64,000 nt of DNA from Jiella mangrovi. GTDB lineage: Bacteria > Pseudomonadota > Alphaproteobacteria > Rhizobiales > Rhizobiaceae. The stretch's first letter is position 1; the number at the start of each line of letters is the position of its first letter. Below are positions 1-64,000 of this stretch, piece by piece. The position numbers and the translations under genes are program-made. The notes beneath the pieces are model-generated. The model had not been told where the DNA came from. It saw nothing but the letters and a program-made list of their open reading frames with translations, and did not search any database. The stretch is taken from assembly GCF_017815135.1 (NCBI RefSeq), contig NZ_JAGJCF010000006.1:1-64000 (forward strand), read 5' to 3'.

Positions 1-2
1 AG

Positions 3-77
3 ATCGCCGAGCGCTATGCGGCTCGCTGCGACACGACGAAGATCCCCTGCGTGTCCGTCTGGACGCCGTCCTCCTGA
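3..77 (+). CDS. C-terminal end of an unidentified protein (5' end outside window)
   Basis: The frame starting at base 3 is open to a TGA at 75-77 and gives about 24 residues ending in VWTPSSS. Almost every third codon position in this frame is G or C, as in the real genes of the window, and the other two forward frames do not show this, so it is probably the tail of a real gene. It ends 42 bases before cysH and may be in the same transcript. The fragment is too short to name; a sulfur-assimilation gene or an Rrf2-type regulator would fit the neighbourhood, but nothing in the residues proves either. Confidence 0.5.
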   Translation: MAERYAARCDTTKIPCVSVWTPSS

Positions 78-119
78 GCGATCGGGAGATCATTTCCGGG
101 GGGGCGAGAGTGGTGATTG

Positions 120-863
120 ATGGTTCTGCCAGTCGAAACGACCTCCCGGACGGAACTGCAGCGCAGGGCGCAGGCTCTGTCGCTGCGCTTTGAGGGGGCC
201 GATGCGTCGGTCGTTCTGAAGGCGGCGCTGACGGAGCTCTTCGTCGGCCGGATCGGCCTTGTGTCGTCCTTCGGGACGGAGGCCGCGATCCTCCTGCACA
301 TGGTCTCGCGGATCGACCCCTATGTTCCGGTGGTGTTTCTCGACACCTGGAAGCATTTTGCCGAGACGCTCGCCTATCGCGACCAGCTGATCGAGCGTCT
401 CGGCCTTTGCAACGTCCAGATCGTCACGCCGCGTCCGGCGCAGCTCGAGGCGGACGATCCCGACGGCGACCTGCACGCCCGCAATGCCGATCTATGCTGC
501 CATGTTCGCAAGACCCTGCCGATGCTGTCGGCGCTCAGACCGCTCGACTGCTGGATCACCGGCCGCAAGCGGCATCAGGCGCGAACGCGGGCCGACATGC
601 AGCTGTTCGAGGGCGAGGAGCGCCGGCTGAAGCTCAACCCGCTGATCGACTGGTCGGCCGGCGACATCGCGGCCTATTTCCGCGAAAACGATCTGCCCGA
701 ACATCCGCTGAAATCGGCGGGCTACCTTTCCGTCGGCTGCCTGCCCTGTACGCGGGCGGTCAAACCCGGCGAAGACGCGCGCGCCGGACGCTGGGCCGGC
801 ACCGACAAGACCGAATGCGGCATCCATATCGTCGACGGAAAAATCGCCCGCGCGGTGGGGTGA
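120..863 (+). CDS. cysH: Assimilatory adenylyl-sulfate (APS) reductase, thioredoxin-dependent
   Basis: This 247-residue cytoplasmic enzyme reduces activated sulfate to sulfite. It has the SSFGTEAA PP-loop near residues 49-56, paired cysteines 126-127 (LCCHVRK), a CxxC at 207-210 (GCLPC) and the catalytic ECGIH near Cys233. The CC/CxxC quartet is the [4Fe-4S] signature separating APS-using enzymes from cluster-free PAPS reductases of enteric bacteria, so the substrate is probably APS. An ATG at 120 is preferred; a TTG immediately before it at 117 is possible. A purine-rich stretch (GGGGGGCGAGAG) lies upstream. It runs convergently into the next gene; the 60-base gap has only a short GGGCT/AGCCC stem at 867-878. 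No cysDN lies in the window. Confidence 0.93.
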   Translation: MVLPVETTSRTELQRRAQALSLRFEGADASVVLKAALTELFVGRIGLVSSFGTEAAILLHMVSRIDPYVPVVFLDTWKHFAETLAYRDQLIERLGLCNVQIVTPRPAQLEADDPDGDLHARNADLCCHVRKTLPMLSALRPLDCWITGRKRHQARTRADMQLFEGEERRLKLNPLIDWSAGDIAAYFRENDLPEHPLKSAGYLSVGCLPCTRAVKPGEDARAGRWAGTDKTECGIHIVDGKIARAVG

Positions 864-923
864 TCAGGGCTTTAGCCCGGTCGTGTCCCCGGGACTGCCG
901 TTCCGATCGGGATCCGAGCCTCT

Positions 924-3014
924 TCAGGCGCCGCCGGCACCGAAGCTCAGATTGAGGGTGATCGCCCGCGGCGTTCGGTTGATCAGCGCGATCCAGCCGT
1001 CGGGCGTCAGGCGAACGGAGAGCTTCCCGGCCGCGCCATGGCGTTCCCCGACGGCGGATCTGTCGAGCTTGCCAAACCGCCCGACATCGAGGCGCTGGTC
1101 CTGGCTCTGGAAGATCGGCTGCCCGACGATGCCGGGCTTGCCGTTGCCACCCAGCATGACCGGGCCAAGCCAGCAGTACTGGAAGGCCGAGCCCTCGTTG
1201 GCGGCGAAGATCGCCAGGAACCCGCCGCGCGCCACGGGCTTGTAGAAACGGCTCTGCCCCTTGGGAATCAGGATCTGCTGATCGATGCCGAAAGCCTGAG
1301 AGACGATCTGCGGGGTGCCGCAGACCTCCTCGGAAAAGCGCGCGCTATTGCATCCGAACATGCCCCGCACGCACTCCCCGCCGAGATTGTCGCTCGTTCG
1401 ACCATAGGGGTAGCGCCGCGAGCGCATGATGCGCGCCGGCGACCAGATGATCGAACTGCGCCGGTTCCTGGCGCTCAGCTCGTAGAGCGGCTGATTGTCG
1501 GGCATCGGCGCGTATTCGCCGTAGAAAGCCGCGCTGACCACGCCGCCGGTCACCAGCACATTCGCGTCATTGCGTTCAAAGTCGGGATGGCCGCCGGTAT
1601 AGCCTTTCTCGCGGATGATGCTGGAGGTGTAGGACGACACGTTGGACAGCACCTCCTGGGCCAGCGAGGCGGCGAAATTGTCCTGCGTTTCGTGCCGGCC
1701 ATGGATCTTGCCGTCGAGAACGCGAACCCCGGTGGCCCGCCCGACGATGATGCCGGGGCCGTCATAGGATTCGTTTCGATACACCGGGAACCGCACGTCG
1801 TTGGTCTGGTCGCCGCGCTTGAAGTTGGCGGCGTTGTGCATGATGAGAACCGCTGGAGCGGTCCACACCTGCTTGGCGCTGATCGCGCTTTCCGCCGCCG
1901 GGGCGATGCCGATGTTCTTTCCATCGACGGACCTGATCGTGCAGACATGAACGCCGCTCCGGCTGCCCGCGCCCTCGATCGCGATCTCGCGCCCGACATC
2001 GGCCTTCTCCAGAACGGCGTGGCTCGCGCGCAGCACCGTTCCCCCCTTGTCGATCGAACCGAGCAGCGGCCCGAACGAGATCTTCTTTTCGTCCTTGAAG
2101 ACGATCTTCCGCCCATACGGAACGTCGACCGTACAGCGGGAGCCGCTGGAATCGACATCGACGATGAAGCGCTTGGCCCAGGTACCGCGGGCGGCGTCCG
2201 AATTGTCGCCGTCGGTCACCCAAACTGCTGTCCCTTCCATATTCGTGAAGGCACCGCGCAGGGCATTGCCCGCATCGTCGAGGGCGTTGAGGCTGGTTCC
2301 GTCCGTCTCGGCGTAGACAGGCCTGTCAAACCGCCTCGTCAGGGCCTGGTGGCCGGCCCCGGCGATCACCAGCGAGAGATCGGAATTGTCGATTTCCTCG
2401 ATGCGGACGTTGAGGTTGTTCAGCCCGACGAATTTGAGGTCCCACTGCACCGTCGAAACCCAGGGCGCGTAGACGCCGATCGGGTCCTCGATGTCGTCAT
2501 TGCCAAGGATCTGGAAGCCGACGAGGTCAATATACTTGATCCTCGCATATTTCGACCCGCAGGACAGGTTGAAGAGCTTCTTCCCCCGGCCCATTTTCGT
2601 CGGCAATATCAGCGTGTTGTGGGTTCCGCTGCCGTGGATCTGAAACCCGGCCTTCACCGCGCTGAAATCGATCTCCCCCGAGACCACCGTCCCGCCCGGT
2701 GGCAGCATCAATACGGGATACAGGCGGTCCGCGGCGGTCTCCGCGATCCAGTTGGCGGCATTTCGCCAGGCGTCGGTATCGTCCGTCGCGCTGTCGAACC
2801 GCGCTCCGAAGTCCATGATCGAGCGGGTGAGAACCGCCGGAAGATCGGCGCTGTCGGCGCCCGTCGATGGCGCAGCTTCCGCGACCTGCAGATCCGATTG
2901 GCCAGACAGGGCCTTGCGAGAGCCCTGCGCCGCGAAACTCGCCTCGAGATCGACGACGGTCGCCGCACCGGCGAGAGTGATACTCCGGGCGATGAAGGCA
3001 CGCCTGCTGACCAT
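924..3014 (-). CDS. Secreted right-handed beta-helix (pectate-lyase-superfamily) protein
   Basis: Begins with a twin-arginine-type signal (MVSRRAFIARS followed by a hydrophobic stretch), so it is probably exported folded. Shortly after comes the MDFGARFDSATDDTDAW segment, which matches the N-terminal GDGxTDDTxA repeat of the pectate_lyase_3/GH28-related beta-helix family, and then long stretches rich in Val, Ile, Asn and Gly as expected of helix coils. Length is 696 residues from the ATG at 3014; an upstream in-frame ATG at 3056 would add 14 residues in front of the signal and is less likely for a Tat substrate. It lies downstream of two glycosyltransferase genes, suggesting it cleaves or modifies an extracellular polysaccharide. 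Its substrate cannot be read from the sequence. Confidence 0.72.
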   Translation of the reverse strand: MVSRRAFIARSITLAGAATVVDLEASFAAQGSRKALSGQSDLQVAEAAPSTGADSADLPAVLTRSIMDFGARFDSATDDTDAWRNAANWIAETAADRLYPVLMLPPGGTVVSGEIDFSAVKAGFQIHGSGTHNTLILPTKMGRGKKLFNLSCGSKYARIKYIDLVGFQILGNDDIEDPIGVYAPWVSTVQWDLKFVGLNNLNVRIEEIDNSDLSLVIAGAGHQALTRRFDRPVYAETDGTSLNALDDAGNALRGAFTNMEGTAVWVTDGDNSDAARGTWAKRFIVDVDSSGSRCTVDVPYGRKIVFKDEKKISFGPLLGSIDKGGTVLRASHAVLEKADVGREIAIEGAGSRSGVHVCTIRSVDGKNIGIAPAAESAISAKQVWTAPAVLIMHNAANFKRGDQTNDVRFPVYRNESYDGPGIIVGRATGVRVLDGKIHGRHETQDNFAASLAQEVLSNVSSYTSSIIREKGYTGGHPDFERNDANVLVTGGVVSAAFYGEYAPMPDNQPLYELSARNRRSSIIWSPARIMRSRRYPYGRTSDNLGGECVRGMFGCNSARFSEEVCGTPQIVSQAFGIDQQILIPKGQSRFYKPVARGGFLAIFAANEGSAFQYCWLGPVMLGGNGKPGIVGQPIFQSQDQRLDVGRFGKLDRSAVGERHGAAGKLSVRLTPDGWIALINRTPRAITLNLSFGAGGA

Positions 3015-3295
3015 GGGCTTTTCTCGCTTTGGCGTGAAGATGACCGAAAACGCCATCTGAAACGCTCACATCCTAGCGTAAATGTCCAAGCCATGATGGC
3101 GGATTTGGGACAGGTTCGGCGGGGATCGCGCGTTTGCATACGGCAAGGTCCTGCCGCGTGCGCGGCCTTCGCTCGGTCTGCGGGCGAGCCCCGGCCGTCA
3201 CGACCTGTGCGTCGCGTCATCCATGCCGATGCCGATGCCACGGCCATGGCGATCACGGCCCCGCGCCCTTCACATGCCTCCGGGGCCTGCCGGGA

Positions 3296-4219
3296 TCAGT
3301 CGGCGATCACGCTCGAGCCGGCCACCATGTCCTCGACCGACTGTTTCAGGGGGATCTTCGCCGCCCAGCCGAGTTCGGCGCGGATACGGCTCGTATCGAG
3401 GACGATCTCCTTGACGTCGACTGACCGACCGGGAAGCCGGACCACGTTGAGCGTCTGCCCCGTCACGGTCTCGACAAGGGACACGATGTCGTTGACGCTG
3501 CGCGCTTGGCCGCTTCCCACATTGAAGATCCGCCCAGCCGCCTGATCCGGCATGTCGAGCGTCCGCACGATCGCGGCCGCGAGATCGCGCGCGTCGAAAT
3601 AGTCTCTAAGGTTCTCGCCATCGCCGAAGATCGTGAACGGCGCGTCCGTCTTCATGGCATTCAGTATCGAGCGAACGACCCCTTGCTGCTTTCCCACCTG
3701 CCAGGCACCGATCGGATTGGAGGGGCGCAGCACGGTGAGCTTCAGGCCGTGGCTGGCGGCGATGCTGAAGAGCGCGGCTTCGGCGACCACCTTGCCGAAG
3801 CCATAGGAGGAAATCGGCCGCAAGGGCATGTCCTCCGTCGCCAGCCTGCCGCATACGCTGCCGTAGACGGTGCCGCCGGACGACAGGTAGACGAAATGCA
3901 TGTCGGGCCTGACCCGCAAGGCGCGGTGGGCGAATTCAACGACGGGCTCGACGGTCTGCGACATTTCCCGCCACGGCTCGCCGACATTTTGCGCCGGCCC
4001 GTTGCCGCCGGCGAGCCAGACCACCGCGGAAAACTCGGCCAGCCGATCGGGCTGCCGGTAAAGCTCGCTCATGGTCACGGCTTCGATCGATGCGGCATGC
4101 TCGGCCAGGAAGGCCCGATCCGGGTTTCTGGAGGCTGTCACGGCAAGACGCTGCGAGCCCGCGAGGCTTTGCAGGAAATGCCGGCCGATGAACCCCGTAC
4201 CACCGACGACGAGGATCAT
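3296..4219 (-). CDS. NAD-dependent sugar-nucleotide epimerase/dehydratase
   Basis: A 307-residue extended SDR enzyme. The N terminus MILVVGGTGFIGRHFL carries the GxxGxxG dinucleotide-binding motif, and SYGFGKVVAE supplies the Tyr-x3-Lys catalytic pair near residues 138-142, preceded by a YLSSGGTVYG segment. Proteins of this shape epimerise or dehydrate the sugar of an NDP-sugar. The gene overlaps the start of the glycosyltransferase upstream by 4 bases and so is translated with it, which points to making a precursor for the same polysaccharide. A 239-base gap separates it from the beta-helix gene downstream. The exact NDP-sugar is not predictable. Confidence 0.87.
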   Translation of the reverse strand: MILVVGGTGFIGRHFLQSLAGSQRLAVTASRNPDRAFLAEHAASIEAVTMSELYRQPDRLAEFSAVVWLAGGNGPAQNVGEPWREMSQTVEPVVEFAHRALRVRPDMHFVYLSSGGTVYGSVCGRLATEDMPLRPISSYGFGKVVAEAALFSIAASHGLKLTVLRPSNPIGAWQVGKQQGVVRSILNAMKTDAPFTIFGDGENLRDYFDARDLAAAIVRTLDMPDQAAGRIFNVGSGQARSVNDIVSLVETVTGQTLNVVRLPGRSVDVKEIVLDTSRIRAELGWAAKIPLKQSVEDMVAGSSVIAD

Positions 4220-4956
4220 GGCGTCGCTTTGGGTGGCGCGAAGATCGGGCTCGAATAGGAGGACATCGCCGTTCGGCGGATCATCGACTTGTTGGCCGAG
4301 GCGCGAATAGTCTGCGACATGGCCTGGCGGCGTTTGAAGAGAATGGTGTCGGGCACGACCTTGTGGACGATCCCGGCGGCGAGCGTTTCGCAGTTCCAGG
4401 CCCAGTCTTCGTAGGCAAAGCCGCCTTCGATATCTCTCATGCCGAACGGAAACTCCCGGTGAATCTCCGTCTCGCAGACCGACAGGGCGTCCCAGTAATT
4501 GACGAGCCTCAGCATATCGAGCCGGAACTCGGGCGCCTCCTGATCGACATGACAGAAGATCGACGCCTGGTTCTCGAAAAAGTAGTTATAGGCCGGATGG
4601 GCGATGGTCCGGCGCTTCTGTTCCTTCAGGAAGGCGACCGCCTCCACGAGCCAGGTCCGCGACCACAGGTCGTCGCCATCGAGAAAGGCGATGTAGCGAC
4701 CCGTGGCATCCTCTGTCGCCGCGTTGCGGACCAGCCCCTGATCCGCGAAGTCGACGAGCTTCAACTGGCCGCCGGCGACCGCATACCGCTCGAAGAGCGA
4801 TTGCGTCAGATCGTCGGGATTGTCGAGAAGATAGAGGGCCTGGACCGTCAGCCCGGCTTTCTGCGCCTCCTCGATCGCGATCTGGAAGGAGCGCAGCGAG
4901 GGGATGGCGATCCGGCGCTCGTGATGTCCGGTGATGACGCAGGTGATGTCATGCAT
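4216..4956 (-). CDS. Family 2 (GT-A fold) glycosyltransferase
   Basis: A 246-residue cytoplasmic protein with the GT-A pattern: an N-terminal strand MHDITCVITGHHER, then the acidic metal/nucleotide motif AFLDGDDLW near residues 91-99, followed by a W-rich acceptor region (YEDWAWNCE). The ED in that segment is a plausible catalytic base. It has no membrane segments. It overlaps the upstream GT4 gene by 8 bases and the downstream epimerase by 4, so the three are translationally coupled. It most likely adds a sugar to a growing glycan; donor and acceptor are unknown. Confidence 0.85.
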   Translation of the reverse strand: MHDITCVITGHHERRIAIPSLRSFQIAIEEAQKAGLTVQALYLLDNPDDLTQSLFERYAVAGGQLKLVDFADQGLVRNAATEDATGRYIAFLDGDDLWSRTWLVEAVAFLKEQKRRTIAHPAYNYFFENQASIFCHVDQEAPEFRLDMLRLVNYWDALSVCETEIHREFPFGMRDIEGGFAYEDWAWNCETLAAGIVHKVVPDTILFKRRQAMSQTIRASANKSMIRRTAMSSYSSPIFAPPKATP

Positions 4957-6880
4957 GATCGTTCAGCACCACGCGTTTCAGGGTTTCCATATATCGGGCG
5001 TCGGAGAAGTCCCGCGCGAGGCGCTCACGCAGCCGCTCGGCCCGTGCGATCGCTTCGGACGGATCCTGGATGACGCGGTTCATGGCGTCTTCATACGCAT
5101 CGATATCGTCGAAGTTTGAAATCAGATAGCCGGTCTGCCCGTCGATCAGTTCGCCGACGCCGCCGACGTCCGGCGCGATGATGGGAAGGCCGCTCGCGGC
5201 GGCATCCAGCAGAATGGTCGGGATACCGTCCCACTGCGCCGTATAGACGAAGCCTGCGAAGGTCTCGCTCTGCAAGACGTCCTCGAAGCTCTGGAAGGTT
5301 CCCTTGAGGACGCAGTTGGGTGGAAATTTCGACTCGTCCCAGCTGCCTGCATCGAGGACGGGCTTGCCGTAGACGTGGAAGATGGCGTCCGGTCGGCGTT
5401 TGGCGATCTCGATCAGGATATCGACCCGCTTCTGCCGGTCGAAGCGGCCGGCCCAGAGGAAGATCGGCGTGTCGCTTCCCGCCTCCCGGCGCAATTGCGC
5501 CGGCGCGGCCTTTTCCGCCGGGGTGTACAGCGTCACCACCTCGCAGCCGTCATCCTGCCCATAACCGAAGCGCTGGCGGACGTCGGTCGAAAGCGCTTCG
5601 TTGTCGGTCAGGATGACGTCGTGATAGTCGCAGGTATCGCGGAGCCACTGGATCGGGTAGCCGACCCGCGCGCCGCTCACGCTTTCGTCCCAGGTGAAGA
5701 GATAGGTCATCACCCGGAATTCCTGCTTGATCTGCCGGCCGTAGATCTTGCTGGTCCGCCAGACGAGGCCGCTATTGACGTTGTAGACCGTCCGCGCTTC
5801 GACACCCCTCAGGAAATCGAACAGCAGGTTCGGCCGATGGGACTCGGGAGCCGACTGGACGATCTGCGAAATGTCATGAAATTCGCAGCCATCGGGCAGC
5901 CAGTGGCGATACTCGTCGTCCGACGTGTCGGTGCTGACGACGGCCACCGTTTTGCTGTCGACCAGCCCGGCAAGCGCTCGTGCCAAGACCGTCGCCACGC
6001 GTGCCGAGCCGGACATGCGGATGTGCGGAACCAGAACGACATGCTCGAAGCTGCGGCCGGCAAACATCTCGCGGAGCTGCTCTGCCGCATCCGCAACCTG
6101 CCGATGGATCGCAGGGGGTATGTTGACCTTGCGCGGGATGTCCGGGAGCGCGACCATCGGGTCCAGGGCCTTGGCCTCCGCGACGCTCTGCATAAGCTTG
6201 TCGTTCTTGGCGAAAGCCCTGGCAATCGCAGCTTCCGCGACCGTCGCAACGCTCCGCCAGCTTTCCAGCCGCCCGCTGCGGCAGTAGTGCAGGAAGGGAT
6301 GCAGCCTTTGTTCGCGCACGTCCTGATTGTTTTCGAGATAGTACCGGACATCGAAATCGAGAGACGGATTTCGCCCTTCGACCCAGCCGACCGTCAGGAA
6401 ATGAACGAGCGGATCGACAAGGGTCTCGGCGACATCCGGATTTGAAGCCAGATAATAATCGGCGTCGAAAAACGGCTCGCTGACGCGGATCTCTTCCTTG
6501 CCCGGATGTTGAAGGACATAGTAGTCGACTTCATCGCGGAATTTGATGCGCGAGTTCACCACCCGGTTCATCACTCCGCCTGTTCGCGGCAGGCCTGCCT
6601 TCGCGTATTTCGCGCGCGCTTCCTTCGCCTCTCCGCTGGCAACGAAGTGCCTGAAGGGGTCGCTGCCCTTTTCGGCCAAACCTGGAAACCGGCGAGAGTA
6701 TTGCTTCGAGTCGAACCAGGGGGCCGGGCTTCGGCCCTCTCGCCAACCGTATTGCAGGTAGTGTTGGAGCGGATCTACGCCAGCGTTTGCGACGTCTTTA
6801 TTGACGTGAAGATAGAAATCACGATCAAAGTATGCTTCGACCAAGCGGTCGATTTCATTGTCCCGCTCTGGGTCAACCAT
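4949..6880 (-). CDS. GT4-type glycosyltransferase with four N-terminal short repeats
   Basis: This 643-residue protein has two parts. Residues about 18-207 contain four degenerate copies (near 18-53, 56-86, 138-173 and 176-207) of a motif reading roughly FD-x3-YYL-x-NPDV followed by DPL-x-HFL-x2-GW-x-EGR-x-PS. From about residue 260 a GT-B fold transferase follows, with the family-4 donor-site segment ILLDAAASGLPIIAPDVGG near the C terminus. Such repeats occur in other bacterial glycan-synthesis proteins and may mediate protein or glycan contact. It is the first gene of a minus-strand group with a GT2, an epimerase and a beta-helix protein. The ATG at 6880 is followed upstream by AT-rich DNA. 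Confidence 0.85.
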   Translation of the reverse strand: MVDPERDNEIDRLVEAYFDRDFYLHVNKDVANAGVDPLQHYLQYGWREGRSPAPWFDSKQYSRRFPGLAEKGSDPFRHFVASGEAKEARAKYAKAGLPRTGGVMNRVVNSRIKFRDEVDYYVLQHPGKEEIRVSEPFFDADYYLASNPDVAETLVDPLVHFLTVGWVEGRNPSLDFDVRYYLENNQDVREQRLHPFLHYCRSGRLESWRSVATVAEAAIARAFAKNDKLMQSVAEAKALDPMVALPDIPRKVNIPPAIHRQVADAAEQLREMFAGRSFEHVVLVPHIRMSGSARVATVLARALAGLVDSKTVAVVSTDTSDDEYRHWLPDGCEFHDISQIVQSAPESHRPNLLFDFLRGVEARTVYNVNSGLVWRTSKIYGRQIKQEFRVMTYLFTWDESVSGARVGYPIQWLRDTCDYHDVILTDNEALSTDVRQRFGYGQDDGCEVVTLYTPAEKAAPAQLRREAGSDTPIFLWAGRFDRQKRVDILIEIAKRRPDAIFHVYGKPVLDAGSWDESKFPPNCVLKGTFQSFEDVLQSETFAGFVYTAQWDGIPTILLDAAASGLPIIAPDVGGVGELIDGQTGYLISNFDDIDAYEDAMNRVIQDPSEAIARAERLRERLARDFSDARYMETLKRVVLNDHA

Positions 6881-7303
6881 TTAAATACGCCTCCATACGG
6901 ATTGGGCAAGTATCCACCATCCCGGCGGCGAACCTACGACGCTCGGCTCCTTCATGAACGAAAGTCCAAGGCTTCGCAACGGATGGGCGTCTAAGACTGG
7001 CGCTCTTCTCGCGAAGGCTCGAACAGGCGGGGCCAGAGTGTTTGTTGCGGTTCGCCGTTCCGAGTCTGTCCGGACGGTCGGAAAAAGCTCTTTCGGTCAA
7101 AGCGGGGGCTTGGCAAGCGGCAAAGGCCGTGGCTTTCCTCCGGTTGCCGAACATCGAATTCGTCGGTCGGTGGCCGTCTGCGAGGGTCACCGGTTCGCAC
7201 GTCAAATTCGAATGCTCCATGATAATCAAGATCGCGCCAGCGCGCATTCCGACGCAGTCATCGGCCGGCTGCCGGAGATAAGGCGGATGCCTTCGCCCGT
7301 CCA
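6881..7303. other. 423-base gap upstream of the glycosyltransferase operon
   Basis: The stretch holds no convincing gene. Short open frames occur on both strands but have no family signature or codon pattern. The first bases next to the glycosyltransferase start are AT-rich (TTTAAATACG) and probably include that operon's promoter. The far end is the 3' side of the methylmalonyl-CoA mutase gene. No clear hairpin terminator or tRNA was seen. Confidence 0.6.
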
Positions 7304-9447
7304 CTACGATCCGGTATTGCGCCTTCGCCCTTCGAGGACGCCCAGAACCGCCATCGCGGCCTGGAGGACATTGGTGCCGGGCCCGAAGATCTCCGCGACG
7401 CCAGCGTCGTAGAGCGCCTGATAATCTTCCGACGGAATGACGCCGCCACAGATGACGTGGATGTCCGATCGCTGCTTTTCGGCGAGGATGTCGATCAGCT
7501 CGGGCACCAGCGTCATGTGACCGGCCGCGTGGGAGGAAACGCCGACGAGATCGACCTTCTTTTCGATGGCGAGACTGGCGACGTCCCCCGGCGTCTCGAA
7601 CAACGGCCCGAGATGGACGTCGAAGCCGAGATCGGCAAAGGCGGTGGCGATCACCTTGGAGCCCCGGTCGTGGCCGTCCTGGCCGAGCTTGGCGACGAGG
7701 ATCGAGGGCTTCCGGCCCCTGTCGTCGGCGTAATCGGCGATGCGCTGCTGGATGGTGGCAAATTCCGGGTCGCCCTGGTGGGCGCCGGCGAAGACGCCGG
7801 AGATCAGCGATGTCGACGGCTCGTGGCGGCCGCCGAAGCCCTCCTCCATCGCCTGTGAGATCTCGCCGAGCGTGGCGCGGGCCCGCGCCGCATCGACGGC
7901 GGCTGCGAGAAGATTGCCGTCCTTGCCGCCGGCGCATTGGCGAAGGGCAGCGATGGCGCTTTCGAACGCGTCCTTGCTGCGGGTGCGGCGGACCTCCTCC
8001 AGCCGTGCGATCTGCGATTTGCGCACCGCCGCGGTATCGATCTTCAGGATCTCGACCGGGGCCTCTTCCTCCAGCCGGAAGCGATTGACGCCGACGACGA
8101 CGTCCTCGCCCTTGTCGATCCGCGCCTGCCTGAGCGCCGCCGCCTCCTCGATCCGCCGTTTCGGCAGACCGTCGGCCACGGCCCTCGTCATGCCGCCGGC
8201 GGCCTCGACCTCCTCGATCAGCGCCCAGGCCTTGTCGGCAAGCTCCTTCGTCAAGGCTTCCACATAATAGGAGCCGCCGAGGGGATCGACGACATTGGTG
8301 ACGCCGGTCTCCAGCGCGAGGATCAGCTGGGTGTTGCGGGCGATGCGCGCCGAGGTCTCGCTCGGCAGCGCCATCGCCTCGTCGAAGGCATTGGTGTGGA
8401 GCGACTGGGTGCCGCCGAGAACCGCCGACATCGCCTCATATGCGGTGCGCACGACGTTGTTCATCGGATCCTGCTCGGTGAGCGAGACGCCCGAGGTCTG
8501 GCAGTGGGTGCGCAGCATCTTCGAGCGGTCGGAGGTGGCGCCGAAATCCTCCATGATCTTCGCCCACATCTGCCGCGCGGCCCGAAGCTTGGCGGCTTCC
8601 ATGAAGAAGTTCATGCCGATGCAGAAGAAGAAGGAGAGCCGGCCGGCGAACTGATCGACGTCGAGCCCCTTCGCCATCGCCGCGCGCACATATTCCATGC
8701 CGTCGGCGAGCGTATAGGCGAGCTCCTGGGCGAGCGTCGCGCCTGCCTCCTGCATGTGATAGCCGGAGATGGAGATCGAGTTGAACTTCAGCATCTCCGA
8801 CGCCGTGTAACCGATGATGTCGGCGACGATCCGCATCGAGGGTTCGGGCGGATAGATATAGGTGTTGCGGACCATGAACTCCTTCAGAATGTCGTTCTGA
8901 ACGGTTCCCGTCAGTTTCGCCTTGTCGACGCCCTGTTCCTCGGCCGCGACGATGAACATGGCGAGCACCGGGATGATCGCGCCGTTCATGGTCATCGACA
9001 CGCTCATCTTGTCGAGCGGGATGCCGTCGAAGAGGATCTTCATGTCCTCGACGCTGTCGATGGCGACACCCGCCTTGCCGACATCGCCGGAAACGCGGGG
9101 ATGATCGGAATCATAGCCGCGATGGGTGGCGAGATCGAAGGCGACGGAGAGGCCCTTCTGCCCGGCGGCGAGGTTCTTGCGGTAGAAGGCGTTGGATTCC
9201 TCGGCCGTCGAGAAGCCGGCATATTGGCGGATCGTCCAGGGCTGGCCGGCATACATCGTCGCGCGCGGGCCCCGGGTGAAGGGCGCGACGCCGGGCAGGG
9301 CGCCCGCGGCTTCTTCGGGCACGTCCGCAGCCGTATAGAGCGGTTTGATGGCGATGCCCTCGGCAGTCTGCCAGGTGAGCTCCTCGACGTCGCGACCCCT
9401 CAGCTCCTTGGTCGCCAGATCGAGCCAGTCGCGCGGATAGGCCTCGC

Positions 9448-9451
<4 letters not shown>
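7304..9451 (-). CDS. scpA: Methylmalonyl-CoA mutase, single-chain, B12-dependent
   Basis: Converts (R)-methylmalonyl-CoA to succinyl-CoA, the last step of propionyl-CoA use. At 715 residues it has the length of the single-polypeptide mutases: a TIM-barrel substrate domain (with the segment [18 protein letters not shown] near residues 65-82) and a C-terminal cobalamin domain with the base-off motif [12 protein letters not shown] (DxHxxG). It overlaps the end of pccA by 4 bases and follows pccB-pccA in one direction, so carboxylation and rearrangement are co-expressed. The epimerase and the MeaB chaperone are not in the window. The C terminus ends in a basic tail, RRRNTGS. Also known as mcm/bhbA/mutA. 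Confidence 0.96.
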
Positions 9452-11496
<2,045 letters not shown>

Positions 11497-11680
11497 GTGC
11501 CGTCTCTCTCCCTTGCGCGCGGGCCGGCCAATGCCTCCGCATGCTTCTTCTTATCCGCCTGCAGCCCGCTCCGGGACCCTGCCTGCACCGGCCCGAGGCG
11601 GCGGCCAATCCGGTCGGCTGCCCTTCCGCCGGCTGAGGTCGGCGCTACGCCTATGGCAGGCGAGCCGACATCCGAAGCGT

Positions 11681-11810
11681 CGTCATTCTCGGGCCCCGTC
11701 CCGAGAATCCAGGGGCGGGTGCCGCAACATTGGCCACGAACGCTGCTCGCGGCTGCATCAGTCGGTACCCTACGATCTCTGGATTCTCGGGACGGGGCCC
11801 GAGAATGACG
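11681..11810. repeat. Intergenic inverted-repeat element, copy 1 (32-nt perfect arms)
   Basis: Arms at 11681-11712 and 11779-11810 are exact reverse complements over 32 nt and flank a 66-nt spacer. Each arm begins CGTCATTCTCGGGCCC and itself holds a smaller palindrome, ATTCTCGGG / CCCGAGAAT separated by 6 nt. The same 32-nt arms occur again at 36655-36775, so this is a dispersed element. It sits in the pccB-pccA gap, where a transcript would form a very stable hairpin. It resembles the short palindromic (REP/RIME-like) repeats of rhizobial genomes; that family name is inference. Confidence 0.88.
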
Positions 11811-11905
11811 AAGTTTTGGCGCTTTACGCCTCATTCCTCAAGTGATCGAGGCTGAACAGCACGAACGTCCAGCACCTCCACCAACACCGTCGGCATCGCT
11901 CCGCC

Positions 11906-13438
11906 TCAAAGCGGGATGTTGCCATGCTTGCGGAACGGCGCCGTGACCTCCTTCGTCTTCAGCATCTCGAAGGCCCGGATCACCCGCCGCCTTGTCGAAT
12001 GGGGTATGATGACCTCGTCGACGAAGCCGCGCTGGGCGGCGATGAAGGGGTTGGCGAAGCGGTCTTCATATTTCTTCGTATGCGCGGCGAGCTTCTCGGC
12101 GTCGCCGGCATCCTTGCGGTGGATGATCTCGGAGGCGCCCTTCGCGCCCATGACGGCGATCTGGGCGCTCGGCCAGGCATAGTTCACGTCGGCGCGGATG
12201 TGTTTGGAGGCCATCACGTCATAGGCGCCGCCATAGGCCTTGCGCGTGATGACGGTGACCTTGGGCACCGTCGCCTCGGCATAGGCGAAGAGCAGCTTCG
12301 CCCCGTGCTTGATGATGCCGCCGAGTTCCTGTGAGACGCCCGGCAGGAAGCCCGGCACGTCGACGAGGGTGAGGATCGGGATGTTGAAGGCGTCGCAGAA
12401 GCGCACGAAGCGGGCGGCCTTGCGCGCGGAATCGATGTCGAGGCAGCCGGCCAGCACCATCGGCTGGTTGGCGACGACGCCGACCGTCGAGCCGTTCAGG
12501 CGCACGAAGGCGGTGATGATGTTCGGCGCGAAGTCCTTCTGGATCTCGAAGACGTCGCCCTCGTCGGCGATCTTCTCGATCAGTTCGCCCATGTCGTAGG
12601 GCTTGTTGGCGTTGTCGGGGACGAGCGTGTCGAGCGACATTTCGCTGCGCGCCGGATTGTCCGTCGTCTCGTAGACCGGCGGCTTTTCCCGGCTCGACAA
12701 GGGCAGGAAGGAAAACAGCCGCCGCATTTCGGCCAGCGCCTCGACGTCGTTCTCGAAGGCGCCGTCGGCAACCGAGCTCTTCTTGGAATGGGTGCCCGCG
12801 CCGCCGAGCTCCTCCGCCGTCACTACCTCGCCGGTGACGGTCTTCACGACGTCCGGGCCGGTGACGAACATGTAGGAGGTGTCGCGGACCATGTAGACGA
12901 AATCGGTCATCGCCGGGGAATAGACCGCGCCGCCGGCGCAGGGGCCCATGACGACGGAGATCTGCGGGATGACGCCGGAGGCCTGGACGTTGCGCCAGAA
13001 CACCTCGGCATAGCCGCCGAGCGAAGCGACGCCCTCCTGGATGCGCGCGCCGCCGGAATCGTTGAGCCCGATGATCGGGACGCCGTTCTGGACGGCGAGA
13101 TCCATGACCTTGCAGATCTTCTCCGCATGGGTCTCCGACAGGGAGCCGCCGAAGACGGTGAAGTCCTGGGAGAAGACATAGGCCGGCCGGCCGGCGATCG
13201 TGCCCCAGCCGGTGACGACGCCGTCGCCGGGGATCTGCTGGGCCTCCATGCCGAAGTCGGTCGAGCGATGGGTCTTGAAGGTGTCGTATTCCTCGAAGGA
13301 GCTTGGATCGAGAAGAACGTCGAGCCGCTCTCTCGCGGTCAGCTTGCCCTTGGCATGCTGGGCGGCGATGCGCTTTTCGCCGCCGCCGAGCCGGGCCTCT
13401 TCGCGGCGGTTTTCCAGTTGCTGGATGATGTCGAGCAT
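11906..13438 (-). CDS. pccB: Propionyl-CoA carboxylase beta subunit (carboxyltransferase)
   Basis: A 510-residue carboxyltransferase that moves CO2 from biotin on PccA to propionyl-CoA, giving methylmalonyl-CoA. It starts [20 protein letters not shown], as PccB proteins do, and shows the acyl-CoA and biotin binding oxyanion regions, including [11 protein letters not shown] and [12 protein letters not shown] in the N half and [23 protein letters not shown] in the C half (GGAY follows). The length is that of the whole family. It is upstream of pccA in the same direction, 409 bases apart. An acetyl-CoA carboxylase-type role is less likely because of the neighbouring mutase. Confidence 0.95.
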
Positions 13439-13602
13439 CGGATACGAACCTTCAGAGCGGATGTTTGCGGAGGATCGGTCGTCCCGATCGCCGCGTCATT
13501 CGGCATGATGTCTTTTAGGGAAATGGGCAGGGCGGTGGTTTTTTCGATCCGGCATCGTCGTCCCTCGCCGTCAACGGTGCCGGGCCCGGGCATTCAGCCG
13601 GC

Positions 13603-14625
13603 TTATGATACGATTTCGAGGCCGCGCAGGGCAAAACCCCTGGCGAGCGGCGCCAGTGTTGCCGCCTCCTCGCCGGATGCGTTGCCGGCCCGCGCGCGAT
13701 CGGCGATGCCGACGAAGATGACGGCGAAGCGAAACAGCGCGAAGGCCTCGTGAAAAGCCATGAGTGGAGGCGTATCCCCGGCCTTTTCGAAATAGCGCGC
13801 GACGAATTCGTCCTTCGAGGGAATGCCGAGCGCTGCATGATCGAGGCCGCGGATGCCGCCATATTCCTGAGGTGTCGTCCGCCAGGCCATGCAGCAGAAG
13901 CCGAGATCGGCCAGCGGATGGCCGAGGGTCGAAAGCTCCCAGTCGAGGACGGCGACGACCTTCGGTTCGCTTCGATGATACATCAGATTGCCGACGCGAA
14001 AATCGCCATGGGCGATCGCAACGCGCCCGTCGTCGGGCGGCAGGTTGGCTTCGAGATAGGCGGCGAGTTCGTCGAGTTCGGGAATGTCGCTGGTCGGCGA
14101 TTGCCGCCACTGCCTCGACCAGCGCGCGAGCTGGCGCTTGAAATAGCCGGTCTTGCGTCCGTAGTCGCCAAGCCCGACCGCATCCGGATCGACGGCGTGA
14201 AGGGCGGCGAGCGTGTCGGCCATTGCCAGATAGGCGGCGCGGCGGTCTTGCGGCGTCAGGCCCGCCATCGCGGCGTCGTGGAAGACCCGGCCTTCCAGCC
14301 GTTCCATGAGATAGAAGGGCGTGCCGACGACGTCCGGCTCGCCGTGAAAGAGGATCATCTCCGGCACCGGGACGTCGGTCTGTGACAGGGCCTCCATCAC
14401 CGTGTATTCCCGATCGACGGCATGGGCGCCCTTGAGGATGTCGCCGGGGGGCTGCTTGCGCAGCACCATCCGCCGCTCGCCCGCATCGAGGAAGAAGGTC
14501 GGATTGGACTGGCCGCCGCCGATGCGTTCGAGGCGCATCGGGCCGCCGACGCCGAGGCGATCGGCGACGAAACCGGCGAGCCGCTCGGGGTCGAATTCCA
14601 GCGTGCCTGATACCGCGATGTCCAT
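13603..14625 (-). CDS. APH-family phosphotransferase, ACAD10/11-type kinase domain (possible 4-hydroxyacyl-CoA kinase)
   Basis: A 340-residue protein kinase-like fold enzyme. It contains IAHGDFRVGNLMYH (the catalytic-loop HGDxxxxN) and VLDWELSTLGHPLADLG (DFG-equivalent DWE with an ACAD10/11-type continuation). This subfamily is not an antibiotic kinase: it matches the N-terminal half of animal ACAD10/ACAD11 and LvaA of Pseudomonas, which phosphorylate 4-hydroxyacyl-CoA so that a partner acyl-CoA dehydrogenase can remove the phosphate. Here such a dehydrogenase lies 44 bases upstream in the same direction, supporting this role. The propionyl-CoA genes follow 164 bases downstream. The substrate is inferred, not shown. 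Confidence 0.8.
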   Translation of the reverse strand: MDIAVSGTLEFDPERLAGFVADRLGVGGPMRLERIGGGQSNPTFFLDAGERRMVLRKQPPGDILKGAHAVDREYTVMEALSQTDVPVPEMILFHGEPDVVGTPFYLMERLEGRVFHDAAMAGLTPQDRRAAYLAMADTLAALHAVDPDAVGLGDYGRKTGYFKRQLARWSRQWRQSPTSDIPELDELAAYLEANLPPDDGRVAIAHGDFRVGNLMYHRSEPKVVAVLDWELSTLGHPLADLGFCCMAWRTTPQEYGGIRGLDHAALGIPSKDEFVARYFEKAGDTPPLMAFHEAFALFRFAVIFVGIADRARAGNASGEEAATLAPLARGFALRGLEIVS

Positions 14626-14669
14626 CCTGCCTCCTCCCGTGCCCTCTCCCGGCCTCGCGCCGTCAGCTC

Positions 14670-15893
14670 TCAGCTGCCGCCGCCGTCATCTTCCGCGACC
14701 GGCCAGCGCCAGAGATCGGCGCCCTCCTCGGCGAGCGCGCGGCTGATCACCATCTTGTGGACCTCGTCTGCCCCGTCGACGAGGCGGGCCTGCCGGGCAT
14801 AGCGGTAGATCCATTCGAGCACGGTGTCCTTGGAATAGCCTCTCGCCCCGTTGATCTGGATCGCCGTGTCGACGGCTGAGTGAAGCAGGTTGGCGACGTG
14901 GATCTTCGCCATCGACACCTCGGTGCGGGCGAAGCTGCCCTGGTCGATCGCCCAGGCCGCCTTCGCCACCAGAAGGCGCCCGATCTCGATGCGCATGGCG
15001 ATGTCGCCGAGCATGATCTGGATGCTCTCGCGATCGGCGAGGCGGACGCCGAAGCCCTCCCGCTCGGCGGCGTATTCAGTCGCGATTTCCATGGAGCGCT
15101 TGGCAAGGCCGAGCCAGCGCATGCAGTGGGTGAGGCGGGCCGGGCCGAGGCGGGTCTGCGTCACCTTGAGGCCGCGGCCGACGTCGAGGAGGATGTCCTC
15201 CTCGCCGACCTCGAGCCCCTCGAAGGCGATCTCGCAATGGCCGCCATGCTCCTCCGGCCCCATGATCGGGATACGCCTCAGGATCTGCCAGCCGGGCTGG
15301 TCCTTGTGGAACAGGAAGGCGGTGAGGCCCGAGCGCGGGTCGTCCGAGGTGCGGGCGAGGAGGATGAAATGGCTCGCCTCGGCAGCGCCGGTGATGAACC
15401 ATTTGCGCCCGGTGATGACGAAGCGGTCGCCGCGCCTTTCCGCCCGCGTCCGGATCATCGAGGGGTCGGAGCCGCCGCCCGGATGCGGCTCGGTCATGGC
15501 GAAGGCCGAGCGTACCTTGCCCTCGACGATGGGCTTCAGCCACTTCTCCTTCTGCCGTTCGGTGCCGAGCTTTTCGAGCACCATCATGTTGCCGTCGTCG
15601 GGCGCGGCCGAATTGAACACCACCGGCCCGAAGATCGAGCGGTTCATCGCCTCGTAGGTGACGGCCATGCCGACGGTGGAAAGGCCCGCGCCGCCGGCAT
15701 GTTCTGGCAGCTGCAGGCACCACAGCCCTTCGGCTTTGGCTTTCTCGCGCAGCTCGGCGAGGAGCGGCAGCGCGATGTTTTCGTGCGCGTCATAGCTCGA
15801 AGGGTCGGCTTCGAGCGGCAGGAGCTCGCGATCGACGAAGCGCGCGATGCGGGCCCGGTAGTCCTCGATCCGGGGCGCGATGTGAAAATCCAT
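14670..15893 (-). CDS. Acyl-CoA dehydrogenase, ACAD10/11-type
   Basis: A 407-residue flavoprotein. The FAD/substrate-binding segment AFAMTEPHPGGGSDPSMIRT lies near residues 130-150, and TGRKWFITGA follows. The C-terminal part carries the conserved INGARGYSKDTVLEWIYRYAR region and a glutamine/arginine-rich helical bundle. Members of this branch pair with APH-type kinases, and the kinase gene is 44 bases downstream here, so the two are probably one functional unit comparable to LvaA/LvaC of levulinate catabolism. It is the first gene of the minus-strand block ending in methylmalonyl-CoA mutase. Ordinary beta-oxidation dehydrogenase activity remains possible. Confidence 0.88.
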   Translation of the reverse strand: MDFHIAPRIEDYRARIARFVDRELLPLEADPSSYDAHENIALPLLAELREKAKAEGLWCLQLPEHAGGAGLSTVGMAVTYEAMNRSIFGPVVFNSAAPDDGNMMVLEKLGTERQKEKWLKPIVEGKVRSAFAMTEPHPGGGSDPSMIRTRAERRGDRFVITGRKWFITGAAEASHFILLARTSDDPRSGLTAFLFHKDQPGWQILRRIPIMGPEEHGGHCEIAFEGLEVGEEDILLDVGRGLKVTQTRLGPARLTHCMRWLGLAKRSMEIATEYAAEREGFGVRLADRESIQIMLGDIAMRIEIGRLLVAKAAWAIDQGSFARTEVSMAKIHVANLLHSAVDTAIQINGARGYSKDTVLEWIYRYARQARLVDGADEVHKMVISRALAEEGADLWRWPVAEDDGGGS

Positions 15894-15922
15894 GGAAGCC
15901 TCCCAACTCCGTTTCGAGGGAT

Positions 15923-16089
15923 CTACAGCATCGGCCCAACAATCGAAAATCGATTTTCAGAACGCACGATCCGCAGGAACCACGACGAGAGCGCCGGGCG
16001 AAAAAGTGGAATCCGGTTTTTCGACAAGCCGGCGCGCCAGATAGAATCTACAGCACCGGACGATGCGAAGTTATCGCCCGGCGCTGTAA
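15923..16089. repeat. Intergenic palindromic element in a 420-base gene-free stretch
   Basis: The 420 bases between the acyl-CoA dehydrogenase start and the chemotaxis operon end (15894-16313) contain no gene but are structured. CTACAGCATCGG at 15923 and CTACAGCACCGG at 16048 are near-direct repeats, and CCGGCGCTGTA at 16078-16088 pairs with the second to form a 10-of-11 stem. A perfect 14-base palindrome GAAAATCGATTTTC sits at 15945-15958, and a GAAAAAGTGGAATCCGG box follows near 16000-16016. This combination resembles dispersed repeats seen in many rhizobial intergenic regions. Only one copy is in the window, so dispersal is not shown here. Confidence 0.5.
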
Positions 16090-16313
16090 AGACGACGCGG
16101 GTCTCATCGGACATCCTGCAGGACAGTCTCGCGGGAGGCTGCGTGAAGGGTTGGATTGACGATTCTTCGCCACGAAGCGTCGTCGCGGATGCCGGTTTCC
16201 GGGCAGGCCGCCCTGCAAGACCCGCCTCGAGCGACCGCCGCACCGACCAGCAAAATCGTGATGCCGATGGCTCTTGCGGGGCCCGCCGGCCTCTGGTGTC
16301 GCTGCCGGCCTGC

Positions 16314-18062
16314 TCAGAAGAGAAAGGCGTCGAGATCGTCATCCGCAGATTGCGCCGGCTCTTCTTCCGGCGCCGGGGACGCCGTTCCGAGCACTTCGTC
16401 ATGTATTCTGCGCTCGGCTTCCATCGTATATGCCCGTCGCAGTGCCGCGAACATTTCGGCATGGGTGGAGGCGAGGGCCGGATCGCCGGTTTCTGCACTC
16501 TCCATCCTCTCGCCGAGACTGGCCTCGACCTCCGAGAGGTCCTCGACGAGACCGGAGAGTTTCCCAAGAGCGCCGCCGGCATCGTCGGTCAGGCCGACGA
16601 TCCGCCGTCCAACGGAATCGAGAACCGAGCTGGCTGCTTCCATCCGCTCGTCGGCCGTCGATAGGATGGAACGCGCCTGCTGGGCATCCTCGACGAGAGC
16701 TCCGATGCCGCGGTCAGCCGATCCCTGACGGACCGCCCCGAGCTCGTCCGCAAGCGTTCCAAGTTTCGACAGGCTCGCCGAGACCGATTCGGCCTGGATC
16801 ACCATGCCGCCCACGACTTCCCGCATCTGGCGCGAGACGACGCCGAGCGCAACACCCTTCGTGCCGAGGCGCGAACATCCGATCGCCATGTTGAGGCTGA
16901 CGAGCCTCATCTCGAATTCGAGACGATGCAGTTCGCCGTCATAGGCGCCGAAGGCCGCGACGTCGTCGTCGATGGACCTGGCGAGCGCCATGATGTGCTC
17001 CTGTTCGCATTGGGAGCGAGAGAGTTCGTTCGCGGCCTGCGCGATGTCCAGACCGAGGCGCGCAGTGCCCGGCTCGCCCGCTCGCCTGTTGCCGCCGAGC
17101 TGCGTCTTCAAGGTGCCGAACGTGCGGTCGATGTCGCCAGACAGGACGAGAATCGCCTCGTTCAGCGAGTCCGACTCCTCGACGAGCTTGGCCCGGGCGC
17201 CCTGCATCTGCGCGCATTGCAGCGTGAGCAGCAGATTTTCTGCCTCCGGCGCCTGATCGAGGCTGGCTAGCGCCGACGAGACATGTTCGAGCCGCTGGCG
17301 GGTGTAGTCGCCGACCTGCATCGAGGAGACGACCTCCGACACCTGGTGCGACAGCGACGCGCAGGCCGCTTCCGCAGCCGTGCTCGCCCCGGCGGCGCGC
17401 TGGCGGTCGTTCACGGCAGCGGCGAGATCGGCGCCGATTCTTTCCTGCAGCCGTTCGGTCGCGGACAGAAAGTTGCGTTCAAAGATCTCGCTGCGGGCGG
17501 AGGCGGCGGTCAGCAGCTTTAGCAGTCGTACCTGCCCGGCAGTGAGATTGTCCACAACGACCGAGGTTCGCTTCACGGAGTCGAGAATGTCGTCGGCAAA
17601 GACGGCGAGTTCCATCTCGCCGTGCTTTCGAATGGTTGCTGCGATCATGCGAGCGTTCATCGCAATGGCCGAAATCATCGAGACCGTCTGGCGCAGGTCC
17701 TCGATCTTATGCCCGGCGGAAGACACCACCCGGATCAGGTCGCCGACCAGCGCACGCTCCCGGCGCGTCGCCTCCAAGAGCGTCAGACATTCGGCGACGA
17801 GCCGGTCGATCGCCGCCTCGGCCGATGTGACCTCCGGACCGGCATGCGCTTCGGTGACAGCCTCGAACGCCTTGCGCATGTCCCCCAGAAGGCCGAGGCA
17901 GGCGAGCAGACTCTCGCCGATGCCGAGAAAAATCGCCTCGACTCCCTCGATCGTCCCGTCGAGGCGCGCGCGGGAGCCCTTCAGCGACTGGTCGTCGTGT
18001 CGAACGGGTTGAAGGCTTCGATCGGAAAGGATGTCGGGCTTCTGTACGGCGATGGCGCTCAT
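16314..18062 (-). CDS. Soluble chemotaxis-operon coiled-coil protein with two MCP-tip-like segments and a CheZ-like motif
   Basis: A 582-residue, almost wholly helical protein with no signal or membrane segment, translationally coupled to cheB by a 4-base ATGA overlap. Two segments resemble the hairpin tip of chemoreceptors (LLALNAAIEAARAGE…GFAVVADEVRKLA): residues about 128-165 (ISAIAMNARMIAATI then AVFADDILDSVKR) and about 387-417 (VSLNMAIGCSRLG then VALGVVSRQMREVV). Between them lies VGDYTRQRLEHV, with Asp252 and Gln256 in the D-x-T-x-Q spacing of the CheZ phosphatase site. The C terminus is acidic (SADDDLDAFLF). It may dock on the array or act on CheY-P; I do not know a named family for it. 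The start ATG at 18062 replaces a longer open frame that only overlaps cheB. Confidence 0.75.
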   Translation of the reverse strand: MSAIAVQKPDILSDRSLQPVRHDDQSLKGSRARLDGTIEGVEAIFLGIGESLLACLGLLGDMRKAFEAVTEAHAGPEVTSAEAAIDRLVAECLTLLEATRRERALVGDLIRVVSSAGHKIEDLRQTVSMISAIAMNARMIAATIRKHGEMELAVFADDILDSVKRTSVVVDNLTAGQVRLLKLLTAASARSEIFERNFLSATERLQERIGADLAAAVNDRQRAAGASTAAEAACASLSHQVSEVVSSMQVGDYTRQRLEHVSSALASLDQAPEAENLLLTLQCAQMQGARAKLVEESDSLNEAILVLSGDIDRTFGTLKTQLGGNRRAGEPGTARLGLDIAQAANELSRSQCEQEHIMALARSIDDDVAAFGAYDGELHRLEFEMRLVSLNMAIGCSRLGTKGVALGVVSRQMREVVGGMVIQAESVSASLSKLGTLADELGAVRQGSADRGIGALVEDAQQARSILSTADERMEAASSVLDSVGRRIVGLTDDAGGALGKLSGLVEDLSEVEASLGERMESAETGDPALASTHAEMFAALRRAYTMEAERRIHDEVLGTASPAPEEEPAQSADDDLDAFLF

Positions 18063-19204
18063 GAGGCGATCCCGGCGGTCTGGGTTGCGAGTGCGGCGCT
18101 GCGCAGAACGTCGCTCGCCACCTTGTTGAGGGGGACGATCTTCTCGGCGGCGCCGAGCTGGATCGCCTCGCGCGGCATGCCGAAGACGATGCTCGTCTCT
18201 TCGTCCTGGGCGAATGTGTGCGATCCCATGGTCCGCATCTCCAGAAGACCACGGGCGCCGTCGTCGCCCATGCCGGTCAAGATCACACCGATCGCGTTCG
18301 CGCCGGCGGTCTGGGCGACCGAGCGGAACATGACATCGACCGAGGGACGGTGGCGGCAGACATACGGGCCGTCCTGCACCGTGACCGTGTAGCGGCTGGA
18401 CTGGCGCCGCAGCAGCATGTGCCGGTTGCCGGGAGCGATCAGCACCCGACCGGGAAGGACCACGTCGCCGTCGCTGGCTTCTCGCACCTCGACGGCGCAC
18501 ATTCCGTTCAGCCGGCGGGCGAAGGCCGCCGTGAAGCCTGCCGGCATGTGCTGGACGATCAGCATGCCGGGTGCCGTGGCCGGCAACCGGGTGAGCACGG
18601 CCGCGAGCGCCTCGGTGCCGCCGGTCGATGCGCCGATGGCGACGATCGGCTCGGTCACGGGGATCGAACGCTTGAGCGAGGCGATGCGGGTCTCGGAGAT
18701 CGGCGGGATGACGACGTCCGCAAGGTGCTTGGCCTCGACCGCCGGCTTCGGCTCGCGCCGCGCCCCGCTTCGCACCCGCGCATGGGCCGCAGCCTTGGCG
18801 ACGTCGCAGATCAGCATGCGCGATTCGGTGAAGAACTGCTTGGTATCGACGCGCGGTTTGGTGATGACGTCCACGGCACCGGCGGCGAGTGCCTCCATCA
18901 TCACGTCGGAATTCTCGCTGGCAAGGCTCGAACAGATCACCACCGGAATCGGCCGCTGGGCCATGATCTTCTTCAGGAAGGTGAGGCCGTCCATGCGCGG
19001 CATCTCGATATCGAGCACAAGCACGTCCGGGATCTGCTGGCGGATCTTCTCGGCCGCCAGATAGGGATCCGCAGCGGTTCCTATGACCTCTATTTCCGGA
19101 TCGTCGGAGAAGATGGCGGTCAATGTCGAGCGCACCGAGGCGGAGTCGTCGACGATCAGCACCCTGATCTTCCCGCCGTGCGTATCGGCCGCGTTCTTCT
19201 GCAT
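18059..19204 (-). CDS. cheB: Chemotaxis protein-glutamate methylesterase CheB
   Basis: Removes methyl groups from chemoreceptors when phosphorylated by CheA, giving adaptation. The 381-residue protein has an N-terminal receiver domain (VLIVDDSASVR; phospho-acceptor Asp65 in VLDIEMPRMDG) and a C-terminal methylesterase domain with the Ser of AIGASTGGTEAL, the His of VQHMPAGFT and the Asp of GMGDDGARGL as catalytic triad. The ATG at 19204 has an AGGAA ribosome site; a TTG at 19231 in the same frame would add nine residues and is less likely. It lies 72 bases after cheR and overlaps the next gene by 4 bases. Confidence 0.96.
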   Translation of the reverse strand: MQKNAADTHGGKIRVLIVDDSASVRSTLTAIFSDDPEIEVIGTAADPYLAAEKIRQQIPDVLVLDIEMPRMDGLTFLKKIMAQRPIPVVICSSLASENSDVMMEALAAGAVDVITKPRVDTKQFFTESRMLICDVAKAAAHARVRSGARREPKPAVEAKHLADVVIPPISETRIASLKRSIPVTEPIVAIGASTGGTEALAAVLTRLPATAPGMLIVQHMPAGFTAAFARRLNGMCAVEVREASDGDVVLPGRVLIAPGNRHMLLRRQSSRYTVTVQDGPYVCRHRPSVDVMFRSVAQTAGANAIGVILTGMGDDGARGLLEMRTMGSHTFAQDEETSIVFGMPREAIQLGAAEKIVPLNKVASDVLRSAALATQTAGIAS

Positions 19205-19276
19205 CGCTCGTTCCTGAATTTTGCGTCCCAATCAGCCGGTGAGGTTCGACCACGGCCGATCGTGACGAAGGGGCGC

Positions 19277-20164
19277 TTAGGATTTCTGGTAGATCGTCGG
19301 TCCGATTTGGCGAAACTCGCTCCCGCGCACGGCCATCGATTCGGAGTGCCCCACGATGAGGAAGCCGTTCGGCCTGAGATGGCCGCCGAGACGGGTCACG
19401 ACCGCGTGCTGGTCGGCCTTGTCGAAGTAGATGAGGACGTTGCGCAGGAAAATGATATCGACGTCCCTGTCATAGGGGTACCGGTCGCTCATGAGATTCA
19501 TGCGCTCGAAACGCGCCTTGCGGCGCAATTCCGGGACGATGCGAACCTCTGCCCGCATGTCCTCGGCACGCCCGTCCATGACGTAGCGGGTTCGTTTTTC
19601 GAGTGGGACCGGAGCCATCGCCTCGATCGGATAGACCGCGCGCCGCGCCTGTTCGAGCACGGCGGTCGAGATATCCGTGCCGAGCACCGCATAGGTGAAG
19701 TCCTGGCGCTCGCGGGCGAGATCCTCCAGCACCATGGCGATCGACCAGGCTTCCGCACCGTTGGAGCTCGCCGCGCTCCAGACCTTCACAAGGCGGTTCG
19801 CGCCGCGCGCCAGAAGCTCGGGAACGAGCCGGCGCTCCATCAGCTCGAGATGTTCCGGTTCGCGGAAGAAGTCGGTCTTGTTGGTCGTCATCACGTCGAT
19901 GAGGTGAACCAACTCGCCTTCCAGGCCTCCCTCGTCGAACAGGTGCCGGCAGTAGGCGCCCAGGGTGGAGAGCTTTCGCGCGCGCATCCGTTTGCGAAGA
20001 CGTCCCTCGATCATCACCCGCTTGGCCTGGGGCAGCCTTATGCCGGTCTGCTGGGTGACGAGGTCGGTCAGACGCTGGAAATCGGCCTTGGAGATTTGAT
20101 CATCCCTGACGGGCGGAGCGAAACGGGAGCCAAGCGGCTCGGCAAGAGCGGTAGCGGGGGGCAT
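19277..20164 (-). CDS. cheR: Chemotaxis protein methyltransferase CheR
   Basis: A 295-residue SAM-dependent enzyme that methylates receptor glutamates. The N-terminal all-alpha domain (DFQRLTDLVTQQTGIRL, then RLRKRMRARKLSTLGAYCRHL) is followed by the Rossmann domain with the SAM-binding VWSAASSNGAEAWSIAMVL and DIIFLRNVLIYFD segments typical of CheR. It has about 20 additional N-terminal residues but no tetratricopeptide extension. It is between cheW and cheB in the operon. A receptor carboxy-terminal pentapeptide is not seen in the operon's MCP, so CheR probably methylates without tethering. Confidence 0.95.
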   Translation of the reverse strand: MPPATALAEPLGSRFAPPVRDDQISKADFQRLTDLVTQQTGIRLPQAKRVMIEGRLRKRMRARKLSTLGAYCRHLFDEGGLEGELVHLIDVMTTNKTDFFREPEHLELMERRLVPELLARGANRLVKVWSAASSNGAEAWSIAMVLEDLARERQDFTYAVLGTDISTAVLEQARRAVYPIEAMAPVPLEKRTRYVMDGRAEDMRAEVRIVPELRRKARFERMNLMSDRYPYDRDVDIIFLRNVLIYFDKADQHAVVTRLGGHLRPNGFLIVGHSESMAVRGSEFRQIGPTIYQKS

Positions 20165-20303
20165 CGTCGTCCTTTACGCGTCTCGCAGGTCGGGTTGTCG
20201 GTGCCGGCTGCGATGGCGGAGATTTGAGAGGCGAAACGGTTCAGGTCTCGGGCCGGTGCTTCTTCGAAAGCCCTGGCCGTGCCCTCAGGCGGATGAGCGA
20301 AGG

Positions 20304-20768
20304 TCAGGCGGCCGCTGTCACGCCGGCGACGTCTTGGGAGACGAACAACCGGTCGAGATCGAACACCGTCGCGAAGGCACCGTTGCGACGTCCGACGCCG
20401 GCGACACACTCGGCACCCCATCGCCCGCCGATCTTCACCGGCGGTTCGAGCGGACCGTCGAGCTCCGCGACCTCGAAAACCCGGTCTGCCCGAAGAGCCA
20501 GCTTCTGCATGGCTCCGCTCATCAGAACGTCGAGGACGATGACGCGGGTGTCGTGGGTATCCTCGGCCGGGCTCATGCCGAGGCGAAGCCTCAGGTCGAT
20601 CACGGGAACGCTCTGCCCGCGAACTTCGATGATGCCGAGAAAGTCTTCCGGCGCCCTCGGCATTCTGGCGATGGGCTGGGGCTCGAGAATCTCCTGAACG
20701 CGCGATACCGGAACCGCGAAGAGGGAGTCGGCGACGCCCAGGGTCACATATTGCGTTGCTTCGGTCAT
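20304..20768 (-). CDS. cheW: CheW-type coupling protein (first of two)
   Basis: A 154-residue single-domain protein of the CheW SH3-like double-barrel fold that connects receptors to CheA. It shows the family pattern: YVTLGVADSLFAVPVSRVQEIL at the start, GIIEVRGQSVPVIDLRLRLG in the middle and a Val-rich second barrel with RVFEVAEL. It is encoded after the MCP gene and before cheR, and differs clearly from the other CheW of this operon (22701-23180). Having two couplers may allow separate pairing with the membrane receptor and the soluble receptor-like protein; that is speculation. Confidence 0.92.
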   Translation of the reverse strand: MTEATQYVTLGVADSLFAVPVSRVQEILEPQPIARMPRAPEDFLGIIEVRGQSVPVIDLRLRLGMSPAEDTHDTRVIVLDVLMSGAMQKLALRADRVFEVAELDGPLEPPVKIGGRWGAECVAGVGRRNGAFATVFDLDRLFVSQDVAGVTAAA

Positions 20769-20907
20769 GGGGCGTCTCTTTCGGCTGAAATGGCGGGATC
20801 GGCGGGACGGATCAGGATCGCTTCGTCGCTGCGCGGCCTGCCTTGGATTCTATGGGACGGGAGGGGCTTTAGGTGCGCTTCGGCACCCGAGATCTTCCCT
20901 GATCGGC

Positions 20908-20937
20908 GCCCTCCCGGCCACCATGGACCGGGAGGGC
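20908..20937 (-). terminator. Strong hairpin downstream of the MCP gene
   Basis: A perfect 10-bp stem, GCCCTCCCGG with CCGGGAGGGC, and a 10-nt loop begins 13 bases after the MCP stop on the minus strand. No T-run follows, so it may stabilise the mRNA end or reduce readthrough into the downstream cheW rather than terminate fully. Confidence 0.5.
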
Positions 20938-20949
20938 GTGCCGGTCGCC

Positions 20950-22671
20950 TCAGGCGGCCCGGCCGTTGCGCACGAAGCGGCGGTCGAGATCGTCGCTGTC
21001 GTCTTCCATGTCGAGGTCGAAGCCGCCGCTCCTGCCCTTGGCCGCGTTGCGGGCGCCGGACATCGAAGGGGCCGCGACACGGATCGCGTCGTGCATTTCC
21101 GAGACGCCGAGACCGGAGGAGCCTTTCGACTTCCGCGCAGGCTGAGGGAGTTCCGACATCGATCCGCTCTGCTGGTCGATCTTGAAGAAGGCGATCGAGT
21201 GCTGCAGGCGGTCGGCCTGGCTTGCCAGCTCTTCAGAGGTGGAGGCCATCTGCTCCGCCGCCGACGTGTTCTGCTGGGTCACCTTGTCGAGTTGCTGGAT
21301 GGCCATGTTGATCTGGGCAGCACCGGTGTTCTGCTCACGGCTCGCATTGGTGATTTCCGACACGAGCTCCGCCGTCTTCTGGATATCAGGAACCAGACGG
21401 GTGAGCATGTCGCCGGCCTGCTGGGCGGCCTTGACCGTGTCGCCCGAAAGGCCGGAGATCTGCTGGGCCGCCGCCTGGCTGCGCTCGGCGAGCTTGCGCA
21501 CTTCCGAAGCGACCACCGCGAAACCGCGACCATGTTCGCCGGCACGGGCGGCCTCGACGGCCGCGTTGAGGGCGAGGAGATCGGTCTGGCGAGCGATTTC
21601 CTGGACGATTAGGATCTTCTCGGCGATGGTCTCCATGGCCTTGACGGCATTTCCGACGGCCTCGCCGCTGGCTTCCGCGTCCTTCGCGGACTGGCGGGCG
21701 ATTGCCTCGGTCTGCGAAGCATTGTCGGCGTTCTGCTTGATGTTGGAGGCCATCTCTTCCATCGAGGAAGAAGCTTCCTCGGTCGACGAGGCCTGCTCGG
21801 TCGCGCCCTGGCTCAGCTGCTCGGCGGCCGAGGACATTTCCTGACTTCCGGACGAGACGTTGCGGGCCGAGCCGGTAACATCGGTGATGATGGCCTGCAG
21901 CTTGGACACCATGTCGCGGGCCGCTGCGAGAAGGCTCTCATTGTCGCCCTTGCGGGTGTTGACGGCGACGGTGAGGTTGCCCTGTGAGATCTCGCGGATG
22001 ACTTCGCGGGCATAGTCCGGCTCGCCGCCGAGAGCACGCAGAACGTTACGGGTCAGGAAGATCGCGGTCACGATACCGATCAGGAACGCAATACCGATGA
22101 CGGTGAAGGTGATCATCTGGGATTCGGAATAGATCACGTCGCCCCGAAGGCTGGCGTCCTGACCAGAGGCATAGTTCATGTTGACGAGATCCTGGAGATA
22201 ACCCGAGAACTCATCGTAAAGCCCGCCCGACGCCGCCAGTTTCTGCTCGGCAATCTCGTTCTCGTTGCGACGGGAATTCTCGATCATCGCTTCGCTCGCC
22301 TTGAGATATTCCGCGTATTTGTTCTCGAAGTTCTGATAGAGCGCGCGCTCCGCATCCGAGCTGATCATCGGCTCGTATTTTGCGCGGGCCTTCTCCATCT
22401 CGGCGGCTCGGTCGGCGATCCTCGCTTCCACTTCCCGCATCTGGGCAGGGGTCTCTGAAAGGATGTGCTGGTACTCCGCGATGCGGTAGTCGCCGCTGAG
22501 CGTGTTCATGCGGTTGACCACGTTGACGCTCGGCAGCCAGTTGTCGGCGATCTCCGTCGACTGGTCGTTGATCTGGCCCATCTGCATGATCGCCACCGCG
22601 CCGAGACCGGCTATGAGGGCAAGCAGGATGCCGAAGGAAAGGGCGAATTTCGCCTTGAGCGAGAGTCTCAT
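20950..22671 (-). CDS. Methyl-accepting chemotaxis protein, membrane receptor
   Basis: A 573-residue receptor. A first membrane helix lies near residues 7-29, a periplasmic four-helix-bundle sensor follows (about 30-185, charged and helical), and a second membrane helix near 188-209 ([21 protein letters not shown]). A HAMP domain is next, and the signalling domain carries the classic tip [18 protein letters not shown] continuing [16 protein letters not shown]. The C-terminal tail is long and Gly/Asp-rich with no CheR-tethering pentapeptide. The ligand is not predictable. It lies between the two cheW genes; an 18-base duplication directly precedes its ribosome site (AAAGGA). Confidence 0.95.
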
Positions 22672-22682
22672 GGTTTGTCCTT

Positions 22683-22716
22683 TTAGTTGCTGTTGGCGAC
22701 TTAGTTGCTGTTGGCG
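22683..22716 (-). repeat. 18-bp tandem duplication over the cheW stop codon
   Basis: TTAGTTGCTGTTGGCG occurs twice, at 22683-22698 and 22701-22716, period 18. Read on the minus strand it repeats the last codons and the stop of the second cheW (Ala-Asn-Ser-Asn-stop) in frame, once inside the gene and once just after, next to the MCP ribosome site. It looks like a recent slippage duplication. Confidence 0.8.
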
Positions 22717-23180
22717 GCGGGGTTCGCCCGTGCGCCGAAGATTTGCTGCATGTCGGGGATGATGACGAAGTCGTCGTCGCGGCGGCCGATGCCGCGTACG
22801 TATTCGGCCGGCCAGCGCATGCCGACCTTCGGCGCCTCTTCGATCGAGGCCGCTTCGATGTCGGCGACGTCGTAGACCTTGTCGGCGAGGATGCCGGCGA
22901 CCATCGGCTCGCCGTCGAGCTCGATCTCCATCACGACGATCCGCGTATCGGTGTCGGCCGGCGGCCGGTCCATGCCGAAGCTCACTCTCAGATCGGCAAG
23001 CGGGACGACATTGCCGCGCACGTTGATCAGCCCGCCGACGAACGCCCCGGCATTGGGCACCCGTGTGATCGGAACCGGGTCCAGGATCTCGCGGACATTC
23101 GTCGCTTCGAGCGCGAACATCTCGTCCTGGAGCCGGATGGTGAGGGCATGCATTGCGTTTGTCTCCTGGGCTTGGGTCAT
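22701..23180 (-). CDS. cheW: CheW-type coupling protein (second)
   Basis: A 159-residue CheW-fold coupling protein. Characteristic stretches are [42 protein letters not shown] and [19 protein letters not shown]. Its ATG at 23180 overlaps the cheA stop by 4 bases, so the two are translated together and this one is the likelier principal partner of CheA. An open frame extending further upstream to 23552 is only cheA read in another frame. The last four codons and stop are duplicated just after the gene. Confidence 0.93.
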
Positions 23181-25243
23181 GCGGCCTTCTCCAGCGTTTC
23201 GGCGCGCCGCCGCTCCTCGATCTTCTGGCCGAAGCCGACGAGGTGCATGACGTCGAGGATGAGGGCGACGGTGCCGTCGCCGAGGATAGTCGCGCCGGAG
23301 AACGTCTTCAGGCCCGAGTGAAGGCTCGAGAGCTGCTTGATCACCGTCTGGTTGTTGCCGATGATCTGATCGACCACCAGGCCGACCCGCGTGTTCTCGG
23401 ACGAGACGACGACGACCTTCTGGAAGCGGTCCGGTTCGTTCTCCGCGCCGAACAAAGATCTGAGCTTCAGGAAGGGAACCAGCTCGCCCCGCAGATTGAT
23501 GAAGCTGCGACCGCGCGCCTCGGCATCGATGCCTTCGGGAAGTTCGACGCATTCCTCGACCGCTGCGAGCGGGATCGTATAGCGGTCCGCCCCGACCCTC
23601 ACGAGCAGTCCGTCGATGATCGCGAGCGTCAGCGGAAGACGAAGCGTGACGGTCGTGCCCTGACCGGACACGGTGTCGATGTCGATCGATCCGCGCAGTC
23701 CGTCGATGGTCCGCTTGACGACGTCCATTCCGACGCCGCGCCCGGACAGCGCCGTCACCTGCGTGGCGGTCGAGAAGCCCGGCTGGAAGATCATCCGGTA
23801 GAGCTCACCGTCGGCTACGCTCTGGCCGGCAGAGATCAGTCCCGCCTCTTCCGCCCGCCGGCGGATGCGCTCCGCATTGAGACCGGCCCCGTCGTCGCGA
23901 ATGGCGATGGCGACTTCCGCGCCGCGATGCTTGGCGGACAGACGCAGGGTTCCCGCCGGGTTCTTGCCGAGTTCGGCGCGCGTGTCCGGCCGTTCCAGAC
24001 CATGGTCGATCGAATTGCGGATGATGTGGACGAGCGGATCGGCGAGCTGTTCGATCACCGTCTTGTCGAGTTCGGTATCCTCGCCCTCGGTCACGAAATC
24101 GATCGGTTTGCCGAGATCCTCGGAGAGATCGCGGACAAGCCTGCGGAAGCGACCGAAGAGGGAACCGAAGGGCACCATTCTGGTCCCCATCGTGGTATCG
24201 CGCAGGCTGGAGGTCAGCCGCTCGATTTCCTCGGCGACATTGACGAGCGAAGGATCGTGGATCGTTTCGGCAAGCTGCGAGAGACGGGCCTGGGCGATGA
24301 CGAGCTCGCCGACCCGGTCCATCAATTCGTCGAGCCGCTCGGCCGGCACGCGCAAGGTGGCGTTGCGCTCGGCCTTCGTCGTCGCCGCGGGCTGTGCCGC
24401 TGCGGCTCTTGGCTCGGCGGCGACCGGCCCTGTCTCCTGTTGTTCCGCCGTCGAAGTCGTCTCGGCCTTCGGGGGGGCCGGGAGCGGCGCCTGGACTGCC
24501 GCGACGGGAGCGGGTCCCACGTCATCATCGCCGGCAAGCGGCTCGATCGTCAGCTCCATGTCATCGCGAACGAAGAGGAAGACGTCGTCCACCGCCTCAC
24601 GCTCGACCGGCCCCTTCAGTGTGACGTCCCACGCGAGATAGGAGTGCTGAGGTTCGATCTCCTCGAGTGGGGGAACGGCGCTGGCGTCGGCGACGATCTC
24701 GCACGGGCCGAGCCCGCGCATCTCGTCGAGAAGCAGGAGGGGATTTGATCCGAGCGTCAGGGCATCGGTGGCGAGCTTGAAGCGGATGCGCCATCCGGCC
24801 GCCGCTTCGGACGTCGCCGGTGCCGGTTGCGAAGACGTGCCGAGCGGCTCGCTGACCTGAGACGCTTTCGCCTCGCCGCTCACCGCGATCTTCAGGGCGC
24901 CGAGGATCGCCTGGCCGCGTTCCGGGTCGTAATCCGGATCGTCTATCAGCCGGGAAACGTGATCGCGCGCGTCGAGAGCGGCGGCGATGAGACGGCCGTC
25001 GACCGCAGCCTCGCCCTTGCGGACCCGGTCGAAGGCGGTTTCGAATTCGTGGATGAACTCCGAGACGGCGGTGAAGCCGAACATCGCCCCGGAGCCCTTG
25101 AGAGTGTGGAGCGCGCGGAAGGCGAGGCCGACGAGTTCGCGATCGTCGGGCCGAGTTTCCAGATCGAGAAGCGCCTGTTCCAGGGTCTCGATGAGATCGG
25201 CGGCTTCCTGCCGGAAGACTTCTGTGGGGTCGATGTTGCTCAT
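23177..25243 (-). CDS. cheA: Chemotaxis histidine kinase CheA
   Basis: A 688-residue cytoplasmic kinase. The domains in order are: HPt with phospho-His46 ([14 protein letters not shown]); a linker with a P2-like region; a Pro/Ala-rich spacer around 245-285; the dimerisation domain from about 295 ([20 protein letters not shown]); the HATPase domain ([13 protein letters not shown]-box and DDGAGLN G1 box); and the C-terminal CheW-like domain ([20 protein letters not shown]). It phosphorylates the adjacent CheY and CheB. It overlaps cheY upstream and cheW downstream by 4 bases each. Confidence 0.96.
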
Positions 25244-25608
25244 GCGCCCGCAACCTTGCGCACGATGGCGAGCAGCTGATCGGGCTTGAAGGGTTTGATC
25301 ATCCAGCCGGTCGCGCCGGCCGCCTTGGCCTGGGCCTTCAGCCCGTCGTCGGATTCCGTCGTCAGAAAGACGATCGGCACACCGTTGCTGGAGGGCTTCG
25401 TGCGATATTCGCGGATGAACGACAACCCGTCCATTCCCGGCATGTTGAGATCGGTGATCACTGCATCGACATGGTTCGCCGCCGCCTTCTCCAAGGCTTC
25501 GCGACCATCGGAGGCTTCGACCACGCTGTAGCCTGCCTGCTTCAGTGTCATGCCGACCATCTGTCGGACGGAGGCCGAGTCGTCGACGGTGAGGATTGTC
25601 TTGCTCAT
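25240..25608 (-). CDS. cheY: Single-domain response regulator CheY
   Basis: A 122-residue receiver domain, MSKTILTVDDSASVRQM at the start, with phospho-acceptor Asp53 in ITDLNMPGMDG, the switch Thr of FLTTESDD and the conserved Lys of IKPFKP. It receives phosphate from CheA and either drives the flagellar motor or acts as a phosphate sink, as CheY1 does in Sinorhizobium. It is immediately upstream of cheA (4-base overlap) and downstream of the STAS protein, the rhizobial arrangement for the sink-type CheY1. An upstream extension of the open frame to 25947 has no CheY homology and is rejected. Confidence 0.94.
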   Translation of the reverse strand: MSKTILTVDDSASVRQMVGMTLKQAGYSVVEASDGREALEKAAANHVDAVITDLNMPGMDGLSFIREYRTKPSSNGVPIVFLTTESDDGLKAQAKAAGATGWMIKPFKPDQLLAIVRKVAGA

Positions 25609-25783
25609 CAGGAAATGTCCATCATTTGACGCTAGGGGAGGGGGAAGGGCGCGAGGGCTTGGCTCGCCGTCCTGGCGCGACAGCCCGAGCCCGCAATGCA
25701 AAGGCGATTGCATGCTGGACGGGATGGCGGGCTCTGCCGTGTCCAGGCCGTATCTTCGGGATGCTCTGCGTCGTCGAGCGCGA

Positions 25784-26071
25784 TCAGCTCCCGGGACTTG
25801 CCCGCATCTCTCGGAAGTCCGCTGCCAGTCCTGCCCTCTGTGCAGCCGACAGGAGAACGCCGTCGTCATCCGCCAGGATATTAACGGCCCTGCCCGAGGC
25901 CAGAACGCTCTTCCTGGCGGCCAGTATAATCTGCAGGCCCGCAACATCGATGGCCTTCACGTTGCGAAAATCCAACGTAGATACGCCATTATTCAGTTCG
26001 TTCTGAAGAATCGACGTAAATTCCTGGATGGTTCTAATAGTAAAATTTTCAGGAAATTCTACACTCGACAT
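25784..26071 (-). CDS. cheS: STAS-domain protein, CheS-like
   Basis: A 95-residue single STAS domain (strand-helix pattern FPENFTIRTIQEFTSILQNE, then STLDFRNVKAIDVAGLQIIL and a C-terminal helix). In Sinorhizobium meliloti the STAS-type CheS of similar size is encoded before cheY1-cheA, binds CheA and speeds CheY1 dephosphorylation; position and size here are the same. The usual phosphorylatable Ser of anti-sigma antagonists (DSSG) is replaced, since the loop reads DVAG, so phospho-switching is unlikely. It is the first gene of the operon, with 175 bases before cheY. The codon use is less GC-rich than its neighbours. Confidence 0.82.
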   Translation of the reverse strand: MSSVEFPENFTIRTIQEFTSILQNELNNGVSTLDFRNVKAIDVAGLQIILAARKSVLASGRAVNILADDDGVLLSAAQRAGLAADFREMRASPGS

Positions 26072-26154
26072 TTTGACACCTACATACCCAGCCGGATCGT
26101 GACCAACGTTCGTTGTTTTGGTCTGTGTTATTTGCCCAAAACTCTAAGGCCTGA

Positions 26155-26177
26155 CTTGTTAAGTGAGGCTTAATAAG
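26155..26177. promoter_or_regulatory. Dyad upstream of the chemotaxis operon
   Basis: CTTGTTAAG and CTTAATAAG, separated by TGAGG, form an 8-of-9 inverted repeat about 85-105 bases upstream of cheS in an AT-rich stretch (26072-26180) that must hold the operon promoter. It could bind a regulator; none can be named. Confidence 0.4.
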
Positions 26178-26187
26178 GCGGTCGGCG

Positions 26188-26676
26188 TCAACGCTTTTGT
26201 CGATTTTGTGGCGGCTGCCGCGAATGTCGTGCCAAGATAGTCCACGCCCGAGGGGCGCGCGTCGGTCCCATCTCGATCTGTTCCTGTGAACTGACGCGAT
26301 TGATCGGAGCGCTGGCCCAACAGGAAAGCTGAAGCTTACCTTCGAGGACGGGCTGATGGTCGCAGTACCGTCGCCGCCTGCCAATCGGATGGTTTGCCGT
26401 GTGAATGCCAGTGCACGGCCGGTCTTTGCGCCATGATTGGCAAAGCCGGTAACGCCGGTCCGTCAGGCGGTTCCGGCCATTGCATCCCCTGCGGCGCAGG
26501 CGGCCGGTCGCCGCGTGATGCGTGCGGTCGCCCCCGTATTGTCGTGGCGTCGCCGGTTCCCGATGCGGGCGGTCTGCTCGGCGACCGCGGCGATGCAATT
26601 TTCGCAAAGCGGGATGAGTGATGCGGGGTGTGGGACTGTGTTTCGTGCGGCCGGTCTGATCCGACGCAACGGTCTG
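26188..26676. other. Gene-free 490-base stretch, possible decayed chemoreceptor end
   Basis: No open frame here has a convincing product. On the minus strand near 26530-26600 a short run, CIAAVAEQTARI, looks like the C-terminal signalling-domain motif AAVEEQTAAT of chemoreceptors, followed by a stop-interrupted Thr/Gly/Ala-rich region. This may be the eroded end of an MCP gene once placed before cheS, but the match is short and could be chance. Confidence 0.22.
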
Positions 26677-27453
26677 CTACAGTGTCGAGATCGAGTGACC
26701 GCCATCGACGACGATGTGCGAGCCGGTCATGTAGGTGCCGGCGTCGCTCGCCAGAAGCAGAAGGGCCCCGTCGAGATGCGATTTGTCGCCGATCCGGCGC
26801 TGGGGAATGCGTTTGAGCATTTCGGCGCCGGCCGGCGATTCGAAGAAGCCCTCATTGATCTCCGTCTCGATATAGCCCGGGCAGATCGCGTTGACGCGGA
26901 TCTGGTGGCGCGCCCATTCGAGCGCCAGCGAGCGTGTCAGCTGCAGGACGGCCGCCTTCGAGGCGGTGTATGAGGCGAGAGCCCCGGCGACGCGCAGGCC
27001 GAGGATCGAGGCGATGTTGACGATCGAGCCGCCCTTGTTCGCCGCGACGAGCGAGCGCGCGGCCTCCCGCGCGACGAGGAACACCCCGCGCAGATTGACG
27101 TCGGTTACCTTGTCAAAGTCGCCTACCGACATGTCGAGGGCCTTCGACGGGGCGCTGATGCCGGCATTGTTGATGACGATGTCGAAGGGTCCGCGCTCGG
27201 CAAAGAGCGCGACGACCGAAGCTTCGTCGGTCACGTCGAGGGGAGCGGCCTGGGCCTCGCCGCCGGCCTTATCGATCTCGGCGCAGGCCGCTTCGAGCGC
27301 GTTCGCCCGCCTTGCCGCGAGCGTCACCTCGGCGCCGGCGCCGGCGAGCACGTGGGCGAAATGCCGCCCGAGGCCGCTGGATGCGCCGGTGATCAGCGCC
27401 CGGCGGCCGGAAAGCGCGAAGGCCTCCGCGAATCTGGCTTGAACGTTGTCCAT
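26677..27453 (-). CDS. Short-chain dehydrogenase/reductase
   Basis: A 258-residue classical SDR with the cofactor motif TGASSGLGRHF, NNAGIS, the catalytic Ser of NIASIL and YTASK (Tyr-x3-Lys), and the C-terminal family segment ICPGYIETEIN. The ATG at 27453 has a strong GGAGGAG site; the frame extends upstream without another good start. It lies 222 bases after livF in the same direction as the Liv transporter, so the enzyme may oxidise or reduce the imported compound. Substrate unknown; fabG-type reductases look similar. Confidence 0.88.
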   Translation of the reverse strand: MDNVQARFAEAFALSGRRALITGASSGLGRHFAHVLAGAGAEVTLAARRANALEAACAEIDKAGGEAQAAPLDVTDEASVVALFAERGPFDIVINNAGISAPSKALDMSVGDFDKVTDVNLRGVFLVAREAARSLVAANKGGSIVNIASILGLRVAGALASYTASKAAVLQLTRSLALEWARHQIRVNAICPGYIETEINEGFFESPAGAEMLKRIPQRRIGDKSHLDGALLLLASDAGTYMTGSHIVVDGGHSISTL

Positions 27454-27674
27454 GGCAGTCTTCTCCTCCCTGAGTGGCCCATCTGTAGCATTGGAGCGAC
27501 GGATCGGCACGCCAAGGGGACGGAGCTGGCGAATCTGGCGGTTTCAGCGCGGCGCCACGGCGCGCAGGTGCGGCATCGACGTGGAAAGCAACGCGCGGAC
27601 GCGGAAATCGTCGGAAAAGCGTCGCCGTCTCGCAGGCAGGCGGGGCCGCGCTGCCGGTGCGTCCCCTCGCGCGG

Positions 27675-28391
27675 TCAGACCGCCAGATACTGGTTGCGCA
27701 CCGCCTCGTTCGCCTCGAGCTCGGCGATCGTTCCGGAAAAGCGGATGCGGCCCTTTTCCAGAATATAGGCCCTGTCCGAGATCAGCCGGGCGAAATGCAG
27801 GTTCTGCTCGGACAGGAGAATGCCGAGGCCTTCCTTTTTCATCTTCAGGATAGCATCGGCCATCTGCTCGATGATCTTCGGGGCGAGACCTTCCGAGGGC
27901 TCGTCGAGAAGGACGAGTGAGGGATTACCCATCAGCGTGCGGGAGATGGTCAGCATCTGCTGCTCGCCGCCGCTCATCTGGCCGCCGGGGCGCTTGCGCA
28001 TTTCGGCAAGGTTCGGGAAGAGCTCGTAGAGCCTTTCCGGCGTCCAGGTGGTGACGCCGTCGCGGGGCGGCTGCCGGCCGACCTCGAGGTTTTCCTCGAC
28101 GGTCAGTTCGCCGAACACCCGCCGGTCCTCCGGCACGTAGCCGAGGCCGCGCCTTGCGATCTCGTAGGTCGGCAGGCGGGAAATCTCCTCGCCCTCGAAG
28201 CGGATTTCGCCCTCGCGCCGGCCGACGAGCCCCACAAGCGACTTGAAGGTGGTAGACTTGCCGGCGCCGTTGCGGCCGAGAAGCGCCACGACCTCGCCGC
28301 TGCCGACGGTGAAGCCGACGTCGAAGAGGATCTGCGCCGGGCTGTAGAAGCTGTTCAGCTTGCCGACGTCGAGCTTGATTGCAGCACTCAT
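27675..28391 (-). CDS. livF: Branched-chain amino acid-type ABC transporter ATPase
   Basis: A 238-residue cytoplasmic ATPase with Walker A GRNGAGKST, the signature MSGGEQQML, Walker B LVLLDEPSEGLAP, and the LivF-type SEQN H-loop region. It overlaps livG by 4 bases and closes the transporter block SBP-livHM-livG-livF. LivF/UrtE-type ATPases serve amino acids, urea, amides and some aromatic or hydroxy acids, so the name does not fix the cargo. Confidence 0.93.
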   Translation of the reverse strand: MSAAIKLDVGKLNSFYSPAQILFDVGFTVGSGEVVALLGRNGAGKSTTFKSLVGLVGRREGEIRFEGEEISRLPTYEIARRGLGYVPEDRRVFGELTVEENLEVGRQPPRDGVTTWTPERLYELFPNLAEMRKRPGGQMSGGEQQMLTISRTLMGNPSLVLLDEPSEGLAPKIIEQMADAILKMKKEGLGILLSEQNLHFARLISDRAYILEKGRIRFSGTIAELEANEAVRNQYLAV

Positions 28392-29179
28392 CGCACGCTT
28401 GCCTTTCCGGCGGCGGCCGCCTGATCGTAGACGAGGCCCTCGCCGAGATAGACGGCCCGCACCTGCGGGTCGTTGCGCACGGCCTCGGGCTCGCCCTCGG
28501 CGATCAGCTGGCCGCGATTGAGGACCATGATCCTGTCGGCATGGGCGAAGACGACGTCCATGTCGTGTTCGGTGAAGAGGACGCCGATCTGGCGCTCCTT
28601 GGCGATCCGGGCCGTCAGCGCCATCAGTTCGATCCGCTCCATAGGCGCCATGCCGGCGGCCGGCTCGTCCATCAAGAGAAGCTTGGGATCATTGGCGAGC
28701 GCCATGGCGAGTTCCAGCCGCTTGACGTCGCCATAGGCCATGTCGGCGCAGGGCCGGTCGGCGAAATCGGCCATGCCGATGAGGTCGAGCACCGCTTCGG
28801 CCTCGGCCCGGTGGGCCTTGCCAGCGCGGGCGAGAAGGCCCCAGCCGGCTTGATGGGAGGCGAAGACCGCCTCGACGTTTTCCCGCACGGTCATCGACTT
28901 GAACACCTGCGCGACCTGGAACGTCCGGCCGACGCCGAGCCGCCAGATCTGGCGCGGCGACAGGCCGGCGACGTCGCGGCCGAAGATGCGCACACGTCCC
29001 TCATTCGACGGGATCTGGCCGCCGACCATGTTGAAGCAGGTGCTCTTGCCGGCCCCGTTCGGGCCGATCAGCGCCAGCATTTCGCCGGGCATCAGGCTGA
29101 ACGTCACGCCCGAGACGGCCTGGACGCCGCCATAGGACTTCGAAAGGTTCTCGACTTCGAGGAGGGGTGCGTTGCTCAT
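28388..29179 (-). CDS. livG: Branched-chain amino acid-type ABC transporter ATPase
   Basis: A 263-residue ATPase with Walker A GPNGAGKST, YGDVKRLELAMALA in place of a canonical LSGGQ, Walker B LLLMDEPAAGMAP and the H-loop TEHDMDVVF. It pairs with LivF as the second nucleotide-binding subunit. The ATG at 29179 overlaps the permease stop by 4 bases; the longer open frame reaching 30601 is only the permease in another frame. The weak signature motif (MAYGD) is normal for LivG-type proteins. Confidence 0.92.
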   Translation of the reverse strand: MSNAPLLEVENLSKSYGGVQAVSGVTFSLMPGEMLALIGPNGAGKSTCFNMVGGQIPSNEGRVRIFGRDVAGLSPRQIWRLGVGRTFQVAQVFKSMTVRENVEAVFASHQAGWGLLARAGKAHRAEAEAVLDLIGMADFADRPCADMAYGDVKRLELAMALANDPKLLLMDEPAAGMAPMERIELMALTARIAKERQIGVLFTEHDMDVVFAHADRIMVLNRGQLIAEGEPEAVRNDPQVRAVYLGEGLVYDQAAAAGKASVR

Positions 29180-31074
29180 CGCGATGCCTCCGCCGAAAGG
29201 GCAACGGGCCGGGACGCCTCGCGTCTGCCGCGCCAGCGCTCGAGCGAGCCGCTGGTGAAAGACGACAGCGAGCCGACGATGCCCTGCGGGAAGGCGACCA
29301 CGAGGAAGACGATGAAGCCGCCGAGGACGAGACGCGAAAGATCGGTTTCGCTCATCAGCCAGATCGTTGCCATGGTGTAGACGATCGCGCCGACGACCGA
29401 GCCGGACACCGTGGCGACACCGCCGAGAAGCACCATGACGAGGGCGTCGATCGAGGTCGGGATCGCCAGGGCGTCGGGGAAGATGCTGCCCTTCAGGAAG
29501 GCGAAGAGCGCACCGGCGAGACCGGCCGCGGTGCCGGAAATCGCGAAGGCGACATATTGCGTGCGCTGGCGCGAAATGCCGATCGATTCCGCCCGCACGC
29601 TCGAATCGCGCACCCCGCGCAGCCGGTAGCCGAAGGGCGAGAAGACGAGGTGGCGCAGGATGAGGACGGTCAGGACGGCGGCGGCGAGCGTCAGCCAGTA
29701 GAAGGCGGCCGGCGAGGAGGCCCATTCGGACGGCCAGACGCCGAGAATGCCGTTGTCGCCGCCGGTGACCTCGACCCACTGGAAGGCGATCGACCAGGTG
29801 ATCTGGGCAAAGGCCAGCGTCAGCATGGCGAAATAGACGCCCGACAGCCGGACGCAGAACCAGCCGAAGACGAGGGCGCCGACGAGGCCGGCCAGGGGCC
29901 CGACGATCAGGGCGAGTTCCATCGGCAGCTGGAACCACTGGATGGCGAACGCCGCACCATAGGCGCCGAGGCCGAAATAGGCGGCGTGGCCGAAGGAATC
30001 GAGGCCGCCCGTCGACATCTGGAATTGCAGGCTCATGGCGAAGATCACGGCGATGAGGATCTGCGCCCCGATGCTGAGGCCATAGGGCCCGAGCACGGCC
30101 GGCAGGGCCGCCGCGAGGAGAACCGACGCTGCGACGAGAACCGCCATTGTCGGCGACCAGGGGTGCCAGGGCCGGGTCGTTTCGCCGATGGTCTTGGCGT
30201 CCGTCGAGACCGGCTTGCCGAGAAAGCCCCAGGGCCGCAGCACCAGGACGACGGCCATGACCAGGAACATCAGGACGAGGGAAATGCCCGGCAGGACGAG
30301 GATGCCGAAGGCGTTGAGCTCGGCGATGAGGACGGCGGCGAGGAAGGCGCCGGTGATCGAGCCGAGGCCGCCGATGACGACGACGACGAAGACTTCCGCG
30401 ATGATGGAAAGGTCCATCAGATGGTTGACGGCCGTGCGGGGGATCTGCAGCGCTCCGCCGAAGGCGGCGAGAAAGATGCCGAGGGTGAAGACGCCCGTGA
30501 AGAGCCATTTCTGGTTCACGCCGAGGGCGGCGACCATGTCGCGATCTTCCGTCGCGGCGCGCACGAGAACGCCCCAGCGGGTGCGATGCATGAGCAGCCA
30601 CAGCGCGCCGAGGACGAGCGGCCCGAGGATGATCAGCAAGATGTCATAGGTCGGCACCGGCAGGCCCATGACCTGGACCGCGCCTTGCAGCCCGGGCGCG
30701 CGCGGGCCGACGAGATCCTGCGCCCCCCAGATCATGTGGACGATGTCCTGGACCATCAGCGTCACGCCGAAGGTCGCCAGCAGTTGGAAAAGCTCGGGCG
30801 CCTGGTAGATGCGTCGCAGCAGCAGCATCTCCAGAAGCGCGCCGATCGCGGCGACGATGATCGCCGCGAGGAAGATGCCGGCCCAGAAGCCGACGACGCC
30901 TTCGAGCCGCAGCGTCAGCGAAAAGGCCACATAGGCGCCCAGCATGTAGAAGGCGCCATGGGCGAAGTTGACGATGCGCGTGACCCCGAAGATCACCGAC
31001 AGGCCGCAGGCCGCCAGGAACAGCGACGCCGCATTGGCAAGTCCGGTCAGGAACTGCACGACATAGAGGGACAT
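29176..31074 (-). CDS. Fused LivH-LivM permease of a Liv-type ABC transporter
   Basis: A 632-residue polytopic inner-membrane protein joining both permease subunits in one chain. Residues about 1-295 are LivH-like (GLSVIFGVTRIVNFAHGAFYMLGAY; RAATEDRDMVAALGV; VVVIGGLGSITGA), and about 330-610 are LivM-like (MSTGGLDSFGHAAYFGLGAY; LRGVRDSSVRAESIGI; LVMVLLGGVATVSGSVVGA). The linker near 296-325 is polar (STDAKTIGETTRP). Each half has about eight membrane helices. Most bacteria encode the two separately; the fusion is known in some alphaproteobacteria. Confidence 0.94.
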   Translation of the reverse strand: MSLYVVQFLTGLANAASLFLAACGLSVIFGVTRIVNFAHGAFYMLGAYVAFSLTLRLEGVVGFWAGIFLAAIIVAAIGALLEMLLLRRIYQAPELFQLLATFGVTLMVQDIVHMIWGAQDLVGPRAPGLQGAVQVMGLPVPTYDILLIILGPLVLGALWLLMHRTRWGVLVRAATEDRDMVAALGVNQKWLFTGVFTLGIFLAAFGGALQIPRTAVNHLMDLSIIAEVFVVVVIGGLGSITGAFLAAVLIAELNAFGILVLPGISLVLMFLVMAVVLVLRPWGFLGKPVSTDAKTIGETTRPWHPWSPTMAVLVAASVLLAAALPAVLGPYGLSIGAQILIAVIFAMSLQFQMSTGGLDSFGHAAYFGLGAYGAAFAIQWFQLPMELALIVGPLAGLVGALVFGWFCVRLSGVYFAMLTLAFAQITWSIAFQWVEVTGGDNGILGVWPSEWASSPAAFYWLTLAAAVLTVLILRHLVFSPFGYRLRGVRDSSVRAESIGISRQRTQYVAFAISGTAAGLAGALFAFLKGSIFPDALAIPTSIDALVMVLLGGVATVSGSVVGAIVYTMATIWLMSETDLSRLVLGGFIVFLVVAFPQGIVGSLSSFTSGSLERWRGRREASRPVALSAEASR

Positions 31075-31121
31075 TTTTATTCGGTTCCTGATCCGATCCT
31101 ATTGAACGCAGGCGGACGTGC

Positions 31122-32333
31122 TCAGCCCTGGGGCCTGAGCTTCTTCACTTCCTCGTCGGAGGGCAGGTAGTCGGCGCCGTCCTTGTAGGTGAAGTCGACC
31201 ATCACGCCCTTGCCGTCCTTGACGGCGGTCTTGCCGACGAAGCTGCCGAACGTCGACTGATGGTCGATGGCCCGGATGGTGATCTCGCCGAAGGGCGTAT
31301 CGACCTTCAGGCCCTTGGCGGCGGCGATGAGGTCTTCGGCCTCGGTCGACTTCGCCTTCCTGAGGATCTCGGCGACGGTCTTCAGCTCGATATAGCCGGC
31401 GACGGAGCCAAGATAGGGGTGCTCGCCATACTTGTCTTCATAGGCCTTCTTGAAGGCGTTGTGCTCCGGCGTGTCGATCGAATACCAGGGGTAGCCGGTG
31501 ACGATCCAGCCTTCCGGCGCCTCGCCTTTCAAAGGCTCGAGATATTCCGGCTCGCCGGTGAGGAAGCTGACGACCGAGCGGTCCTTGAACAGGCCGCGGG
31601 TCGTACCTTCGCGAACGAACTGGACGAGATCGGCGCCGAACTCGACATTGAGGATCGCCTCGGGATTGGCCGCGGCCAGCGCCTGGGCGACCGCGCCGCC
31701 GTCGATCTTGCCGAGCGGCGGCCACTGCTCGGCGACGAATTCGACGTCGGGCCTCGCCTTCTTGAGAAGTTCCTTGAACACCGCGACGGCCGACTGGCCG
31801 TATTCGTAGTTCGGCGCGACGGTGGCCCAGCGCTTGGCCGGCAGCTTCGCCGCCTCTTCGGCGAGCATGGCCGCCTGCATGTAGTTCGAGGGGCGGAGGC
31901 GGAACGTATAGTCGTTGCCCTTCGACCAGATCATCGCGTCGGTCAGAGGCTCGCCGGCGACAAAGACCACCCGCTTCTGCTTGGCGAAGTCGGCGATGGC
32001 CAGGCCGACATTGGACAGGAAGCCGCCGGTGATCAGCGCGACGCCGTCGCGCGAGACCAGCTCGTTGGCGGCGGTGATCGCCGCCCCGGGCTTGCCGCCG
32101 TCGTCCTTGGAGATGACGACGAGCTTGTCGCCATTGATGCCGCCATTGGCGTTGACTTCCTCGACGGCGAGCTGCCAGCCCTTGCGATAGGGCTCGGTGA
32201 AGGCGGGCAGGGCGGAATAGCTGTTGATCTCGCCGACCTTGATGTCGGCAGCCCGACCGGCAGAGGCCGAGGCCATCAGGCCGGCGCCGAGCAGCGCGGC
32301 AAAGCAGACCGTTCGAAACAGTGTCTTCGTCAT
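31122..32333 (-). CDS. Periplasmic substrate-binding protein of the Liv-type transporter
   Basis: A 403-residue LivK/AmiC-type (Peripla_BP_6) binding protein. A signal peptide is clear (MTKTLFRTVCFAALLGAGLM then a cleavage region ASAGRAAD). The mature part has the typical start IKVGEINSYSALPAFTEPYRKGW and the DDGGKPGAAITAANELVSRDGV segment. The ATG at 32333 is chosen because the signal starts there, although the frame is open upstream. It is the first gene of the cluster, behind a palindromic GntR-like site. The ligand class (amino acid, amide or organic acid) is not predictable. Confidence 0.92.
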   Translation of the reverse strand: MTKTLFRTVCFAALLGAGLMASASAGRAADIKVGEINSYSALPAFTEPYRKGWQLAVEEVNANGGINGDKLVVISKDDGGKPGAAITAANELVSRDGVALITGGFLSNVGLAIADFAKQKRVVFVAGEPLTDAMIWSKGNDYTFRLRPSNYMQAAMLAEEAAKLPAKRWATVAPNYEYGQSAVAVFKELLKKARPDVEFVAEQWPPLGKIDGGAVAQALAAANPEAILNVEFGADLVQFVREGTTRGLFKDRSVVSFLTGEPEYLEPLKGEAPEGWIVTGYPWYSIDTPEHNAFKKAYEDKYGEHPYLGSVAGYIELKTVAEILRKAKSTEAEDLIAAAKGLKVDTPFGEITIRAIDHQSTFGSFVGKTAVKDGKGVMVDFTYKDGADYLPSDEEVKKLRPQG

Positions 32334-32407
32334 TTCCAGCCTCTCATCCAGTTGTTGCGGACGCCGCGATTTTCGGAATTGGCGGATCTTACGCCCGGCG
32401 CCGTTGA

Positions 32408-32423
32408 TGTTCGTATACAAACA
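32408..32423. promoter_or_regulatory. GntR-like palindrome upstream of the Liv operon
   Basis: TGTTCGTATACAAACA is palindromic except at one base pair and has the central GTATAC frequently seen in operators of GntR-family (FCD-type) regulators. It lies 75-90 bases upstream of the binding-protein start. No GntR gene lies in the window. Confidence 0.45.
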
Positions 32424-32829
32424 ATCTTGATGCTCTCCGTCAAGCCAATTCGAAGCGGCGCCTAATCTTTCATCACATCACGGCCGATCGACGGCGGCAT
32501 CGCAGGGAGCGCCGATCTTCGGGTCTGGCGGCAACAGCGCGCTTGCCTGACAAGATCGTCCACGCACCCCAGCCGACGCCGCGATCCGCGGCCGAATGCG
32601 CCGCCACGAACGCCGACTTTCTCGAAAATTCGCGCCGTTTAAATCTTGGTAACAGAGCAACCTTGGCGTCGGGGAGCCATTTTCGCCTGTATCGGGCTCG
32701 AGCTTGAGCCCGCGATGCTTCGGCTCGAGGCATTCGATACACAAGGCCGAATAGACGACCGATGCCGGGGATCCATGTCCCGGGCTCGGCACGCCACGGT
32801 GACGTCAACCTCCCATCGAGGCAAAAGCC
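32424..32829. other. Gene-free gap between the divergent Liv and degP genes
   Basis: About 400 bases with no gene I can support; both promoters should lie here. The open frames in it have no family match. The degP ATG at 32830 is preceded by GAGGCAAAAGCC, a usable ribosome site. Confidence 0.5.
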
Positions 32830-34404
32830 ATGACCCATCGATCCATCTTCAGGAACCACCGCGCGGCCGCCTGTCTCGGCGCCGCCATCATCGCCGTTCC
32901 GCTCGCGGCCTATCCCGTTCTGGCAAGCTCCGCCGGCGAGACGGCGTCGTCTGGCTCGCAGACCCCGGTCGACGCCAAGGTGACGACCGACATGCATGCC
33001 GATTCCTACGCCCCGATCGTTTCTGCCGACAAACCGGCGGTGGTGACGATCATCTCGCATATGGACAAGGATTCCTCGCCCGCGGCGGAGCGGGAAGGCG
33101 GCCGGCGGGATCCGCGGCAGATGCCGTTCGACGAATTCATGCGCCGCTTCTTCGGCGACAACGGCCAGGGCATGCCGTTCGGTCCCGGACAGAGCCCGTT
33201 TCAGGAGGCGCCGCACCACGAGATGACGGCGCTCGGCTCCGGCTTCATCATCAACAAGAACGGCACGATCGTCACCAACAATCACGTCGTCGACGGCGGC
33301 ACGGATCTGAAGGTCATTCTCGACGACGGAACCGAACTCCCCGGCAAGGTGATCGGCCGCGATCCGAAATCCGATCTCGCGGTGGTCAAGGTCGATGCCG
33401 GCCATGATCTGCCGGTCATCAGCTGGGGCAATTCCGACGATCTGAAACTCGGCGACCACGTGCTGGCGATCGGCAATCCCTTCGGCATCGGCACCACCGT
33501 GACGTCGGGTATCGTCTCGGCGCGCGGGCGGGATCTGAACGGGGGGCCCTATGACGACTTCATCCAGGTCGACGCGGCGATCAACACCGGCAATTCCGGC
33601 GGCCCGCTGGTCGCCATGAACGGCCAGGTGGTCGGTATCGATTCGGCGATCTATTCGCCGAACGGCGGCAATGTCGGCGTCGGCTTCGCCATTCCCTCCG
33701 ACGAAGCCAAGGGCATCGTCCAGAAGCTGATCGAGCACGGTTCGATCCAGCACGGCTTCCTCGGGGTCGAAATCCAGCCGGTGACCGACGACATCAAGAA
33801 CGCCCTCGGCCTCGACAACAAGCAGGGCGCGCTGGTCGCCAGCGTGAGCGACGGGTCGCCCGCCTCCGAGGCCGGCATCAAGCCCGGCGACATCATCGAA
33901 TCCATCGATGGCAAGTCCGTCGCCGATGCACGGGCGCTGTCGCGCGACGTCGCCGATCTGACGCCCGACACCAAGACTGAGGTGAAGGTCCTGCGCCAGG
34001 GTGACGAGAAGACGCTGCCGATCACCATCGGCAACATGAAGGATGCCGACGAGGTGGCCTCGAACGATGCCGGCGATAGCGGCCAGAGCGGCTATTCCGG
34101 CGGTCGGTCGGTGCTAGGAATGCATCTCGGTGCCCTCGACGACCAGACGCGCAGCGAGTTCGGCCTGTCCGACGACGACTCGGGCGTCGTCGTCGAGAAG
34201 GTCGATCAGGACAGCGCGGCGGCCGACGACGACATCGAGCCCGGCGACTTGATCGTCTCGGTCAACCAGGTGCCGGTGAAGCATGCCAGCGACGTTGAGA
34301 AGGCCGTGCGCAAGGCCCGCGACGACGGGCGCAAGCAGGTGCTCCTGCTCGTCGAAAGGGGTGACCAGACGCAGTTCGTCGCCCTGCCGACAAAAAATGG
34401 CTGA
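32830..34404 (+). CDS. degP: Periplasmic serine endoprotease, DegP/HtrA (Do) family
   Basis: A 524-residue protease/chaperone that degrades misfolded envelope proteins. A signal peptide covers about residues 1-33 (Ala-rich core). The trypsin-like domain has His152 (TNNHVVDGG), Asp182 (KSDLAVVKV) and Ser256 (NTGNSGGPL). Two PDZ domains follow, near 300-390 (HGFLGVEIQPV) and 415-515. An Asp/Gln-rich linker (SNDAGDSGQSGYSGGRS) separates them. A Met/Pro/Gly-rich insert (EGGRRDPRQMPFDEFMRRFFG) comes before the catalytic core, as in many alphaproteobacterial DegP. It is a single gene, divergent from the Liv operon. Confidence 0.95.
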   Translation: MTHRSIFRNHRAAACLGAAIIAVPLAAYPVLASSAGETASSGSQTPVDAKVTTDMHADSYAPIVSADKPAVVTIISHMDKDSSPAAEREGGRRDPRQMPFDEFMRRFFGDNGQGMPFGPGQSPFQEAPHHEMTALGSGFIINKNGTIVTNNHVVDGGTDLKVILDDGTELPGKVIGRDPKSDLAVVKVDAGHDLPVISWGNSDDLKLGDHVLAIGNPFGIGTTVTSGIVSARGRDLNGGPYDDFIQVDAAINTGNSGGPLVAMNGQVVGIDSAIYSPNGGNVGVGFAIPSDEAKGIVQKLIEHGSIQHGFLGVEIQPVTDDIKNALGLDNKQGALVASVSDGSPASEAGIKPGDIIESIDGKSVADARALSRDVADLTPDTKTEVKVLRQGDEKTLPITIGNMKDADEVASNDAGDSGQSGYSGGRSVLGMHLGALDDQTRSEFGLSDDDSGVVVEKVDQDSAAADDDIEPGDLIVSVNQVPVKHASDVEKAVRKARDDGRKQVLLLVERGDQTQFVALPTKNG

Positions 34405-34423
34405 TGAGCCGGAACGAGGGCGG

Positions 34424-34489
34424 GTGGAACGCTTGCGGAAGCCGGCGTTCCACACGGCCCTTGGCCGCAGGCGCCCGTTTCGACGGGCG
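34424..34489. terminator. Two hairpins between convergent degP and iolB
   Basis: GTGGAACGC (34424-34432) pairs perfectly with GCGTTCCAC (34445-34453). Next, CGCCCGT-TTCG-ACGGGCG at 34472-34489 forms a 7-bp stem with a UUCG tetraloop. Neither has a T-run. In a 194-base convergent gap they most likely mark the ends of both transcripts. Confidence 0.5.
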
Positions 34490-34598
34490 AAGCTGTGGCC
34501 GATGCGGCGATCATGCGCGAGGATGGCGGTCTTGACCGGGATCGGCGATCGCCGTCGGTGCGATGGTGCGGGCGCGATGATCCGGGCCGCCCAGCGGC

Positions 34599-35423
34599 TC
34601 AGGCGTCGCGCTTGGCGATCCAGTCGTGGTCGGGATGGTTCTTGAAGCGCCATTTGCGCAAAGGGCCGGCCATGACGTTGAGATAATACATCTCGTAGCC
34701 GTATGGCGCCGCGCAGGGGTGATGGCCTTTCGGCACCAGCACCACGTCGTGGTTGGAGACGCTCATCGTCTCGTCGAGCGTGCCGTCCTCGGTGAACACC
34801 CGCTGATGGCCATAGCCCTGCGCCGGGTTCAGCCGGTGGTAATAGGTCTCTTCCAGATACGTCATGTCCGGAAAGGCGTCCTCGTCGTGGCGATGCGGCG
34901 GATAGGACGACCAGTGGCCGGCGGGGGTGAAGACCTCCGTCACCAGCAGCGAGTCCGCGACGTCGCGCTCCTCCATGGCGATGGCGTTGATGTGGCGAAG
35001 GTTGGTGCCCTTGCCGCGGTTCGCGAGCGAAATGCCTTCGGGGCCGATGCGTTTCGCCTCATGGTCGCCGGAGCCGGGTGCGGTGCAGACGGCGAGGGTG
35101 CAGGCCGTGGTGGCCGTCGCCGACCATTCGCCCCCGTTCGGCACGTAGAGGCAATGGGGCGGGGTCTTGTCGAAGACGTCCATGCGATCGCCCATCTCGC
35201 CGAAGTCTTCGCCATTCGCCGAGAGCTTCGCCTTTCCTTCGACGAGGACGAGGATCGCCTCGCGGCTCCCCGTCGCCTCGCCGGCGCTTTCGCCGGGCGC
35301 GAGACGATAGAGCGAAAAGCCGACATAGGCCCAGTCCGGTGCGAGCCCGCTCCTGGCGCTTTCGGGGGTGATGGCGTGGACCTTGCCGGTGGTGCCGGCG
35401 GGTTTGCGCAACAGATCGCTCAT
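34599..35423 (-). CDS. iolB: 5-deoxy-glucuronate isomerase
   Basis: Isomerises 5-deoxy-D-glucuronate to 2-deoxy-5-keto-D-gluconate in myo-inositol catabolism. The 274-residue bicupin shows the IolB metal-binding segment PPHRHDEDAFPD (His and Glu ligands), SNHDVVLVPKGHHPCAAPYGYEMYY near the end and NPDHDW-like KNHPDHDW at the C terminus. The ATG at 35423 with an AAGGAG site is preferred over one at 35444. It is the last gene of the iol operon, 94 bases after iolE, and faces degP. Confidence 0.93.
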   Translation of the reverse strand: MSDLLRKPAGTTGKVHAITPESARSGLAPDWAYVGFSLYRLAPGESAGEATGSREAILVLVEGKAKLSANGEDFGEMGDRMDVFDKTPPHCLYVPNGGEWSATATTACTLAVCTAPGSGDHEAKRIGPEGISLANRGKGTNLRHINAIAMEERDVADSLLVTEVFTPAGHWSSYPPHRHDEDAFPDMTYLEETYYHRLNPAQGYGHQRVFTEDGTLDETMSVSNHDVVLVPKGHHPCAAPYGYEMYYLNVMAGPLRKWRFKNHPDHDWIAKRDA

Positions 35424-35517
35424 CTCAGCGCTCCTTTTCGTCATTCATCGTCTTCCCAATCCGAGTGGCACGGCGCTTCGCCCTGCCGCCCGATCTCTCA
35501 CGGGAGAGGGCGCCCGC

Positions 35518-36426
35518 TCACGACGCTTCGGAGAGCCCTGCCTCTTTTGCCAGCGCCTTGAGGGTCTTCAGCCCCAGCGACTGATACTCGACCGGCTCGC
35601 GAACCGCGGGGTCCTGCTCGGCCTCGATGACGATCCAGCCGGCATAGCCGTTGTCGGCGAGCAGCTTCAGGCAGGGCGCGAAATCGACGCCGCCCTCCGC
35701 GTCGCCCGGCACGGTGAAGACGCCGCGCCTGACACCCTCCAGAAAGGACAGCCCGTCACGGCGGACCTCGGCCATCACCTCGGGCCTCACGTTCTTCGCA
35801 TGGAAATGCGAAACGCGGCCGATATGCTTGGCGAGATAGGGCGCCGGATCGACGCCGTTGCCGCCGAAATAGAAGTGCCCGGCATCGAAGAGCAGCCGCG
35901 TCGCCGGGCCGGTATGGGCCATGAACAGGTCGAGCTCGGCCGGCGTCTCGACCACCGTTCCCATGTGATGGTGATAGACCAGCGGCACGCCCTCGGCCGC
36001 GCAGTGCTCCGCCACCTGCTCGACCTTCTCGCCGAACTCCGCCCAGCGCTCCTTCGGCAGCACCGGCGAGGCGGCAAGGCTGGCGGCATCGTTGCCGTGG
36101 ATGGCGTTGGACGTCTCGCAGGCGATGCAGACCGTGCAGCCCATCGCCTTCAGCCGGTCGAGATGCGGCTGGATCAGCGCGATCTCCGCCTCGGCCGACT
36201 GGGTGAGGAGATTCATGGAATACCAGGCGGAGACGAAAGCGAGGCCATGCGGCTCCAGCGTGGCTTTCAGCTCGGCCGGATCCCAGGGCATCTTGTGGCC
36301 GTTCTCGATGCCGGCAAAGCCGATTGCGGCGGCCTCCGAGAGACAGGTTTCGAGAGGGATGTCGGCCCCGAGGGTTTGGTCGTCATCGTTCGACCAGGCG
36401 ATGGGGTTGGTGCCGAAGCGGATCAT
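35518..36426 (-). CDS. iolE: Inosose (2-keto-myo-inositol) dehydratase
   Basis: Dehydrates 2-keto-myo-inositol to 3D-trihydroxycyclohexane-1,2-dione. A 302-residue xylose-isomerase-like TIM barrel: [13 protein letters not shown] at the start, then metal ligands in [31 protein letters not shown] and VIEAEQDP. It is separated from iolD by 594 bases filled with nested inverted repeats but keeps the same direction; it may need its own promoter or depend on readthrough. Confidence 0.94.
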
Positions 36427-36512
36427 TTGTGGGGTCCTGTTGGAGGGGCGATCTGGTTTTCTTAAGGTTCAGGATGCGGTTGCGGGATTGTGCTTCGAAC
36501 GATCGGCCGCGC

Positions 36513-36978
36513 CGCACCCCCCTCTGCCTGCCGGACTCCGGGGCGAGCCGCCGGTCTCGCCCGTCCTTCGCCCCCTCCACAAGGGGAGAGATCGATGGTT
36601 GGGGTCGTCCGCGCCTCTTGCGGCGTTGCAAAGGAGGAGCGAACACCAACGCGCCGTCATTCTCGGGCCCCGTCCCGAGAATCCAGAGCAACGTTGGCGG
36701 CAGGGCATTTTTCGTTCCATGTTCAGGCGTTTGTGGCGCACTCCTGGATTCTCGGGACGGGGCCCGAGAATGACGAAGCCGCAATGTTTGCGGCCACTCC
36801 TGACCCGATATTCGGATGAAGATCGGAGGGGTAGAGACGCTGGCGAGATGTGTTCGGAACTCGCGGGAAAGAAGCGCGCCAAGGCCGGAAGCTGCCGATC
36901 TCCCCCCTTGTGGGGGGTCCGAAGGACGGGCGAGACCGGCGGCTCGCCCCGGAGTCCGGCAGGGCAGAGGGGGGCGCG
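36513..36978. repeat. Large outer inverted repeat in the iolE-iolD gap
   Basis: The arms at 36513-36594 and 36896-36978 are inverted copies of about 82 nt with a few mismatches and small indels. A core of over 40 nt, which includes GGACTCCGGGGCGAGCCGCC, is identical. Ends read CCCCCTCTGC… and …AGATCG, with a CACAAGGGG segment inside. They flank about 300 bases that contain the smaller 32-nt-arm element. The layout resembles mosaic intergenic elements (RIME-like) of rhizobia; that assignment is inference. No gene is present. Confidence 0.85.
36655..36775. repeat. Intergenic inverted-repeat element, copy 2 (inner repeat)
   Basis: Arms at 36655-36686 and 36744-36775 are perfect 32-nt reverse complements and identical to the arms at 11681-11810. 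The spacer is 57 nt and shares only patchy similarity with the 66-nt spacer of the first copy. This copy lies inside the larger inverted repeat at 36513-36978, so one mobile or amplifying element probably inserted into another. Confidence 0.88.
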
Positions 36979-37020
36979 CCGGGCGCGGCAATGGACGGCG
37001 TTTCGTCAACGGACTGCCCC

Positions 37021-38847
37021 TTACCCGCCCGCCCGCATCTTCACCTCCCCCTCATAGGCCTTGCGCGCCTCAAGAACCTCCTCGCGTGTCGACACCTCCG
37101 GCACCGCGACATCCCACCAATGCCCACCCGGCTCGGTCGAGGGATAGGGATCGGTGTCGATGACGACGACGAACGGCCCCGCCGCCTCTTTCGCGCGCTC
37201 GAGCGCGGCTTCCAGCTCGGCGATCGAGGCGACGTGGACGGCCGCCGCGCCCATCGAGGCGGCGTGGGCGGCGAAGTCGATGTTGGAGGGCTGCGCGTGC
37301 TCGGCATGGTCGAGGAGATTGTTGAACTCCGCCCCGCCGGTCGCCATCTGCAGCCGGTTGATGCAACCGAAGCCGCGATTGTCGGTGATCACGAGGGTGA
37401 TCTTCAGGCCGAGCATGACCGCCGTGGCGAGTTCGGAATTCGCCATCATGTAGGAGCCGTCGCCGAGCATGCAGACGACGTCGCGCTCGGGCTCGGCCAT
37501 CTTGATGCCGATGGCGCCGGCGATCTCGTAGCCCATGCAGGAAAAGCCGTATTCCATGTGATAGGCGCCGGGCCGCGGCGCCTTCCACAGCTTGTGGAGC
37601 TCGCCCGGCATGGTGCCGGCCGCGCACATGACGACGGTGTCATCGCCGCTCGCCCGTTGGACGGCGCCGATGACCTGGGCGTCGGTCGGCAGTTCGTTGC
37701 CTTGCGGGGCGGCGGTCAGCGGATCGACGGCGGCGAACCATTCTTGCTTGAGCGCCGAGTTCGGGCCTGAGAAGCGGAGGTCGCCGAGCGCCTCCGACAG
37801 CATTTCCAGGCCGACCTCAGCATCGCAGCACAGCGGCTCGGCGCCGTGCTTCATCGCGTCATAGGCGGCGACATTGAGCGAGACGAGCCTGCGCTCCGGA
37901 TTGCGGAAGAGGTTCCACGAACCCGTCGTGAAGTCCTGAAAGCGCGTGCCGACGCCGAGGACGAGATCGGCCTCCGCGCAGGCGACGTTCGCCGAAGACG
38001 AGCCGGTGACGCCGACGGGGCCGAGATTCATCGGCTCGTCCCAGGCAAGGGCCGACTTGCCGGCCTGGCTCTCGACGACCGGGATCCGGTGCTTTTCCGC
38101 AAACGCCTTCAGCGCATCCGTCGCGCCGGAATAATGCACGCCGCCACCGGCGACGATCACCGGCTTTGCGGCCGCCTTCAGGAGATTGAAGACGGCGGCG
38201 AGCTCCACCGGGTCGGGATAGGGCCGGCGGATGCGCCAGACCTTCGGCTCGAAGAAGCTCGCCGGGAAATCATAGGCCTCGGCCTGGACGTCCTGGCAGA
38301 AGGCAAGGCACACCGGGCCGCACTCGGCCGGATCGGTCATTGTACGGAAGGCGCGGGGAAGGGCGGTCAGCAGTTGTTCGGGCCGCGTGATCCTGTCGAA
38401 ATAGCGGGTCACCGGCCGGAAGCAGTCGTTGACGGAGATCGTGCCGTCGCCGAAATCCTCGACCTGCTGGAGGACCGGATCGGGGCCGCGATTGGCGAAG
38501 ACGTCGCCGGGGATGAGCAGCAGCGGCAGGCGGTTGACATGGGCGAGCGCGGCGGCCGTCACCATGTTGGTGGCGCCGGGGCCGATCGAGGAGGTGACGG
38601 CCATCGCCCGCCGGCGGCCGGACTGTTTGGCATAGGCGATGGCGGCATGGCACATCGTCTGCTCGTTGTGGCCCCGATAGGTCGTGATCATCTCCCGCTC
38701 GGCGTGGAGCGCCTCGCCGATGCCGGCGACGTTGCCATGGCCGAAGATCGCCCAGACCCCGGCGAGGAAGGGCTCGCCCGCCTCGGTCATCTGGACGGAG
38801 AGATATTTCACCATCGCCTGGGCGGCGGTCAGCCGGATCGTCGTCAT
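37021..38847 (-). CDS. iolD: 3D-(3,5/4)-trihydroxycyclohexane-1,2-dione hydrolase
   Basis: A ThDP-dependent ring-opening enzyme of myo-inositol catabolism, 608 residues. It has the three-domain acetolactate-synthase layout: MTTIRLTAAQAMVKYLSVQ at the start with GHGNVAGIGEAL and the ThDP-activating Glu of AEREMITTYRGHNEQ, a middle domain (VIVAGGGVHYSGA), and the C-terminal ThDP motif LGDGSYMMANSELATA continuing to ITDNRGFGCINRLQ. The start at 38847 overlaps iolC by 4 bases; an open frame reaching 39552 is iolC in another frame. Residue content up to the end is intact. Confidence 0.95.
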   Translation of the reverse strand: MTTIRLTAAQAMVKYLSVQMTEAGEPFLAGVWAIFGHGNVAGIGEALHAEREMITTYRGHNEQTMCHAAIAYAKQSGRRRAMAVTSSIGPGATNMVTAAALAHVNRLPLLLIPGDVFANRGPDPVLQQVEDFGDGTISVNDCFRPVTRYFDRITRPEQLLTALPRAFRTMTDPAECGPVCLAFCQDVQAEAYDFPASFFEPKVWRIRRPYPDPVELAAVFNLLKAAAKPVIVAGGGVHYSGATDALKAFAEKHRIPVVESQAGKSALAWDEPMNLGPVGVTGSSSANVACAEADLVLGVGTRFQDFTTGSWNLFRNPERRLVSLNVAAYDAMKHGAEPLCCDAEVGLEMLSEALGDLRFSGPNSALKQEWFAAVDPLTAAPQGNELPTDAQVIGAVQRASGDDTVVMCAAGTMPGELHKLWKAPRPGAYHMEYGFSCMGYEIAGAIGIKMAEPERDVVCMLGDGSYMMANSELATAVMLGLKITLVITDNRGFGCINRLQMATGGAEFNNLLDHAEHAQPSNIDFAAHAASMGAAAVHVASIAELEAALERAKEAAGPFVVVIDTDPYPSTEPGGHWWDVAVPEVSTREEVLEARKAYEGEVKMRAGG

Positions 38848-40772
38848 CGGGTCGTCTCCCCGCTGGATGTCGTTGCTGCCGCCCGCGCCTCGTCCCAGAG
38901 GGCGCAGAGGCGGCCGTATTTTTCCGCCATCGTCGCTATTGCATCTTCCGGCGACAGCGCCCCGGCGAGATAGGCCCTGGCGGCCTCGCCGAAGATCGTC
39001 CGGCCGACGGCAAAACCCTTCACCAGATCGAAACGCGCGGCGGCGGAAAAGCTCGCCTTCAGTGCCTCTTCGGGCGCATCGAGCCCCAGCATGACGATGC
39101 CGCGCACATGGGGGTCGTTCTCGGCGATGGCGGCACAGGCGTTTTCCCACGCCGCTTCGCTCGCCATCGGTTCGAGCTTCCACCAGTCGGGATAGATGCC
39201 GAGGTCGTAGAAGCGGCGGATCACCTCCGCCGTGGTGTCGTCGTCGACGGGGCCGGCCTTGGAGGGGATCACCTCCAGCAGGAATTCCAGCCGGTTGCGG
39301 CGGCAGGCCTCGAAGAGCCTCGCGACGCTCGCCTCCTGCTCGGCCCACATCTCCTGATCGTCGTCCGGATGGCAGAAGCAGAGGCATTTGACCACATGCT
39401 CGGCCGGCCATTCGGCCAGCCCACCGCAGTCGAGGCCGATCTCCGGCTCGAACATCAGCGGGCGCGAGCCCGGCCATTCGACGGGCCGGCCGATCCAGAG
39501 GCCACGGCCCGCCGCGCGGTAAAGCGCCTGGCGGCCGAGCCGGCCATCGCACAGAAGGCCGTAGCCTGGGCGGCCGGCCTGAACCTGAAGCGCGGCATCG
39601 AGACAGAGCTGCTTGAAGGCGCCGATCCTGTCGGGAGTGGCGCCAGGCAGGTCCTCCAATTGCATCCGATGGTCGAAGGCGAAGACCCGCATGGTGGACC
39701 AGTCGCCCTTGCGGTTGGTCGACCAGTGGATCTGTTCGAGCTCGGCGTCCTTCCTCAGCGCCTTATCCTCCACGCCGCGCTTCAGGAAGAATTCCAGCTC
39801 GGCGAGGGAGGGATAGGCCGGTGTGCAGCCATGGCGCGAGACGGCGAAGGCGCCGCAGGCATTGGCGTATTCGAGGGACCGTGGCCAGGCCTCGCCGTCG
39901 AGCCAGCCCTTCAAAAGCCCCGACATGAACCCGTCACCGGCGCCCAGAACGTTGAACACCTCGATGGGAAAGCCGGGCCCGGCTTCGCCATCGTCGAGGC
40001 TTTCCGGAATGTCGCCGGTGAAGGCGACGGCGCCCGCCGCCCCGCGCTTGCAGACGAGGGTTGCGGCGGAGACGGCGCGGACCGCCTTCAGCGCGGCGAT
40101 CGTATCGGTCGTGCCGCCGGCGATGTGAAACTCTTCCTCGGTGCCGACGATGAGGTCGAAGAAATGCAGCGTCGCCTGCAGCTTGGTCGTCACCGCCTCG
40201 GAAGCGATGAAGCGCTCCTCGCCGGCGCCGTGGCCGGCAAGGCCCCAGAGGTTGGGCCGGTAGTCGATGTCGAGGGCGGTTCGCGCGCCGTGCTCGCGGG
40301 CGAGGCGCATGGCCTTCAGCACCGCCGCCTCGGTCTGCGGATGGCTGAGATGGGTGCCGGTGGCAACGACCGCCCGGGCCCTGGCGATGAAGCCTTCGTC
40401 GATGTCGGCTTCGCACAGCGCCATGTCGGCGCAGTTCTCGCGGTAGAAGATCAGCGGGAACTGGGTGTCGTCGCGGATGCCGAGGATGACGAGGGCGGTG
40501 AGCCGCTCGGGATCGGTGACGACGCCGGTGGTGTCGACGCCCTCGCGTTCGAGCTCCTCGATCAGGAAGCGGCCCATATGCTCGTCGCCGACGCGGGTGA
40601 TCAGCGCCGATTTGAGGCCCAGCCGCGCCGTGCCCGTCGCCATGTTGGTGGGCGAGCCGCCGACATATTTATCGAAGGAGCGCATATCCTCCAGCCGCCC
40701 GCCGACCTGCCCGCCGTAAAGATCGACGGAGGAGCGGCCGATGGTGATGAGATCGAGATCCTTCGCCATCAT
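38844..40772 (-). CDS. iolC: 5-dehydro-2-deoxygluconokinase fused to a DUF2090 aldolase-like domain
   Basis: A 642-residue bifunctional-looking protein. Residues about 1-325 are a PfkB-family kinase (ITIGRSSVDLYGGQ; GGSPTNMATGTARLG; GAGDGFMSGLLKGW with the catalytic Asp). Residues about 335-635 are a DUF2090 domain (MRVFAFDHRMQLEDLPG; RPLMFEPEIGLDCGGLAEWP; VKGFAVGRTIFGEAA) of class-I aldolase shape, which may cleave the phosphorylated product as IolJ does in Bacillus. The fusion is frequent in proteobacterial iol clusters. It overlaps the ABC ATPase and iolD by 4 bases each. Confidence 0.94.
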   Translation of the reverse strand: MMAKDLDLITIGRSSVDLYGGQVGGRLEDMRSFDKYVGGSPTNMATGTARLGLKSALITRVGDEHMGRFLIEELEREGVDTTGVVTDPERLTALVILGIRDDTQFPLIFYRENCADMALCEADIDEGFIARARAVVATGTHLSHPQTEAAVLKAMRLAREHGARTALDIDYRPNLWGLAGHGAGEERFIASEAVTTKLQATLHFFDLIVGTEEEFHIAGGTTDTIAALKAVRAVSAATLVCKRGAAGAVAFTGDIPESLDDGEAGPGFPIEVFNVLGAGDGFMSGLLKGWLDGEAWPRSLEYANACGAFAVSRHGCTPAYPSLAELEFFLKRGVEDKALRKDAELEQIHWSTNRKGDWSTMRVFAFDHRMQLEDLPGATPDRIGAFKQLCLDAALQVQAGRPGYGLLCDGRLGRQALYRAAGRGLWIGRPVEWPGSRPLMFEPEIGLDCGGLAEWPAEHVVKCLCFCHPDDDQEMWAEQEASVARLFEACRRNRLEFLLEVIPSKAGPVDDDTTAEVIRRFYDLGIYPDWWKLEPMASEAAWENACAAIAENDPHVRGIVMLGLDAPEEALKASFSAAARFDLVKGFAVGRTIFGEAARAYLAGALSPEDAIATMAEKYGRLCALWDEARAAATTSSGETTR

Positions 40773-41581
40773 ACCGTTCCGCCGAGCGAGCCTTCGAGCT
40801 CGGCCATCTCCTGGCCGCCGGCCATCATGTCCTGCAGCTCGTTGCCGGTGATGTCGCCGCGTTTTGCGGTGCCGAGCGTCTTGCCGCGGTTGAGCACGGT
40901 GAAGCGGTCGCCGACGGCGAGCGCGTGGCGGACGTTGTGGGTGATGAAGACGACGGCGACGCCCTGCTTGCGCACCCGGTCGATGGTGGCCAGCACGTTC
41001 GAGGTCTGGCGTACGCCGAGCGCCGAGGTCGGCTCGTCGAGGATCAGCACCTTCGCGCCGAAATAGACGGCCCTGGCGATGGCGACCGTCTGGCGCTCGC
41101 CGCCCGACAGCGTGCCGACGGCCTGGTCGGGGCCGCGCAGATTGATGCCGAGTTCGCGCATCGCCCGCATGGTCTCGTCATTGGCCTTCTGCATGTCCAT
41201 CCGCTTCAGCGGCCACCGCCCCTTGGTCGGCTCGCGGCCCATGAAGAAATTGCGGGTCACCGACATCAGCGGGATCATCGCCAGATCCTGGAACACCGTC
41301 GCGATGCCGGCATCCATCGCGTCGCGCGGGCTGTCGAAGACCATCGGCTTGCCTTCGAAGAGGATCTCGCCCTTGGTCGGCTTGTGAACGCCGGACATGG
41401 TCTTGATGAAGGTCGACTTGCCGGCGCCGTTGTCGCCGAGGAGGCAATGGCACTCTCCGGCGACGACGTCGAAGCTGACGCCGGCAAGGGCGATGATGTT
41501 GCCGAAGTGCTTCTCGATTTTGTCCATATGGACGATCGGGGTCGCCTCGCGGCCGTTGGTGGCGGGGGTCTTGTCGGCCAT
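40769..41581 (-). CDS. Sugar/inositol ABC transporter ATPase (single ABC domain)
   Basis: A 270-residue ATPase with Walker A GDNGAGKST, signature LSGGERQTVAIARAV, Walker B VLILDEPTSALG and switch His of ITHNVRHA. Only one ABC domain is present, as in rhizobial FrcA-type ATPases, not the two-domain RbsA form. It lies between the permease gene and iolC, overlapping iolC by 4 bases, so the transporter almost certainly carries myo-inositol or a related cyclitol. It is named by context, not by a family-specific signature. Confidence 0.9.
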   Translation of the reverse strand: MADKTPATNGREATPIVHMDKIEKHFGNIIALAGVSFDVVAGECHCLLGDNGAGKSTFIKTMSGVHKPTKGEILFEGKPMVFDSPRDAMDAGIATVFQDLAMIPLMSVTRNFFMGREPTKGRWPLKRMDMQKANDETMRAMRELGINLRGPDQAVGTLSGGERQTVAIARAVYFGAKVLILDEPTSALGVRQTSNVLATIDRVRKQGVAVVFITHNVRHALAVGDRFTVLNRGKTLGTAKRGDITGNELQDMMAGGQEMAELEGSLGGTV

Positions 41582-41582
41582 C

Positions 41583-42689
41583 TCAGCGCTCTCCCGTCAC
41601 GCGTTTGCGGATGAAGTTGTTGAACAGGACCGCGGCGAGCAGCATGGCGCCGAGGAACACCTGGTACCAGTCCTGGTCGAAATTGGTGTAGGTGAGGCCG
41701 ATCGTGACCATGCCGAAGATGATCGCGCCGAAGAAGGCGCCGATCGCCGAGCCGTAGCCGCCGGTCAGAAGGCAGCCGCCGATGACCGCCGCGATGATCG
41801 CCTCGAACTCCTTCATGAAGCCGCGCCTTGCATCGGTGGAGCCTGCGTCGATCACGGTGATGATCGCGACCAGCGTGGCGCAGCAGGCGGTGAGGACGAA
41901 GAGCGAGATCTTGACCTTTCGCACCGGCACGCCGGAATTCGACGCGGCGTTCTCGTCGCCGCCGGAGGCGAAGATCCAGTTGCCCTGGGGCGTGCGCAAC
42001 AGGACATAGGTGGCGATCAGCGCGAATGCGATGAACCAGAGGATCTCCACCGGGATGCCGGGTACCTTGGTGGTGCCGTTCGGAAAGGTGTCGATGACGC
42101 CGATCTTGCCGAGATAGGTGAAGAGGCCGGTGAAGGCGTTGCCGGAAAAGATCGGCGCCAGCCAGTCGCCGGAGAGCGCGTCGCGGACGCCGCGCAGCTG
42201 GGTGGAGCCGCCGGTGGCGATCTTGAGGCCCACCAGCGAGGCGCCGCGCAGGATGAACAGGAAGGCGAGCGTCACGATGAAGGACGGCAGGCCGGTCTTC
42301 AGGACGATCGTTCCGTTGAGGACGCCGAGTGCCGCGGCAATGGCGAAGGTCGCTGGGATGGCGATGACGAGCGGCATGCCGAAGGTGACGACGAAGGCGC
42401 CGAAGATCAGGCCCGAAAAGGCCACCATCGAGCCGATCGACAGGTCGAACTCGCCGGCGATCATCAGCATCGCGGCGCCGATGGCGAGAATGCCGAGCTG
42501 GGCTGCCGGGGTCATGAAGTTCATCACGCCCGACAGCGTGAACATCGTCGGGCTGGCGGTGAAGAGGAAGAAGATCGTCACCGCGATGGCGCCCGCGACG
42601 GCGCCGAGTTCCGGCCGCTTCATCAGCGTCGTGACGACGCCTTCGCGTTTCAGCCGCTCGTCAGCGACGATGGGGGCAACGTCTGCCAT
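41583..42689 (-). CDS. Sugar/inositol ABC transporter permease
   Basis: A 368-residue RbsC/FrcC-type inner-membrane permease with about ten hydrophobic helices. It carries segments typical of the family: MLMIAGEFDLSIGSMVAFSGL, LGVLNGTIVLKTGLPSFIVTLAFLF in the middle part (pieces shown), and VIGGCLLTGGYGSAIGAFFGA before the end. A long cytosolic N-terminal stretch (MADVAPIVADERLKREG) precedes the first helix. It is one base from the ATPase and 215 bases after the binding-protein gene; hairpins fill that gap. Confidence 0.92.
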   Translation of the reverse strand: MADVAPIVADERLKREGVVTTLMKRPELGAVAGAIAVTIFFLFTASPTMFTLSGVMNFMTPAAQLGILAIGAAMLMIAGEFDLSIGSMVAFSGLIFGAFVVTFGMPLVIAIPATFAIAAALGVLNGTIVLKTGLPSFIVTLAFLFILRGASLVGLKIATGGSTQLRGVRDALSGDWLAPIFSGNAFTGLFTYLGKIGVIDTFPNGTTKVPGIPVEILWFIAFALIATYVLLRTPQGNWIFASGGDENAASNSGVPVRKVKISLFVLTACCATLVAIITVIDAGSTDARRGFMKEFEAIIAAVIGGCLLTGGYGSAIGAFFGAIIFGMVTIGLTYTNFDQDWYQVFLGAMLLAAVLFNNFIRKRVTGER

Positions 42690-42805
42690 GGCATGTCCTT
42701 CGGATTGGATGCGCCCGGGCGTGGCGCGTGGCCTTTGGCCTCGTTCTGTCCTGCAAGCCTTGTCAGACGGGCCAGCCCGCGCCTTCGACGTCGCGGCGCG
42801 CTTGC

Positions 42806-42868
42806 AAAAACGATGTTCCCGCCGGCAGGAATTGCCGGGCTGCTGGGGGCCGCGGCTTCAACGCCGCG
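42806..42868 (-). terminator. Two stem-loops between binding-protein and permease genes
   Basis: On the minus strand, after the binding-protein stop, come the stem CGCGGC/GCCGCG (42851-42868) and then CCGGCA/TGCCGG (42822-42838), followed by a run of five T (42806-42810). Such structures after ABC binding-protein genes usually stabilise that message and partially terminate, so the binding protein is made in excess. Confidence 0.6.
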
Positions 42869-42904
42869 ACTCCTTTGTTCCGATCGCCCCGAGGCTTCCG
42901 GTGT

Positions 42905-43831
42905 CTAGCGGATGCCCTTGGCGGAAAGCTCGATGACCTGGCTCGCCTTGTCCTTGGTGATCAGGTTCGGGCCCGAGGCGACGTCGCTCGCCGGGATCAG
43001 CCCGTATTTCGCGTACATGTGCAGGAAGACGACGGGAAGATAACCCTGCAGATACTGCTGCTGATCGATGGCGAAGGCCGCCTTGCCGTCCGCGACGTCC
43101 TTGAGGAAGCCGGCCGAAAGATCGAAGCTCGCCACATTGACCTTGCCGCCGCGACCCACTGCCTCGACCGCCTGGACAGCGGGCTCGCCGACGGTGGCGG
43201 CGCCGAGGCCGAGAATGGTGTCGATGTCGGCATTGGACTGCAGCGCCGCCTGGACCTTGGACTTCACGTCCGTCGGATCGTTCGACGTCGGCAGCACCTC
43301 GACCTTGCCGCCGAAGCCTTCCTTGAAGCCGGCGCAGCGCTGGTCGAGGGAAACGTTGCCGACTTCCTGATTGACGCAGAGAGCGTCCTTGCCGCCCATC
43401 TCCTTGAGCTTTTCGCCCGCCCTCTTGCCGGCGGTGAACTCGTCCTGACCGACATGCAGAAGCGCGCCGAGCTTCTTCGACACGTCGGAGCCGGCATTCA
43501 TCGAAATGACCGGGATGCCGGCCTGGACGGCCCGCTCGATCGACGGGCCGAGAGCATCCGCATCGGGGATCGAAACGACGAGGCCGTCCGGCTGCTGGTT
43601 GACCGCGGCGTCGATGAGCTGGCCCATCTTGACCATGTCGAAGGTCTCCGGCGCCCGGTAGTCGACATCCGCGCCGGTCTCCTTCGCCGCTTCCTCGACG
43701 CCGTTCTTGACCACCGACCAGAACGGATCATTGGCCTGGCCGTGGGTGACGACGATGATCTTTTCGGCGGCGGCGGGGCCGGCGACCGACAGTGCGACGG
43801 CGGCAGCCGCCAGCGTTTTCAGAAGTGTCAT
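42905..43831 (-). CDS. Periplasmic sugar/inositol-binding protein
   Basis: A 308-residue Peripla_BP_4 (ribose-binding type) protein. The signal peptide runs MTLLKTLAAAAVALSVAGPAAAE. The mature start KIIVVTHGQANDPFWSVVKNGVEEA, the DGLVVSIPDADALGPSI segment and HVGQDEFTAGKRAGEKL are typical. It is the first gene of the operon leading to iolC, iolD, iolE and iolB and lies upstream of the permease and ATPase, so myo-inositol is the likeliest ligand. A near-match to the IolR operator lies about 130 bases upstream. Confidence 0.93.
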   Translation of the reverse strand: MTLLKTLAAAAVALSVAGPAAAEKIIVVTHGQANDPFWSVVKNGVEEAAKETGADVDYRAPETFDMVKMGQLIDAAVNQQPDGLVVSIPDADALGPSIERAVQAGIPVISMNAGSDVSKKLGALLHVGQDEFTAGKRAGEKLKEMGGKDALCVNQEVGNVSLDQRCAGFKEGFGGKVEVLPTSNDPTDVKSKVQAALQSNADIDTILGLGAATVGEPAVQAVEAVGRGGKVNVASFDLSAGFLKDVADGKAAFAIDQQQYLQGYLPVVFLHMYAKYGLIPASDVASGPNLITKDKASQVIELSAKGIR

Positions 43832-43959
43832 GTTCCGATGTCCTCCCTCGGATGATCGTAGGCATGGTGGAAACGAGCCGGCGCGCGGCGCGGCTTGCGG
43901 TATCGGCCGACCCGGCCGAACCCGTCGTCTTCCGAGCCGCCTCCCGGTCGGCCCGTCGT

Positions 43960-43973
43960 GGAAGATTTATTCT
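43960..43973. promoter_or_regulatory. Imperfect IolR-type operator upstream of the transporter operon
   Basis: GGAA-GATTTA-TTCT matches the GGAA-N6-TTCC palindrome except for the last base. It sits in AT-rich DNA 129-142 bases upstream of the inositol-binding-protein start and 25 bases past the iolR stop. It may give repression of the iol operon. Confidence 0.4.
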
Positions 43974-43997
43974 ATTTTCACCCAGAAAGCCGCTTTG

Positions 43998-44834
43998 TCA
44001 ATCGCGTTCTTTGTGCATGCCGCCGACCGCGACGGCGAGCGTGGTCGCCAGCGTCATGGCGGCGGTGGGGACGCGGAAGGCGCCGACATCGACTTCGCGG
44101 GCGACCAGCAGCACCTTGGCGTCGGACTTCAGCGGGCAGTCGGCGGTGTCGCTGAGGGCGACGACCGGGATGCCGCGCTTGGCGGCGCGGCCGGCGAGCT
44201 GCAGCGTTTCCTGGGAGAATGGCGCGAAGCTGACGGCAAACAGCGCATCCCCCGTCCGGATGGCGTGGTCGCTCTCGATCTGGCCGGAGGTTCGGTGGAT
44301 CACCGTCGGCACCTGCATCTTGTCGAGCATGTAGCCCATGTAACTGACGATGGAGAAGGCGCGGCGAAGGCCAACGAGATGGATCGTGCCGGCCGATGAC
44401 AGCGTCTCGCAAGCCAGAGCGAGTTTCTGCTCGTCGAGGCCGTTCATCAGCGAAACCAGCGACTTGTGGCCGGCCTCGGCAAGGCTTGCGGCGAGCGATG
44501 CCGGCCCCGGCCCGCCCCGCTCGCGCAGCTGCGAAAGCCGCTCGGCATAGTCGGGTCGGAACTGGGTGTATTCGGCGCGAAACAGCGCCTGCATGTCGGA
44601 ATAGCCGGAAAAGCCGAGCGCCTGGCAAAAGCGCATGAAGGCCGAGGGCTGGACGCCGGCGCCGGCCGCGAGATCGGCGACGGTGGAGACCGCGACGAGA
44701 TGGATGTTGTGGCGCAGGAACTCGGCGCATTGCACCAGCCGTTTCGGCAGGCTGGCGCCGATGCCGTCGAGCCGGTCGAAGAGTTCCGAAACACTTGCCG
44801 GGGCCCTGGTCTGTTCGCCCGCCGTCGATGCCAT
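43998..44834 (-). CDS. iolR: RpiR/MurR-family transcription regulator, IolR-type
   Basis: A 278-residue two-domain regulator. The N-terminal HTH_6 domain (VAVSTVADLAAGAGVQPSAF then RFCQALGFSGYSDMQ) binds DNA, and the C-terminal SIS domain (TIHLVGLRRAFSIVSYMGY; DALFAVSFAPFSQETL) senses a phosphosugar. In rhizobia the iol genes are repressed by a protein of this family. The ATG at 44834 has GGAGAA upstream; ATGs at 44846 and 44873 are possible, but a TATAAT at 44860-44865 (minus) suggests transcription starts downstream of 44873. It lies between the iol/ABC operon and the divergent dehydrogenases. Confidence 0.88.
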   Translation of the reverse strand: MASTAGEQTRAPASVSELFDRLDGIGASLPKRLVQCAEFLRHNIHLVAVSTVADLAAGAGVQPSAFMRFCQALGFSGYSDMQALFRAEYTQFRPDYAERLSQLRERGGPGPASLAASLAEAGHKSLVSLMNGLDEQKLALACETLSSAGTIHLVGLRRAFSIVSYMGYMLDKMQVPTVIHRTSGQIESDHAIRTGDALFAVSFAPFSQETLQLAGRAAKRGIPVVALSDTADCPLKSDAKVLLVAREVDVGAFRVPTAAMTLATTLAVAVGGMHKERD

Positions 44835-44881
44835 GCCGTTCTCCATCTTGACAGCGGCATTATACAGGCGCATCCCGTTGA

Positions 44882-44897
44882 TGGAATAGATATTCCA
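44882..44897. promoter_or_regulatory. Perfect IolR-type operator in the iolR-dehydrogenase divergent region
   Basis: TGGAATAGATATTCCA contains GGAA-TAGATA-TTCC, an exact GGAA-N6-TTCC palindrome extended by one pair on each side. That is the motif described for IolR of Sinorhizobium. It overlaps the expected -35 region of iolR and is 29 bases from the divergent dehydrogenase ATG, so one site could control both. Confidence 0.7.
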
Positions 44898-44925
44898 AAT
44901 CTACCGTCGAAATCTGGGAGGATGC

Positions 44926-46041
44926 ATGTCGATCGGTCTCGGGCTCATCGGCACGGGCTTCATGGGCAAGGCCCATGCGCTGGCCTATCGCGCCGCCGGC
45001 GCGGTGTTCGGCGATCTGCCGGACGTCCGGCTGGCGCTCCTCTGCGATACGCCGGCGGACAAGGCGGCAACGATGGCGAGACAGTTCGGCTTCGCCGCCG
45101 CCACCGACGACTGGCACGTCCTCGTCGAAAGTCCCGAGGTCGCCATCGTCTCGATCACCACGCCCAACGGGATGCACAGAGAGATGGCGCTGGCGGCGAT
45201 CGCGGCGGGCAAGCACGTCCACTGCGAAAAGCCGATGGCGCTGACTCTGGAAGACGCTCGGGAGATGGAGGCGGCGGCGCGGGCGGCGGGCGTTCGCACC
45301 ATCGTCGGCTACAGCTACATCCACAATCCCGCCTTCGCCCATGCCAAACGCCTGATCGCCGAGGGCGTCATCGGCCGGCCCGTGCATTTTCGCGGCGTCG
45401 TCGACGAGGACTATCAGGCCGATCCGGACCTTCCCTGGACGTGGCGGGCCAAACGCGCGGATGCCGGCCTCGGCACGCTCGGCGATCTCGGCTGCCATCT
45501 CGTCTCGATGGCCATCGGCCTGATGGGCGAGGTGGAAAGCCTCGTCGCCGACACGCAGATCATCCACGCGACGCGGCCGCTCGCCGATGGCTCGGGGCAG
45601 GGCGCCGTCGAGAACGAGGATGCCGCGACGGCGATCCTGCGCTTTGAGAGCGGCGCACAAGGGGCCTTGTCCACCTCGCGCTCGGCCTGGGGCCGCAAGA
45701 ACAAGCTCGACTTCGAGGTGCACGGGACGCGCGGCATGATCGCCTTTTCCCAGGAGCGGATGAACGAGCTGCAGCTTTATGTGAACGACGGCCCCCGCGC
45801 GCAGCAGGGCTTTCGCACCATCCTCTCGGGTCCCGAGCATCCGCCCTACGGCGCCTTCTGCCCGGCGCCCGGCCATCAGCTCGGCTTCGGTGACCTGAAG
45901 ACCATCGAGGCCGCCTCGTTTCTGCGCGCCATCGCCGCGGGCGAGCCGGTCCATCCCGATTTTGCCGCCGCCCTCGGCTTCGAGGCGGTGATCCACGCCA
46001 TCGACGTCTCGGCCCGCGAGGGCCGGCGCGTCCAACTCTGA
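44926..46041 (+). CDS. Gfo/Idh/MocA-family dehydrogenase, probable inositol-isomer dehydrogenase
   Basis: A 371-residue NAD(P)-dependent oxidoreductase. The Rossmann start GLIGTGFMGKAHALAY and the CEKPMALTLEDAR segment (active-site Lys of EKP) are the family hallmarks; GTLGDLGCHLVSMAIGLMG supplies the GDxGxHxxD-like C-terminal strand. A GGGAGGAT ribosome site precedes the ATG. It is transcribed divergently from iolR and is followed by iolG, so it may act on scyllo-inositol or another isomer or derivative. The substrate is inferred from context only. Confidence 0.88.
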   Translation: MSIGLGLIGTGFMGKAHALAYRAAGAVFGDLPDVRLALLCDTPADKAATMARQFGFAAATDDWHVLVESPEVAIVSITTPNGMHREMALAAIAAGKHVHCEKPMALTLEDAREMEAAARAAGVRTIVGYSYIHNPAFAHAKRLIAEGVIGRPVHFRGVVDEDYQADPDLPWTWRAKRADAGLGTLGDLGCHLVSMAIGLMGEVESLVADTQIIHATRPLADGSGQGAVENEDAATAILRFESGAQGALSTSRSAWGRKNKLDFEVHGTRGMIAFSQERMNELQLYVNDGPRAQQGFRTILSGPEHPPYGAFCPAPGHQLGFGDLKTIEAASFLRAIAAGEPVHPDFAAALGFEAVIHAIDVSAREGRRVQL

Positions 46042-46082
46042 CCCCGTTTGATGGTCCGCGAGAGGCGGGCCGGGAGGATCCC

Positions 46083-47084
46083 ATGAAAGTCGCACTCTTC
46101 GGCGCCGGCCGCATCGGCAAGGTCCACGCCGCCTCGATCAAGGCCGATCCGCGATCGGAGCTCGTCGCCGTCACCGACCTGATGGCCGAGGCTGCGGAAA
46201 GTCTGGCGAAGGAACACGGCATCGCCGCCCGCTCGCCCGAGGACATCCTCGCAGATCCTGAAATCGACGCGATCCTGATCGCCTCCTCGACCAACACCCA
46301 TGCCGACCTCATCGAAAAGGGCGTCGCCGCGAAGAAGGCGATCTTCTGCGAAAAGCCGATCGACCTGTCGCTGGAGCGCGCCCTGAAGGTGCGCGAGATC
46401 GCGGCCGGGGCCGCAAAGCCGGTGATGCTCGGCTTCAACCGGCGGTTCGATCCGAACTTCGCCGCCATCAAGATGGCGTTCGATGCCGGCGAGATCGGCA
46501 AGGGCGAGATGCTCGCCGTCACCTCCTACGATCCCGCGCCGCCGCCCGTCGCCTATATCAAGGTCTCCGGTGGGCTCTATCGCGACATGATGATCCACGA
46601 TTTCGACATGTGCGCCTTTCTCTTCGGTCTGCCGGAAACCGTCATGGCGCATGGTTCGGCGCTCGTCGATCCGGCGATCGGCGAGGCCGGCGACGTCGAC
46701 ACGGCGGTCGTCGTCCTCACCTATGCCGACGGGCGGCTCGCCACCATCCGCAACTCCCGCCGGGCCGCCTTCGGCTACGACCAGCGGGTGGAACTTCTCG
46801 GCTCGGACGGCATGCTGGAAGCGAGGAACGAGATCGAAAATACGGTGGTGAAATCGACCGCGGCGGGCGTCTCGTCGGCCAAGCCGATGTTCTTCTTCCT
46901 CGAACGCTACATGCGGGCCTATCAGATCGAATGGGCGGCCTTCGTCGATGCGGTCGAGGGCGGCAAGCCCGTTCCGGCCACCGTCGAGGACGGCGTCAAC
47001 GCGCTGGCGCTCGCGGAAGCGGCGAACCGATCGCTGCAAGAGGGCCGCCCCGTCGCACTTTCCGAGGTGATGGCGGGCGCCTGA
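46083..47084 (+). CDS. iolG: myo-inositol 2-dehydrogenase
   Basis: A 333-residue Gfo/Idh/MocA enzyme that oxidises myo-inositol to 2-keto-myo-inositol, the first catabolic step. The start VALFGAGRIGKVHAASI and FCEKPIDLSLERA (catalytic Lys) are followed by MLGFNRRFDPNFAAIK and GGLYRDMMIHDFDMCAF, which match IolG-type proteins closely (Asp and His of DMMIHDFD being the catalytic pair). It is 41 bases downstream of the other dehydrogenase and two bases before the isomerase remnant. Confidence 0.94.
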   Translation: MKVALFGAGRIGKVHAASIKADPRSELVAVTDLMAEAAESLAKEHGIAARSPEDILADPEIDAILIASSTNTHADLIEKGVAAKKAIFCEKPIDLSLERALKVREIAAGAAKPVMLGFNRRFDPNFAAIKMAFDAGEIGKGEMLAVTSYDPAPPPVAYIKVSGGLYRDMMIHDFDMCAFLFGLPETVMAHGSALVDPAIGEAGDVDTAVVVLTYADGRLATIRNSRRAAFGYDQRVELLGSDGMLEARNEIENTVVKSTAAGVSSAKPMFFFLERYMRAYQIEWAAFVDAVEGGKPVPATVEDGVNALALAEAANRSLQEGRPVALSEVMAGA

Positions 47085-47086
47085 CC

Positions 47087-47389
47087 ATGGCCTTCGCCCT
47101 TGCCGCCTGTGCCGAGATGCTCTGGCGGGACCTTCCGATGGAATGGCGGGTCAAGCGCCTGATCGACCTCTGCCGCAGGGCCCTGCCTTGGATCGGCGAG
47201 ATCCAGGTTGCCGACGTTCCGGGCCGCTGCGAGCCGGGGACGGGCGAGATCGCCTATTCAGGCGTCGCCCGGGCGCTCGATGCCATGGGCTATGACGGTC
47301 CCGTCGGCATGGAGGCCTTCGCCAGCGGCGACCCGGAAGACGCGCTGGCGGCATTTCGGGCAGCCTTCGCATCGCCTTGGGCGGGTTGA
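47087..47389 (+). pseudogene. Internally deleted hydroxypyruvate-isomerase-type (TIM-barrel) gene
   Basis: A 100-codon open frame that joins two ends of one protein. Residues 1-25 (MAFALAACAEMLWRDLPMEW…) match the N terminus of the Hyi/xylose-isomerase-like family (about 255-260 residues), while residues 28-98 (WIGEIQVADVPGRCEPGTGE, then GYDGPVGMEAFASGDPE) match its C-terminal quarter. About 150 residues of barrel with most metal ligands are missing in frame. It starts two bases after iolG, where an intact gene would suit a cyclitol pathway. Probably non-functional; whether the short product is made is unknown. Confidence 0.72.
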
Positions 47390-47672
47390 GCGGACAGCTC
47401 GGCCGCGCGGTCTTCCTTGCGGGGCGTCCCCAATTTCCCGAACGGCGCGGGCCTTCGATCGCTTACCGCGAATTAATGCGTCCAAATCCGCGCTCGCGCG
47501 TTCTTCCGCCGAGACCGCATGGTGCCGGCGGGAACAAGATTTCCCGCGACGCGACGCCATGAAGACGGTCCTGTGTCGATCCGCTCCCAAGGAGGGCGGA
47601 TGAATATACGCGTCGGCGCGTCCCCGAGATAGCAACACGACCGCCCGCCGACCGTCGAAGATGGAGATCGAA

Positions 47673-47924
47673 ATGCGCAAGATCACGATTTTCGCCACCG
47701 CCCTGATAACCGCTGGTGCGGCCGCCCTGCCGGCTTCGGCCACGGTGATGTATCACCACCGGACACACCACAACGTCGCCTTGAACAGCGCGGCCCGCGC
47801 GACGGATGGGCAACGCCCGCTTGCAGGCACGGAGCGCCCCGTCAAGCGTGATGCCGTCCCGGCTGAGACACTCGGCTACATGCCAGGACGGGCGCTCGTT
47901 CCCGGTGATGCCTCCGACTTCTGA
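47673..47924 (+). CDS. Small secreted protein of unknown function
   Basis: An 83-residue protein starting MRKITIFATALITAGAAALPASA, a clean signal peptide ending Ala-Ser-Ala. The roughly 60-residue mature part is rich in His and Arg at its start (MYHHRTHH) and then Ala/Pro/Arg-rich, with no cysteine. GGAG lies six bases before the ATG; a second ATG at 47661 is possible. A strong terminator follows 25 bases after the stop, supporting a real transcription unit. The 283 bases upstream (47390-47672) hold no other gene. The family is not recognised. Confidence 0.6.
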   Translation: MRKITIFATALITAGAAALPASATVMYHHRTHHNVALNSAARATDGQRPLAGTERPVKRDAVPAETLGYMPGRALVPGDASDF

Positions 47925-47949
47925 AGACCTTTCAGAGGTCCGAGCATGG

Positions 47950-47977
47950 CCGGCGCCCGCAACGGCGCCGGTTTTTT
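47950..47977 (+). terminator. Rho-independent terminator
   Basis: CCGGCGCC-CGCAAC-GGCGCCGG forms a perfect 8-bp GC stem with a 6-nt loop, directly followed by six T. It ends the small secreted-protein transcript. Confidence 0.93.
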
Positions 47978-48086
47978 CATGTCCTGACGCCGCGATGCCT
48001 CGGCTTTTTGCGGCGCGCATGCGATATGGCCGTTCGACCGTCCGCGCTCGTGGCGCCGGGCATGAACAAGCTTCGAGACAGGACTG

Positions 48087-49055
48087 GTGCAGACCGTGTC
48101 ATCCCACGCAGAAACCGACCGCCGAATTCTGGTGACCGGCGGGGCCGGCTTCCTGGGATCGCATCTGTGCGACCGGCTGCTCGAGGGCGATGGCGAGGTT
48201 CTGTGCCTCGACAACTATTTCACCGGCCGCCGGCGCAACATCGCCCATCTCCTCGGCAATCCGCGCTTCGAGACGATGCGCCACGACGTGACCTTTCCGG
48301 TCTATGTCGAGGTGGACGAGATCTACAATCTCGCCTGTCCGGCCTCGCCGATCCACTATCAGCACGACCCCGTCCAGACCACCAAGACCAGCGTTCACGG
48401 CGCGATCAACATGCTCGGTCTCGCCAAGCGATGCGGCGCCCGCATCCTCCAGGCCTCGACGTCGGAGGTCTATGGCGATCCGGCCGTCCATCCCCAGACC
48501 GAGGACTACTGGGGCAACGTCAATCCGATCGGCCCGCGCTCGTGCTACGACGAATCCAAGCGCTGTGCCGAGACGCTGTTCTTCGACTATCACCGCCAGC
48601 ACCGGGTCGAGGTGAAGGTCGCCCGCATCTTCAACACCTACGGCCCCAGAATGCATCCCGATGACGGGCGGGTCGTCTCCAACTTCATCGTCCAGGCGCT
48701 GCGCGGCGAAGACATCACCATCTATGGCGACGGCAATCACACCCGGTCGTTCTGCTATGTCTCGGACCTGATCGAAGCCATCGTCCGGCTGATGGACACG
48801 CCAGCCGATCTCACCGGGCCGATCAATATCGGCAATCCGGCCGAATGCACCGTCGCCGAGTTGGCCGAAACCATCCTGCGGCTCACCGATTCGCGCTCGT
48901 CGATCGTCTACCGGCCGCTGCCCGCCGACGACCCCCGCCAGCGCCGGCCGGACATCACCAGGGCACGGGAGGCCATCGGCTGGCAGCCGACGGTCGGCCT
49001 CGAAGACGGGCTTATCGAGACCATCCGCTATTTCAGGGCGGTTCTGGCAGCTTGA
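48087..49055 (+). CDS. UDP-glucuronate decarboxylase-like NAD-dependent epimerase (UXS)
   Basis: A 322-residue extended SDR that matches UDP-xylose synthase: [19 protein letters not shown] for [22 protein letters not shown] (the UXS-specific segment), STSEVYGDP with the catalytic Ser/Thr region, and [15 protein letters not shown] with Tyr-x3-Lys. Arg/His-rich [13 protein letters not shown] follows. It converts UDP-glucuronate to UDP-xylose for surface glycans. It uses a GTG start at 48087. No other glycan genes are beside it, so its target is unknown. Confidence 0.9.
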
Positions 49056-49102
49056 CCCGGGCCTTTGCCGGACAAGGTATGAGAGGCGAACGGGCGGGGC
49101 TG

Positions 49103-49597
49103 ATGACGGATCTTCAAGGCAACGGGCAGGACGCGGTCTTGGAAGGCCGTAGGATCAGCGCTGGCGACGCGGAAGCGACGATCGCCTACAAGCTGCGGCT
49201 CGCCCAGATCCTGGCTTTCCGCTCCTTCGAAGAAAGGCTCGCCGATCGTGGCCGCGCGCCGCGCTATCTCGGCCTCCTGGCGATCATCCAGAGCCATCCC
49301 GGCCAGCCGCAGAGCCGGCTCGCCGAAGCCGTGGCGCTGCGCCGGTCGAGCCTCGTCACCATTCTCGACCTCCTCGGCGAAGAAGGGCTGATCGAGCGGC
49401 GGCCGTCGGCCGAGGACAGGCGAACGAATGGCATCTGGCTGACGCAAGCCGGTGAGGCGATGGTGGCGGAGCTCCTGGCCGAAAGCCGTCGTCACGACGC
49501 GATGCTGACGGACGGCCTGTCGCCGGCCGAAATCGAGACCACCCTGAGAGCGCTCGATCGGATGATTGCCAATCTGCGGGACGGCGAGGCCGGATAA
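49103..49597 (+). CDS. MarR-family transcription regulator
   Basis: A 164-residue winged-helix regulator. The recognition helix and wing read RLAEAVALRRSSLVTILDLL then IERRPSAEDRRTNGIWLT, the usual MarR DRR-containing wing, with helices for dimerisation at both ends. An in-frame ATG at 49079 would add eight residues; neither start has a strong ribosome site. It lies 24-48 bases downstream of the UXS gene and is convergent with the NTPase-FGE gene. It could control nearby genes, but no MarR palindrome was identified. Confidence 0.86.
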   Translation: MTDLQGNGQDAVLEGRRISAGDAEATIAYKLRLAQILAFRSFEERLADRGRAPRYLGLLAIIQSHPGQPQSRLAEAVALRRSSLVTILDLLGEEGLIERRPSAEDRRTNGIWLTQAGEAMVAELLAESRRHDAMLTDGLSPAEIETTLRALDRMIANLRDGEAG

Positions 49598-49751
49598 CCG
49601 ACGAAAAATCGCCGCGCTCCGGGCCGCCGGGCCGCATCTTGGCGCGCGGCACGAAAGGTTGCGCAATTCAGGCGTGGAGCGGGGTTCGGCAGAGATATGA
49701 GTGGGTCTGCCGGCGAAGGCCCATGCAGCGCGCCCGGCTCGGGTCGTCGGC

Positions 49752-51581
49752 TCAGCCCTTCGCCACCACGATCCGAAATCCGTTGCCACGCCAGGAACCG
49801 GCGGGTTCGAGCGAGCCGCGATAGACGCCGTTCGCCTTCCAGGCCGGGCTGGAGAAGCAGCCGCCGCGCAGCACCCGGCGGATATTGGCCGGGGCATCGA
49901 GCGCCTCTCGGCCATCCGCCTGCCAGGGGAAGGCGAAGGATGGCGCCGCCATGTCGCGGCCCCAGAGCGTGGTGCACCATTCCCAGACCTGTCCGGCCAT
50001 GTCGAGACAGCCCGACGGCGCGCGGCCTTCCGGGAAAAGGCCCACGGTGCAGATGTCGTTGAAACCGGTTTCCTCGCCATTGGCATGTTCGCCGGCCCAG
50101 TCCTCGCCCCACGGATAAAGACGGCCGGAAGGTCCGCGTGCGGCCGCCTCCCATTCGCGCTCGCAAGGCAGGCGGGCGATTTCGTCCCGTCCGATCCGTC
50201 CTTCGGCGCGCCATCTCTCGGTGACCCAGGCGCAGTAGGCGCGAGCGTCATGCCAGGTGAGATCGGTGGCCGGATGGGAGGCGCGCTCCCGATTTCGGCC
50301 GTTGCCGCTCGCCCATGGCCGGCCGGTCTCAAGGACGAAGCGGAGATAGGCGGCGTTGACAACCGGGTAGACGCCGATCCTGAAATCGCCGACCGGGGCA
50401 TGGTGCGGCGGCGCGGAGTTCTGGTGGATGTCGCCGCCCATCGGGTACGTGCCCGCCGGAATGCCTGCCAGTTCCTCGAGGTCGCGCGGATCGCCGAGAC
50501 GGGCGAGAACCGCGCCTGCACGCCGTCTGAGGCCGGCCGGCGCGCCGCCCGCTGCGACCGCGCCGACCAGCGCTGCCGTCAGCGTTTCGGCCTCAGCGGT
50601 GCCGAGAGTGACGAGCTTGCCGGCGCAAAGCAGGATGGAAAGATCGGCGTCCGCCCGCGCAAGGCCGTGCGCCAGCGCCGCGGCCCGTGGCGCATCGGGC
50701 AGGATCTGGTCGCAGAGAAGGTCGAGCGGGCCGACCCACCGTTTCGGCTGCGCGGTGACGGTTTCAAGCAGCGCCTCGTCGCTCATCGCTTCGAGCGCTG
50801 CGGCATCGCGGAAGGTCTTTGCCCAGTCCGCGCCGGCCGATGCGCGGGCGGCGACCTCGTTGGGCGCCACCGGCCGACCAAGGTCGAGTGCGAGCTGCCA
50901 GAGGCCGGGAAGCAGGAAATCCTCGTCGTCTTGAGCCCCGGAAAATCCGTTCTCGGTCTCGAAGGCGGCGCGTTCCGGACGGGCAAGGCCGAGAAGGCCG
51001 TATTCGGGGATGCTCGCCGGCCGGCGTATGGCTTCGAGTGCGCGGCTTTCGCAAAGAATGAGAAGCCGGAGCGAGGGCCGCTCCCTGATCGCGGCCGCAC
51101 AGCGGGCAAGCAGCGCTGCCGGATCCGCGCGGGTCTCCAAGGCGTCTATGATCAGGAGAAGCTGCGTGTCGCCGCGGGAAAGGGCCTCGGCAAGCGCGGC
51201 ATCGGCGTCGTCGCCACGGCCGCAGAAAACGGCTTCCGGCAGCACTTCGGGCAGGATCTGCGCCTGAAGATCACCCTCGGCGTTGCGATAGGCCGGGCGG
51301 GAGAGATGCCTGCGGGCGGTTTCCTCGCCATTCAGCGCGCCGGACAGCAGCCGGGCGAAGGTGGTCTTGCCGCCGCCGTCGGGGGCATGCAGCAGCAGCG
51401 CCGGAAACATGAACACCATCTCGGCGGCGGTGAAATGCACCGGCCGGCGCGGCTCGGCCTCCTCGCCGCTGAAGGCGCGCAGGCCTTTGGCTTCCTTGTC
51501 CTCATGGGTGAAGCGGGAAAGGAGCGGCAGGATCGCCGTCTCGCCCGGTCTTCCACCGGTCGCCGTCATATCGGATGTCAT
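49752..51581 (-). CDS. P-loop NTPase fused to a formylglycine-generating-enzyme (SUMF1/EgtB-type) domain
   Basis: A 609-residue cytoplasmic fusion. The P-loop LLHAPDGGGKTTFARLL is near residues 63-79 and the Walker B LLLIIDALE at 141-149; helical linker residues follow, ending in RRRAGAVLARLGDPRDLEEL, the kind of bridge seen in other signalling-NTPase/FGE fusions. From about 373 the FGE-sulfatase fold starts (GIPAGTYPMGGD), with TWHDARAYCAWV, RLPCEREWEAAARG, WGEDWAGEHANGEE and RRVLRGGCF-x-GFRIVVAKG. The second active-site Cys of true FGE appears absent, so sulfatase maturation is doubtful. It overlaps the VOC gene by 4 bases and closes the peptide-transporter operon. Function unknown. Confidence 0.82.
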   Translation of the reverse strand: MTSDMTATGGRPGETAILPLLSRFTHEDKEAKGLRAFSGEEAEPRRPVHFTAAEMVFMFPALLLHAPDGGGKTTFARLLSGALNGEETARRHLSRPAYRNAEGDLQAQILPEVLPEAVFCGRGDDADAALAEALSRGDTQLLLIIDALETRADPAALLARCAAAIRERPSLRLLILCESRALEAIRRPASIPEYGLLGLARPERAAFETENGFSGAQDDEDFLLPGLWQLALDLGRPVAPNEVAARASAGADWAKTFRDAAALEAMSDEALLETVTAQPKRWVGPLDLLCDQILPDAPRAAALAHGLARADADLSILLCAGKLVTLGTAEAETLTAALVGAVAAGGAPAGLRRRAGAVLARLGDPRDLEELAGIPAGTYPMGGDIHQNSAPPHHAPVGDFRIGVYPVVNAAYLRFVLETGRPWASGNGRNRERASHPATDLTWHDARAYCAWVTERWRAEGRIGRDEIARLPCEREWEAAARGPSGRLYPWGEDWAGEHANGEETGFNDICTVGLFPEGRAPSGCLDMAGQVWEWCTTLWGRDMAAPSFAFPWQADGREALDAPANIRRVLRGGCFSSPAWKANGVYRGSLEPAGSWRGNGFRIVVAKG

Positions 51582-51973
51582 TTGAACAGCCGGGCAACGT
51601 CGGGATTGTGGAACCGCTGGATCTCGATCGCATAACCCGCCGGGTCCTCGAAGAAGAAATGCTCGCAGTAATTGCCGCGCAATATCTCGGAAAGGCCCGT
51701 CACGCCGGCCTCGGAGAGCTTTTCGTGCCAGCCGGCGACATCCTCGGAAACGACGGTCAGCAGCGCCGCGCTCTTCGGCTGATGCTTCAGATGGCCCTTG
51801 TTGCCGTCGACGATCCCGAAATAGGCGTTGCCGGCAATGCGGTAGATCCGTGCGAGCCCCTGGTCGAGCACGAGTTCGAAGCCGAGCACGTCCTCGTAGA
51901 ACGGAGCGACCGCATGGATGTCCTCGTAATAGTAGAAGGTGATGGCGCATTCTCGCGGCAGGCAGGTGGTCAT
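51578..51973 (-). CDS. VOC (glyoxalase/bleomycin-resistance fold) protein
   Basis: A 131-residue beta-alpha-beta-beta-beta protein of the vicinal-oxygen-chelate family: ITFYYYEDIHAVAPFYEDVLGF at the start and DPAGYAIEIQRF at the end, in which the Glu is the usual metal ligand. The substrate might be a thiol adduct or an intermediate of the surrounding pathway; a lactoylglutathione lyase role is not established. The ATG at 51973 has an AAGGA site; an open frame reaching 52060 is rejected. It sits between the binding-protein-like gene (17 bases upstream) and the NTPase-FGE gene. Confidence 0.85.
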   Translation of the reverse strand: MTTCLPRECAITFYYYEDIHAVAPFYEDVLGFELVLDQGLARIYRIAGNAYFGIVDGNKGHLKHQPKSAALLTVVSEDVAGWHEKLSEAGVTGLSEILRGNYCEHFFFEDPAGYAIEIQRFHNPDVARLFK

Positions 51974-51990
51974 GATGGTCCTTCTTTCAT

Positions 51991-53382
51991 TCACGCGACG
52001 CGCAGATAGCCCTTGGGATCGAGGTTGAAGCCCTCGAGCCCTGCGGTATGCGCCATGCAATCAACGGGATGGAACAGGTACAGCCAGTGTGGATGGGCGC
52101 CGAGATGAGCGAGCAGGCGGGCATAGGCCGCCGCGCGTTCTCCGGCTGCGACCGTGCGCCGGGCCGCTTCGAAGAGCGCATCGGCCTCATGATCCTCGAC
52201 GCCCTGCCACCAGACGGCACGCGAGCGGGACGAGATCTTGTCGTCCACGACACGGAACGTGCTGTGGGGCGAGGAATCGAAGATTGCGAGGTCGCCCGTC
52301 TTCTTCGCACCCAGCTCGCGAGCATAGCCCGGCCGGTCGTCGGCCGTGTCGATGGTGACGGCAAAGCCGACCGCCTCGAGGCTCCTGGCGATGAAGCCGG
52401 CAATCTTTGGCGCGCGCTCGGGCATGTAGAGCGGCGTGCGCACCGTCAGCGTCTTAGGTGCGCGGGAGGTGGCGACGAGTGCTGCGGCCCTTTCGGGGTC
52501 GTAGGGAATATCGGGCAATGCATCGCCCGTGCGGTTTTGGCTCACGCCGTTGTGGCCCATGCCATAGTGGAACGGGCTGACGATGGTCTTGGCTGGCACG
52601 CCGAGCCCGCCCATGACCTCGGAAACAAGCTTCTGGCGATCAAGCGCGAGGTTGGCTGCAAGCCTGAGGGCAGGGTCGGCAAAGGCTCCCTCACGCCCGT
52701 TCATGTAGGCGATCACCGAAAGCGTGGTCGCCTGCTCATGCCAGACATGGCCCGCAAGGGTTCGCCGCGGGTGTTGAAGGCGCTCCAGATGGGTGGCGAC
52801 AGCGATCTCGCCGGACTGAAGGGCCAGAAGCCGTGCTTCGGCCTCGGGCATGGCCACCAGCCGCAGCTTCCGCCCGTCGCCATGGCGGAGGGTCACCGAA
52901 GCACCGCGCTCGAAGGTGACCACCTGCCACGGCCCCGTGCCGATCGTCGCCGTTCCATCGGCCGCGATCTTCGGCAGGTAGAACTCCGACAGAATGTCCG
53001 GCAGATCGGGAAAAGCGGCTGGCGTTACGATCGAAAGCACGCTGCCGTCGGCGGTGATTTCGGCACCTTCGAGATAGCGGGCATAGGACCACGGCATGCC
53101 GAACATGTCGCGGGCATCGCAGATCGCGGCGATGAAGCGTCTGGCGTCCTCGGCCACTACCCGCGTGCCGTCATGATAGGCGGCGCCGTCGCGAAGCGTC
53201 AGCGTCCAGCGGCAGCCATCGTCGGAAAGATGCCAGCGGTCGAACAGGCCCGGCCGGGCCGCGCCGCTTTCCCATCGCAGCATCGGCTCCAGCACAAGGT
53301 TCTTCAGCGTCAGGATGCTGGCATCGTCGGTGACCCGGTCGGGCGGCAGGAAATCGACCTTTTCGAGCGCGATCGTGATCAT
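51991..53382 (-). CDS. SBP_bac_5-type protein without a signal peptide
   Basis: A 463-residue family-5 peptide/nickel-binding-protein homologue. It has LVLEPMLRW, the LSDDGCRWTLTLRDGAAYHDGTRV motif, IGTGPWQVVTFERG and LNLDPKGYL-like FNLDPKGYLRVA. It starts MITIALEKVDFLPPDRVTDD, with no hydrophobic or Tat-type leader, and overlaps the permease gene by 4 bases, so no upstream start could add one without entering that gene. It is also shorter than the secreted binding protein of the operon (532). It may be a cytosolic sensor like the SgrR C-terminal domain, or bind imported product; both are guesses. Confidence 0.8.
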   Translation of the reverse strand: MITIALEKVDFLPPDRVTDDASILTLKNLVLEPMLRWESGAARPGLFDRWHLSDDGCRWTLTLRDGAAYHDGTRVVAEDARRFIAAICDARDMFGMPWSYARYLEGAEITADGSVLSIVTPAAFPDLPDILSEFYLPKIAADGTATIGTGPWQVVTFERGASVTLRHGDGRKLRLVAMPEAEARLLALQSGEIAVATHLERLQHPRRTLAGHVWHEQATTLSVIAYMNGREGAFADPALRLAANLALDRQKLVSEVMGGLGVPAKTIVSPFHYGMGHNGVSQNRTGDALPDIPYDPERAAALVATSRAPKTLTVRTPLYMPERAPKIAGFIARSLEAVGFAVTIDTADDRPGYARELGAKKTGDLAIFDSSPHSTFRVVDDKISSRSRAVWWQGVEDHEADALFEAARRTVAAGERAAAYARLLAHLGAHPHWLYLFHPVDCMAHTAGLEGFNLDPKGYLRVA

Positions 53383-54212
53383 GCGGCACTCCTGCGACGC
53401 GGATTGAACCAGTCGGCGAGCGAATCCCCGATCAGGTTGAAGGAGAGCACGGTGATCAGGATGGCAAAGCCGGGTCCGAGCGCCGTCCACGGGCTCGAGC
53501 GCACGAAGCTGAGATTCGCGGAGACATCCGCGCCCCATTCCGGCATTGGCGGCTGGGCGCCGAGGCCGAGAAAGCCGAGCGCCGAGGTCTGCAGGATGGC
53601 GCTGCCGAAGGCGAGGGAGGCCTGCACGAGCAGCGGCCCAATGGCGTTGACGAGAATGTAGCGCGTGAGAATACGCCCTCGCGGCAGGCCCAGCGCATGG
53701 GCCGCCTCGACATAGAGCCTGGAGGACACGCCGAGCGCCTGGGCGCGGGCGACGCGGGCAAACTGCGGGGCGAGCGTGATCGCGACCGCGATCATGGCAT
53801 TCTGCAGGCTCGGCCCGAAGGCGGCGGCAAGCGCGATGGCCAGCACGAGTGCGGGAAACGACAGGATCGCATCGACGACGCGCATGATCACGGTGTCGAC
53901 GATGCCGCCGGCAAAACCGGCGACGAGGCCGAAGAACACCCCGACCACGAAGGCGAAGGCGACCACGAGCACGCCGATCGCCAGCGTATAGCGGCCGCCC
54001 TCCAGGACGCGGGAAAGCATGTCGCGGCCGAAATTGTCGGTCCCGAGCCAATGGCTGAACGATGGCGGTTGCAGTTTGGCGGCCATGTCGATGGCGAGCG
54101 GCGAAGGCAGGAGGAAGGGGCCGATGAGGACGGCGAGGAGCAGGATGGCGAGCACGATCGTGCCGGCGAGGGCGAGCGTATTGTTCGCAAGAAAACGTTT
54201 CAGGTCGCGCAT
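53379..54212 (-). CDS. Peptide/opine-type ABC transporter permease (DppC-like)
   Basis: A 277-residue inner-membrane permease with about six helices and the DppC-family features LAIDMAAKLQPPSFSHWLGTDNFGRDM near the N terminus and the EAA loop EAAHALGLPRGRILTRYIL. It is downstream of the DppB-like permease (10 bases) and coupled to the leaderless binding-protein-like gene by a 4-base overlap. It forms the second half of the translocation pore. Confidence 0.92.
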   Translation of the reverse strand: MRDLKRFLANNTLALAGTIVLAILLLAVLIGPFLLPSPLAIDMAAKLQPPSFSHWLGTDNFGRDMLSRVLEGGRYTLAIGVLVVAFAFVVGVFFGLVAGFAGGIVDTVIMRVVDAILSFPALVLAIALAAAFGPSLQNAMIAVAITLAPQFARVARAQALGVSSRLYVEAAHALGLPRGRILTRYILVNAIGPLLVQASLAFGSAILQTSALGFLGLGAQPPMPEWGADVSANLSFVRSSPWTALGPGFAILITVLSFNLIGDSLADWFNPRRRSAA

Positions 54213-54222
54213 GACTGTCTCC

Positions 54223-55233
54223 TCAGCTCATCTTTCGGCGAACGCGCGGATCAAGCACGGCATAGAGAATGTCGACGATGAGCGAAGTCAGCATGAACAT
54301 CAGCGCGAACACCAGCGTCGCGCCCTGAATGACGGGGTAGTCGCGGTTGCGGATCGCCTCGTACATGTAGCGACCGATCCCCGGCCAGGAGAAGATCGTC
54401 TCGGTGAGGATCGCGCCGCCGAGCATCTCGGCGAATTTGAGACCGATGACGGTGATGGCGGGCAGGAGCGAATTGCGCAGCGCATGCCTGTAGACGACAT
54501 CGTGGCGGCTCAGCCCCTTGGCGCGGGCGGTGCGCACGAAATCCTCGTCCATCACTTCCAGCATGGTGGAGCGCACGAACCGGCCGAGCGTCGCGGCCAG
54601 AAACACCGCCAGCACCGTGGTCGGCAGCACCATATGGGCAATGGCGCTGGAGACCGCGCCTGGCTCGCCGGAAAGCCACGCATCGATGATCGAAAAGCCG
54701 GTGACCCGGTCGACGAAGAAATAGGGCGAGATGCGACCCGACACCGGCAGCCAGCCGAGCCAGATTGCAAACACCAGCTGCAGCAGGAGCGCGAGCAGAA
54801 AGGCCGGCATCGAAACGCCGGTCAGCGAAATCACGCGCACGCTGTGATCGAAGCCGGAATTGGCGCGGGTTGCGCTGACGACGCCGATCGGAATGCCGAC
54901 GACAATGGCGATCAGGACTGCGTTGATCGAGATTTCGAGCGTGGCCGGCAGGCGGATCAGGATCTCGTTCAGCACCGGCTGGCCGCTCTTCAGCGAGTGG
55001 CCCATGTCGCCATGCAGGAGCCCGATGAAATAGCTCCAGAACTGGAAGAGCGCCGGCTGGTCGAGATCGAGCTGAGCGCGGAGCGCGATGATCTGGTCCC
55101 GGGTGGCACCCGGGCCGAGCAGGGTGACGGCCGGATCGCCCGGAATGAGGCGCACGAGCGAAAACACGATCACCAGCACCAGGAGCAGCACCGGTATCAA
55201 TGCCAGCAGCCGCCGCACGAGAAATGCAAACAT
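54223..55233 (-). CDS. Peptide/opine-type ABC transporter permease (DppB-like)
   Basis: A 336-residue permease. The signatures are RRLLALIPVLLLVLVIVFSL, GDPAVTLLGPGATRDQI, YFIGLLHGDMGHSLKSGQPV and the EAA loop TARAKGLSRHDVVYRHALRN followed by TETIFSWPGIGRYMYEAI. The ATG at 55233 has an AAGGTG site; the frame upstream to 55323 has no homology. It is 162 bases after the secreted binding protein and 10 bases before the DppC-like gene. Confidence 0.92.
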   Translation of the reverse strand: MFAFLVRRLLALIPVLLLVLVIVFSLVRLIPGDPAVTLLGPGATRDQIIALRAQLDLDQPALFQFWSYFIGLLHGDMGHSLKSGQPVLNEILIRLPATLEISINAVLIAIVVGIPIGVVSATRANSGFDHSVRVISLTGVSMPAFLLALLLQLVFAIWLGWLPVSGRISPYFFVDRVTGFSIIDAWLSGEPGAVSSAIAHMVLPTTVLAVFLAATLGRFVRSTMLEVMDEDFVRTARAKGLSRHDVVYRHALRNSLLPAITVIGLKFAEMLGGAILTETIFSWPGIGRYMYEAIRNRDYPVIQGATLVFALMFMLTSLIVDILYAVLDPRVRRKMS

Positions 55234-55395
55234 TCGGTCACCTTGCAGAAGGAGACGGCTCGGCTTGGGTGATGCCGAGCCGTCCGATGCCTTCATGCCC
55301 GCCGAGGCTGCTGTTGAAGGCAAATCATGTGAAGTGCCGCGCCCGCCGGCCGCTCTGTGGCGGAGGCGAGCCGGCCTTCATCGGGAGCGTTCCGA

Positions 55396-56994
55396 TTATT
55401 CCTTCGATACGCCCCAATATTCGGTCAGCGGCGGCGCCGAGTTGATGACCAGGCCATCGACATTCGCGCGGGTGAACACGATCAGATTCGGGCTGAACAG
55501 ATAGGCCGCCGGGACTTCTTTCACGAGATCTTCCTGGATTTCGCCGTAAAGCGCCTTGCGGGCGTCCATGTCGGGATCCTGCTGGGCCTTGAGGATCAGC
55601 GCGTCGAGCGACTTGTTCTCGGGCATGCGGAAGGTCATGGCCGTGTCCTTGAGGCTCGACAGATAGCCGATGGTGATGTGCGCGTCCGGGTCGTTGTACC
55701 ACGGCTGACGGCCATCGAGCGCGATGTCCCAGTCACCGGCGACATGCAGCGCGCGGTAGGACGGGAACTCGGTCTGGGCGATCTCGGTGTTGATGCCGAC
55801 GGCGGCGAGATTGGCCTGAACGAAGGTCGCGACATCGCCCCAGAGCGAGCCCTGGAAGGAATAGAGCTTGAGGTTCAGATCGCCCGGCTTGTAGCCGGCT
55901 TCCGCCAGAAGCTTCTTGGCAAGCTCCGGATCGTATTTCGGCGCGAGATCCTTGACCTTGGGGTCGAAGGCCCAGCTATTGGAGGTGAGTGGGCCGTAGA
56001 CGCGCTCGGCCGTGCCGTCGAAGACGCCGGAGAGCAGGCCGTCATAGTCGATCGCGTGGGCGATGGCTTCCCGGACCTTCAGATCGGCGACCGGCGAATC
56101 CGCTTTCGAGTTGTTGAACTCCAGCTGGCGGATGATCTGCGAGGGCTTCTCGATGATCTTGATGTCCGGATTGTCGGCGAAGGCCTTCATTTCCTCCGTC
56201 GGAACGGCTGACAGCTGGCTCTGCTGCTGGATGACGTCGATGCCGCCGTTTTCCAGCTCCAGCCTGCGGGTCGAGGCCTCGGGGATGATCCGGTAGATCA
56301 GGCGCTTGAGCTTGGAGGCGCCGCGGAAATATTTCGGGTTGGCATCGAGCACCACGCGGGTGTCCGCCTCGTAGGCGCGGAACGCGAACGGTCCCGTACC
56401 GACCGGGTGTTTGGCGAAGTCGGCGCCGTATTTCTCGACGGCGGCGGGCGAGACGATCGCCGCCTGCGGCTGCGCCAGGATCGACATGAACGCCGGATAG
56501 GGCTCGCTCAGATGGATGACCACCTCGCTGTCCGTCGGCGTGTCGATGCCCTCGATCATGCCGAGCGAGGCCTCGACGTAGGGGTTCAGCTTCTTGGTCC
56601 GCTCCAGCGAGAATTTCACGGCTTCGGCATTGAGCGGGGTGCCGTCCTGAAACTCGACGCCGTTTTGCAGGTCGAAGGTGAAGGTCTTTCCGTCCTCGGA
56701 GATCGACCAGTCCTTGGCGAGGCGGCCCTCAAGCTTGGAGAAATCCGGCGCCTTCCAGGCGACCAGCGTGTCGAAAACGTTGAGGATGATCTCGCTGCCG
56801 ACAGGTTCGGCCTTGTTGGTGCCGGGCTCGAGGCCGGCGGGGTCGGACGGAACCGCGATCACGAGCGTTTCGCTCTCTTGCGCGATGGCGGTAGTGGCGA
56901 AGCTGGCGACAGCACCGGCGGACACGAAGGCGGCAAAGCTCATGGCCAATGCGGCACCTGACATCGCGCCGAAGGATCTGCGGGTCAGGCTCAT
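55396..56994 (-). CDS. Secreted solute-binding protein, family 5 (peptide/opine type)
   Basis: A 532-residue periplasmic binding protein with a twin-arginine-like signal (MSLTRRSFGAMSGAALAM… ending AIAQE). The mature part starts LVIAVPSDPAGLEPGT and has DWSISEDGKTFTFDLQNGVEFQDG, VGTGPFAFRAYEADTRV and KVREAIAHAIDYDGLL, all typical of DppA/OppA/NikA-type proteins. It is the first transporter gene of the minus operon. The substrate is not predictable; the neighbours suggest a compound with N-C bonds to hydrolyse and sulfur to remove. Confidence 0.93.
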   Translation of the reverse strand: MSLTRRSFGAMSGAALAMSFAAFVSAGAVASFATTAIAQESETLVIAVPSDPAGLEPGTNKAEPVGSEIILNVFDTLVAWKAPDFSKLEGRLAKDWSISEDGKTFTFDLQNGVEFQDGTPLNAEAVKFSLERTKKLNPYVEASLGMIEGIDTPTDSEVVIHLSEPYPAFMSILAQPQAAIVSPAAVEKYGADFAKHPVGTGPFAFRAYEADTRVVLDANPKYFRGASKLKRLIYRIIPEASTRRLELENGGIDVIQQQSQLSAVPTEEMKAFADNPDIKIIEKPSQIIRQLEFNNSKADSPVADLKVREAIAHAIDYDGLLSGVFDGTAERVYGPLTSNSWAFDPKVKDLAPKYDPELAKKLLAEAGYKPGDLNLKLYSFQGSLWGDVATFVQANLAAVGINTEIAQTEFPSYRALHVAGDWDIALDGRQPWYNDPDAHITIGYLSSLKDTAMTFRMPENKSLDALILKAQQDPDMDARKALYGEIQEDLVKEVPAAYLFSPNLIVFTRANVDGLVINSAPPLTEYWGVSKE

Positions 56995-57051
56995 ACTGAA
57001 CTCCTCTTGTTTTCGACCGTCCGGATTTTTCCGGCGAAAGCTATTTCAATA

Positions 57052-57120
57052 CCCGTGATATTTCTTTTGCAATATCCAAAACAGAATCGAACGTCACGAA
57101 CTGGAGGATTTTGCGCAAAA
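57052..57120. promoter_or_regulatory. AT-rich promoter/operator region upstream of the binding-protein gene
   Basis: The 183-base gap holds CCCGTGATATTTC at 57052-57064, a near match to CCCGGTGATATATC on the opposite strand at 58071-58084, and a perfect 12-base palindrome TTTTGCGCAAAA at 57109-57120. A TTGCAA-17-TTGAAA promoter-like pair overlaps the first motif on the minus strand. A common regulator for both operons is suggested. Confidence 0.4.
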
Positions 57121-57177
57121 CAGGACTTGTCTGATTAGCGATTATGCATCTGCACCGATGCGCTGCACACAGGTTGA

Positions 57178-58044
57178 TCAGCGTGGAAACGGGCCGCGCC
57201 TGACCGGCCGGTCACCGCGGCTCACATATTGCGACCAGGAGCCCGGATACATCGCCGCCTCGACGCCAATCGCGGCAAGCGCCAGCACCTCGTGCGCCGC
57301 CGACATGCCGGCTCCGCAATAGACCCCGACCGGCTTTTCGCCGTCGACGCCGAGCCCTGAAAACAGCTCCCTGAGTGTGGCGCTGTCGGCGAACGGGCCG
57401 GGGTCGGTCAGCGTGTCGATCGTCGGCGCACTCAGGGCGCCCGGGATATGCCCGCGCGCCGGCTCGCCACCGACCTCGGGGCCGCCAATATAGTTGGGCC
57501 GGATGCGGGCATCGAGCAGTACGCCCTGGTCCGCAAGCGCGGCCGCCTGATCGGCACCAAATTGCGGCATATGCCCTTCCGTCAAAGAAATATCTGATTT
57601 TTCTGGCTTTAATGGCTCGCCGGCGGTCGGAAGTCCGGCCGCAATCCAGGCCGGCAGACCGCCGTCGAGCACGCGGACATCCGGCAGTCCCGCCCATCTC
57701 AGCACCCACCATGCGCGCGCTGCCGTCATCGCCCGATCGGCGTCGTAGATGACCACCGGGCGCTCGCGGGTGAGGCCCCAGCCCCGGGCCGCGGCCGTCA
57801 GATCGGCGATCGCGGGAAGCGGCCGGTTGCCGGCCTCCGGGCTCGCCGGCCCCTGAAAGTCGCGATAGGCCTCGCTCTCCACCGCGCCCGGAATATAGAC
57901 GCCGTTCCGCGAGTCGGCGCCGGTATAGGGATTGGAGGATTGCACCACCAGAATGTGCGGGGCGGCCGACCCCTCCATCATCTCGAAAAGCGCCTGTGGC
58001 GTCACCAGCACCCGGCTGCGCGTCTCGTCGTCAATCCTCAGCAT
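57178..58044 (-). CDS. Thiosulfate/3-mercaptopyruvate-type sulfurtransferase (two rhodanese domains)
   Basis: A 288-residue tandem-rhodanese protein. The N-terminal domain (about 12-140) lacks the Cys (IYDADRAMTAAR, Asp101), as usual, and the C-terminal domain (160-280) has the active-site Cys243 in VGVYCGAGMSAAHE, close to the CG[S/A]G loop of mercaptopyruvate sulfurtransferases. It moves sulfane sulfur to an acceptor such as cyanide or a thiol. It lies 183 bases before the binding-protein gene and divergent from the ATPase operon. Together with the C-S lyase at the window end it implies a sulfur-bearing substrate. Confidence 0.88.
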   Translation of the reverse strand: MLRIDDETRSRVLVTPQALFEMMEGSAAPHILVVQSSNPYTGADSRNGVYIPGAVESEAYRDFQGPASPEAGNRPLPAIADLTAAARGWGLTRERPVVIYDADRAMTAARAWWVLRWAGLPDVRVLDGGLPAWIAAGLPTAGEPLKPEKSDISLTEGHMPQFGADQAAALADQGVLLDARIRPNYIGGPEVGGEPARGHIPGALSAPTIDTLTDPGPFADSATLRELFSGLGVDGEKPVGVYCGAGMSAAHEVLALAAIGVEAAMYPGSWSQYVSRGDRPVRRGPFPR

Positions 58045-58069
58045 CGAAGCCTCTCAAGCTGCGTATCCA

Positions 58070-58123
58070 TGATATATCACCGGGCATTTTATTTTTGATA
58101 GAACGGTTGCAATGCGGTGTAAA
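58070..58123 (+). promoter_or_regulatory. Promoter and operator of the plus-strand catabolic operon
   Basis: TTGATA (58095-58100) and TGTAAA (58118-58123), 17 bases apart, fit a sigma-70-type promoter with the ATG 50 bases downstream. Just upstream is the perfect palindrome TGATATATCA (58070-58079), shared in part with the binding-protein promoter region. The divergent sulfurtransferase starts at 58044, so the site could control both directions. Confidence 0.5.
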
Positions 58124-58173
58124 TCGATGCAACAAAAAAGTCTTCCGCGTTCCTCTCCACGGAAATCGCCGTC

Positions 58174-59967
58174 ATGTCCATTCTGTCCGTCCGCGACCTG
58201 ACCACCGCCTTTTCGACCGCCGAAGGCTGGCGCAACGCCGTCGACGGCGTGAGCTTCGATGTCGATGCGGGAGAAACCCTGGCGATCGTCGGCGAGTCGG
58301 GCTCCGGCAAGAGCGTCACCGCGCTGTCGGTCATGGGCCTGCTCCCGAAAGGCAAGGCGCGGGTGACCGGCGCGGTCCATTTCCGCGGCCGCGATCTGCT
58401 GGCGCTATCCGAAGAGGAGATGCAGGCTGTGCGCGGCAACGAGGTGGCGATGATCTTTCAGGAGCCGATGACTTCGCTGAACCCGGTGATGTCCGTCGGT
58501 GCCCAGATTGCCGAACCTTTGCGGCGCCATCGCGGCTTGGCGAAGCGGGCCGCGATGAAGGAGGCGGTCCGGCTGATGGACCGGGTGCGGATCCCGGCCG
58601 CGGCCAGGCGCGCCTCGGAATATCCTCATGAAATGTCCGGCGGCATGCTGCAGCGCGTGATGATCGCGACCGCGCTTGCCTGCGCGCCGAAGCTGTTGAT
58701 CGCCGACGAGCCGACCACGGCGCTCGACGTGACGATCCAGGCGCAGATCCTGGAGCTGATCAAGGAGCTGCAGGCCGAGGACAACATGGCGGTGATGTTC
58801 ATCACCCACGACATGGGCGTGGTTGCCGAAATCGCCGAAAAGACCGTGGTGATGTACCGCTCCAAAGTGCTGGAGACGGGTGCCACCGAGGACGTCTTCG
58901 CCCGGCCGGCGACCGATTACACCCGTGAGCTTCTGGCCGCCGCTCCCCGCCTCGGCGATCTCGGCGAAAGCCCCGTTCCTCGCCCCTATCCCGGGCGCGA
59001 CGGTGTGCTGGCCGATCCGGTCGACACCGTCGATCACGGCGGCGAGGCTCTCCTCGAGGTCAAGAATCTCTGCGCCCGGTTCGATCTGCGCAAGGGTGTT
59101 CTCGGCCGGGTTCACGCTCGTGTCCACGCGGTGGAGAACGTCTCGTTTTCGCTGCGCAGGGGCGAGACGCTTGCGCTCGTCGGGGAATCGGGCTGCGGCA
59201 AATCCACCACCGGACGCGCCATTCTCCGGCTGACCAAATCCGTCTCCGGCACGGTCACGCTGGACGGGCAGAATGTTTCGAGCCTGTCGCACACCGAGCT
59301 GATGCGGCTTCGCCAGTCGATGCAGATGATTTTTCAGGATCCGTTCTCCAGCCTCAACCCGCGCATGCGGGTCGGCGCGGCGATCGCGGAGCCGATGCTC
59401 GCCCATGGTCTGGCAAAGCCTGCCGAAGCGCGAACCAGGGTCGCCGGCCTTCTGGAAAATGTCGGGCTTTCGCCGGATATGGCGACGCGCTGGCCGCATG
59501 AATTTTCCGGTGGGCAGCGCCAGCGCATCGCGATCGCCCGCGCGCTCGGTCTCGATCCGAAGCTGATCATCGCGGACGAGTCCGTCTCCGCCCTCGATGT
59601 CACCATCAAGGCGCAGGTGGTGAATCTGATGATGCGGCTGCAGCAGGAACTCGGCCTGTCTTATCTGTTCATCAGCCATGACATGGCCGTGGTCGAACGC
59701 GTCAGCCACCGGGTCGCCGTCATGCTTCTCGGCGAGATCGTCGAGATCGGACCGCGCGCCGAGATCTTCGCCAACCCCGCCCATCCCTATACGAAGCGCC
59801 TGCTCTCCGCCGTGCCGGAACCGGACCCCGCCCGCCGGCTGATGCGGCGCGACATCCCGCTTCAGGAACTGAAAAGCCCGATCTTTCCCGCCGACTTCAT
59901 GCCGCCGCGCCGTGTCTATGACACGGTCGGTCCCGATCATTTCGTCATGCGCCAAGAGGCCGCGTGA
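58174..59967 (+). CDS. Two-domain ABC transporter ATPase (DppD-DppF fusion)
   Basis: A 597-residue ATPase with both peptide-transporter nucleotide-binding domains in one chain, like GsiA. Domain 1 (about 3-265): Walker [30 protein letters not shown], Walker [14 protein letters not shown]. Domain 2 (about 290-560): [47 protein letters not shown] (Glu followed by Ser rather than Pro). The permeases and binding proteins are encoded on the other strand across the 129-base divergent region. It overlaps the racemase gene by 4 bases (GTGA). Confidence 0.94.
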
Positions 59968-60653
59968 GCCTGCAGAGTAACAATATCATGGCGCGTATTC
60001 TCGTTCTGAACCCCAACAGTTCCGAGAAGGTGACGGACTCCATCCGTCGCTCTGTTGCCGGCCTTGGCGCGACAACGGACCACCAGCTCGTGTTCGAGCG
60101 CCTGCCGGCGGCCCCGCTCGGCATCGAAGACGACGCCGATGTCGAGGCCGTCGGCCCGATGGTGCGTGCGCGCGCACTCGTCGGCGATGCCGATGCCGTG
60201 GTCGTCGCCTGTTTTTCCGATCCCGGCGTCGACGATACCCGCTCGGTGGTGACGGACATCCCGGTGATCGGCGTCGCCGAGGCCGGCTATTATGCCGCGC
60301 TCCAGTTCGGCCGGCGCTTCGGCGTCGTCTCGCTCGGCCCGGCCTCGATTGCGCGCCATGCGGTGCGGATCAATAGGCTCGGCATCGCCGCCCGTCTCGC
60401 CGGCGATCGCTCGGCAGACCTCACGGTCGAGGAATCGGGCGACGAGGGACTGTCGCGCGCCAAGGTCATCGAGACCGGCAAGGCGCTTGCGAGTCAGGAT
60501 GGCGCCGATGTCATCGTGCTCGGCTGTGCCGGCATGGGCAACCAGCGCCCGTTCCTGCAGCAGGCGATCGGCCTGCCCGTCATCGATCCGGTGCAGGCCG
60601 GGGTCGCCGCCGCGATTTCCGCTCTCAATCTCGAATATATTGCGAAGGCTTGA
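59964..60653 (+). CDS. Asp/Glu/hydantoin-racemase-family protein
   Basis: A 229-residue racemase-fold enzyme with the start ILVLNPNSSEKVTDSI and two catalytic cysteines, Cys83 (VVVACFSDPG) and Cys188 (VLGCAGM), as in hydantoin and allantoin racemases. It would invert a stereocentre before ring opening by the next enzyme. The GTG at 59964 has an AAGAGG site and overlaps the ATPase stop by 4 bases; the ATG at 59988 (MARILVLNP) is closer to usual family starts. The substrate could be a 5-substituted hydantoin or a related ring. Confidence 0.86.
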   Translation: MSLQSNNIMARILVLNPNSSEKVTDSIRRSVAGLGATTDHQLVFERLPAAPLGIEDDADVEAVGPMVRARALVGDADAVVVACFSDPGVDDTRSVVTDIPVIGVAEAGYYAALQFGRRFGVVSLGPASIARHAVRINRLGIAARLAGDRSADLTVEESGDEGLSRAKVIETGKALASQDGADVIVLGCAGMGNQRPFLQQAIGLPVIDPVQAGVAAAISALNLEYIAKA

Positions 60654-60655
60654 AT

Positions 60656-62023
60656 ATGGACCTGTTATTGCGCGGAACCGTCATCACTCCGCTTGCCGCC
60701 ATCGAAGGCGGCTGGATCGGCGTTCGTGACGGCAAGATCGCGGCGATCGGCGACGGCACCGCGACGCCGCCGGAGGCGGCGAAGACCGTCGATTACGGTG
60801 ATCGCCTGATCTTGCCCGGCGTGATCGACGGCCAGACCCACGCGACCAGCGCCAAGGGGCTTCAAGGCATCGGCGATACCACCCGCTCGGCGATTGCCGG
60901 CGGTGTCACGACGCTGGTCGACATGCCGTTCGACAACCCGGCCCCGCTCGACCGACCCGAACGGCTTGCGGCAAAGGTCGAAGCGATCGCCGCTCACAGC
61001 CATGCCGATATCGCGCTTTACGCAACAGTCACCGCCGAGACCGGCACGGAAGAGATCGACGCGCTGATTGCTGGCGGCGTCGTTGCCTTCAAGATCTCCT
61101 CGTTTGAGAGCTCGCCGACGCGGTTTCCCAGGATCGATGCCGCGCTGATGCTCGACATCATGGAAAAGCTTGCCCCGACCAACCTGCCGATCGGCCTCCA
61201 CAACGAGGATCAGGAAATCGTGCTCGCGCGCATGGCGCGCGCCCGCGCGGCCGGCGAAAACGGCATCACCGCTCACTCCGCCGCCAGGCCCGTGGCCGCC
61301 GAGCTTGCGGCGACCGCCCAGTTTCTGGCGCTTGCGCAGGCAACCGGCGCGCATGCCCATCCGGTGCATCTGTCGAGTGGCGACGGGTTCTCGCAGGTCG
61401 GCGCCTTCGCTGAGCTTGGCGTGCGCGCCACCGGAGAAACCTGCGTGCATTATCTCTGGTTCGATGCCGCCCGCGATGGCGAAAGGCTTGGCCCGCGCAT
61501 GAAGGTCAATCCGCCGATCCGCCCCGGCGAGGTCGAAAATCTCTGGGATGCGATCGTGGATGGGCTCGTCGCCTTCACCTCGTCGGATCATTCCAGCTGG
61601 CCGATCGACGGCAAGCTGACGGACTCGATCTTCGATGCCGGCGCCGGCGTGCCGGGTCTCGAAACGCTGCTCCCGGCCTTCTTCACCGCCGCCGAAGCAC
61701 GTGGCCTCGACGCCGCCATGCTCGCCGCCGAACAGCTCTCGGAGCGCCCGGCCGCCTTCTTCGGCATCGCCGATCGCAAGGGCGCGATCCGGGTCGGCAT
61801 GGATGCGGATTTCGCCATTCTGGAACAGGGCGCCTTCATCTGGGATGAGGCGAAGGCCCATGACGGCCTGAACTGGTCGCCCTTCCATGGCGACACCTTC
61901 ACGGTGCGGGTCGCGGCCACGTATCTGCGCGGCGAATGCGGCTTCGACGGCAACGCCATCACCGGCCGGCAGGGCTCGGGGCGCCATGTCGCGCGCGGCG
62001 CCAATTGCTGGTTCGGCAACTGA
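60656..62023 (+). CDS. Cyclic amidohydrolase (dihydropyrimidinase/allantoinase/D-hydantoinase superfamily)
   Basis: A 455-residue metal-dependent amidohydrolase. Ligands fitting the superfamily are Lys146 (VVAFKISSF, carboxylated in relatives), His182, His238 (HPVHLSS) and Asp311 (SSDHSSWP). The first metal motif reads LPGVIDGQTHATS, with Gln60 where the family has the first His of HxH, so the metal site may be altered. The ATG at 60656 with a GAAGG site is preferred over a TTG at 60650. It follows the racemase by two bases, suggesting racemase then ring-opening. Allantoinase or DHOase activity is not assured. Confidence 0.85.
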   Translation: MDLLLRGTVITPLAAIEGGWIGVRDGKIAAIGDGTATPPEAAKTVDYGDRLILPGVIDGQTHATSAKGLQGIGDTTRSAIAGGVTTLVDMPFDNPAPLDRPERLAAKVEAIAAHSHADIALYATVTAETGTEEIDALIAGGVVAFKISSFESSPTRFPRIDAALMLDIMEKLAPTNLPIGLHNEDQEIVLARMARARAAGENGITAHSAARPVAAELAATAQFLALAQATGAHAHPVHLSSGDGFSQVGAFAELGVRATGETCVHYLWFDAARDGERLGPRMKVNPPIRPGEVENLWDAIVDGLVAFTSSDHSSWPIDGKLTDSIFDAGAGVPGLETLLPAFFTAAEARGLDAAMLAAEQLSERPAAFFGIADRKGAIRVGMDADFAILEQGAFIWDEAKAHDGLNWSPFHGDTFTVRVAATYLRGECGFDGNAITGRQGSGRHVARGANCWFGN

Positions 62024-62034
62024 GGATAGGGAAG

Positions 62035-62961
62035 ATGAGCCTTCTGACCAACGACGCCAGAGGCGTCTACGTGATCTCGGTCACGCCGTTTCACGACAAC
62101 GGCGCGGTCGATTTCGACAGTCTCGACCGCGTTACCGACTTCTATCTCGAAAAGGGTGCGACCGGCATCACCGTGCTCGGCATGATGGGCGAAGCGCCGA
62201 AGCTGACCCAGGCGGAAGCGCGCGAAATCGTCGAGCGCGTCATCAGGCGCGCTGCGGGCACGCCAGTCGTCGCCGGTGTCTCTGCCCCCGGCCTCGCCGC
62301 GATTTCCGAGCTTTCGAAGGTCGTGATGGATCTGGGCGCTGCAGGCGTCATGATCGCCCCGCCCGCAAGCCTGCGGACCGACGAGCAGATCGCGACCTAT
62401 TACGGCCAGGCCTGCGCCGCCGCCGGCGATGGTGTGCCTGTCGTGCTGCAGGATTTCCCGCTGTCGACGGGCGTGCAGATCTCCGTTCCGCTGATGGGCC
62501 GGATCATCGAGGACAACGACCAGATCGTCATGCTGAAGCATGAGGACTGGCCGGGCCTCGCCAAGATCTCCGCGCTGCGCGATGCCGAGAGCAAGGGTCG
62601 CCGCCGGATCTCGATCCTCTGCGGCAATGGCGGCGTGTTCCTGCCGGAAGAGATGGCGCGCGGTGCCAATGGTGCGATGACCGGCTTCGGCTATCCGGAA
62701 ATGATGGCGGATGTGGTCGCGCTTGCGGATGCCGGCGACATGGACCGGGCGCAGGATATCTTCGACGCCTATCTGCCGCTGGTGCGCTACGAGCAGCAGC
62801 CGGGTCTCGGCCTTGCCGTGCGCAAATATGCGCTCGCAAAGCGCGGCGCGATTGCCTCCGCGGCTCTGCGCAAGCCCGGCGCCGGACTTGCGCCGGCCGC
62901 CGTCGTCGAGGTCGAGCGCCTCATCGAAAGACAGACAAGAAGACTGAAGGAACTCGGCTGA
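62035..62961 (+). CDS. DHDPS/NAL-family class-I aldolase, catalytic Tyr absent
   Basis: A 308-residue (beta/alpha)8 lyase or synthase. The Schiff-base Lys168 is in VMLKHEDW, and the entry segment TGITVLGMMGE replaces the GTTGE of DapA. The loop LQDFPLSTG lacks the Tyr of LYNVPSRTG, so this is not dihydrodipicolinate synthase. The family includes many pyruvate-forming or -using aldolases, dehydratases and deaminases. The ATG at 62035 has AGGG upstream. It is 11 bases after the amidohydrolase and its stop shares one base with the SDR start. Confidence 0.84.
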   Translation: MSLLTNDARGVYVISVTPFHDNGAVDFDSLDRVTDFYLEKGATGITVLGMMGEAPKLTQAEAREIVERVIRRAAGTPVVAGVSAPGLAAISELSKVVMDLGAAGVMIAPPASLRTDEQIATYYGQACAAAGDGVPVVLQDFPLSTGVQISVPLMGRIIEDNDQIVMLKHEDWPGLAKISALRDAESKGRRRISILCGNGGVFLPEEMARGANGAMTGFGYPEMMADVVALADAGDMDRAQDIFDAYLPLVRYEQQPGLGLAVRKYALAKRGAIASAALRKPGAGLAPAAVVEVERLIERQTRRLKELG

Positions 62962-63731
62962 TGGATTTCAAGCTTACCGGAAAACGCGCGCTGGTGATCG
63001 GCGCAAGCCGCGGCCTCGGTGCGGCCTGCGCAGCGCTTCTCGCAGAAGAAGGCGCGAGCGTGATTGCCGCCTCCCGTTCGGGCGCTCTGCCCGACGGGCT
63101 TTCGCCCGCGACCGCCGCGCGGATCACGGCTGTCGCGCTCGATCTCGAAGACAAGCAGTCGGTTGCGGCCATGAAGGAGCGGCTTACCAGCGAGCCGGTC
63201 GATATCCTCGTCAACAATTGCGGCGGCCCGAAAGCTGGACCTGCACGCGGCCAGTCCGCCGCTGTATGGCAGGCGGCCTTCGCCGCCATGGCGACGCCCG
63301 TCTTCGAACTGACCGATGCGGCGCTCGCCGGCATGAGCGACAAGGGCTGGGGCCGCGTCATCACCATCGGTTCGTCGGGCATCGAGGTGCCGATCCCCAA
63401 TCTGGCGCTGTCGAACGGTGTGCGCGGCGCCATGGCCGGCTGGTCGAAGACGCTTGCGAGTGAAGTCGCCGACAAGGGTATCACCGTGAACATGGTGCTG
63501 CCTGGCCGGATCGCGACCGACCGCTTGGCCGAACTCGATGCCGGCAAGGCCGCCAAGACCGGCGAGAGCGTGGAGGCCGTGCGCGAGGCGTCGCGCAAGA
63601 CCATCCCCGCGGGCCGCTACGGCCGGCCGGAGGAATTCGCGGCGATCGTCGCTTTCCTCGCCTCAGAGCAGGCAAGCTTCGTCACCGGTTCGATGATCCG
63701 CGCCGATGGCGGCATGATCCGGAGCCTGTGA
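62961..63731 (+). CDS. Short-chain dehydrogenase/reductase
   Basis: A 256-residue SDR with LVIGASRGLGAACAAL for the cofactor. VNNCGGPKAG takes the place of the NNAG motif, and GSSGIEVPIPNLALSNGVRG takes the usual Ser…Tyr-x3-Lys region but shows no Tyr-x3-Lys there; the third residue set reads NLALSNGVRGAM. This subgroup of oxidoreductases with Asn/Ser instead of Tyr is frequent in rhizobia. The start overlaps the DHDPS-type gene by one base. It may reduce or oxidise the lyase product. Confidence 0.85.
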   Translation: MDFKLTGKRALVIGASRGLGAACAALLAEEGASVIAASRSGALPDGLSPATAARITAVALDLEDKQSVAAMKERLTSEPVDILVNNCGGPKAGPARGQSAAVWQAAFAAMATPVFELTDAALAGMSDKGWGRVITIGSSGIEVPIPNLALSNGVRGAMAGWSKTLASEVADKGITVNMVLPGRIATDRLAELDAGKAAKTGESVEAVREASRKTIPAGRYGRPEEFAAIVAFLASEQASFVTGSMIRADGGMIRSL

Positions 63732-64000
63732 TGACCGCGATCGTTTCCGTCGACCGGCGCGGCAGCGATGCCAACAAATGGCGGGCCTTCGGGCCCGACG
63801 TCATCCCGCTGCCGGTCGCCGACATGGATTTCGCGGTCGCGCCGGAAATCATCGCCGCGATCGAAAAGCGCCTTGCCCATCCGGTGCTCGGTTACGGAGC
63901 TGCGACCGACAGCCTGCGCCAAACGCTGGTAGCAGCGCTTGCGGCCGAATATGGCTGGCGCGTCGAGCCTGAATGGCTGGTGTTCCTGCCCGGCGTCGAG
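63731..64000 (+). CDS. PatB/MalY-type PLP-dependent C-S beta-lyase, N-terminal part
   Basis: The first 90 codons of a class I/II aminotransferase-fold enzyme that runs out of the window. KWRAFGPDVIPLPVADMDFAV and HPVLGYGAATDSLRQTLVAAL match the substrate-binding and start region of MalY/PatB cystathionine beta-lyases, with the conserved W-x-VADMDF pattern (here LPVADMDF) and a GYG. Such enzymes cleave C-S bonds of cysteine conjugates, releasing thiol, pyruvate and ammonia. The ATG overlaps the SDR stop by one base, so the operon continues. Confidence 0.85.
   Translation, partial: MTAIVSVDRRGSDANKWRAFGPDVIPLPVADMDFAVAPEIIAAIEKRLAHPVLGYGAATDSLRQTLVAALAAEYGWRVEPEWLVFLPGVE

Follow-up and report, generated by a model that had tools for sequence, protein, structure and literature searches.

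The two divergent operons at the end of the analysed stretch of Jiella mangrovi DNA (the window: all 64,000 nucleotides from the start of contig NZ_JAGJCF010000006.1) form a single conserved unit that has an importer of its own, a conclusion that is well supported by comparison across loci. We tentatively read the locus, with a confidence just short of even, as a single modular uptake-and-catabolism cluster for an acidic cyclic ureide-type compound linked to sulfur. It holds 14 cluster genes in two divergent operons, and every gene named in an earlier note on this DNA lies where that note had placed it:

49752..51581, minus strand: P-loop NTPase fused to an FGE-like domain (SUMF1/EgtB/PvdO fold), 609 aa, hereafter NTPase-FGE (FGE-sulfatase, 125.8 bits, residues 372-605)
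51578..51973, minus strand: VOC (glyoxalase-fold) protein (Glyoxalase, 41.4 bits)
51991..53382, minus strand: SBP_bac_5 protein without signal peptide, probably cytosolic (SBP_bac_5, 141.4 bits)
53379..54212, minus strand: ABC permease of the OppC/DppC type (BPD_transp_1, 109.8 bits; OppC_N)
54223..55233, minus strand: ABC permease of the OppB/DppB type (BPD_transp_1, 152.8 bits)
55396..56994, minus strand: periplasmic binding protein of the SBP_bac_5 family, its start (LTRRSFGA) signal-peptide-like (SBP_bac_5, 302.4 bits; N-termini)
57178..58044, minus strand: tandem rhodanese, 3-mercaptopyruvate sulfurtransferase-like, loop CGAGMSA (Rhodanese, 74.3 bits in two stretches; SseA model, 106.5 bits against a cut-off of 250)
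58045..58173: divergent intergenic region between both operons, with the presumed promoters
58174..59967, plus strand: fused double ABC ATPase, GsiA-like (ABC_tran in two stretches; GsiA model, 758 bits against a cut-off of 1077)
59988..60653, plus strand: Asp/Glu/hydantoin racemase with two conserved cysteines (169.3 bits)
60656..62023, plus strand: cyclic amidohydrolase (AMH), a sister of ErtD with QxH, FK and RFPRI motifs (ErtD, 473 bits against a cut-off of 600; allantoinase, 272 bits)
62035..62961, plus strand: DHDPS-family enzyme with LQDFP and LKHED motifs (PF00701, 106.7 bits)
62961..63731, plus strand: atypical SDR with LA(L/I/V)SN instead of the classical YxxxK (adh_short_C2, 141.2 bits)
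63728..64876, plus strand: PatB/MalY C-S lyase, its 5' part to 64000 in the window and its end outside (TIGR04350, 390 bits against a cut-off of 340; L007:7729-8877)
about 64883-65611, outside the window: GntR/FCD regulator, after the PatB/MalY gene

The Pfam cut-offs were passed by the FGE-sulfatase, glyoxalase-fold, two SBP_bac_5, two BPD_transp_1 permease, rhodanese and ABC_tran matches, and also by those to the Asp/Glu/hydantoin racemase, amidohydrolase, DHDPS, SDR and class I/II aminotransferase families. These bear out the content ascribed earlier to the two operons, namely a sulfurtransferase, a glyoxalase-fold protein and an NTPase-FGE fusion on the left, and a racemase, a cyclic amidohydrolase, a DHDPS-family lyase, an SDR and a PatB/MalY protein on the right, as well as the division of a peptide-type ABC transporter between them, with binding proteins and permeases on the left and the ATPase on the right. 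The single binding protein given to that importer needs amendment: SBP_bac_5 is indeed present, but in two proteins, of which the one at 55396-56994 has a signal-peptide-like start and the one at 51991-53382 does not; of the 44 sequences of the latter, the 14 whose N-termini were covered all lack a hydrophobic leader. In its SBP_bac_5 protein, two permeases and fused double GsiA-like ATPase the importer matches the GsiABCD and Opp-Dpp systems, whereas its ATPase scores below the GsiA cut-off and its operon adds the leaderless SBP_bac_5 and VOC proteins. In 33 of 36 loci the VOC protein exceeds six cluster enzymes in conservation; its identities are 73-91% in 15 aligned sequences of type A and 38-42% in five of type B (we assigned the type letters A, B and C ourselves, locus by locus). 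Among the matches listed, its fold search returned generic glyoxalase, fosfomycin and antibiotic-binding proteins, which are uninformative on substrate.

The evidence that these genes belong together comes from a scan of genome contigs for close AMH homologues, covering 80 of the 114 confirmed loci (identity thresholds for orthologues being our own choice). The racemase and the DHDPS-family enzyme are each found in 75 of these 80, and the rhodanese, PatB and the periplasmic binding protein in 39 each; 38 loci have both rhodanese and PatB, two have just one of them and 40 have neither. The racemase gene immediately precedes that of the AMH in 72 of the 80. In the left operon, the order VOC, leaderless binding protein, OppC-type permease, OppB-type permease, periplasmic binding protein and rhodanese is kept in 36 of the 39 rhodanese-bearing loci, which come from several families, and its recurrence is more than chance. 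The NTPase-FGE gene was found in three of 397 genomes of the order, always with other cluster genes; the one rearranged case (G229) still holds both gene sets. In genome G340 the stretch read stops inside the racemase gene, the AMH falling outside the part seen. Each of the best eight plasmid matches to NTPase-FGE lies on a record that also bears an AMH homologue, and the gene is present in at least 17 of the 80 loci, a lower bound as the 10 kb flanks cut it in most loci. The co-occurrence of rhodanese and PatB, the kept order of the left operon and the constant presence of NTPase-FGE inside the gene set thus argue for one unit. The joint occurrence of racemase, amidohydrolase, lyase, C-S lyase and transporter, which the earlier note had chosen in advance as its check, was likewise found, the exceptions being two of eight plasmids (Terrarubrum and Rhizobium rhizoryzae) on which the PatB homologue is at a distance from the other cluster genes. 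The Terrarubrum cluster also lacks the DHDPS-family enzyme and the SDR, and strain UR115 has a PatB homologue and an SDR fragment, with AMH absent from the stretch read.

The unit is nevertheless not uniform in composition: no rhodanese was detected within the locus flanks of 41 of the 80 AMH loci, and the core of racemase, AMH and DHDPS-family enzyme is also found with other transporters and without rhodanese or import genes, so that the sulfur genes resemble a module plugged into a general core. In an AMH tree, of a quick kind with its long branches flagged, the sulfur-type label changes 12 times, at least six of these changes being forced (13 and seven if the second amidohydrolase of L067, here labelled C, is labelled A with its locus; the A of L034 was set by hand, its rhodanese lying on another fetched piece, L035). 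Accordingly, sulfur and import genes are exchanged among lineages of the AMH. These observations, together with the displaced PatB on two plasmids, also suit an explanation in which two modules merely share a neighbourhood, one for organosulfur scavenging (importer, rhodanese, PatB, VOC and NTPase-FGE) and one for a cyclic amide (racemase, amidohydrolase, DHDPS-family enzyme and SDR), as does a related rhodanese (46% identity) in Pseudonocardia, which sits beside a peptide-type importer, a luciferase-like monooxygenase and an acyl-CoA-dehydrogenase-like protein. We consider this explanation unlikely, as the kept left-operon order and the retention of both sets in the rearranged genome speak against it, the ATPase of the importer heads the other operon, and the close rhodanese (61% identity or more) is found on eight plasmids, all of whose records include an AMH homologue. 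Beyond these eight there are six distant plasmid homologues of the rhodanese. Of the four covered here, the two annotated ones showed other contexts, and in the two unannotated stretches the cluster panel found only the rhodanese, plus a weak GntR match in one. At E 1e-45 a close rhodanese occurs in one of 385 genomes of the class, that of the window itself, which makes this result uninformative.

With regard to the substrate of a single cluster, the AMH is the most informative component. Its best NCBIfam match is ErtD (hydantoin-5-propionate amidohydrolase, NF058538), at 472.7-473 bits. It shares with ErtD the QxH, the FK lysine, RFPR(I/V), KxxPP(I/V)RP and DHxSW; the informative ones among these are QxH and RFPR. 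DHxSW is found in a solved D-hydantoinase too, and the five nearest hydantoinases and allantoinases of solved structure lack RFPR. In the metal site the Lys, His, His and Asp are kept, and the first His of the HxH is replaced by Gln (DGQTH), as in ErtD proteins. This closeness and the shared QxH and RFPR suggest, as the predicted substrate class, cyclic ureides that bear an acidic side chain, with the RFPR arginines probably holding that side chain. The earlier suggestion of a hydantoinase-type amidohydrolase is strengthened by the closeness to ErtD and by a carbamoylase-type gene in two Acetobacteraceae clusters.

The same resemblance could place the locus in the lower part of the ergothioneine route (thiourocanate/thiohydantoin-propionate), with the AMH as ErtD itself. 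We regard this as decidedly improbable: the AMH stays below the ErtD cut-off, while five ErtD-like proteins from other loci reach 678-793 bits, and no ammonia-lyase-type ergothionase, urocanate-hydratase-type enzyme or ErtE is present among the 14 cluster genes, which include a racemase and sulfur genes instead. In contrast, the loci L023 and L024 have genes annotated as ammonia-lyase, urocanate hydratase and Zn hydrolase near their ErtD, the Zn hydrolase of L023 passing the ErtE cut-off. We therefore reject membership of the AMH in ErtD, given its score and the absent neighbours.

The pairing of a racemase with an adjoining cyclic amidohydrolase is that of the hydantoin-utilisation genes of the hydantoinase process. 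The racemase keeps both cysteines, with CFSDP in all 90 loci and GCA in 89 of them (the remaining one unaligned). Against these known genes, the window's cluster lacks a carbamoylase and has the DHDPS-family enzyme, SDR, PatB, rhodanese, VOC and NTPase-FGE in addition; the genome has a single carbamoylase over cut-off, which neighbours a different amidohydrolase on contig 12. In two Acetobacteraceae variants (L091 and L112), AMH, racemase, rhodanese, PatB and importer are joined by a carbamoylase-type M20 hydrolase, which in L091, the one scanned, passes the PRK12891 cut-off; the grouping placed M20-family members in L091, L112 and L116 out of the 80 loci. This variant brings to mind the route from DL-2-aminothiazoline-4-carboxylate (ATC) to L-cysteine in Pseudomonas, in which a racemase, a ring-opening hydrolase and a carbamoyl-cysteine hydrolase are followed by cysteine desulfhydrase (PMC10821248). 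The window has a like logic of racemase, ring hydrolase and cysteine-cleaving lyase, here PatB. A route of this type is nonetheless improbable for the locus, since the AMH comes from another Pfam family and the DHDPS-family enzyme and SDR are left unexplained; the ATC_hydrolase family PF14196 had no match in the genome, a result that is uninformative as control genomes gave none either.

Turning to the sulfur genes, the rhodanese loop CGAG(M/V)SA is present in 47 of 47 loci and the PLP-lysine motif (S/A)K(T/S) of PatB in 45 of 45, the nearest solved relative of the latter being PDB 5z0q, which we take to be OvoB. Given the 41 loci in which no rhodanese was detected, most steps would not be sulfur-specific, and the AMH need not recognise sulfur. 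The same holds for NTPase-FGE: true formylglycine-generating enzymes have an active-site cysteine pair, and the alignment shows no such pair conserved at the corresponding positions of its FGE domain (the window protein has N and G near there), so that it need not act on sulfur. Its Walker A residues and D146 are invariant in nine aligned sequences. Its fold matches (ToxD, FGE and AAA+ proteins) are weak, as they come from a low-confidence model with a mean pLDDT of 57 and a poor FGE half; a match to the maltose system (MalT/MalY), ranked 50th with E 0.015, is a hint only. The FGE-like domain also gives weak matches to SenA, EgtB and OvoA (EgtB, 49.6 bits against a cut-off of 360), and with the PatB-type lyase this could suggest that the cluster makes a thiol-imidazole-like compound, by means of a sulfoxide synthase and a C-S lyase as in ergothioneine and ovothiol synthesis. 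We give this very little credence, as the importer and the GntR regulator fit catabolism and the FGE cysteine pair is not kept. Moreover, sulfoxide synthases have an iron-binding N-terminal domain, in the place of which this protein has a P-loop region, Pfam finding only the FGE domain. Neither a formylglycine enzyme nor a sulfoxide synthase fits these residues and this domain make-up.

The DHDPS-family enzyme and the SDR lack a clear place in a hydantoin route. The nearest PDB relative of the former is 3dz1, deposited as a dihydrodipicolinate synthase (358 bits), followed by L-2-keto-3-deoxyarabonate dehydratase at only 96.8 bits, with the QD and K-x-E in common. The SDR is devoid of the classical YxxxK catalytic motif; LA(L/I/V)SN stands in at least 52 of 56 loci (four not printed), and its four nearest PDB sequences have L(A/G)LSN.

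Returning to the single uptake-and-catabolism cluster, we posit the following route from the enzyme families. The peptide-type importer would take in a small acidic cyclic ureide, a hydantoin or close analogue, which may be a cysteine S-conjugate or made from one. The two-cysteine racemase would interconvert its enantiomers, and the ErtD-like AMH, in the best supported of these steps, would open the ring to a ureido (N-carbamoyl) acid. PatB could then break the C-S bond by beta-elimination, with the rhodanese taking over the sulfur, and the DHDPS-type enzyme and atypical SDR might conceivably process the carbon skeleton. GntR is the candidate regulator of the cluster, and the VOC, leaderless binding protein and NTPase-FGE would accompany the importer. 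The order proposed earlier, racemise, ring-open, cleave, desulfurate, is only partly supported, since a carbamoylase is absent from the cluster, the SDR has no YxxxK and no rhodanese was detected in 41 of the 80 loci. No paper on such a cluster was found among open-licence PMC papers. It is conceivable, if doubtful, that the route is an undescribed one. A general racemise-and-open core for an acidic cyclic ureide would then be joined to a sulfur-and-import module that can be exchanged, and the leaderless binding protein, VOC and NTPase-FGE would form a new cytosolic set for ligand handling or sensing, perhaps with the MalY-type lyase as partner. In E. coli, MalY restrains the STAND protein MalT.

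Finally, the variant clusters, with sulfur genes, a deaminase-like amidohydrolase or a carbamoylase-type gene, make the substrate class directly testable with a few purified enzymes. That the unit has been kept across several alphaproteobacterial families, and also on rhizobial plasmids, points to an unrecognised natural compound containing both nitrogen and sulfur.

The host genome of 4.93 Mb carries, from 49752 to the end of the window, two divergent operons with the genes that the earlier note had named, the last of which, PatB/MalY, ends outside the window. The parts of the locus are as follows:

From 49752, minus strand: operon of the NTPase-FGE fusion, a VOC (glyoxalase-fold) protein, a leaderless SBP_bac_5 protein, two ABC permeases, an SBP_bac_5 protein with a leader and a tandem rhodanese
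58045-58173: divergent intergenic gap
To beyond the window end, plus strand: operon of a fused double ATPase, the racemase, the cyclic amidohydrolase (AMH), a DHDPS-family enzyme, an SDR and PatB/MalY
To 64876, past the window end, plus strand: PatB/MalY gene
About 64883-65611, outside the window, 3' of PatB/MalY: GntR/FCD regulator

Many adjacent cluster genes overlap or come into near-contact, an arrangement as in operons. The second SBP_bac_5 protein is absent from the earlier note, and the regulator lay beyond the stretch it covered. Within the divergent promoter region, the inverted repeat GTTGCA-16-TGCAAC (58106-58133) is a possible candidate for a regulator site, and may be due to chance. 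Downstream of the cluster and outside the window, at approximately 69028-74512 (locus record L007:13029-18513), lie genes for a DRL-type oxidoreductase and a 3-hydroxyisobutyrate-dehydrogenase-like protein, together with ORFs that resemble a three-part TRAP transporter; these genes are probably another catabolic operon.

We consider it very likely that the divergent operons form one conserved unit. With 15 aligned AMH sequences as the query, that of the window among them, a scan of genome contigs recovered 114 relatives, from which 80 loci (L037-L116) were taken; 14 cluster proteins were mapped onto these by tblastn and counted by identity thresholds that we set. Near the AMH in these 80 of 114, the racemase and the DHDPS-type enzyme each occur in 75 loci, the GntR regulator in 63, the SDR in 41, the rhodanese, PatB and the leader-bearing binding protein in 39 each, the permeases in 38 (permB) and 37 (permC), the VOC protein and the leaderless binding protein in 36 each and the fused ATPase in 31; the NTPase-FGE count of 17 is a lower bound, a 10 kb flank cutting this gene off in many loci. 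The co-occurrence across relatives that the earlier note had proposed as a check is borne out: rhodanese and PatB are found together in 38 of the 80 loci, singly in two and not at all in 40, and the gene order of the left operon is unchanged in 36 of the 39 rhodanese loci. DHDPS follows the AMH in 36 of these 39 (for the Microvirga zambiensis locus L067, the second AMH copy), and the SDR, detected at our threshold in 29, always immediately precedes PatB. Hosts of this type A context, which combines rhodanese, PatB and a peptide-type importer, include Martelella, Rhizobium, Neorhizobium, Agrobacterium, Devosia, Microvirga, Alloyangia and Pseudooceanicola, with a variant in Gluconacetobacter and Ameyamaea. 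The unit is patchy in distribution, and none of nine congeners searched at E 1e-60 yielded an AMH.

Starting from the NTPase-FGE gene leads to the same association. It is rare, being present in three of 397 genomes of the order (E 1e-40), its own included. In one of the others (G340) this gene set is in unchanged order as far as the racemase, at which the stretch read stops with no AMH seen; in the other (G229) it is rearranged yet together, with no SDR detected in the stretch read. The eight best plasmid matches (48-63% identity over the matched part) lie on eight records, all with an AMH homolog, the two genes spanning the start of the circular record in two cases; close rhodaneses (at least 61% identity) fall on those same eight. 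All eight also carry a PatB homolog, far from the cluster in Rhizobium rhizoryzae and Terrarubrum, and on the Terrarubrum plasmid no DHDPS or SDR is annotated beside the AMH. Strain UR115 has a PatB homolog and an SDR fragment, with no AMH seen within the 21 kb read. On the plasmids of Neorhizobium galegae (L036:14591-15962) and Alloyangia pacifica T6124 (L025:226-1488) the amidohydrolase is annotated or matched in pieces (three for the matches), as if a frameshift or decay had affected the gene in both records. On a Pseudonocardia ant-associated plasmid (L123:10001-20121), a rhodanese that shares 46% identity with that of the window has as neighbors a peptide-type ABC importer, a luciferase-like monooxygenase and an acyl-CoA-dehydrogenase-like protein, a set whose gene content resembles a sulfur-scavenging cluster.

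The leaderless binding protein, the VOC protein and the NTPase-FGE protein go with the importer. The first begins at the mature start in 14 sequences, those printed of 44. The VOC protein, 73-91% identical among 15 aligned type A sequences, exceeds six cluster enzymes in conservation in 33 of 36 loci, and the matches listed for its fold are generic. Nine aligned NTPase-FGE sequences all keep the Walker A residues and an aspartate, and share an invariant RGGC in the FGE domain, where the FGE cysteine pair is not kept; the weak structural model (mean pLDDT 57) matches ToxD and FGE with one half and AAA+ proteins with the other.

As to the substrate of the AMH, we favor, on balance, an acidic cyclic ureide. 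Its top NCBIfam model is ErtD, the hydantoin-5-propionate amidohydrolase of ergothioneine utilization, at 473 bits against a cut-off of 600 (allantoinase, 272). The scores are 681-793 for ErtD-like proteins from four other loci and 678 for a second AMH-like protein of a Microvirga plasmid. The AMH and the ErtD-like proteins have in common a Gln as first residue of the HxH metal motif, the FK lysine and, directly behind it, RFPR(I/V). None of the five nearest solved hydantoinases and allantoinases has RFPR; among 98 AMH loci it is kept in 96, the other two being unaligned. Since the ErtD substrate bears a carboxylate side chain, the RFPR arginines of the AMH probably hold an acidic group. Two clusters, L091 (families assigned by scan) and L112 (by grouping), combine the racemase, rhodanese, AMH, PatB and importer genes with an M20 hydrolase, a CapA-like protein and a 2-hydroxyacid dehydrogenase, with no match to DHDPS or SDR in the stretch; this gene content supports N-carbamoyl products of the AMH. 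No carbamoylase is present in the cluster of the window itself, and the only one above cut-off in the genome adjoins another amidohydrolase on contig 12 (G000:C12:540122-543297), in what is probably a pyrimidine or hydantoin locus of its own.

The imported compound may, we tentatively suggest, carry sulfur as a cysteine S-conjugate or thio group. PatB scores above the TIGR04350 cut-off and keeps the PLP lysine, and the rhodanese loop CGAG(M/V)SA, kept in 47 of 47 loci, resembles the loop of mercaptopyruvate sulfurtransferases. The racemase keeps both cysteines, its best PDB matches being named hydantoin racemases, then allantoin racemase. The sole close match of the DHDPS-type enzyme is 3dz1, deposited as a dihydrodipicolinate synthase; the QD and K-x-E that it shares with L-2-keto-3-deoxyarabonate dehydratase hint that it dehydrates its substrate and does not cleave it as an aldolase would. 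In the SDR, LA(L/I/V)SN occupies the YxxxK site in at least 52 of 56 loci (four not printed), and L(A/G)LSN is present in the four nearest solved relatives. Double-bond reductases are among the SDRs that lack the tyrosine, and so this one may not be an alcohol dehydrogenase. Among the papers listed in our searches of the open-licence PMC literature, none described such a cluster. Among known routes, PMC13405746 describes ergothionase, thiourocanate and thiourocanate desulfhydrase and cites an ergothioneine-sulfonate route in Agrobacterium, and PMC10821248 describes the ATC route.

Beyond type A, the AMH occurs in two further contexts. Type B, with 15 AMH rows in a single clade of the tree, combines racemase, AMH, a VOC protein (38-42% identical), SBP_bac_5 proteins, permeases, ATPases and DHDPS, with no match to rhodanese; 13 of the 15 loci carry an additional amidohydrolase, of the TRZ/ATZ deaminase type in the member scanned (L019, a Microvirga ossetica plasmid). 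On that plasmid the 678-bit protein, above the ErtD cut-off, lies with DUF917 and a Zn hydrolase about 11 kb from the type B racemase-amidohydrolase cluster. Type C has a racemase or amidase, AMH, usually DHDPS and often SDR too, accompanied by ABC transporters of the amino-acid type or TRAP transporters and, in some cases, by FAD oxidoreductases or a creatininase-family protein; a few of its labels may stem from contig ends or our cut-offs. L067 bears type A and type C clusters in tandem: rhodanese, racemase and PatB accompany one AMH copy, and amidase, DHDPS and an SDR accompany the other, a few kb away. A tree of 100 AMH rows, built by a quick maximum-likelihood method, requires 12 changes in the type A label, at least six of these changes being forced by starred branches. 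On the simplest interpretation, exchangeable import and sulfur modules are combined with a core of racemase, AMH, DHDPS and often SDR.
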